Position numbers and translations under genes: made by a program | The notes under the pieces: model-generated | Told to the model about the DNA's origin: nothing | The model's database searches: none | Seen by the model: only the letters and a program-made list of their open reading frames with translations | In this document: positions 1-23,031 of the stretch, piece after piece | How the letters are laid out: each line of letters starts with the position of its first letter | How positions within the stretch are numbered: position 1 is the stretch's first letter | IMG/VR virus record: IMGVR_UViG_3300044951_000555 | Span: 1-23,031 of that record | DNA length: 23,031 nucleotides | Strand: one strand, 5' to 3' | Source of the DNA: a virus

Positions 1-684
1 CAAGGTGGAGTAGTAGTTTGGATAATAGGTGACGGACATGATAAGAATGGAAGCGAAACATTGACTTCTTTTAATCACGCTTTATATTTCAAAGATATTG
101 GATTTAATATTCACGATACTATGATTTATCAGAAAAACAGTTATCCCTTTCCACCGACAAATAGATATTATCAACAATTTGAATATATGTTTGTTTTGTC
201 TAAAGGTAAACCCTTGACGACTAATATTCAAACACAAAAAACAATATGGAAAAAAAATACAAAAGAAATTAGCACTACCAGACAAAAAGACGGAACAACA
301 AAAGCTATGAAGTATGAAAAAGGTAAAGATGAGAGAAAAATGGATAATGTTTGGATTATAAATACAGGATTCATGCGTACAACAAAAGATAATATAGCTT
401 ATAAACATCCAGCAATTTTCCCAGATGAATTATGTGAGAGACATATTCTATCTTGGAGTAATGAAGGTGATATTGTTCTTGATCCTTTTATGGGAAGTGG
501 TACTACCGCAAAAATGGCAATATTAAATAACAGAAATTATATAGGTTTTGAAATAGCAGAAGAATATTGCATAATGGCTAACAAAAGAATAAGCATACAC
601 AAATCACAACCAAGAATTGAAGAATTAATACCAGGAGAAGAAGAAACGGCACAAAACAATTTATTTACGGAGGTAACAAAATGA
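1..684 (+). CDS. DNA amino-methyltransferase (N6-adenine or N4-cytosine), C-terminal part
   Basis: The reading frame is open from the first base, so the true start lies outside the window. Near the C-terminus is DPFMGSGTT, the cofactor-binding motif I of N6_N4_Mtase-type enzymes. It is followed by NRNYIGFEIAEEY, the usual strand after motif I. With motif I at the C-terminal end, the enzyme is of the beta class (catalytic motif IV first, then target recognition, then motif I). The catalytic D/N-PP-Y motif would lie upstream and is not visible, so activity and base specificity cannot be judged. The middle part (NSYPFPPTNRYY, then EYMFVLSKGKP) is the usual region after motif IV. The stop overlaps the start of ssb by four bases. 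Likely roles are protection from host restriction or marking of phage DNA. The family call is firm; the specificity is unknown. Confidence 0.9.
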   Translation, partial: QGGVVVWIIGDGHDKNGSETLTSFNHALYFKDIGFNIHDTMIYQKNSYPFPPTNRYYQQFEYMFVLSKGKPLTTNIQTQKTIWKKNTKEISTTRQKDGTTKAMKYEKGKDERKMDNVWIINTGFMRTTKDNIAYKHPAIFPDELCERHILSWSNEGDIVLDPFMGSGTTAKMAILNNRNYIGFEIAEEYCIMANKRISIHKSQPRIEELIPGEEETAQNNLFTEVTK

Positions 685-1058
685 ACAAAGTAATTTTACT
701 TGGAAGACTCGTAAAGGATCCTGAATTTACACAATCGCAAACAGGAATGGAAATTACTAAAATCACTATTGCAGTAGATAGACATTCAAAAGGAGAAAAA
801 ACAGCAGATTTTATTAATTGCGTAGCTTTTGGCAAAACAGCAATTTTTATATCTTCATATTTTGAGAAAGGAAAAATGATAGCTATCACAGGCAATTTAA
901 AAATTGATTCATGGGTTGATAAAGATAATGTAAAGAAATATTCAACTAATGTCATCGTTGAGGAATGTTATTTTTGCGGCGATAAAGCTACGCCAACACA
1001 ACAAAGCAATCAACCTACTTCAAAGCAATCAGATGCAGACGAAAGTCTACCATTTTAG
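681..1058 (+). CDS. ssb: Single-stranded DNA-binding protein
   Basis: A 125-residue protein with the standard bacterial/phage SSB layout. An OB-fold covers about residues 1-105, beginning MNKVILLGRLVKDPEF and including FINCVAFGKTA and the MIAITGNLKIDSW strand. A polar Gln/Ser/Thr-rich linker follows, then an acidic tip ending DESLPF, which resembles the DDDIPF tail that recruits replication and repair partners. It coats ssDNA during phage replication. The start lies behind a good ribosome binding site (acggagg) and overlaps the methyltransferase stop (ATGA), indicating coupled translation. Length and tail are normal for the family. Confidence 0.95.
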   Translation: MNKVILLGRLVKDPEFTQSQTGMEITKITIAVDRHSKGEKTADFINCVAFGKTAIFISSYFEKGKMIAITGNLKIDSWVDKDNVKKYSTNVIVEECYFCGDKATPTQQSNQPTSKQSDADESLPF

Positions 1059-1095
1059 CGAGGGGGAGATAATCCCTCTCCTGCCGAGATAACTC

Positions 1096-1124
1096 TTGAT
1101 TATGTATAATAATAATGGTATAAT
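1096..1124 (+). promoter_or_regulatory. Probable sigma-A promoter for the replication genes
   Basis: TTGATT at 1096-1101 and TATAAT at 1119-1124 are separated by 17 bases, the optimal spacing. The site lies in the gap after ssb and 22 bases before the next gene, whose strong ribosome binding site (aaggtggtga) follows. It is the only good promoter seen in the first 6 kb and would drive the ribbon-helix-helix gene and the replication genes after it. This is a sequence match only. Confidence 0.7.
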
Positions 1125-1145
1125 ATAGTAAAAGGTGGTGATAAA

Positions 1146-1298
1146 ATGAGAGGAAAAAGTTTAAATGTAAATAGGAATATTACAATTAAGCGCGAGCCAT
1201 ACGAAATATTACAGGCTATGGCTACAAAAAAAGGATTGAGTTTTGTGAGTTTAGTCAGAATGATTCTAAATGAATATTTAGAGAGTGAGGGAAAGTAA
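1146..1298 (+). CDS. Small ribbon-helix-helix-like (Arc/CopG-type) regulator
   Basis: A 50-residue protein starting at ATG 1146, 5 bases after a strong aaggtggtga ribosome binding site. It reads SLNVNRNITIKREPYEILQ near the start: a short strand with alternating polar and hydrophobic residues, then two helices (YEILQAMATKKG and SFVSLVRMILNEYLE). This is the ribbon-helix-helix pattern of small DNA-binding dimers. It is the first gene after the promoter at 1096-1124, and its stop codon abuts the next start codon. That position suits a protein regulating its own promoter and the replication genes, which is inference. The fold call is from pattern alone; an antitoxin-like role without a visible toxin is less likely. 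Confidence 0.7.
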   Translation: MRGKSLNVNRNITIKREPYEILQAMATKKGLSFVSLVRMILNEYLESEGK

Positions 1299-2201
1299 AT
1301 GGCAAGAGCAAGAACAATAAAACCTGGCTTTTTTATGAATGAATACTTATCTGCGCTGCCATTTGAAGCACGATTATTATTTATTGGTTTATGGTGCATA
1401 GCTGACAGAGAGGGTAGACTTGAGGATAGACCATTAAAAATCAAAGCGTCATTAATGCCCTATGATAATGTTGATGTTGACAACTTACTTGAGTTGCTAT
1501 ACTTTTCACAAGAACACTTTATATTAAGATATGTGGTAGACAATACACAATACATACAGATTAACAAGTTTGCAGTACATCAAAACCCACATATAAAAGA
1601 ATCGGAAAGTATCATACCAACATTAGAAAGTGGAGTATTAGCACCATACAAGCACAGTGTTAGCACGGTGCAAGAACAAGACAAGCACCAGAACACAGTA
1701 ATAGGTAATAGGGAAACAGTAATAGGGATAAAAGAAATAGGTAATAGGGAGATAGTAATAGGCGTGGCAAAAAAAGAAACAATTAAAAAAACAAGACCAC
1801 CTAATAAAGCAAAAGATGGTGAGGGTGTTTTACTGACAAGCAATGAGCCATACAAGGAAATTACCAACTACTTAAATTTAAGAGCAGGGACAAACTATAA
1901 GCACGCCTCACAAAAAACAAAAGATTTAATTAACGCACGCCTTAATGAAAGAGAGGGTGAGGATAAATATACTATTCAAAACTTCTATGATGTGATTGAT
2001 AAAAAATGTGTTGAATGGATTGGAACTGACATGGAGATGTATTTAAGACCTGAAACATTATTTAGTAATAAGTTTGAGGGCTATCTAAACCAAAAGGTGT
2101 CAAAGCGGAAAGAAGAAGAAACAGGCAATGTGTTTGCAAAAATACTGAGAGGAGAAAACGATGACAAAAGAACAGATAACCGTAATACTTGGGTTAATTA
2201 A
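1299..2201 (+). CDS. Phage replication initiator-like protein (conserved phage C-terminal domain)
   Basis: A 300-residue protein. The N-terminal part begins MARARTIKPGFFMNEYLSAL, with RLLFIGLWCIADREGRLEDRP a little further on. This is the winged-helix-like segment found at the start of many Bacillota phage replication proteins (O/DnaD-like). A low-complexity linker with VIGNRE repeats lies at about 132-155. The C-terminal region (about 185-275) contains ITNYLNLRAGTNYKH and later YLRPETLFSNKFEGYLN, the signature of the phage conserved C-terminal domain (Phg_2220_C type). It probably binds the origin and brings in the helicase loader, encoded next and overlapping by 41 bases. No ATPase motif is present, so it is not the helicase itself. 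The start abuts the previous stop. Confidence 0.85.
   Translation: MARARTIKPGFFMNEYLSALPFEARLLFIGLWCIADREGRLEDRPLKIKASLMPYDNVDVDNLLELLYFSQEHFILRYVVDNTQYIQINKFAVHQNPHIKESESIIPTLESGVLAPYKHSVSTVQEQDKHQNTVIGNRETVIGIKEIGNREIVIGVAKKETIKKTRPPNKAKDGEGVLLTSNEPYKEITNYLNLRAGTNYKHASQKTKDLINARLNEREGEDKYTIQNFYDVIDKKCVEWIGTDMEMYLRPETLFSNKFEGYLNQKVSKRKEEETGNVFAKILRGENDDKRTDNRNTWVN
1695..1763 (+). repeat. Imperfect direct repeats in the replication-protein linker
   Basis: Copies of an agtaatagg / ataggtaataggga motif recur in this 69-base stretch and encode VIGNRETVIGIKEIGNRE and then VIGV. They lie between the N- and C-terminal domains of the replication protein. Such repeated linkers are seen in this family, and in some phages the origin lies within the initiator gene. 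Whether these repeats bind the protein cannot be told from sequence. Confidence 0.6.
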
Positions 2202-2697
2202 AACATCATATCCATCATCATTTAAAGACATGACAGTTAAAGAAGGATTAGAAACAATCGAAGTGTGGCACATGATGTTTGAAGATGATAGCTACATAGA
2301 AACGCTTCAAGCAGTAAAGTCAGTTATAAACACATGCAAATTCCCTCCAACAATAGCTGACATAAAGGACAAGCTCCGACTATTCACTCAAACAAACGAA
2401 ATTACCACAAGTCAAGCATGGGATTTAGCTTATGCAGGCATCTGTAATAGTGGTTATCATGCTGACTTAGAGTTTAACAAGTTACCAGTGGCAATTCAAA
2501 AAGCGATTGGTTCAGCTAATCTCATGCGAGAGTATTCACAAATGGACGCCAACATAGTTGCATCGGTAATTGCAAGTGGGTTTCGTAAGTCATACGAAGA
2601 AATATCAAAGCGAGAAAAAGCACTGGACAAGCTACCTGAATCAGTTAAGCAGATGTTAACTAACAGCGTAAAGAAAATAGGTGATGGCAATGAGTGA
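2161..2697 (+). CDS. Replicative helicase loader/inhibitor, G39P-like
   Basis: A 178-residue protein. Its N-terminus reads MTKEQITVILGLIKTSYPSS, followed by FEDDSYIETLQAVKSVI and CKFPPTIADIKDKL. This helical pattern, with a conserved PPTIADI, is typical of the SPP1 G39P-type loader family. The protein would bind the replicative helicase and deliver it to the initiator at the origin, fitting its place directly after the initiator-like gene. The ribosome binding site gaggag lies within the upstream gene, and the genes overlap by 41 bases. The helicase is not encoded here and may be the host DnaB/DnaC or lie elsewhere in the phage. Assignment is by family pattern. Confidence 0.8.
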   Translation: MTKEQITVILGLIKTSYPSSFKDMTVKEGLETIEVWHMMFEDDSYIETLQAVKSVINTCKFPPTIADIKDKLRLFTQTNEITTSQAWDLAYAGICNSGYHADLEFNKLPVAIQKAIGSANLMREYSQMDANIVASVIASGFRKSYEEISKREKALDKLPESVKQMLTNSVKKIGDGNE

Positions 2698-2782
2698 AAT
2701 ATTATTAAACCTTGCAATACTATCACTTATTTTTTTAATCGTCTTGGCAATTTTAATTTACAAAGGGGGAGCAGATAAATGA
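2690..2782 (+). CDS. 30-residue single-span membrane miniprotein
   Basis: A short frame from ATG 2690 to a TGA that overlaps the next start (ATGA). The product is MSEILLN followed by about 17 hydrophobic residues (LAILSLIFLIVLAILIY) and a short positive end, KGGADK. An aggtgat ribosome binding site sits five bases upstream; an in-frame ATG at 2684 falls inside that site and is less likely. The overlaps at both ends with real genes, and the clean transmembrane pattern, argue that it is translated. Function unknown; too short for family assignment. Confidence 0.6.
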   Translation: MSEILLNLAILSLIFLIVLAILIYKGGADK

Positions 2783-3744
2783 CACATGAGATGTGGCAAT
2801 TAAAACAACTGCAATCTTTACCACTAGAAGTCAAAATAGAAAAAACAAAACAACGCATAAGAGAATGGTACGAGCATTGGGAGGGCGATGTAAATGTGTC
2901 ATTTAGTGGCGGTAAAGATAGCACAGTTTTGTTACACATAGTCAGAGAAATGTATCCAGATGTCGAAGCGGTCTTTGCTGATACAGGATTAGAATATCCA
3001 GAGATAAGAGAATTTGTAAAAACAATAGATAATGTAACATGGGTAAAGCCTGCAACGACATTCGTTGAGGTTATAAAAAAGTATGGGTATCCAGTTATAA
3101 GCAAAGAGGTGGCAAAGATGGTATACTATGCAAAAAAAAGCAAAGTGTGGGCAACCAACCGATTTAACGGGGAAGACCCAAAAGGCAACAGGGACGAGTT
3201 TAAGCAAAGATATAAAAAATATAAATATTTAATTAACGCGCCGTTTTGCATATCAAGCAAGTGCTGCGAAGAAATAAAAAAAAAGCCATTAAAAGTATAT
3301 CAAAAAAGAACAAGAGCCTTTGTTGGCACAACAGCAGATGAATCGGGACAAAGAAAACAAGCATGGTTAAAAACTGGATGCAACGCGTTCGACACAAAAC
3401 CGCCAATATCGAAACCTTTATCGTTTTGGAAAGAGCAAGATATATTACAATACATAAAAAAATTTAACATTCCATATTCGACTATTTATGGAGAAATTGA
3501 AGATGACTTAGAAGGGCAGATAAGTTTGTTCGGGGACGACACAGGCAGACCGTTACATACAACAGGGGAGCAACGAACAGGGTGCATGTTCTGTATGTTT
3601 GGTTGTCATTTAGAAAAGGAACCCAACAGATTTCAGCGCATGAAAATAACACACCCAAAAATGTACGATTATTGCATTAGACCGACAGAAGAAAACGGCT
3701 TAGGGTTAGGTAAAGTATTAGATTATATCGGAGTTAAATATTAA
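2779..3744 (+). CDS. PP-loop (PAPS/APS reductase-like) protein with CC...CxxC cysteines
   Basis: A 321-residue member of the adenine-nucleotide alpha-hydrolase/PAPS reductase family common in tailed phages. Residues 43-48 are SGGKDS, the PP-loop that binds the phosphates of ATP or an adenylyl substrate. It is followed by VFADTGLEYPEIREF, the typical second strand and helix. Cysteines lie at 157, 162-163, 269, 272 and 276. The adjacent pair 162-163 together with 269-xx-272 resembles the CC...CxxC ligands of the [4Fe-4S] cluster in APS reductases. The C-terminal catalytic cysteine of true reductases is not evident, so sulfate reduction is doubtful. Alternatives are a DndC-like role in sulfur modification of nucleic acid or another PP-loop reaction. 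It lies among replication and nuclease genes, which favours nucleic acid as substrate (inference). Confidence 0.85.
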   Translation: MTHEMWQLKQLQSLPLEVKIEKTKQRIREWYEHWEGDVNVSFSGGKDSTVLLHIVREMYPDVEAVFADTGLEYPEIREFVKTIDNVTWVKPATTFVEVIKKYGYPVISKEVAKMVYYAKKSKVWATNRFNGEDPKGNRDEFKQRYKKYKYLINAPFCISSKCCEEIKKKPLKVYQKRTRAFVGTTADESGQRKQAWLKTGCNAFDTKPPISKPLSFWKEQDILQYIKKFNIPYSTIYGEIEDDLEGQISLFGDDTGRPLHTTGEQRTGCMFCMFGCHLEKEPNRFQRMKITHPKMYDYCIRPTEENGLGLGKVLDYIGVKY

Positions 3745-3757
3745 AAGGAGGACCAAC

Positions 3758-4270
3758 ATGACACGAATAACACAAGAACACTTCAACAAAATCATACAGG
3801 CACAGAATGAGCCAAAATTGCCTTTTAAATGCGAGGACACACAAGTTAAGGTAAAGTCACAAAAACGCAAAAACAAGACAAGCCATGTATCAAATATTAA
3901 AGAATTAATACCAAAGGAGTGCGAAGAACAAGTTGTGCTATTCCGATGGGCGGAATTGAACAAGAATAAATATCCGTTTATTGAATTAATGTTTTCAATT
4001 CCAAATGGCGGCTCAAGAAACATAATCGAAGCGGTACACCTACAACAGCAAGGAGTAAAACCGGGGGTGCCGGATGTATTTCTGCCAGTAGCAAACGGAG
4101 TATATCATGGACTATTTATCGAGATGAAGCGCATAAAAGGAGGTGTGTTATCAGACAAGCAAGACGAGTACATAATCAAGCTAAAACAGCAATTTTACAG
4201 GGTAGATATATGCAAAGGTGCAGATGAAGCTATCAGGGTTATAAAGGATTATTATGGTGAAGCTACATGA
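3758..4270 (+). CDS. VRR-NUC domain nuclease
   Basis: A 170-residue protein with the VRR-NUC fold in its C-terminal two thirds. Visible are an acidic residue near EEQVVLFRW, the SIPNGGSRN motif (80-88), GVPDVFLPV with D106, and the E-x-K pair IEMK (E122, K124). These match the PD-(D/E)xK catalytic core. The first 50 residues are basic and probably disordered. Stand-alone VRR-NUC proteins are common in phage replication modules and can cut branched DNA. The exact substrate is unknown here. A strong aaaggagg site precedes the start, and the stop overlaps the next start. Confidence 0.9.
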   Translation: MTRITQEHFNKIIQAQNEPKLPFKCEDTQVKVKSQKRKNKTSHVSNIKELIPKECEEQVVLFRWAELNKNKYPFIELMFSIPNGGSRNIIEAVHLQQQGVKPGVPDVFLPVANGVYHGLFIEMKRIKGGVLSDKQDEYIIKLKQQFYRVDICKGADEAIRVIKDYYGEAT

Positions 4271-4533
4271 AACCAATACAAAAAATGAAACTATCCGAAT
4301 TAGGCTATCTACCATGGGACTCCGAACAATTTATAGGTGTAACCTACTTCGTTCACGAGGAAAATTTATACATTGATGCTAACGAAGCAGGGAGATTATC
4401 AGTAAGAATACAAAGTTTAGGTAAGTTTATTGAGGAATTAGTAGACATATTGAACAGCAACAACAGTAGGGAGATAGTTAAGACTACTAAAAAAGATTTG
4501 GAGAGGAGCAAAAATGAAAGTCAAATGCATTAA
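4267..4533 (+). CDS. Small phage protein of unknown function (88 residues)
   Basis: Begins at ATG 4267, overlapping the VRR-NUC stop by four bases, and ends inside the next gene (20-base overlap). The N-terminal 60 residues look folded, with mixed strands and helices (FIGVTYFVHEENLYIDANEA, then LGKFIEELVDILN). The tail is charged and rich in K, N and S. No motif or family is recognised. Overlaps on both sides and a GGTGAAG site upstream support it as a gene. Confidence 0.7.
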   Translation: MKPIQKMKLSELGYLPWDSEQFIGVTYFVHEENLYIDANEAGRLSVRIQSLGKFIEELVDILNSNNSREIVKTTKKDLERSKNESQMH

Positions 4534-4693
4534 CAATGTTGGATTTGAAAAATATTTAACCATTGGAAAGGTATATGAACCGCAAGACATTTCCGGCATA
4601 AAAACATTTTATGTTATTACAACAGATGACAATAAAGAATCATGGTTTAACAAGGATAGATTTGAAGTTATAGAGGAGGAGCAAAACATATGA
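4514..4693 (+). CDS. Single KCINN/LTIGK domain protein (59 residues)
   Basis: Starts at ATG 4514 behind gagaggagc and ends TGA 4691-4693, overlapping the next start. The product begins MKVKCINNVGFEKYLTIGKV and ends SWFNKDRFEVIEEEQN. It is the same small, probably beta-barrel-like, domain as the first and last parts of the gene at 5632-6183: a KCINN opening, LTIGK(E)Y, then a D-E/S-W-F/Y-x-RF closing strand. The domain is recognised as recurrent in phage accessory regions, but no activity is known to me. The 3' end is nearly identical in DNA to the 3' end of the 5632 gene, suggesting duplication within the region. Confidence 0.75.
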   Translation: MKVKCINNVGFEKYLTIGKVYEPQDISGIKTFYVITTDDNKESWFNKDRFEVIEEEQNI

Positions 4694-4929
4694 AAATACA
4701 AATTGACGAAATAGAAGACCAATACTACATAGAATTAATGGCAAGATGGAGGACACAAACAGGGTACAATATAGTGTATTCAAACCAAAAACTCAAGGAG
4801 GGCGACATTGTAAAGGTAGAGCAGCAAAGACCGAGTTTGTTTAGAGTGTTAAAAGTGTGCAGGCTTGAAACATGGTGGAATCGCATGAGCGTTAAGCGTA
4901 AAACAGCAAGATTGTTTAAGGGGGAATAA
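4690..4929 (+). CDS. Small basic phage protein of unknown function (79 residues)
   Basis: Begins at ATG 4690, overlapping the previous stop by four bases. The sequence has an acidic start (IQIDEIEDQYYIELMARW) and a strongly basic, tryptophan-containing end (ETWWNRMSVKRKTARLFKG). LKEGDIVKVEQQRPSLFRV is a beta-strand-rich middle, perhaps an SH3-like or nucleic-acid-binding fold. No family recognised. Confidence 0.7.
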   Translation: MKIQIDEIEDQYYIELMARWRTQTGYNIVYSNQKLKEGDIVKVEQQRPSLFRVLKVCRLETWWNRMSVKRKTARLFKGE

Positions 4930-4934
4930 ATCAG

Positions 4935-5195
4935 ATGTATTGTTTACACTGTGGAGATTGTTGTTCAAGAATGAGCCCGATTAATGGCGGAGAGTGTCCT
5001 CACCTTATATGGAAAGACAAATATTGTTTTTGTACTATATACGAGAGCAGACCTAAAGAGTGCAGTAATCATAAATTTGATACACAGTTTTGCCCAATTG
5101 GACTAAGCCATTTCAAGTTCAATGGTAAAGACATAGACAAAATTGGTGAGCATCTCAAATTAGCATATAAATTATTTAAGGAGGAAAAGCAATGA
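4935..5195 (+). CDS. YkgJ-like cysteine-cluster protein (Zn/Fe-binding)
   Basis: An 86-residue protein with nine cysteines, mostly in the first 53 residues: C3, C6, C9, C10, C21, C31, C33, C43, C53. The pattern CxxCxxCC, then CPHL, then CxCxIYESRPKEC matches the cysteine-cluster signature of the YkgJ family, proposed to bind zinc or an iron-sulfur cluster. Small versions occur in phage genomes, with no established function. It follows a ggggga site and overlaps the next gene by four bases. A link to the putative Fe-S PP-loop protein upstream is speculative. Confidence 0.8.
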   Translation: MYCLHCGDCCSRMSPINGGECPHLIWKDKYCFCTIYESRPKECSNHKFDTQFCPIGLSHFKFNGKDIDKIGEHLKLAYKLFKEEKQ

Positions 5196-5635
5196 ACAAA
5201 ATATTCTATGAGAAAATGCTTCAAGACATTAATAAATTACAAGCAAAACAAAAAACTTTGCACGACACTCCTTCTGGAATAACGGCACCAGAAGATGATC
5301 TTGTGGAGTTTACTTGTAGCTCTCCGTCAACGCAGTGGGAAGTCATAATTGCAAACAATGGAGAGATGGGCACAGAGCAAGCTCTTAGAAGAGAGGATAA
5401 ATTACCCATAAAAAGTAGAGGAGGAAAAACGATGAAAAGAATAATTAGCTTAGTCATAGCAATATCAGCAACAACAACCCTTATAGCCTTGCGAGATAAT
5501 TACTCAATAGGCAATATACCTTTTGTAATATTCTACGGAATATCTACTGGGGTAATAGGGTACAACATTGCAAAGTTGAAAATATTGAATTGGGCAGAGC
5601 TGAAAAGCGAGTGGAAAAAGGAGGAAGAAAAATGA
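5192..5635 (+). CDS. Two-span membrane protein with unusual 80-residue N-terminal part
   Basis: A 147-residue frame from ATG 5192, behind a strong aaggagg site. Residues 1-80 are soluble and without recognised motifs; residues 81-147 have two hydrophobic spans (IISLVIAISATTTLIAL and IPFVIFYGISTGVIGYNIA) and a charged end. A second ATG with its own gaggagg site lies in frame at codon 81 (5432), so both a 147- and a 67-residue product are likely. The N-terminal 80 codons look like a separate small gene that lost its stop codon. Function unknown. Confidence 0.6.
   Translation: MNKIFYEKMLQDINKLQAKQKTLHDTPSGITAPEDDLVEFTCSSPSTQWEVIIANNGEMGTEQALRREDKLPIKSRGGKTMKRIISLVIAISATTTLIALRDNYSIGNIPFVIFYGISTGVIGYNIAKLKILNWAELKSEWKKEEEK
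5432..5635 (+). CDS. Nested 67-residue two-span membrane protein (internal start)
   Basis: An in-frame internal start of the gene at 5192: MKRIISLV begins six bases after agaggagg (5418-5425). That is at least as good a ribosome binding site as that of the longer form. The product has two transmembrane segments and a lysine/glutamate-rich tail. A small two-span protein could be holin-like, but it lies in the replication region and not beside a lysin, so no function is assigned. Confidence 0.5.
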   Translation: MKRIISLVIAISATTTLIALRDNYSIGNIPFVIFYGISTGVIGYNIAKLKILNWAELKSEWKKEEEK

Positions 5636-6183
5636 CAGTAAAATGTATTAACAACGATAGAGCAGAAGAATTTTTGACAGTAGGGAGAAAATACTTAGTA
5701 AGCGTAGAAAACGATGGGAGAACATATAAGATACACGAATGCGACAATGGTACCTATATGTACGCATCAGCATCAAGGTTTAAAGAGGTAACAACTCCAC
5801 TTATTCAAAAAGTCATCTACAACCCACCTGCAACCATTATTATATGGGACGATGGCACAAAAACCATAGCCAAGTGCGATGAACACGATACATATAATGC
5901 AGAGAAAGGCTTGCTTATATGTATGGCTAAAAAGGCATATGGTGGGAAAATGGTTAGAGAGGAAATGGATAAGTGGAAAGTTGAAACAAAGACAGCAGAA
6001 CCAAAGAAAAAGATTGTGGTTTGCGTGGGCAACACATGCGAGAGTGAACTAACGATAGGCAAAGAGTACGAAGCAAAAAAAGAAGCACCAGCAACCAAAA
6101 CCTATTACATTAAAGACGATAGAGGAGAAGAGCATTGGTATTATAAAAGCAGATTTGTCGATATAGAGGAGCAAAACAGATGA
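5632..6183 (+). CDS. Three-part phage accessory protein: KCINN domain, phage central domain, KCINN-like domain
   Basis: The start is ATG 5632, overlapping the previous stop and following aaaggagg; a GTG/ATG-type start upstream at 5590 would lie inside the previous gene. The product has 183 residues. Residues 1-52 (MTVKCINN, LTVGRKY, SASRF) and 123-180 (VCVGNTCESELTIGKEY, then HWYYKSRFVDIEE) are two copies of the domain also encoded alone at 4514. Residues 56-105 (QKVIYNPPATIIIWDDGTKT, later EKGLLICMAKKAYGG) match a separate short protein type very common in Bacillota phages and usually encoded on its own. It therefore looks like a fusion of three small accessory genes. No function is known for either domain. 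Confidence 0.8.
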   Translation: MTVKCINNDRAEEFLTVGRKYLVSVENDGRTYKIHECDNGTYMYASASRFKEVTTPLIQKVIYNPPATIIIWDDGTKTIAKCDEHDTYNAEKGLLICMAKKAYGGKMVREEMDKWKVETKTAEPKKKIVVCVGNTCESELTIGKEYEAKKEAPATKTYYIKDDRGEEHWYYKSRFVDIEEQNR

Positions 6184-6311
6184 ATAAGTTTTGGAAGCAA
6201 ATAACCTGCTTTCACAATTACAAGTTAAGAATATTAATTCTAAACAAAAAACCGTTGTATAAGAGATTGACGCATATTTGTTCAAAGTGCGGGAAGGAGT
6301 GTAAAAGGTGA
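6180..6311 (+). CDS. 43-residue basic protein with C-terminal CxxC knuckle
   Basis: Starts at ATG 6180, overlapping the previous stop, and ends TGA 6309-6311, overlapping the GTG start of the next gene. The product is highly basic (many K/R) and ends HICSKCGKECKR, a half zinc-ribbon-like CxxC...C. An earlier C10-x-H12 could complete a metal site. Overlaps at both ends and an aggagcaaaac site support translation. Function unknown; small basic zinc-knuckle proteins often bind nucleic acid. Confidence 0.6.
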   Translation: MNKFWKQITCFHNYKLRILILNKKPLYKRLTHICSKCGKECKR

Positions 6312-6754
6312 GAGAAATACAATTAACAAACGGAGGGGTGGCGCGCGTAAGCGACGAAGATTACGAAAGAATTAATGTAAACAAGTGGCGGAAAAACACA
6401 GTTGCAAAAAATTTAACGTATGCGGTTAGAACGGTGGTAACAAACGGGAAGTGCGAGGCGGTATATATGCACCGTGAAATATTAGGCGGAGGCAGATGCA
6501 CCGACCACATCGACGGGGACGGGTTGAATAATGTAAGGGAAAACATTAGGAGTGTAACGGTGAGGCAAAACGCGCAGAACAGGCACGAGAGCAAGGTGTC
6601 AAAATACGTAGGCGTGGCAAAGGAAAGAGATAAGTGGATGGCACATATACGCATAGAGGGGAAGAAAATACGGATAGGGGCGTATTGTATCGAAGAAGAC
6701 GCAAGACGGGCGTACATAGCAGAATTGCAGAAAATAGGCGAGGTGATGTTATGA
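6308..6754 (+). CDS. HNH endonuclease with C-terminal AP2 DNA-binding domain
   Basis: A 148-residue protein with a GTG start. Residues 53-91 hold the HNH core: MHREI, D66-H67 in TDHIDGDGLNN, N74/N75 and the RQNAQNR end (HNH_3 type). Residues 99-141 (KYVGVAKERDKWMAHIRIEG, then AYCIEEDARRAYI) are an AP2/ERF-like domain that would bind DNA. This is the standard design of free-standing phage homing endonucleases. The gene overlaps both neighbours by four bases (gtga/atga), so it is seamlessly coupled to the operon, unlike the cassette at 14266. All visible catalytic positions are present, so it is probably active. Confidence 0.9.
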   Translation: MREIQLTNGGVARVSDEDYERINVNKWRKNTVAKNLTYAVRTVVTNGKCEAVYMHREILGGGRCTDHIDGDGLNNVRENIRSVTVRQNAQNRHESKVSKYVGVAKERDKWMAHIRIEGKKIRIGAYCIEEDARRAYIAELQKIGEVML

Positions 6755-7170
6755 AGTTTGACCACATTAGGGATTATGCAAGCGACGCATTTAGATTTTA
6801 TTATCAAAGCGGGGGCGTGGAAAAGTACATAAACAACAAGTTGTGCGACATGGACAAGGGGGGAGCGGGAGTTAGCAACCCAACAGAGGCGGCGTTGATA
6901 CATCGAGAACGCGTATACGACGAAAAACACGCGGAAATAGAGGACTTAATAGCGGTAGACAATGTAATAAAGATATTAGACGCAAACGGACACACGAAGG
7001 CAAAAACAGCGGTAGAAACGGTATATTGTGCGGAGTGCAAGGAACGGGGTGAAATAAAAATTAAAGTAAGCGAGGTTTGCGAAAAGGTTGGGGCAACGGA
7101 AAGAGACATATACAGGGCGTTGAAAATGGCGAGAGATTTATTCGCAGTAGAAAGAAAACTGAGATTGTAA
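6751..7170 (+). CDS. Probable phage late-gene transcription regulator (HTH, RinA/ArpU-like position)
   Basis: The start is ATG 6751, overlapping the previous stop, giving 139 residues. The N-terminal half is helical and charged. The C-terminal part (about 105-130), KVSEVCEKVGATERDIYRAL, is a good helix-turn-helix of the sigma-region-4-like type. Two cysteines in VYCAEC (93, 96) might bind metal. It is the last gene before the late promoter at 7190 and the terminase genes, exactly where Gram-positive phages carry RinA/ArpU-family activators or related regulators. The role of switching on the head genes is inferred from position and the HTH; it could act at the promoter or at the terminator that follows it. 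Confidence 0.65.
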   Translation: MKFDHIRDYASDAFRFYYQSGGVEKYINNKLCDMDKGGAGVSNPTEAALIHRERVYDEKHAEIEDLIAVDNVIKILDANGHTKAKTAVETVYCAECKERGEIKIKVSEVCEKVGATERDIYRALKMARDLFAVERKLRL

Positions 7171-7189
7171 GAAAATTTCGGAAAAAGTG

Positions 7190-7219
7190 TTGACAGTTAA
7201 GAGGGGTATTTGCTATAAT
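7190..7219 (+). promoter_or_regulatory. Consensus late promoter with extended -10
   Basis: TTGACA at 7190-7195 and TATAAT at 7214-7219 are both perfect consensus hexamers, spaced by 18 bases. TGC just upstream of the -10 makes an extended -10. It lies in the gap after the putative regulator gene and before the terminase genes, so it is the likely start of late transcription, with initiation near 7226. An intrinsic terminator follows at 7257-7289. Confidence 0.85.
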
Positions 7220-7256
7220 GTTAATAGTTAGTGAAGATAGCTAAATAAGCGAGAGC

Positions 7257-7289
7257 AAAAGATGCCGTAACTGATATGGCGTCTTTTTT
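7257..7289 (+). terminator. Intrinsic terminator/attenuator just after the late promoter
   Basis: Bases 7261-7269 pair with 7275-7283 (gatgccgta against tatggcgtc, two G-U pairs), with a five-base loop. The hairpin is flanked by AAAA and followed by six T (7284-7289). This is a classic intrinsic terminator. From a start near 7226 the released RNA would be only about 60 bases. It lies between the late promoter and the first late gene, so either it must be overcome for head gene expression or the short RNA is itself a product. Confidence 0.8.
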
Positions 7290-7359
7290 GTTGGGTATGA
7301 AATCCATAAGCGTAAAAGCGGGCAGGGGCGGGAGTCAATGGATTAGAACAGGGGGAAAT

Positions 7360-7695
7360 ATGACAATACAAATGGTTGACGTTAAAGAAATGAAGCCAGC
7401 CAAGTATAATCCTAGAAAGGATTTAAAGCCAGCGGATAAACAATATCAACATATAAAAAACAGCATAGAAACGTTTGGATATATAGAGCCTATTGTGTGG
7501 AACAAAAGAACAGGAAACATAGTTGGAGGGCACCAACGATTTAAAATATTAAAAGCACAGGGTGACAAAGAAGTAGAGTGCGTTGTGGTTGATTTTGACG
7601 ACGCGAAAGAAAAAGCCGCGAACGCAGCGTTAAACAAAACAAGCGGGAGGTTGTGCAACGATAAGGAATCACAACAGAGAGCGCGAGCAATTTGA
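7360..7695 (+). CDS. ParB-like nuclease domain protein, probably C-terminally truncated
   Basis: The start is ATG 7360, behind a gggggaa site; the open frame upstream crosses the terminator and is not used. The 111-residue product has the ParB/Srx fold signature: KYNPRKDLKP (15-24), IKNSIETFGYIEPIV, and GGHQRFKIL (56-64), the conserved GxHR-like nucleotide-binding motif. Phage members normally run on after ALNK(I/T)SG with a W-containing, leucine-rich C-terminal part. Here the protein stops soon after NKTSGR, in an unrelated charged tail. Phage ParB-like proteins often sit beside DNA methylases or terminases and may bind or nick DNA. Likely a truncated remnant that may still fold. Confidence 0.75.
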   Translation: MTIQMVDVKEMKPAKYNPRKDLKPADKQYQHIKNSIETFGYIEPIVWNKRTGNIVGGHQRFKILKAQGDKEVECVVVDFDDAKEKAANAALNKTSGRLCNDKESQQRARAI

Positions 7696-7822
7696 TTTGT
7701 TACAGCAAAAATGGGGAAGCGAGATAATACAAAGGGACAAGGGTAAGAACAGCAACACATTAAAAACACGGGCAAACGTAGATTATAACCCTATATTGCA
7801 CGTACCAATAGCAGGCATATAA
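7634..7822 (+). pseudogene. Degenerate coding-like segment after the ParB fragment
   Basis: A second frame is open from 7634 to TAA 7820-7822 without a good start or ribosome binding site. It encodes a protein-like stretch: NREREQFDLLQQKWGSEIIQ, later NVDYNPILHVPIAGI. It overlaps the last 60 bases of the ParB gene in another frame, as expected if a deletion or frameshift joined the ParB fragment to the tail of another gene. No family recognised; the region 7696-7846 otherwise holds no gene. Confidence 0.3.
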
Positions 7823-7846
7823 ACACAAAGAAAGGGTTGGCAAGCA

Positions 7847-8173
7847 ATGCACGCAGGGGGAAGGCCGAAGAAAACAATCGATTATGAACTGGTCGGTAAG
7901 TTAGCCGCAATACAGTGCACGGAGTTAGAATTAGAGGGCATATTAGGCGTAGACGTGCGGACGATGCAACGGGACAAAGAGTTTTGTCGCGTATATCATT
8001 CAAAAAGACAAGAGGGGCACGCATCATTAAGACGTATGCAATGGAAAGCGGCAGAGAAGGGCAATTCTACAATGTTAATATGGTTAGGAAAGCAGTATTT
8101 ATCGCAAGTAGACAAGAACGAGGTCACGGGCAAGGACGGCGGGGAAATATCAATCAAGATAGTAGGCGTATAA
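7847..8173 (+). CDS. terS: Terminase small subunit
   Basis: A 108-residue protein lying one base before the large subunit gene. The start MHAGGRPKKTIDYELVGKLA is the usual opening of small terminase subunits, followed by a helix-turn-helix (ELELEGILGVDVRTMQRD) that would bind the packaging site. The C-terminal half (SLRRMQWKAAEKGNSTMLIW, then LGKQYL) is the typical oligomerisation region. It recognises phage DNA and stimulates the large subunit. The start has a moderately spaced aaaggg site. Identification rests on motif style and position together. Confidence 0.85.
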   Translation: MHAGGRPKKTIDYELVGKLAAIQCTELELEGILGVDVRTMQRDKEFCRVYHSKRQEGHASLRRMQWKAAEKGNSTMLIWLGKQYLSQVDKNEVTGKDGGEISIKIVGV

Positions 8174-8174
8174 C

Positions 8175-9404
8175 ATGGAAATGAGGGTAAATAAAATATA
8201 TTTGCCGTACATAAAGCAATGTGAGGACGTAGACGTTATTATATTATATGGGGGCTCGTCGTCGGGAAAGTCAGTATTTATGGCGCAGAAGGTTATTGCG
8301 GACATTACGTCGGGTATAGGGAGTTATTTGGTTGTGCGTAACGTTGCGAAGACAATTCGGGCGAGCGTATTCAACGAAATACAGAAATGTATTACGATGT
8401 ACGATTTAGAAGGCGCGTTCAGTGTCAACAAGACGGACATGGTAATAACATATAAGAAAAACAGGAATCAAATATTGTTTGCGGGGTTAGACGACGCACA
8501 GAAGCTAAAGTCTATTACACCAATAAAGGGAGTAATAGAAAAGATATGGATAGAGGAAGGCACAGAAGTCAGCTATCAGAGTTACAAAGAATTAACGAAG
8601 CGGTTGCGTGGCGAAACGTCGGGGAAGAAGCAGGTGATAATAACATTTAATCCGATATTAAAAACGTCGTGGATATATACAGAGTTTTTTAATGGTTGGG
8701 AAGATAGTAAGCGCGAATTTAAAGGCAACGGGGTCGCAATATTAAAAACAACGTACAAGGACAACGCGTTTTTAACAGAGGACGATAAAAAATTATTAGA
8801 GAACGAAACGGACGAATATTATTACAACGTTTACACGTTAGGCAATTGGGGCGTGTTGGGCGCGGTAATATTCAAGAATTGGTCGGTTGAGGATTTATCA
8901 GAAATGAGGAAAACGGCTGATAATTATTGCAATGGTTTGGATTTTGGCTTTGCAGAAGATGAAGCAGCATTAATTAGGGTGCATTATGACCGCAAACATA
9001 AAAGCATATATGTGTTAGACGAATTGTATGAAAAAGGATTAACCAATGATGTATTGGCACGCGAAATAAAAAACATAATTGGATACGAATACGTAACTTG
9101 TGATTCAGCAGAGCCGAAGTCCATACAGGAATTAAAAAACGAGGGTATTTCTGCGTTAGGCGCAAAGAAGGGCAAGGACAGCGTGCAACACGGGTTACAA
9201 TGGTTACAACAGCACAAAATATTTGTTGATATGCGTTGTCAGAATTTTAAAAATGAGATAGCGCAGTATAAATGGCAAGAGGACAAACAAGGGAATGTAA
9301 TACCAATACCGGTTGGAAAGCGTGACCATTTAATTTCAGCGTTGAGATATGCGTTAGAGAGGGAAGCAAAGACATCAATTGGGTTCGTAAACATAAACAT
9401 ATAA
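8175..9404 (+). CDS. terL: Terminase large subunit, PBSX-like
   Basis: A 409-residue packaging motor and nuclease. The ATPase domain has Walker A GGSSSGKS (26-33) and Walker B ending KIWIEEGTE, with E127/E128 as acidic/catalytic residues, then IITFNP as the coupling motif. The C-terminal RNase H-like nuclease has D256 (GLDFGF), D310 (CDSAEPKS) and D384 (RDHLISALRYAL). All key residues are present, so the enzyme should be active. Size and motifs fit the Terminase_3/XtmB (PBSX) group. An ATG at 8181 is an alternative start. CpG content appears to fall sharply at about 8900, close to the domain boundary, suggesting a recombination joint. Confidence 0.95.
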   Translation: MEMRVNKIYLPYIKQCEDVDVIILYGGSSSGKSVFMAQKVIADITSGIGSYLVVRNVAKTIRASVFNEIQKCITMYDLEGAFSVNKTDMVITYKKNRNQILFAGLDDAQKLKSITPIKGVIEKIWIEEGTEVSYQSYKELTKRLRGETSGKKQVIITFNPILKTSWIYTEFFNGWEDSKREFKGNGVAILKTTYKDNAFLTEDDKKLLENETDEYYYNVYTLGNWGVLGAVIFKNWSVEDLSEMRKTADNYCNGLDFGFAEDEAALIRVHYDRKHKSIYVLDELYEKGLTNDVLAREIKNIIGYEYVTCDSAEPKSIQELKNEGISALGAKKGKDSVQHGLQWLQQHKIFVDMRCQNFKNEIAQYKWQEDKQGNVIPIPVGKRDHLISALRYALEREAKTSIGFVNINI

Positions 9405-9418
9405 GGATAGGGCAAACA

Positions 9419-10063
9419 ATGAGAATAGGCGTATACCAAATACAAATAAACGAAAAGAAATATATATGGAGCACAACGGTAGGATTTAAAAAGCGATGGG
9501 CGGAGCACTTGAGGAAATTAAAAAGTGGGAAGCATTCAAATAAGTATCTACAAAATATGTTTAATAAATATGGGGCGGAGTCGTTGATTTTTACTATAAT
9601 TGAAGAAGTAGAGGACAAAGAAAAGATGCTTGCATACGAACAAGCGCATATTGATAAGGTGAATCCAGAATTAAACATATGTAGAATAGCAGGAAACACG
9701 TTAGGATACGGACACACGCTAGAAACAAAAGAAAAGCAAAGAAGAAAAAAAGATGGGGTTTATTTAGGTAAAAATAACCCGTTTTTTGGAAAGACGCATT
9801 CCGACGAACAAAAACAAAAATGGTCAGAAGACAGAAAAGGCAATTATAAAAGCATGGACAAAGCAAGGTTGGCGTCTATTGAAAAAATTAAAAGGGCGGT
9901 ATTAAACATTGACACAGGCATAAAGTTTGAATCAATTAAAGAAGCAGCAGAGCATTATAATCTAAAAAGCACGCACATAACACGGGTATGTGTTGGAAAA
10001 AGAAAACACACAGGTGGGTATGCGTGGGAATATATTATACAAGGGGAGGGTACAACGTGTTAA
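9419..10063 (+). CDS. GIY-YIG endonuclease-like protein with NUMOD domains, altered signature
   Basis: A 214-residue protein between terminase and portal. The N-terminal domain follows the GIY-YIG plan: GVY (4-6), then YIW (15-17) in place of YIG, the conserved arginine R26 in KKRW, and E74 (LAYEQAHI) as the metal-binding glutamate. The gap between the two motifs is about two residues shorter than in the intact copy at 14266. Residues 117-136 (GKNNPFFGKTHSDEQKQKW) resemble NUMOD3. Residues 158-207 (VLNIDTGIKFESIKEAAEHY, then CVGKRKHTGGYAWEYI) are NUMOD1, as in modular homing endonucleases. The changed YIG makes activity uncertain. Its last 23 bases contain the portal ribosome binding site and start. 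Confidence 0.85.
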   Translation: MRIGVYQIQINEKKYIWSTTVGFKKRWAEHLRKLKSGKHSNKYLQNMFNKYGAESLIFTIIEEVEDKEKMLAYEQAHIDKVNPELNICRIAGNTLGYGHTLETKEKQRRKKDGVYLGKNNPFFGKTHSDEQKQKWSEDRKGNYKSMDKARLASIEKIKRAVLNIDTGIKFESIKEAAEHYNLKSTHITRVCVGKRKHTGGYAWEYIIQGEGTTC

Positions 10064-11445
10064 CAAGTTTGAGTTTTTTAGACATTGGCGAGGTGTTCCC
10101 GCCCGAGTGTGAGCGAGACAGGATTAAGACATACAACGAGCATAGAGCGTTATTTGAATGTAATCACGCGGAAGTGTATAAGGAAGAATTGAAGCGCATT
10201 GAGCGTGTTATATCTAATTTTCAAGACATCGTATCGTATCCAGTTATTTTTAATTATCAAAAATTAATGAGCTTGAAGGTAGCAGATTTATTATTAGGCG
10301 AGGTACCAAGCATCACGTCAAAGACGTCGCAGGAAACGATTGACGAGATAATAAAGACGAGCGATTTAATCAACACGGCATACCAAGCAGCGATTGACGT
10401 GTCGAGGTATGGCGACGGGCTTTTAGAAATTAGCAAAGAGGGCATTGATATTACACAGCCGTGTATATGGTATCCAGTAGTGGATATCAAGAACATACAT
10501 AAGATTGTGAATCACGTTATCGCATGGGCGGACGGGGACACATTAAACGTTAGAATACATTATCGGGGTTCGTACGAAACGAGGACATATAAATTAGACG
10601 GCGAAACCATAGCGAAAGAAACAGAGGCGCGTACGGTTGTTCGGACGGGGTTATCGGATTTCGCAATTATACAGATACCTAACATATTGGTATCAGACAG
10701 AATAACAGGTATGGACGATTATACAGATATCGACAGCATAGTAGCGGATATAATGGTGCGCGTGGGACAGATAGACAGAATATTAGACAAACACGCAAAT
10801 CCAAGCGTACAAGGTGCAGCGTCAGCGTTAGAGCGCGACCCTATTACAGGCGAGTACAGGTTGAAGATGGGCGGGTATTTCGCGAGAGACACAAACGACG
10901 ACCCAGAAGTTAAGTACATCACATGGGACGGGCAATTGGAAGCGAATTTCAAGCAAATCGACAAGTTAACACAAATGTTATATACAATAAGTGAAATGGG
11001 TAGTGCGGTGTTTGGCGATTTAAGCACATCAACAGGACAGGTGCCGTCGGGTAGCGCGTTAAAGAGGTTAATGATTTCGCCGTTGGCAAAGGTTAATCGC
11101 GTACGCATGAGATTCGACCCAGCGTTAAAGCAGGCGATACAGTTATGCAGTGAATTAGGCGGTATAGGCATAAAGAAAATAACTGACGTAGCGATTAAGT
11201 GGGCGGACGGATTACCGAGCGACCCAGTTGAAGAGGCTGCAATTATGAAGTCCAGAACAGCGGACAAAGCAACAATGTCGCAGTACAGGGCGTTGAAAGT
11301 ATATGATGGTATGACAGACGAAGAAGCCGATGAAGAAATGGCGCGTATCAGCGACGAGGAATCAACACCCGTCAGCATACCAGAAATTGCGCAGGGCGAG
11401 GAAAGCGAAGAACAGGAGGCGCAAGATGAGCAGATTGAGGTTTAG
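10057..11445 (+). CDS. Portal protein
   Basis: The start chosen is GTG 10057, six bases after a strong aaggggaggg site, giving 462 residues; an ATG frame start at 9988 would lie deep inside the endonuclease gene. Hallmarks of SPP1-like portals are the N-terminal helical region (VSYPVIFNYQKLMSLKVADL), the central IGRYGDGLLEIS-like DVSRYGDGLLEIS, and later VYSISEMG-like MLYTISEMGSAVFGDLSTST, with SALKRLMISPL in the long helix region. It forms the dodecameric ring through which DNA enters and leaves. The C-terminus is highly acidic (EEESEEQEA-type), as in many portals. Location between terminase and minor head gene is canonical. Confidence 0.9.
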   Translation: MLTSLSFLDIGEVFPPECERDRIKTYNEHRALFECNHAEVYKEELKRIERVISNFQDIVSYPVIFNYQKLMSLKVADLLLGEVPSITSKTSQETIDEIIKTSDLINTAYQAAIDVSRYGDGLLEISKEGIDITQPCIWYPVVDIKNIHKIVNHVIAWADGDTLNVRIHYRGSYETRTYKLDGETIAKETEARTVVRTGLSDFAIIQIPNILVSDRITGMDDYTDIDSIVADIMVRVGQIDRILDKHANPSVQGAASALERDPITGEYRLKMGGYFARDTNDDPEVKYITWDGQLEANFKQIDKLTQMLYTISEMGSAVFGDLSTSTGQVPSGSALKRLMISPLAKVNRVRMRFDPALKQAIQLCSELGGIGIKKITDVAIKWADGLPSDPVEEAAIMKSRTADKATMSQYRALKVYDGMTDEEADEEMARISDEESTPVSIPEIAQGEESEEQEAQDEQIEV

Positions 11446-11554
11446 ACGGGTCATATCTGAAAAGTTTGTTAACAACGAATGGGTAGCGAAAAAGAAGACG
11501 GGGTTGTTTTGGTTTGGGAAAGAAGGGGCAATATATACGTTGTTTTTGGTGTAA
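11426..11554 (+). CDS. 42-residue basic protein between portal and minor head genes
   Basis: Starts at ATG 11426, six bases after aggagg, overlapping the end of the portal gene by 20 bases, and ends two bases before the next start. The product begins MSRLRFRRVISEKFVNNEW and continues with KKKTGLFWFGKEGAIYTLF. Similar very short basic proteins occur at this spot in related phages. Function unknown. The perfect site and tight packing make translation likely. Confidence 0.6.
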   Translation: MSRLRFRRVISEKFVNNEWVAKKKTGLFWFGKEGAIYTLFLV

Positions 11555-11556
11555 AT

Positions 11557-13338
11557 ATGCCAAAGCCAATACCAGAAAACATTCAGCGGTTGAGAGACGA
11601 ATATAGAGCGTCGATGGATAGAATGTTAAAGATAGTCGAGGCGCAAGAAGCACGGGGCAACGCGACGTCATACAGAAGGAAGTTAATGACGAGCATTAAC
11701 CAAGAGATAGAGGTGCTGGACGAATTTGCGGGGAAGTGGGCGAATGGCGAAATAACCGACGCGTACAATCAAGGCATAGACAAAGTGTTAGAAACATACC
11801 GAGCAGCAAACATAAACGTGTCGGACATAGCCGCAAACAATCGGGTAATGAAAACGTTAATTAACAACACCGTTGGAAGTTTACAAGACGCAAATCAATT
11901 TATAGGTAGGTCAATCGAAGACAACATAAGGCAGGCGGGGTTAGAAGCGGTGGCGTCGGGCGTAGGCGGTGGCGTAAAGGAAATAAAAAACGTTTTACTC
12001 GAGAAGTTAAAAGACAACGGGATACCCGCAATTAAGGATAAAAATGGTAGATTAATAAAAGCAGATGCGTATGCGTCGATGGTCGCACGAACAACAACAA
12101 GAGAAGCTGCAAATAAAGCATCAATGCAAGCGGTGCAAGATGCGGGGTATGACTTAGTAAAGATACCGTCACATTTCTCGACGTGTGAGATATGCGCGGT
12201 GTATGAGGGCAGGGTATACAGCATTTCGGGCAACACGGCGGGGTATCCAAAGTTAGACGACGTATTTAGCGGTGGACATTCAACAATACACCCTAATTGC
12301 ACACACAGCGCGGTGCCATACATAATTAAATTTGACGATAACCCAGCACAGACGAAGGCGGAGTCAAACAGACCGTTTGAGTTAACGGCATCGGACAAGA
12401 GAAGCGTTGACAATTACAACAAAGAGCAAGCGGTTAAAGCACGGCGCAGAAGCGACAGGGCGGAGTGGGAAAAGGAAAAAGCAAAAGACCCACAGAGCGT
12501 GCCAAAAACGTTCAGCGCGTACAGGGCGAAAAAGAGGGCGGGAACGTTGGGAGTAGCACCGAAGGTCGTTGCAAAACCTAAAGCCGTTGTTGTTAAGTTT
12601 GTACCAGCAAAGACAATAGACGAGGCGTTTAAGGCAATGGATAAATATGCGGTTAACATAACAGTTAACAAGAATATATTTAAAAACCTTGACGACATAA
12701 ACAAAATAAACGAAACATTGTTTAATTTAACGCGCAAGTATCCAATAGACGTGTTGCAATCGATAGAGACGGGCAGAACGAAAGCGTATGCAAGCGCAAA
12801 CCGTCAAATGATTAAATTTGGGGAGGCGTTTATTAACAAGCCAAGTATTGCGTCGTACGCTTCGAATGTTGAATTCCCTAAAAAGGTCAATGAAGCGGTG
12901 GACAACACAAAATTGTGGTTAGAAAAAGCGAAAACGAAAGCATATTATAGCGAACAGGCAAGACAAAGCGACATAAAATATTACGAGAAAGTATTAAAGA
13001 AATACGAGGAAATGGCAAAGTTTTCACGCGGGAATGTAATACGTACGGGGCACGAGATTGAGGACGTTATAACACACGAATACGGGCATGTGTTGGCAGA
13101 CCAAAAGTTTAAAATGATAAATGGTGCGTATGCAAGAACGGCGGACGACAACGCAAAAATAATGGACGTAATGGTAACAAACAGCAAGGCAAGAAGAGAT
13201 GGCGATATTTATAACATATCGTCGTATGCAAAAACAGACGACCATGAGTTTTTATCAGAGGTATTCGCGATGCGAGAAACTGGGCAAGCGTTACCAGCAT
13301 ATATCACAAATATGTTAGAGAGGGTGTTTGGCAAATGA
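11557..13338 (+). CDS. MuF-like minor head protein fused to a C-terminal HExxH metallopeptidase-like domain
   Basis: The start is ATG 11557, two bases after the previous stop; the product has 593 residues. Residues 1-265 are a head morphogenesis/minor capsid domain: long helices, then VARTTTREAANKASM, and the metal-site pattern C210-x2-C213 with H245-P-N-C248, typical of MuF-related proteins. A charged, low-complexity linker (about 275-385) follows. Residues 390-593 hold HEYGH at 507-511 inside VITHEYGHVLADQ, with E564/E568 in DDHEFLSEVFA as candidate third ligand. This is the layout of a zinc peptidase of the gluzincin type. The design (minor head protein plus variable enzymatic C-terminus) matches MuF polymorphic effectors known from temperate phages. 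The domain could instead process head proteins. No signal peptide is seen. Confidence 0.8.
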   Translation: MPKPIPENIQRLRDEYRASMDRMLKIVEAQEARGNATSYRRKLMTSINQEIEVLDEFAGKWANGEITDAYNQGIDKVLETYRAANINVSDIAANNRVMKTLINNTVGSLQDANQFIGRSIEDNIRQAGLEAVASGVGGGVKEIKNVLLEKLKDNGIPAIKDKNGRLIKADAYASMVARTTTREAANKASMQAVQDAGYDLVKIPSHFSTCEICAVYEGRVYSISGNTAGYPKLDDVFSGGHSTIHPNCTHSAVPYIIKFDDNPAQTKAESNRPFELTASDKRSVDNYNKEQAVKARRRSDRAEWEKEKAKDPQSVPKTFSAYRAKKRAGTLGVAPKVVAKPKAVVVKFVPAKTIDEAFKAMDKYAVNITVNKNIFKNLDDINKINETLFNLTRKYPIDVLQSIETGRTKAYASANRQMIKFGEAFINKPSIASYASNVEFPKKVNEAVDNTKLWLEKAKTKAYYSEQARQSDIKYYEKVLKKYEEMAKFSRGNVIRTGHEIEDVITHEYGHVLADQKFKMINGAYARTADDNAKIMDVMVTNSKARRDGDIYNISSYAKTDDHEFLSEVFAMRETGQALPAYITNMLERVFGK

Positions 13339-13541
13339 ACGGTAGCAGATGCAAAACGTGTATACATTACGACGAACAAATAGACGAGTGGTCGCAATCT
13401 GACGTAATATACGAAGACGAAAGGGAAACAAAGCATTATTGTTTTGCGTATGACGATGGCGACGGGATACCAAGTGATATATGGAACGACAAGGCAATAC
13501 ACACAAAGTCAAAAGATGGTATGGTATACAGAAAAAAGTGA
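13335..13541 (+). CDS. Small cysteine-containing phage protein (68 residues)
   Basis: Overlaps the previous stop by four bases (ATGA). The sequence begins MNGSRCKTCIHYDEQ and has HYCFAYDDGDGIPSDIWNDK with a C-terminal HTKSKDGMVYRK. The pattern C-x2-C ... C-x-A-x(5)-G-I-P is a recurring small zinc-type protein seen both in phages and in bacterial chromosomes. Function unknown. It lies between the minor head and scaffold genes. After it, 58 bases with no gene hold a short gcgc-agat-gcgc hairpin (13572-13583) touching the scaffold ribosome binding site. Confidence 0.75.
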   Translation: MNGSRCKTCIHYDEQIDEWSQSDVIYEDERETKHYCFAYDDGDGIPSDIWNDKAIHTKSKDGMVYRKK

Positions 13542-13599
13542 CCTAAACAAGTCATAAAACTGTTACATTAAGCGCAGATGCGCGGAGGGAGTCATTGAT

Positions 13600-14193
13600 A
13601 TGGCAGAAACAGACGTAATAACAACAACAGAAACAACCGCAATACCGCCAATAGGAAAAACGTTTTCGGAGGATTACGTTCGGACTATACGCGAGGAAGC
13701 GAAAGAGAATCGGTTAGCAAGAAAAGCAGCGGAGGAAGCAGCGGAGTCAGTAAAAACAATGGTAAAGACAATTTTAGGATTGTCGGCAGAGGACGTGGTG
13801 GACGTCACAAAAGCACCGTTGTACAAGAAAATGATTGACGACAACGTGAATGCAGCAATGAGTAAAGCAAATGAGAGATTGCTATTAGCAGAAATCAAAA
13901 GCCTCGAAGGCTTCGACGCGAAACTGGTAGCAAGATTGATTGACCGTAGCAAGATAAAGATTGACGAGAACGGAAACGCGGTAGGTTTGAAAGAACTCGC
14001 CGAAGAGTTGGCAAAAGAATTCCCGCAAATCAAAATTGCGAGTACGTCAACAGGGGTGAATCCGCCACCGAGTCAAGCGTTATCGGAAATCGAAACTATG
14101 AAAACACAATACGCGGAAGCGGTAAAAAAAGGAAATACCGCGGAAGCAATAGCGTTGAAAAACGCAATATTCCGAGAGGAACATAAAAAATAA
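13600..14193 (+). CDS. Scaffold protein
   Basis: A 197-residue, highly charged, mostly helical protein rich in A, E and K, with no hydrophobic core segments of note. It includes EDYVRTIREEAKENRLARKA and a helical C-terminus (ETMKTQYAEAVKKGNTAEAI). Size, composition and position directly before the capsid gene region fit the internal scaffold that guides capsid assembly and then leaves. The start lies behind gcggaggga. The gene is separated from the capsid gene by the endonuclease cassette at 14217-14966. Confidence 0.8.
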   Translation: MAETDVITTTETTAIPPIGKTFSEDYVRTIREEAKENRLARKAAEEAAESVKTMVKTILGLSAEDVVDVTKAPLYKKMIDDNVNAAMSKANERLLLAEIKSLEGFDAKLVARLIDRSKIKIDENGNAVGLKELAEELAKEFPQIKIASTSTGVNPPPSQALSEIETMKTQYAEAVKKGNTAEAIALKNAIFREEHKK

Positions 14194-14216
14194 ACGGTAC
14201 AGTTTGGAGTTATAAA

Positions 14217-14245
14217 TTGACACCCACACCTTTTTATGATATAAT
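14217..14245 (+). promoter_or_regulatory. Perfect consensus promoter of the GIY-YIG cassette
   Basis: TTGACA at 14217-14222 and TATAAT at 14240-14245 with exactly 17 bases between; TGA before the -10 gives an extended -10. It lies 21 bases before the endonuclease start, within the late operon. It would make the endonuclease, and by read-through the capsid gene, independent of the late promoter. Confidence 0.85.
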
Positions 14246-14265
14246 GTTAAAAAGGAGTTGATGGT

Positions 14266-14910
14266 ATGCCAATTAAAAACCATATATCCGGTATATATTG
14301 CATTAGAAACACAATAACAAACAAGGTGTATATCGGACAATCCAAGTCTTGTACCACGCGATGGCGCGGACATAAAAGCGAATTAAAAGGCGGGTATCAT
14401 GGCAATAGTTATTTACAGGCATCTTATAACAAGTATGGGTTAGAGGCTTTTGAATATTCTATCCTTGAAGCCTGTATTGAAGATCAGCGCGATCAACGCG
14501 AGTTATATTGGATTGGGTTTTATAATGCCACAGACAGAAGTTGTGGATATAACAGATTGTTTGGAGGCTGTCAAAACAAAAATCATTCACAAGAAACAAA
14601 AGATAAAATTCGCGAAGTTCTCAAACAAAAAAACATTACGCCTCCGAGTAGAAAAGGGGTAAAATGGTCAGAAGAACATAAAGCACACATGTCTGAAATG
14701 ATGACAGGAAGAAAGTTGCCGCCATGTTCAGAAGAAAAGAAAGAAAAACTTAGATTAGCTAACTTAGGGAAGAAAGCGTCAGAAGAAACGAGAAAAAAAC
14801 TAAGTGAAGCAAAGATTGGCAATAAAAACATGGTTGGATTTCATGTTTCTGACGAAACAAAGCAAAAAATATCCTTAGCTCAAAAAGGGGTACCAAAGAG
14901 GCAAAAGTAG
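14266..14910 (+). CDS. GIY-YIG homing endonuclease with NUMOD3 repeats
   Basis: A 214-residue protein with an intact GIY-YIG domain: GIY (9-11), YIG (22-24), R32 (TTRW) and E79 (QRELYWI). The C-terminal half carries several NUMOD3-type motifs of the form S-E-E-x-K...K-x-S/L-A-x-x-G, at about 105-125, 133-149, 154-169, 172-185 and 195-208. These are DNA-binding modules of homing endonucleases. The start follows aaggagttgat by eight bases. The gene has its own promoter (14217-14245) and terminator (14938-14966), so it is a self-contained unit between scaffold and capsid genes. It resembles the 9419 protein around the core (YLQ...NKYG.E) but is otherwise diverged. Probably active. Confidence 0.92.
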   Translation: MPIKNHISGIYCIRNTITNKVYIGQSKSCTTRWRGHKSELKGGYHGNSYLQASYNKYGLEAFEYSILEACIEDQRDQRELYWIGFYNATDRSCGYNRLFGGCQNKNHSQETKDKIREVLKQKNITPPSRKGVKWSEEHKAHMSEMMTGRKLPPCSEEKKEKLRLANLGKKASEETRKKLSEAKIGNKNMVGFHVSDETKQKISLAQKGVPKRQK

Positions 14911-14937
14911 AAATTTTAAAAAAGCTACAAACAAACG

Positions 14938-14966
14938 AAACACTCAAATATAAAGGGTGTTTTTTT
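14938..14966 (+). terminator. Intrinsic terminator after the GIY-YIG gene
   Basis: Eight bases 14938-14945 (aaacactc) pair with 14955-14962 (gggtgttt, one G-U) across a nine-base loop; the T run extends from 14960 to 14966. It lies 25 bases before the capsid start. No promoter is visible between it and the capsid gene, so capsid mRNA must read through it. Confidence 0.8.
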
Positions 14967-14990
14967 AATGAAAAACAGGAGGAATAAATT

Positions 14991-15932
14991 ATGGCAAACG
15001 AGGCGACTGGAACATTGTGGGCGCTTCCCAATTATACGGGGGAACTCTTCACAGCCGACATGATTAACACACCATTTCTATCAATGATTGGTGGATTAAC
15101 AGGTGGCAGACAAACAAACAATTTCGAATTTCCTACATCGAGCGAGTACGACCATGAAGCGCTTGCACAGGAAAACATCACAGAGGACGAGTCAATTGCT
15201 GGCGTATCACCAATCAATTACGTCCGAGACCAAATCAAGAACGTAACACAGATATTCCAAGCGGAAGTGTTGCTATCTTACGTTAAGCAATCGAATCAAG
15301 GCAGGCTACTCGGTATAAACACCGCAGGCGCATCTAACAACGTTATGAGCGAGTTGGATTGGCAGATAGCTAAAGCACTTGAAGGAATTGCACGCAGAGT
15401 TGAATGGCATTTTCTGCAAGGGACTTATTCGCTAGCGGCAGCAGCAAACCAATCAAACCAAACAAGAGGAATGATTGAAGCGTGTTCCGTTAACACAGTA
15501 GCAGCAGCAGGCGCGAAATTGAGTAAAGCACTCATGGACGAGCTGTTGCTTGAAATGTTCACCAACGGCGCGATGTTCAAAAACATGGTTATATTCTGCG
15601 GCGGTTTCCAAAAACAACAGTTATCTAATATTTATGGTTATGCACCAGAGGACAGAAATGTCGGCGGCGTAAACATCAAGCAGTTAGAAACTGATTTTGG
15701 TAACATCGGCGTAGCACCAGCGCACAGAATGCAACCCGCAGCAATACTCGGTATATACGACATGAGCGTTATTGCACCAGTGTTCCAGCCAGTACCTAAC
15801 AAGGGTAACCTATTCTATGAGGAATTGGCAAGAACAGGCGCAGCACAAAACGGTCAGATATTCGGGCAGATTGGTTTAGACCACGGGCCAAAATTTGCAC
15901 ATGGTACATTGACAGGGCTAGCAATAGCATAA
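14991..15932 (+). CDS. Major capsid protein, SU10/DUF5309-type
   Basis: A 313-residue protein starting behind aggaggaa. It has the HK97-fold capsid style of the SU10-like (DUF5309) group: LFTADMINTPFLSMIGG near the N-terminus, then FEFPTSSEY. A conserved tail-ward segment follows (FCGGFQKQQLSNIYGYAPED, later APAHRMQPAAILGIYDMSVI), and the end is GQIGLDHGPKFAHGTLTGLA. There is no long N-terminal helical delta domain, consistent with a separate scaffold gene. It forms the capsid shell. The position after scaffold and the length are normal. A GC-rich hairpin follows the stop. Confidence 0.88.
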   Translation: MANEATGTLWALPNYTGELFTADMINTPFLSMIGGLTGGRQTNNFEFPTSSEYDHEALAQENITEDESIAGVSPINYVRDQIKNVTQIFQAEVLLSYVKQSNQGRLLGINTAGASNNVMSELDWQIAKALEGIARRVEWHFLQGTYSLAAAANQSNQTRGMIEACSVNTVAAAGAKLSKALMDELLLEMFTNGAMFKNMVIFCGGFQKQQLSNIYGYAPEDRNVGGVNIKQLETDFGNIGVAPAHRMQPAAILGIYDMSVIAPVFQPVPNKGNLFYEELARTGAAQNGQIFGQIGLDHGPKFAHGTLTGLAIA

Positions 15933-15942
15933 AGGAACAAAT

Positions 15943-15964
15943 GACGGGTTGAAATATACCCGTC
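15943..15964 (+). terminator. Hairpin after the capsid gene, possible weak terminator or mRNA stabiliser
   Basis: gacgggt (15943-15949) pairs perfectly with acccgtc (15958-15964) around an eight-base loop. Only a broken T run (tacttt) follows, so termination would be partial at best. Such hairpins behind highly expressed capsid genes can lower downstream expression or protect the mRNA from 3' decay. Confidence 0.45.
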
Positions 15965-15986
15965 TACTTTAAAAGGAGGAACAAGC

Positions 15987-17183
15987 ATGGGAGCAATAGA
16001 CGTAAATTACAACAAGTTAAGAAACCCACAGTTAAAAGATTGGGCGGAGCATGAATTTCACGACGTTTTGTTTGCAACAGCAGACGGACATGACCATGAC
16101 GGTGTAAATTCAAAAACATTGAATCCAGCGGCAGTTATTGCCAATGATTCAATAACCACAGTTAAAATACTTGACAACGCAGTAACCTCGCCAAAGATAG
16201 TAAATGATGCGGTAACCACATTAAAAATAATTAATGGTGCGGTAACCACAGCTAAAATCGGCGCAGATGCGATTGATGGCACAAAGATAGCCGACAATGC
16301 AGTTGATAGCGAACATATAGTTGCAGGGGCAATCGACACGGCACACATCGGGTTGTTACAGGTCACAACAGCGGTAATCGCAGCAGATGCGATAACAGGC
16401 GCACAGCTGGCCGACAACGCAGTAGATAGTGAACACTATGTAGACGGGTCGATTGACACAGCACATTTTGCAGCAGGCGCGGTAGACGCAACAGCAATCG
16501 GAGCAGATGCAGTTATCACAGCGAAGATATTAGACGATAACGTCACTAACGCCAAACTGGCTAACATGACGCGCGGTACAATCAAAGTCGGTGGCGCAGC
16601 AGATGCACCGACAGATTTAGATGCAAAAGGTAGTGGTAAAATATTAATCGGTGATGGTACAGATATTACAAGCGCAACCGTGTCTGGTGACATAACCATT
16701 AGCGCAACAGGGGTAACAGCAATAGGCGCAGTTAAAGTATTAAAAGCGATGATTGGCGCAGATGCGATTGATGGAACTAAATTGGCAGACAACGCAGTTG
16801 ATAGTGAACACATCACAGCGGGGTCGGTTGATACCTCTCACTTTGCGGCAATTACCACCCCAATGGCAAGGGCAATCACAGCAGCACATGCAGCGGCGAT
16901 ACCAGTTACAGGCAACGGTAACCTTGCATTAACAATAGCAGACGCAGCAGAAACAAATACTCTTGCGGTGCCTACCTTTGCGGGACAAATGATTGCAATA
17001 TCGGTTGACACATTGGCGGGTGGCGGAACGCGTGAGATAACAGTAGCAACAGCAATCAATGCAGCAGGAAACACTAAAATTACGCTAAATACAGCAGGTG
17101 ATTTTATTGTGTTGTATGGATTTAAGTTGGGCGCGTCGTTTGCATGGCGCATATTGGCATCGGACGGAGTTACATTATCATAA
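15987..17183 (+). CDS. Capsid-associated fibre-like protein with decapeptide repeats
   Basis: A 398-residue protein directly after the capsid gene, with an aaaaggagga site. Residues 1-45 form a head domain (LKDWAEHEFHDVLFATADGH, then DHDGVNSK). Residues 46-195 are about 15 copies of a ten-residue unit such as VTTAKIGADA / VDSEHIVAGA. A spacer with KGSGKILIGDGTDITSAT follows, then four more units (251-290). The C-terminal domain (about 300-398) includes GTREITVATAINAAGN and FIVLYGFKLGASFAW and is probably globular beta. The repeat type is known from phage fibres, including capsid-attached ones. Because it sits in the head module and not among tail genes, a head fibre or decoration role is inferred. 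Confidence 0.75.
   Translation: MGAIDVNYNKLRNPQLKDWAEHEFHDVLFATADGHDHDGVNSKTLNPAAVIANDSITTVKILDNAVTSPKIVNDAVTTLKIINGAVTTAKIGADAIDGTKIADNAVDSEHIVAGAIDTAHIGLLQVTTAVIAADAITGAQLADNAVDSEHYVDGSIDTAHFAAGAVDATAIGADAVITAKILDDNVTNAKLANMTRGTIKVGGAADAPTDLDAKGSGKILIGDGTDITSATVSGDITISATGVTAIGAVKVLKAMIGADAIDGTKLADNAVDSEHITAGSVDTSHFAAITTPMARAITAAHAAAIPVTGNGNLALTIADAAETNTLAVPTFAGQMIAISVDTLAGGGTREITVATAINAAGNTKITLNTAGDFIVLYGFKLGASFAWRILASDGVTLS
16122..16571 (+). repeat. Main block of 30-bp (10-codon) coding repeats
   Basis: Fifteen in-phase units of exactly 30 bases, diverged in DNA but regular in protein: V/I at position 1, K/H at 5, I/F/L at 6, A/S at 10. The exact period without indels suggests structural constraint on a fibre shaft. 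A shorter block of four units lies at 16737-16856. Confidence 0.85.
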
Positions 17184-17188
17184 TAGTT

Positions 17189-17209
17189 GGGGGCGGTTAA
17201 TCCGCTCCC
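17189..17209 (+). other. GC-rich hairpin between structural genes
   Basis: gggggcgg (17189-17196) pairs with ccgctccc (17202-17209; one G-U) around ttaat. No T run follows, so it is not a classic terminator. It lies 20 bases before the next start, and its role is unknown; mRNA processing or stability is possible. Confidence 0.5.
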
Positions 17210-17229
17210 TCTAATCTTGGGAGGAAAGT

Positions 17230-17445
17230 ATGAAATTTTACGGTAACGGAATCGTATGGAATAGTGCAAGAAATTGTAAGTTATGTAAGTTTGAGGACGG
17301 GGTGTTTGTAACTGACGACGAAGGCGTTATAAATGCGCTGATTAAATTAGGCTACAAACACGATGAAGTGGTTGAGATAAAAGAAGAAGTAAAAGAAGTA
17401 GTGGTAAGACCTAAACCATTACCAAAGAAAGCGGTGACAAAATGA
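17230..17445 (+). CDS. Small head-module protein (71 residues)
   Basis: Starts behind gggaggaaag. The product begins MKFYGNGIVWNSARNCKLCK, continues FEDGVFVTDDEGVINALIKL, and ends in a charged, Lys/Val-rich tail (EEVKEVVVRPKPLPKKAV). Small proteins with this FYGNG-VW opening occur after capsid genes in many Bacillota phages. The folded part is about 45 residues. Function unknown; possibly a capsid accessory factor. Overlaps the next gene by four bases. Confidence 0.75.
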   Translation: MKFYGNGIVWNSARNCKLCKFEDGVFVTDDEGVINALIKLGYKHDEVVEIKEEVKEVVVRPKPLPKKAVTK

Positions 17446-17948
17446 GTATACCAAGAATCACAGAGATATTCGAAAAGATATTTAATTCCTCTACCGATAA
17501 AATAAAGGTAGAATTAGGTTCGGATTCAGACGTAATAGGCAAGGTTGGAATAGACCAAACAACAGACGGGACAACCAACAAAGTCCAAGCACACGTTAAT
17601 GTGGCAGGGGCAGCGGTAACAGCATCTAATCCGTTAAACACGAAAGATGTATCAATTCCAACTACACCAACAGTGTATAATGTGACTATGACTACGCTTA
17701 ATACTGAATACTCGCAAGCATTACCTGCAAATACTAAGAAGTTTTCTATGAAACCTCAACTTGGCACAGGTGATTATAAATTTAGAGTAGCTTATGTTAC
17801 AGGTAAAGTAGCTACACCAGTAGCACCATATATACAGTACAATGATGATGCTGAATACACCGAAGAAGGATTAAATTATGCAACATGTACGCTATACTTT
17901 GCAAGTACAACCTCAGGGTTAGTAATGCAAATTACAGCGTGGGCTTAG
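17442..17948 (+). CDS. Beta-rich structural protein, putative capsid decoration (168 residues)
   Basis: Begins with a helix (ITEIFEKIFNSSTDKIKVEL). A repeated-looking segment, HVNVAGAAVTASNPLNTKDV, follows; it is typical of phage virion proteins. The C-terminal 95 residues (about 74-168) are a predicted beta-sandwich-like domain, with alternating hydrophobic strands such as KFRVAYVTGKV and TCTLYFASTTSGLVMQI. No enzyme motif. The location after the fibre gene and before other structural genes suggests a surface protein of the capsid. CpG content looks lower than in the terminase-portal genes. Confidence 0.65.
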   Translation: MSIPRITEIFEKIFNSSTDKIKVELGSDSDVIGKVGIDQTTDGTTNKVQAHVNVAGAAVTASNPLNTKDVSIPTTPTVYNVTMTTLNTEYSQALPANTKKFSMKPQLGTGDYKFRVAYVTGKVATPVAPYIQYNDDAEYTEEGLNYATCTLYFASTTSGLVMQITAWA

Positions 17949-17958
17949 GAGGTATAAA

Positions 17959-18435
17959 ATGGGCGGACATATAACCAGTTTAGCACCAGTAATAACAAAG
18001 ATAAATGCAATACAAGGCGGCACGGCCACGCTTGAAAGCATAACCACACAATTAGAACAAACACTTGACGCAGCACGAAGCGGACTAAGCGCAAGCTATA
18101 CACCGACAGTAGGCGCAGGCGAAACAGTAGTATATGCTAAAGTTCCAGACCCAGGAAAAGTTGAAGTAGCTTTAAGCTTAAGGATTGACTTAACCAACAT
18201 GCAAGCAGGTGATACTTTAATCATCAGAAAATATTTAATAAATATATCAGGCGGTGCTTATACACTAGCTTCTGCTGATGCAGCGTTTACCTTTGCTAAT
18301 GTGCAGACAGTTAAGATGGTTGAGTTGTTTGAGAATGTATATAACACATACGGATTAAAATTCGTAATCGTACAAAGCACAGGAACAGCACGAGCATTTG
18401 TTGCGGAGTGCATAGACGCTGCCGCTGGGATTTAG
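17959..18435 (+). CDS. Structural protein with helical N-terminus and beta domain (158 residues)
   Basis: Starts behind taggagg. Residues 1-45 are helical (LAPVITKINAIQGGTATLES), probably an attachment or trimerising region. Residues 50-158 are beta-rich (VEVALSLRIDLTNMQAGDTL, later LKFVIVQSTGTARAFVAE). The N-terminal helix with C-terminal beta domain is the plan of small virion spikes or decoration proteins. Not recognised as a named family. Confidence 0.6.
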   Translation: MGGHITSLAPVITKINAIQGGTATLESITTQLEQTLDAARSGLSASYTPTVGAGETVVYAKVPDPGKVEVALSLRIDLTNMQAGDTLIIRKYLINISGGAYTLASADAAFTFANVQTVKMVELFENVYNTYGLKFVIVQSTGTARAFVAECIDAAAGI

Positions 18436-18449
18436 TGGAGGTATGAATA

Positions 18450-18947
18450 ATGAAAAACTTAATTGAAAGAGCATTTAAAGAAGCCTACGAAACAGAACAC
18501 CATGTTCACAATAACGAGATATGGTTTGGCGATGCCGCAAGTCCAAACGCAGGAGTGCATGAAGCTGATAGAGAATCTCTTGTATCATTCAGAGTTGATG
18601 CAGGTAATAATGATTGGGGTACTGCTATAAATGTACTCGGCACAGGTGACACACCAGTACAAACAGGCATGACTAAATATGATTGCCACAAGGTATTGGT
18701 TACAACAACAGAGCGAACGGTGTTAACCTATTTAAGGTTTACCTTTGGCACAAGCGAAGCACAAGGTATAACCGATGGCAATTCAACAGTTGTAGCAATG
18801 ATAATCCCTTCTCCATTAAGGCAATCGGCAGTTGAATTTATTATGAAACGAGCAAATTCAGGAACTAAACTGTGGGTCAACGCAAAAGTTATTGGCGATA
18901 CAGGCACAGTAGATTTTATATTTGGCTTGCACGAATACTCATTCTAA
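18450..18947 (+). CDS. Structural protein of unknown family (165 residues)
   Basis: Starts at ATG 18450 behind gtggaggt. Begins MKNLIERAFKEAYETEHHVH and continues with NNEIWFGDAASPNAGVHEAD. The rest is beta-rich (VLTYLRFTFGTSEAQG, VDFIFGLHEYSF). Its early asparagine- and histidine-rich segment may bind metal. Embedded in a block of virion genes with the same spacing and site pattern, so probably a virion surface component. No motif assigned. Confidence 0.6.
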   Translation: MKNLIERAFKEAYETEHHVHNNEIWFGDAASPNAGVHEADRESLVSFRVDAGNNDWGTAINVLGTGDTPVQTGMTKYDCHKVLVTTTERTVLTYLRFTFGTSEAQGITDGNSTVVAMIIPSPLRQSAVEFIMKRANSGTKLWVNAKVIGDTGTVDFIFGLHEYSF

Positions 18948-18965
18948 AATACGGAGGTGAAATCA

Positions 18966-19187
18966 ATGGCAAGAATAGATAACATTAAAGTAGAAATGTA
19001 CGGAATTAAAAATGCAGAATTAGAGAGCTTGCAGAATAGACGAAACGCATTAATAGCTGACTTGGCAAAATGCGAAGCAGAGATAACAGAAATGCAAGCC
19101 AATATAGCAGCAATGCAAACAGGCTTTAAATCGTCAATCGAAGCTGCACAAGCAGTAAAGATGGAAGGTGAAGAACTTGCAAAATAG
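18966..19187 (+). CDS. Small coiled-coil protein (73 residues)
   Basis: ATG 18966 is chosen because cggaggtga lies six bases upstream; the in-frame GTG at 18957 falls inside that site. The protein is nearly all helix with heptad-like spacing (LESLQNRRNALIADLAKCEA, then ITEMQANIAAMQ). It overlaps the next gene. Perhaps an adaptor or chaperone for the lectin-like protein encoded next, but that is guesswork. Confidence 0.65.
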   Translation: MARIDNIKVEMYGIKNAELESLQNRRNALIADLAKCEAEITEMQANIAAMQTGFKSSIEAAQAVKMEGEELAK

Positions 19188-20292
19188 CAGAAATTTAATC
19201 AAGGGTAAAAGGAGCAACAACATTGCGCTTGACACATGGGCTTCTTCGCTTACTGGGTGGAATTCATCTTATGATAGTATAGTGTCTAATAAATACAGAT
19301 TAACATCAGCGACTAACGCATATGGGAGAAGAGATGTATTCAATTTATTAGATTTAACAAAATATTATTTAATTACCGTTTATGGGACTAATAATAGCGA
19401 TACTGACGGTGCAAAGATTAGGCTTTATAATAATGGAGTAGCCATTATAAAAGACAGCTCTGATTTAACAAAAACACAATCTGCAAGAGTCGGCTTGATT
19501 GTTCAACCCAGCGAATTAACTGGAACAACACCGTTGTTATATTGTTATCACTATGGTTCTGGTTATGCGGAATTTTCCCAATTCTTCATCCAAGAAATCA
19601 CATCTGCCGAATATGCTCTTGGACTAGCACCATTAATGGCAAAATATCCATACATATCAGATAGTACAACTCTTGCTGATGTTTCACGCAATAATAACAA
19701 CGGTACTCTCTCAGGTGGTGCAACATGGATAAAGCCATCAGGCTTACCATACATGCTTGACTTTACATCTGCAACATCAATATGCACTATTGCTAAAAAT
19801 GCAAGTATAAACGATTTGACAGCATTTACAATAAGAGGACAGTTTGAATACATTGGTACAGGTGGAAGTAACGCGGGTAGATTGTTTTCAAAAGGTGCTA
19901 ACAAAGAATTGTTTATTGATAGCACAAACAATCGGTTGCAATTCAATCATGGCTTTTCAACAACAATAGGCTCATGGAATACACCTACAAATAGTTTGGT
20001 TGTAGGTAATTTATATACATATCAAGTAACTTTTGATAATACCAATGTAGCTAATAATCCAGTAATTATACTTAATGGTGTATCTCAAACATTAACTGAA
20101 AGTTCAACGCCAGTAGGTACAGCAAGTGTTGATAATGCAGCTGATTTAATAATAGGCAACATGGTATCAGCTAATAGACACCTCAACGGTTACATGTCCG
20201 AAGTATCATACATGTCAGGCATTGAAACTGTTGCAAGTGGTATAAGATTTCATAATTCAGTTGCGTTACAGTATGGATTGGCTAAGGTATGA
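19177..20292 (+). CDS. Lectin-like (LamG/concanavalin-fold) virion protein
   Basis: Start taken at TTG 19177, five bases after aaggtga; GTG 19168 is possible but lies in that site. Product about 371 residues. The N-terminal part (20-150) is a jelly-roll-like region (TWASSLTGWNSSYDSIVSNK and LTKYYLITVYGTNN). The C-terminal 200 residues show the LamG_3 pattern: DVSRNNNNGTLSGGATW, AFTIRGQFEYIG, RLFSKGANKELF, YTYQVTFDN and HLNGYMSEVSYMSGI. These folds bind glycans or proteins. In the head module this suggests a capsid-displayed adhesin; host-surface binding by a tail-linked protein is the alternative. Confidence 0.75.
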   Translation: MQNSRNLIKGKRSNNIALDTWASSLTGWNSSYDSIVSNKYRLTSATNAYGRRDVFNLLDLTKYYLITVYGTNNSDTDGAKIRLYNNGVAIIKDSSDLTKTQSARVGLIVQPSELTGTTPLLYCYHYGSGYAEFSQFFIQEITSAEYALGLAPLMAKYPYISDSTTLADVSRNNNNGTLSGGATWIKPSGLPYMLDFTSATSICTIAKNASINDLTAFTIRGQFEYIGTGGSNAGRLFSKGANKELFIDSTNNRLQFNHGFSTTIGSWNTPTNSLVVGNLYTYQVTFDNTNVANNPVIILNGVSQTLTESSTPVGTASVDNAADLIIGNMVSANRHLNGYMSEVSYMSGIETVASGIRFHNSVALQYGLAKV

Positions 20293-20335
20293 CTATGAAT
20301 AAAACAAGCATTTCATTAAGAATAGAGGTGGTAAA

Positions 20336-21013
20336 ATGTTACCTATAAGGATAGTAAATACTTCGCATGTATTAAATAGCACACAGTATCAATGGGGTAC
20401 ATCACCTACATTATCATTGGTTGATGGTAGCAGAAATCGCAACAATGGCACATTCTCCAATGTAACATGGACACAACTACCAAGTGGTGTATGGGTAAAT
20501 TCATTCAATGGTACTACATCATACATAGAAATAGCTGATAGTCCGAGTATGAGAATGACACAGGGTGGGACTATTATAGCGTGGGTTAAGGCGAATAGTA
20601 TTGGGGAAAATAATGCAGGTAGGATAATAGATAAAAGTTCGGGTGACTTAGGCATTAATGGCTATGACATTTATATTAGAGGAACAAATCAAATAGGGTT
20701 ACTTGTAAACGGTGCTACATTAACAACAACATCTGTTAATGCCCTACCTTTTGCTATATGGAAAATGGTCATAATTACAATGGGGACAAGCAGAAAGATA
20801 TATGTAAACGCAGTTGATGTAACCGCAAGTGGTGGAAGCGAAACAGCTTTACCACCAGATATTGCAGGTGCGGTTAGGATAGGCAATCGTGCAGGGGCAA
20901 TAGACTTTACTTTTAATGGTCAAATGTCCCCGTTAAGAATGTTGGGTAAGATTTTCACTCAAGCAGATGTAACTCGCATTTTCACGGCAGAAAGGCCACT
21001 ATATGGAGTTTAG
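20336..21013 (+). CDS. Second LamG-like lectin protein (225 residues)
   Basis: Starts behind agaggtggt. It consists almost wholly of one LamG_3-type domain: DGSRNRNNGTFSNVTW, SFNGTTSYIEIADSPSMR, GGTIIAWVKANSIGENN, GRIIDKSSG, WKMVIITMGTSRKIYVN, VRIGNRAGAIDFTFNGQMS. It shares this plan, though not close sequence, with the preceding gene, so the two may be an old duplication. It lacks the preceding protein's N-terminal domain. Likely a virion surface protein that binds sugars. Confidence 0.8.
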   Translation: MLPIRIVNTSHVLNSTQYQWGTSPTLSLVDGSRNRNNGTFSNVTWTQLPSGVWVNSFNGTTSYIEIADSPSMRMTQGGTIIAWVKANSIGENNAGRIIDKSSGDLGINGYDIYIRGTNQIGLLVNGATLTTTSVNALPFAIWKMVIITMGTSRKIYVNAVDVTASGGSETALPPDIAGAVRIGNRAGAIDFTFNGQMSPLRMLGKIFTQADVTRIFTAERPLYGV

Positions 21014-21266
21014 AGTATTAGCTAAATTCATCAACGACAACATTGCACATTTATTTTTAGCTTATATTTTAGCACATACATTATCAAGTTGTATGAAGTG
21101 GTGGCAAGTAGCTATTATATTAATGTGTGTGGGGTTGATAAAGGAAATGCGGATTGACACGATATTTTCGTGGGGTGATATTGCGTTGAATGGGGTAGGG
21201 ATTGGATTGGGGATTATGACAAAGAAAAGGAGTGGTTTAAGTGGCGTTGACGGTAGGAACAGATAG
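21003..21266 (+). CDS. Small membrane protein in the head module (87 residues)
   Basis: Overlaps the lectin gene end by 11 bases and the next gene by 26. Contains hydrophobic segments AHLFLAYILAHTLSSC, WWQVAIILMCVGLI and IALNGVGIGLGIM, with KEMRIDTIFSWGD between the last two. This resembles small DUF2279/VanZ-like membrane proteins with an H..AY/E motif and a D-I-A-x-N-G-x-G end. Such a gene amid virion genes is unexpected. Function unknown; it may change the infected cell envelope. Confidence 0.65.
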   Translation: MEFRVLAKFINDNIAHLFLAYILAHTLSSCMKWWQVAIILMCVGLIKEMRIDTIFSWGDIALNGVGIGLGIMTKKRSGLSGVDGRNR

Positions 21267-21753
21267 TTATATTTCGCAAGCCGATGCAACAGCATACATG
21301 GTGGCACATTACGCCACAACGGACGCAAAACACGTCGCATGGGACGTGTTGAGTAGTGACGACAAGGACATACATTTGCGCAAAGCGACGCAGATAATAG
21401 ACCGTCAGCCGTTGATAGGTTACAAAGCGGTTACAACACAGGTTTTGGCGTTCCCACGAGTGATTTATACCGAGTACGACCAAGAGTACATTAATACAGG
21501 GGGCGCAATTAGCAATGATAATTGGTATGTTCAGCCGAGCGTGCCCACCGAAGTTAAAAACGCGCAAGTCGAGTTGGCGTTGCAGTTGGCAAACGGTACA
21601 TCAAGCAGAATAGAATTGCAAAGGCAAGGGGTGAAGTCGTTTAGTTTAGGTAAATTGTCGGAAACATACACAGGGTCGCAGAACAGAATTGTAAGCCAAG
21701 AAGCGAAAGAACTTCTCGCACCGTATATGGCAGGGGGGTTTAGGGTATGTTAG
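21241..21753 (+). CDS. Head-tail connector protein (DnaT-like/gp6-type adaptor)
   Basis: GTG start at 21241 with aaaggag upstream; 170 residues. The opening VGTDSYISQADATAYMVAHY and the phrase LRKATQIIDRQPLIGYKAV, then LAFPR and QVELALQLANG, match the DnaT-like/gp6 adaptor group that sits below the portal. The C-terminal part (VKSFSLGKLSETYTGSQ, then EAKELLAPYM) is typical. It is the first core gene after the accessory block, and CpG use returns to that of the earlier head genes. Confidence 0.85.
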   Translation: MALTVGTDSYISQADATAYMVAHYATTDAKHVAWDVLSSDDKDIHLRKATQIIDRQPLIGYKAVTTQVLAFPRVIYTEYDQEYINTGGAISNDNWYVQPSVPTEVKNAQVELALQLANGTSSRIELQRQGVKSFSLGKLSETYTGSQNRIVSQEAKELLAPYMAGGFRVC

Positions 21754-22031
21754 ATAATTATGCAAACCAAAATTTAATATGGTCGTACGCAGGCACGCCA
21801 AACGAGTATAACGAGTCAACCTACACCACATCAACGATTAAGGGCAGGAAAGAAACAGGGTTTAAGTTAGTCCGAGATGCACAAGGACAAGAAATCACAT
21901 CAAGCGCGGTAGTGTTTACCAAGTCGCCAGTATCAAACAATGATTTGATTGATGGGCGCAGGGTAATATCGTCGGAGTCCATGATTGGATTAGACGGTGC
22001 AACGCAGTGGTATGAGGTTTACCTAATATGA
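21747..22031 (+). CDS. Head closure/joining protein (94 residues)
   Basis: Follows the connector with a seven-base overlap. A short beta-rich protein (NLIWSYAGTPNEYNESTYTT, KGRKETGFKLV, ESMIGLDGATQWYEVYLI). Size, order and strand-rich character match head closure (gp16/stopper-like) proteins that seal the connector after packaging. Family call is by position. Confidence 0.65.
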   Translation: MLDNYANQNLIWSYAGTPNEYNESTYTTSTIKGRKETGFKLVRDAQGQEITSSAVVFTKSPVSNNDLIDGRRVISSESMIGLDGATQWYEVYLI

Positions 22032-22402
22032 ACAATAATGTGCATATTGAGATTGACGGAGTAGATAAGTTGATGGCGATATTAAAAGGCATGCCAAGCA
22101 AAACGCACAACGCGGTAGCGAAAGAAATGCAAGACATAGTGTTGGATTTGCAGGGCAAGTCGCAAGCGTTAGCGCCCGTCGACACAGGTTTCTTGCAAGC
22201 GGCAGCGTTTGCGGAAGTGGTAAATTTAGAGGGTACAGTTGGGTACACGGCACCATACGCGTTGCGCATCCATGAAGAAGTCGGGTACAGGCACCCACAC
22301 GGCGGGCAAGCAAAATACCTTGAAGAGCCATACAAGGCGAACAAAGGCAAATATGAAAAAGCGCTGATTGATGCAGCGAAGAAGGCGGTAGCGCATGAGT
22401 AA
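22028..22402 (+). CDS. HK97 gp10-like tail/neck completion protein
   Basis: A 124-residue protein. VHIEIDGVDKLMAILKGMPS, then SQALAPVDTGFLQAA and VGYTAPYALRIHEEVGYRHP are the classic gp10-like signature (helix, VDTG-x-L, YA..HE). The end is helical (KYEKALIDAAKKAVAHE). It helps join head and tail or complete the tail. Overlaps both neighbours by four to eight bases. Confidence 0.9.
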   Translation: MNNNVHIEIDGVDKLMAILKGMPSKTHNAVAKEMQDIVLDLQGKSQALAPVDTGFLQAAAFAEVVNLEGTVGYTAPYALRIHEEVGYRHPHGGQAKYLEEPYKANKGKYEKALIDAAKKAVAHE

Positions 22403-22745
22403 TTTATTGACAGACGTGAAAGCATTAATGGTAGGTATAACCAACGTATATATTGGGAACGCTCCACCAGCTCCCGACAATATCGTTGTATTATATAATA
22501 CAGGGGGTTACCCCAGAAGCCTAACCGAGAGTAAAATCGAGGAACCGACATTTCAAGTCCGCGTAAGGCATGTTACATATTCCACTGGTGTAACATTGTG
22601 CGAAACGATTAAGGATTTGTTACACGGGGCTAAATCGACGCGAATACAGTGTATTTATCAGCAGGGCGATATATTAGACATTGGACGCGACGAAAATGGC
22701 AGGCAGGAATGGACGATTAATTTTAGAACAGTTTATAAAAGATAA
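22395..22745 (+). CDS. Tail terminator/minor capsid-type protein (116 residues)
   Basis: LLTDVKALMVGITNVYIGNA, then PAPDNIVVLYNTGGYPRSLT, TFQVRVRHVTYSTG and DILDIGRDENGRQEWTINFR form the pattern of the small minor capsid/tail terminator family found between gp10-like and tail tube genes. It would cap the tail tube where it meets the head. No anomalies. Confidence 0.8.
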   Translation: MSNLLTDVKALMVGITNVYIGNAPPAPDNIVVLYNTGGYPRSLTESKIEEPTFQVRVRHVTYSTGVTLCETIKDLLHGAKSTRIQCIYQQGDILDIGRDENGRQEWTINFRTVYKR

Positions 22746-22757
22746 AGGAGGAAATAC

Positions 22758-23031
22758 ATGAATAATATTGCATTTGGCACCACACTAAAATGGAACAATG
22801 TTACAGTTGGTGAGTTGTCTAATATTGGCGGAATAAAGGTAACTGCAGAAACGGTTGATGTAACGACACACGCATCAGCGGATTCGTATAGACAGTTTTT
22901 ACCTACATTGTTAACCGCAGCAGATTTAGCAATCGAGGGTAATTTTGATTATACTGATACAACAGGACAGCACGCGATGCTTACCGACATGAACAGCAAG
23001 ACATCACGAACAGTTGAAATCACATTCCCAG
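22758..23031 (+). CDS. Tail tube (major tail) protein, N-terminal part
   Basis: Starts at ATG 22758 behind aaaggagg and runs off the right end; 91 codons visible. It reads MNNIAFGTTLKWNNVTVGEL, then SNIGGIKVTAETVDVTTHAS, ADSYRQFLPTLLTAADLAIE and GNFDYTDTTGQHAMLTDM. The VDVTTH-x-S segment and the (D)G-x-F/V-x-Y strand are typical of siphovirus tail tube proteins. Together with the preceding genes it points to a long-tailed phage. Confidence 0.85.
   Translation, partial: MNNIAFGTTLKWNNVTVGELSNIGGIKVTAETVDVTTHASADSYRQFLPTLLTAADLAIEGNFDYTDTTGQHAMLTDMNSKTSRTVEITFP

Follow-up and report, generated by a model that had tools for sequence, protein, structure and literature searches.

A full-consensus promoter followed by an intrinsic terminator at the early/late gene boundary of a bacterial virus: a candidate antitermination switch

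We identified a full-consensus promoter followed at once by an intrinsic terminator at the early/late gene boundary of a bacterial virus (positions 7190-7289; Table 1), which we interpret as probably being a late switch of the pR'-tR' kind that needs antitermination, with the protein encoded at 6751-7170 as the likeliest agent. Judged from sequence, the same promoter-then-terminator order stands in the same place, behind a predicted small late-regulator gene, in many unrelated phages. According to this interpretation, host polymerase would start unaided at the promoter and, after about 62 nt, would halt at the terminator (7257-7289), which would also end the early operon, whose last gene is 6751-7170. 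The late genes (7360 onward: terminase, head, tail, and lysis) would be turned on once polymerase started at 7190 becomes terminator resistant, a property most likely conferred when the 6751-7170 protein acts at the promoter or close to it.

Promoter, hairpin, and genome layout

The window (i.e., the whole stretch of DNA analyzed) is a linear viral record of 23,031 bases. The promoter at 7190-7219, composed of TTGACA, an 18-nt spacer with TG, and TATAAT, matches the consensus at 12 of 12 positions and has an expected transcription start at approximately 7226. Two such 12/12 promoters are present in the window (at 7190 and 14217), versus a mean of 0.0225 expected from dinucleotide shuffles, so that the consensus extended -10 promoter proposed in a preliminary description of this DNA is upheld; with TG included, the expectation is 0.0025 on average per dinucleotide-shuffled window. 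No direct repeats of the kind that serve as regulator sites were found at this promoter within 7080-7300.

TABLE 1 Features at the early/late boundary (positions in the window)
Feature	Positions	Strand	Evidence or remark
HTH protein, 139 aa, last early-cluster gene, candidate late regulator/antiterminator	6751-7170	+	Profile matches
-35 element TTGACA	7190-7195	+	Sequence
Extended -10 element TGCTATAAT	7211-7219	+	TG at 7211-7212, TATAAT at 7214-7219
Short untranslated leader	7226-7256	+	Without ORF, without direct repeats
Terminator hairpin AAAAGATGCCGTA-ACTGA-TATGGCGTCTTTT	7257-7287	+	13 bp; inverted repeat, fold
T6 tract of intrinsic terminator	7284-7289	+	Expected RNA end at ~7287-7290
First late ORF with a ribosome-binding site, ParB-N-like fragment	7360-7695	+	PF02195, E 2.6e-9; phrog_620, E 1.8e-31
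Probable small terminase	7847-8173	+	phrog_309, E 0.008; position before large terminase
Large terminase	8175-9404	+	PF04466, E 1.5e-46

The hairpin begins 37 nt after the -10 element (7219), and its arms (7257-7269 and 7275-7287) enclose a 5-nt loop and run into the T6 tract. Folded alone, it has a free energy of -15.5 kcal/mol (z score of -5.7 versus shuffles), and a chance fold was rejected on this score; the 64-nt RNA at 7226-7289 reaches -19.1 kcal/mol (z score of -4.1), and none of the shuffles was as good. In a strict scan, this was the sole tight hairpin with at least six T residues on the coding strand of the window, and a simple terminator scan had missed it because the stem enters the T run. 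A hairpin with six T residues had been described about 40 bases past the start; the hairpin and the T tract hold, while the stem starts about 31 nt on, and transcription from the expected start should end after about 62 nt. The segment between promoter and hairpin is gene free, in agreement with the earlier statement that no late gene lies there, and on this ground the idea that the promoter serves an early gene was rejected. The promoter scan found no promoter matching at 10 or more of 12 positions between the hairpin and the late genes, and therefore the late operon must be read through the hairpin, from 7190-7219 or from farther upstream.

At gathering scores, Rfam gave no match anywhere in the window, and the three chance matches below threshold near the site included none on the hairpin. 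A DNA similarity search of the promoter-hairpin site in phages found nothing. Searching viral contigs with a pattern of the -10 element and a hairpin arm gave 73 matches, of which those with TTGACA and a closed hairpin with a T run came only from the same virus. The other contigs carrying the site are 100% identical and represent the same virus, and thus they offer no close comparative test for the hairpin itself. Conservation in related phages holds for the layout, which recurs (see below), and not for the sequence of the site, which was found in no other virus.

The window is contained in a 37,362-base contig whose ends overlap by 127 bases, as counted in window coordinates. Since one end repeats the other over this length, we take the contig to be, very probably, a complete genome of about 37.2 kb that is circularly permuted. 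Its convincing genes share a single strand, and the translations and scanned proteins of the genome included no recognizable integrase. Its coding strand carries three tight hairpins with at least six T residues: one after the endolysin, one before the second early promoter, and the one at 7257-7287. The first two precede the next promoter, and the promoter-then-terminator order occurs only at the early/late junction. The strongest promoter candidates on the coding strand are two early promoters, the promoter at 7190-7219, and a fourth that precedes a GIY-YIG endonuclease gene. The two early promoters (L288, ~6280-6360 and 4925-5000, minus strand) have in common a nearly identical block of about 70 bases (TTTTACAAAACGCTTGAC...GGTATTATTGAC.TATAACAAAGGCGCACACAGG), which is probably a common operator. 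The reading frame of the ParB-N-like gene (7360-7805) is apparently lost at about 7640-7690, where codons go on in another frame; the sequence at this break is identical in other contigs of the same virus.

The upstream HTH protein and known late-control systems

The stop codon of the 6751-7170 gene lies 19 nt before the -35 element (7190). The encoded protein matches the profile of phrog_31049 over its whole length (E 1.2e-18; residues 4 to 139 of 139), and its matches to the late activator families phrog_248 and phrog_836 are weak (E ~1e-3). In a profile comparison with hhalign, its relation to phrog_36-type regulators reached an E value of 2e-4, with a probability of only 44%. No recognized antiterminator domain was detected, and none of the Q-type domains (PF03589, PF06530, and PF06323) gave a Pfam match. 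A prophage protein of Sedimentibacter hydroxybenzoicus is 41% identical to the 6751-7170 protein and has a similar setting, in which a terminator lies 92 nt past the stop codon, preceded by TATTAT with TG (a weaker -10 candidate, with no -35 element), and a putative terminase-like gene, so judged by sequence and position only, lies farther downstream. Searches of phages with tblastn, using either of these two proteins, returned no match. A single-sequence AlphaFold model of the 6751-7170 protein (i.e., made without an alignment) was poor (mean pLDDT of 52) and had no PDB match with an E value of <0.001.

The site resembles the lambdoid Q/pR'-tR' system in several respects, including a regulator gene immediately upstream, a strong full-consensus promoter with the late genes behind it, a promoter-proximal intrinsic terminator (here predicted by sequence and fold), and an expected short terminated RNA. 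In lambda, the terminator is much farther from the late promoter than the hairpin at 7257-7287 is from the promoter at 7190-7219. A Q binding element and a sigma-dependent pause, both part of the lambdoid system, were not identified here, antitermination is putative, and the 6751-7170 protein matches none of the Q families (PF03589, PF06530, and PF06323 [PMC7171158]). Compared with the RinA/Ltr systems (phi11 RinA, phi13 Ltr, and 55-2 LtrC), the likeness lies in the terminator right behind the promoter, as in phi11 and phi13. Differences are that the 7190-7219 promoter lacks direct repeats and has a full -35 element, whereas repeats without a -35 element are seen at phi11 and most phrog_36-type loci, and that the sequence relation of the 6751-7170 protein to RinA/Ltr proteins, which are known as activators, is weak. 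The predicted switch would work like lambdoid Q and sit like RinA/Ltr, and it falls outside the lambdoid Q families, since no domain matched.

Recurrence of the promoter-then-terminator order

We surveyed approximately 145 loci around relatives of the large terminase for a strong promoter followed by a terminator within 10 to 110 nt. The 2-kb stretches upstream of terL (255 kb in total) contained seven such pairs (in two of the seven, L129 and L130, the hairpin lies inside a gene, so that clean cases are fewer), compared with 2 in 267 kb farther upstream and 2 in 723 kb downstream; five shuffles of the terL-upstream set yielded 0 pairs. Four loci (L216, L223, L224, and, by inspection, L244) have the series regulator, consensus promoter, hairpin, terS, and terL, with the promoter at or soon after the stop codon of a small regulator gene encoding a sigma-like HTH protein. 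A search for further homologs of the L223 regulator found none.

A second survey covered 29 loci with phrog_36-type regulators, chosen by family score; the set includes partly related phages, and its counts are therefore not independent events. A strong terminator starts within 150 nt past the stop codon of 22 of the 29 regulators, versus 39 of 313 ordinary genes (12.5%), and a -10 element lies between stop codon and terminator at 20 of those 22 loci, versus 7 of the 39 controls. These -10 elements are enriched over shuffled leaders (combined P of 8e-7). In our reading, short repeats about one helical turn apart replace the -35 element at many of these loci. The next start codon lies only 27 to 37 nt after the T run at about 10 loci, which leaves no room there for another promoter. 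Sites resembling a -10 element, examined as a sigma-dependent pause element, were not enriched over shuffles across 26 loci.

The order is also found in related phages, well-studied Staphylococcus phages among them. In CHARACTERISED phages, the phi11 rinA locus contains repeats and a -10 element, then GGGTTGGCTGATTATAGCCAATCC-T6 at +114 and terS at +187. Among 22 distinct RinA intergenic sequences (two of which stop early at a contig end), most have the phi11-type hairpin and four have a different, longer leader. The phi13 ltr locus contains repeats and TTATTATAAT, followed by AACTCTCAC-ATTAA-GTGAGGGTT-TTTTT at +64; in relatives of the phi13 regulator (phiRS7, GXN2, IME1354_01, QT1, StB12, and BE21), the stem sequences differ yet pair (z scores of -4 to -6). 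THSA-485A RinA has the same order, with a terminator at +69, and in TP901-1 and A118 the hairpin lies just before terS, farther from the regulator. The preliminary description had set the proposed switch against a plain RinA-type activator; this contrast fails, given the same order at phi11 RinA, most of the 22 RinA intergenic sequences, phi13 Ltr, and THSA-485A RinA.

Two Staphylococcus phages, L349 (RinA) and 55-2 (LtrC), carry one long leader behind different regulators (loci L349 and L375, between regulator and terS). Leaders and regulators are therefore exchanged independently, and regulator action need not involve the leader. This pattern is consistent with regulators that recognize the promoter or, in those phages, with a cis-acting RNA. 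Sequences resembling tRNA lie between the late regulator region and terS in TP901-1 (L280:1987-2562) and Marinitoga virus 1 (L286:3521-3929).

In phi13, mutation of the promoter upstream of the hairpin abolished late-gene expression, and a shared transcript of about 6 kb was read as cotranscription of terL to mcp (PMC13123087). Because the late genes need this promoter, polymerase must pass the hairpin in vivo. The main text of that paper leaves the terminator unmentioned and contains no word beginning with "terminat." The published phi13 reporter ends 50 bp past the start site (PMC13123087), which by our count is inside the T tract, so that the hairpin is kept and the T tract is cut; such a reporter is therefore unable to reveal a termination step. 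Our literature search found no terminator behind RinA/Ltr promoters and no antitermination by RinA/Ltr proteins; this search did not extend to the founding paper on Ltr (Quiles-Puchalt et al.), and the negative result is thus no proof of novelty.

Interpretation and alternatives

What the sequence shows directly is the set of parts and the order in which they stand, the absence of a further good promoter, and the recurrence in other phages. The antitermination switch named in the preliminary description gains from the order and from its recurrence behind late-regulator genes, since a promoter followed by a terminator at the early/late boundary, often with no room for a second promoter, is what such a switch predicts. 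We infer the step of terminator resistance itself, together with efficient termination at the hairpin, the existence of an antiterminator, and the identity of the 6751-7170 protein as that antiterminator.

The most serious alternative, which we consider unlikely but well short of negligible, is that the hairpin is a leaky terminator of the early operon and that read-through from the strong promoter suffices, with no dedicated antiterminator and with the regulator, if relevant, acting on initiation only. This explanation needs no new function: the hairpin is the sole good terminator between early and late genes and must end the early operon anyway, and known RinA/Ltr proteins are activators (PMC13123087). 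However, it leaves the conserved position unexplained. If its only task were to end the early operon, a terminator should precede the late promoter, which is the arrangement at the other two junctions of the genome. Placed behind the promoter, the hairpin is a burden on each late transcript, and many unrelated phages show it in this position.

It is rather improbable that promoter and hairpin instead constitute a gene for a functional small RNA of about 62 nt, with late control secondary or elsewhere. The site is built like a small RNA gene, and its fold is very stable. In Stx phages, the terminated pR'-tR' transcript is processed to the sRNA StxS (PMC7873438), a precedent for a short transcript of this kind possibly persisting as a stable RNA. 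Unlike StxS, the 7226-7289 RNA has nothing specific in support of its stability, targets, or conservation, with no Rfam match and no occurrence of the sequence in another virus. Moreover, the late operon would still have to cross the hairpin for want of another good late promoter, and leaders vary freely between phages while the place of the hairpin is kept. A cis-acting attenuator, in which the hairpin would be opened by an alternative leader fold, a ligand, or translation, with no antiterminator protein involved, is very improbable, for although the long leaders shared across different regulators in some Staphylococcus phages are what a cis-acting RNA would produce, the leader here measures no more than about 31 nt up to the stem, forms no stable competing fold, has no ORF with a ribosome-binding site, and gives no riboswitch match.

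Returning to the antitermination switch, the layout seems to exist in two versions, one with a consensus promoter and one with repeats plus an extended -10 promoter. At consensus-promoter loci (the window, L216, L223, L224, and L244), regulation would need to occur mainly at termination; at loci with repeats plus an extended -10 promoter (many phrog_36-type loci, phi11, and phi13), activation and antitermination might be coupled. The layout is possibly general to RinA/Ltr-type phages. In phages of Gram-positive bacteria, the proteins of these systems have been described as activators of initiation (PMC13123087). The recurrent terminator behind their late promoters points to an additional level of control exerted at termination, which would matter for phage induction and for the satellites and plasmids that depend on RinA/Ltr proteins. 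A bolder proposal, which we advance only tentatively, is that RinA/Ltr-type late regulators, including the 6751-7170 protein, are both activators of initiation and processive antiterminators past tR'-like terminators. If true, this would mean that the lambda Q strategy arose a second time, independently.

Elsewhere in the genome, the promoter at 14217 is a perfect TTGACA-17-TATAAT with TG located directly ahead of a GIY-YIG/NUMOD3 endonuclease gene (14266-14910). The gene is an insertion immediately ahead of the major head gene, and this promoter is not followed by a terminator. The window contains three homing-type endonucleases, at 6308-6754 and 9419-10063 (HNH/AP2-type and GIY-YIG) and at 14266-14910. 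Beyond the window, the early region of this genome carries on its coding strand two twister ribozymes of type P5 (RF02684; E ~1e-8, exceeding the gathering score; L288:4505-4557 and L288:5880-5932, minus strand).

What the first reader, a model, noticed from the sequence alone, without database searches (positions are those of the whole stretch)
11557..13338. Minor head protein carrying a zinc-metallopeptidase-like domain: candidate virion-delivered effector
The N-terminal ~265 residues are a MuF-like minor head domain with CxxC...HPNC; after a charged linker comes a ~200-residue domain with HEYGH (507-511) and a downstream acidic pair (E564/E568). MuF proteins with toxin-type C-termini are a described polymorphic family of temperate phages, but this particular peptidase end is not one I can name. 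An immunity gene would be expected nearby if it were toxic: the 68-residue gene at 13335 overlaps it by four bases, although that looks like a conserved small zinc protein. No prohead protease gene is seen in the head module, so the peptidase could also be a maturation protease.
Basis: partly seen in the sequence, partly recalled or inferred. Interest (0 to 1): 0.75.

Follow-up and report, generated by a model that had tools for sequence, protein, structure and literature searches.

The report
Phage head protein carrying zinc protease
A minor head protein of an uncultivated phage ends in a zinc protease that is probably carried in the particle and released into the bacterium at infection, and the tiny gene overlapping it belongs to a little-known family that repeatedly sits beside such phage-borne enzymes.

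Summary
Window 11557-13338 encodes a 593-residue minor head protein: residues 55-328 match Phage_min_cap2 (E 6.3e-28), and the C-terminal ~250 residues carry HEYGH (507-511) and E564/E568. The model of residues 330-593 (mean pLDDT 83.5) aligns over nearly its whole length with peptidase family M34 (lethal factor Z 12.0; Pro-Pro endopeptidases 8.8-10.3). The window protein has no Pfam ATLF match, so I call it M34-like.

The C-terminus is a swapped module. Its closest homologue found (E 5e-24) sits on a different MuF family (PF04233). The closest homologue found of the N-terminus lacks the domain; that phage's capsid protein is 79% identical over 211 residues. This favours a virion-carried effector over a maturation protease.

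The overlapping 68-residue gene belongs to a CCCH family resembling phrog_33375. A search blind to the neighbouring gene found the peptidase domain just upstream in 54 of 80 loci, against 3 of 76 MuF ORFs in a MuF-blind sample. The family also follows ADP-ribosyltransferase and zeta-toxin MuFs, so it may be an adaptor rather than cognate immunity.

MuF metallopeptidase toxins are published; four paper searches showed no description of this companion.

The parts
11557..13338 (+). minor head protein with C-terminal zinc-peptidase-like domain, 593 aa
   Evidence: start codon by comparison with L091
11719..12540 (+). MuF-like minor head domain, residues 55-328 (PF06152, phrog_4611)
   Evidence: PF06152 E 6.3e-28; phrog_4611 E 4.2e-45, residues 8-328
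12592..13335 (+). M34-like zincin domain, about residues 346-593
   Evidence: model pLDDT 83.5; Z 12.0 to lethal factor catalytic domain, 8.8-10.3 to PPEPs; profile E 3.6e-10 to PDB 2l0r; homologue on another MuF E 5e-24
13075..13089 (+). HEYGH, residues 507-511 (predicted zinc ligands H507, H511; general base E508)
   Evidence: H, E, H invariant in 68 of 68 aligned domains (many rows were chosen by this motif); roles by analogy, recalled
13246..13260 (+). EFLSE, residues 564-568 (E564 predicted third zinc ligand)
   Evidence: both glutamates conserved in at least 90% of 68 rows; ligand role by analogy with M34, recalled
13335..13541 (+). companion gene, 68 aa, CCCH signature (C6, C9, C36, H56), overlapping the peptidase gene by 4 bases
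   Evidence: relation to L179 ORF; phrog_33375 E 0.031 for this protein, 7e-12 to 2e-4 for 5 of 5 relatives tested; alignment A5
9988..11445 (+). portal protein (context)
   Evidence: PF05133 E 3.6e-10
13600..14193 (+). scaffold-like protein (context)
   Evidence: PF06810 E 1e-6, below cut-off
14991..15932 (+). major capsid protein, SU10 type (context)
   Evidence: PF17236 E 2e-59

Best explanation
The gene encodes a head-associated carrier (MuF-like part) with an M34-like zinc endopeptidase at its C-terminus. A few copies are probably built into the capsid beside the portal, leave with the DNA, and cleave one or a few host proteins early in infection. The overlapping 68-residue CCCH protein is made in the same producing cell. 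It most likely holds the peptidase inactive, or helps load it, until packaging; I slightly prefer an adaptor or loading factor to a strict immunity protein, because the same family follows MuFs with other effectors. Shown here: the two-domain architecture, the M34-like fold prediction, the swap of the C-terminal module between different MuF families, and the recurrent neighbour. Inferred: packaging, injection, catalytic activity, host target and the companion's role.
For: N-terminus is a minor head domain in a portal-MuF-scaffold-capsid order. The C-terminal domain has the fold of M34 peptidases (profile E 3.6e-10 to a PDB chain) and keeps HExxH and ExxxE. It is portable: the closest homologue found (E 5e-24) sits on a PF04233 MuF (E 9.3e-17) whose N-terminus is barely comparable to ours (E 0.031). 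L232 is another PF04233 case. Among 46 proteins scanned (the window's and 45 chosen by the domain motif), 12 match PF04233 and 7 the lambda-type portal. The closest N-terminal homologue found (L091, E 5.8e-93, 356 aa) has no such domain although its capsid protein is 79% identical over the 211 residues held. A cultured phage described among lytic ones, Flavobacterium phage lotta8-1, has the same layout: MuF-zincin gp28 (profile E 1.6e-18), overlapping CCCH gp29, and a separate gene annotated as ClpP-type protease. MuF proteins with enzyme tails are tested antibacterial toxins in Apk2 and Bxa (PMC12226406, PMC11699363, passages read).
Against: No result shows that this protein is in the particle, is injected or cleaves anything. 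Sequence alone misses the M34 family: the window protein has no ATLF match, only M48 at E 0.16, and no PDB hit by phmmer. Foldseek's own PDB list had no significant match; the M34 rows come from the second-look aligner, where a putative metal-dependent hydrolase (3dl1, Z 9.7) ties with the PPEPs and some rows match only the long helices. tblastn of the C-terminus matched none of 50,697 phage or 72,556 plasmid records at E up to 1, although it thereby missed the distant relative in lotta8-1; two GTDB searches found none. The companion is not obligatory: 13 of 134 motif-selected domain ORFs had it, one of them this phage, plus L133 once extended. Neither of the two MuF-blind domain ORFs with downstream DNA had it.
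Confidence: 0.62

Rival explanations
1. Capsid maturation protease: the C-terminal domain cleaves scaffold or head proteins during assembly.
For: It is fused to a head protein; I recognised no other prohead protease among the window's ORFs by eye (not every ORF was scanned against families); several MuF relatives are annotated 'capsid maturation protease'.
Against: No ORF of 15 loci with a related capsid protein matches the domain (phmmer E up to 1), including L091 with a short MuF; three of the 15 (L085, L088, L090) hold too little upstream DNA to show a MuF gene. lotta8-1 has the MuF-zincin and a separate annotated ClpP-type protease. The fold is not that of known prohead proteases (recalled).
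Confidence: 0.12
2. Polymorphic toxin of lysogens: the peptidase kills or inhibits competitors, and the 68-residue gene is the cognate immunity protein.
For: MuF toxins are typically followed by a small ORF: 89.4% of 191 against 25.5% of 952 short MuFs (PMC5576092 section 8). Here the small gene overlaps by 4 bases, its family is strongly enriched behind such domains, and among 34 compared loci the window's nearest relative is the same locus, L179, for both domain and companion. The contig of L179/L133 has a serine-recombinase match (PF00239 E 2.3e-11 in a 539-residue frame), so that phage may be temperate.
Against: The same small family follows MuF-ART and MuF-zeta-toxin proteins and occurs in lotta8-1, treated as lytic. 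No PF00589 or PF00239 match in three contigs carrying this gene, the longest 37,362 bases. Similarity-matrix correlation of companion and domain is weak (rho 0.14, p 0.061, 33 loci).
Confidence: 0.2
3. The domain is structural or catalytically dead, a leftover of module exchange.
For: No activity shown.
Against: HExxH is kept in 57 of 57 profile hits in the small-gene loci (the profile was built from HExGH sequences), and both glutamates are conserved in at least 90% of 68 rows.
Confidence: 0.06

Closest known systems
MuF polymorphic toxins with metallopeptidase domains (Jamet et al. 2017, PMC5576092)
   Same: MuF N-terminus, C-terminal enzyme extension, head-module location, small ORF behind; the paper reports a metallopeptidase domain in 20% of 191 putative MuF toxins (section 7).
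   Different: The sections and passages read do not name the peptidase family or describe a conserved CCCH companion; a temperate lifestyle is not shown for this phage. Its supplementary tables could not be read here.
Peptidase family M34: anthrax lethal factor catalytic domain and Pro-Pro endopeptidases (Pfam ATLF, PF07737)
   Same: Fold over nearly the whole domain (Z 12.0 and 8.8-10.3), HExxH and a downstream ExxxE.
   Different: No Pfam ATLF match for the window protein; carried on a phage head protein instead of a receptor-binding toxin or a secreted enzyme; two long helices precede the HExxH helix.
Zincin-like MPTases of phage polyvalent proteins (PMC5512222)
   Same: Zincin domain in phage proteins proposed to be packaged and delivered at infection.
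   Different: The passages read did not show this MuF fusion; membership in its 12 clades was not tested.
Apk2 and Bxa MuF toxins (PMC12226406, PMC11699363)
   Same: MuF carrier with an enzyme tail and small partner genes that neutralise it (passages).
   Different: Their enzymes are a (p)ppApp synthetase and an ADP-ribosyltransferase; their immunity genes are tested, this companion is not.
phrog_33375 (unknown function)
   Same: Five of five tested companion relatives match it (E 7e-12 to 2e-4).
   Different: The window's own 68-residue protein matches only weakly (E 0.031).

Membership tests
MuF polymorphic toxins | N-terminal MuF-type minor head domain | tested here: met
   PF06152 E 6.3e-28; phrog_4611 E 4.2e-45
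MuF polymorphic toxins | gene lies in the head module | tested here: met
   between portal and scaffold-like/capsid genes
MuF polymorphic toxins | variable C-terminal enzyme domain shared with other N-termini | tested here: met
MuF polymorphic toxins | small ORF directly downstream | tested here: met
   68 aa, 4-base overlap
MuF polymorphic toxins | temperate phage or prophage | tested here: inconclusive
   no PF00589 or PF00239 match in 3 contigs carrying this gene, the longest 37,362 bases; fragments
MuF polymorphic toxins | toxicity neutralised by an immunity protein | not testable with these tools
   needs expression
Peptidase family M34 (ATLF/PPEP) | zincin fold of the M34 catalytic domain | tested here: met
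   Z 12.0, rmsd 3.4, 154 residues aligned to 1j7n_B; Foldseek alone not significant
Peptidase family M34 (ATLF/PPEP) | HExxH and downstream glutamate ligand | tested here: met
   H507, E508, H511, E564; geometry not measured; ligand assignment recalled
Peptidase family M34 (ATLF/PPEP) | Pfam PF07737 above its cut-off | tested here: not met
   no match for the window protein; 9 of 46 proteins match at E up to 0.01; the seven scores shown for relatives are all under the 27.4-bit cut-off
phrog_33375 | profile match of the 68-residue protein | tested here: inconclusive
   E 0.031; phmmer E 1.3e-9 to the L179 companion in a 9-sequence set
phrog_33375 | CCCH residues (C6, C9, C36, H56) of the companion family as aligned here | tested here: met
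   present in 68 of 68 aligned rows; C36 was in the search pattern and CxxC required by the script, H56 in neither
Capsid maturation protease | present throughout phages with this head module | tested here: not met
   no match in 15 of 15 capsid-related loci; three of them show no MuF gene for lack of upstream DNA

The most novel reading that the evidence does not exclude
The CCCH family around phrog_33375 is a dedicated partner of virion-carried effectors: a small zinc-binding adaptor or inhibitor that keeps C-terminal effector domains (mostly M34-like peptidases, also ADP-ribosyltransferases and zeta-toxin kinases) silent or guides them into the head. Peptidase domain and partner move between unrelated MuF carriers as a two-gene cassette, as in this window and L179.
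Probability: 0.4. Interest if true: 0.65.

Novelty: new variant of a known kind. Interest (0 to 1): 0.5.

Why it matters
MuF proteins with predicted toxin tails are numerous (191 in Jamet et al.), but the passages read name few tested ones and no substrate of a peptidase tail. This family offers a compact test: a defined peptidase fold, a frequent small partner gene, and a cultured phage (lotta8-1) with the same two-gene arrangement. If the partner serves several effector types, it would be a general part of how phages carry enzymes in their heads.

Tried and rejected
Sequence-only naming of the domain: phmmer against PDB found nothing; Pfam gave only M48 at E 0.16. tblastn of the C-terminus in phages and plasmids: no match. 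Exact-peptide searches of IMG/VR returned only the same phage. GTDB contigs: no relative of the whole protein, and a tight motif gave 0 stretches. Foldseek against PDB: no match under E 0.001; against viral models the best was E 4.5e-3. A capsid-protein search of IMG/VR gave 19 loci, four of them this phage; the other 15 were used.

Companion as peptidase-specific immunity protein: not established. Of 80 blind small-gene loci, 54 have the domain in the ORF ending just upstream. Three more loci hit the profile elsewhere: L240, where small motif and HExxH share one ORF; L245; and L214, with HExxH far from the C-terminus. Of the 26 upstream ORFs without a hit, 20 were scanned against Pfam: they include MuF-ART, ART, MuF-zeta toxin and MuF with unassigned tails, and several gave no family. 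No Cys-type gene was seen behind 53 short MuFs, 14 extended MuFs or 2 domain MuFs of the MuF-blind sample (76 of 80 ORFs passed as MuF; 4 open at the C-terminus and 3 without downstream DNA set aside). That sample used GC-leaning codons.

Similarity-matrix (mirror-tree) test: Cys-domain rho 0.14, p 0.061; Cys-MuF 0.04, p 0.325; domain-MuF 0.13, p 0.031 (35 loci including the window, 33 after removing near-duplicates; loci with short N-termini dropped). Inconclusive. Companion structure: pLDDT 73.4, one PDB match at E 9.4; not interpretable. One search used a wrong frame and was repeated. The alignment used 65 of the 70 printed stretches (81 in all), the window, L179 and L180.

Full report
Observation. 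The gene at 11557-13338 is real and reads 593 residues. Its N-terminal part is a minor head domain (PF06152 E 6.3e-28, residues 55-328; phrog_4611 E 4.2e-45). The gene follows a portal gene and precedes a scaffold-like protein and an SU10-type capsid protein. The small gene at 13335 overlaps by four bases.

What the C-terminus is. Sequence libraries did not name it. A degenerate DNA pattern built from the window's own motif (HExGH, a gap, YA, a gap, EFxxE) matched 65 IMG/VR stretches; 66 of 66 matches were in frame within ORFs of 160 residues or more. A second codon version gave 80 stretches, among them contigs of this same phage. Of 46 proteins scanned (the window's and 45 of these), Pfam recognised PF04233 MuF in 12, lambda-type portal in 7, PF06152 in 2 (one is the window's), and ATLF in 9 at E up to 0.01. 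A 68-row alignment headed by residues 330-593 gave an AlphaFold model of mean pLDDT 83.5 and pTM 0.73. The profile of that alignment hits lethal factor chains best (E 3.6e-10 for 2l0r, about 8e-8 for longer chains). The second-look aligner puts lethal factor catalytic domains first (Z 12.0, rmsd 3.4, 154 residues), then Pro-Pro endopeptidases at 8.8 to 10.3, each spanning nearly the whole model; a putative metal-dependent hydrolase (3dl1) ties with the latter at 9.7. Foldseek alone was not significant against PDB, so the fold assignment rests on profile and aligner together. I call it M34-like; the Pfam threshold for membership is not met.

A swapped module. phmmer with the C-terminal 253 residues against ORFs of the fetched loci finds L133 at E 5e-24 over most of the domain, and L232 at 4.9e-11. 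L133's N-terminus is a PF04233 MuF that BLASTP barely relates to ours (E 0.031). Conversely, phmmer with the N-terminal 330 residues finds L091 (E 5.8e-93), L094 and L084 among 15 loci fetched by the capsid protein; these proteins are 356, 361 and 370 residues, hence without the domain, and no ORF of the 15 loci matched the C-terminal domain at E up to 1. Three of the 15 hold too little upstream DNA to show a MuF gene (L085, L088, L090). Other capsid-related loci have longer MuFs with other tails, such as L092 with DUF6883.

The neighbour. After fetching more of L133's contig, the ORF directly behind it (L179:6650-6838) proved similar to the window's 68-residue protein (phmmer E 1.3e-9 in a nine-sequence set). 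L112 has a related ORF in the same place. In 54 of 80 the ORF ending just upstream matches the peptidase-domain profile at E below 1e-3. Among all 1255 ORFs of 150 aa or more in these loci there were 57 profile hits, 54 of them that upstream ORF. In a MuF-blind sample, 3 of 76 MuF ORFs matched the profile, and none of 53 short MuFs had the small gene behind it. Fisher's test for 54 of 80 against 3 of 76 gives p 4e-18; it treats the loci as independent, although some are near-duplicates (76 clusters at 80% identity, 51 with the domain). Against the association: only 13 of 134 motif-selected domain ORFs have the small gene behind them, one being this phage, so most carriers of the domain do without it. 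Five of five tested relatives of the small protein match phrog_33375, of unknown function. Aligned, 68 of 68 rows keep C6, C9, C36 and H56 in window numbering; the histidine was in neither the pattern nor the script's filter. This suggests a zinc site (inference).

Against a simple immunity reading. Upstream proteins in the remaining loci include MuF-ART (L239; L259 with weak MuF), ART (L217; L243 below cut-offs), MuF-zeta toxin (L198) and MuF with unassigned tails. In L029 the small domain is joined to a following protein that looks MuF-like by eye, and in L240 it shares an ORF with an HExxH. A general adaptor or silencing factor for effector MuFs therefore fits at least as well. A matrix-correlation test was weak, although the window's nearest relative is the same locus for domain and companion.

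A cultured example. Flavobacterium phage vB_FspM_lotta8-1 has gp28 (PF04233 by its record, 516 residues, HEFGH at 419, EFIAE at 483; domain profile E 1.6e-18) overlapped by gp29, a member of the small family, and separately gp34, annotated as protease by PF00574. The protein is identical to that of L222, one of the 54, so it is not an extra case. The isolating paper treats its genus, Pippivirus, with the lytic phages and names another phage as the temperate one (PMC7077304, passages read); the passages report no virion proteomics. A lytic carrier speaks for a role in infection rather than in competition between lysogens. Against that, L133's contig has a serine-recombinase match, so the closest relative may be temperate; this phage's three contigs have no PF00589 or PF00239 match.

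Literature. Jamet et al. report metallopeptidase domains in 20% of 191 putative MuF toxins and small ORFs behind 89.4% of them (PMC5576092, sections 7 and 8 read). They suggest that moderately toxic tails such as peptidases could guide lysis-lysogeny decisions or resist host defence (passage). Zhang et al. list lethal-factor-like toxin domains for PVC and type II systems, not MuF (PMC3482391, table passages). A full-text search for phrog_33375 found no paper. The listing for M34, lethal factor and MuF showed no title on such a fusion, the listing led to none beyond the papers above, and one search found no paper. Many subscription papers are not in that library.

Verdict. Its kind is published; the M34-like assignment and the companion family add to it. 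Fold and architecture are well supported, delivery and target are inference, and the companion's role is open.

Noticed in passing
window 9419-10063, 14266-14910, 6308-6754: Three free-standing homing-endonuclease-like genes: two GIY-YIG with NUMOD motifs, one between terminase and portal and one between scaffold and capsid, and one HNH/AP2 (HNH_3 and AP2 below their cut-offs).
   Followed up: partly
window 15987-17183: Protein behind the capsid gene made of many near-repeats of a short unit (NAVDSEHI/DAIDGTKIAD type), seen by eye.
   Followed up: no
L091:4954-5277: In the closest relative found by head module, a 107-residue ORF overlaps the short MuF by four bases; it looks ADP-ribosyltransferase-like to me (recalled), Pfam gave only Tudor_4 below cut-off.
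   Followed up: partly
L029: Portal protein carrying the zincin domain, followed by an ORF in which the small CCCH domain is joined to what looks like a MuF protein.
   Followed up: no
L240:1916-4918: The CCCH motif and an HExxH motif lie in one 1001-residue ORF.
   Followed up: no
L048:2185-7271: Two consecutive ORFs each carrying the HExGH-type motif.
   Followed up: no
L190, L191, L206, L208, L231, L244, L248: MuF-type proteins (L190 and L191 below the Pfam cut-off) followed by the small CCCH gene end in similar-looking unassigned tails; possibly another effector family.
   Followed up: no
L259:2182-5118: Single ORF with portal and MuF matches below cut-off and an ADP-ribosyltransferase match, followed by the CCCH gene.
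   Followed up: no
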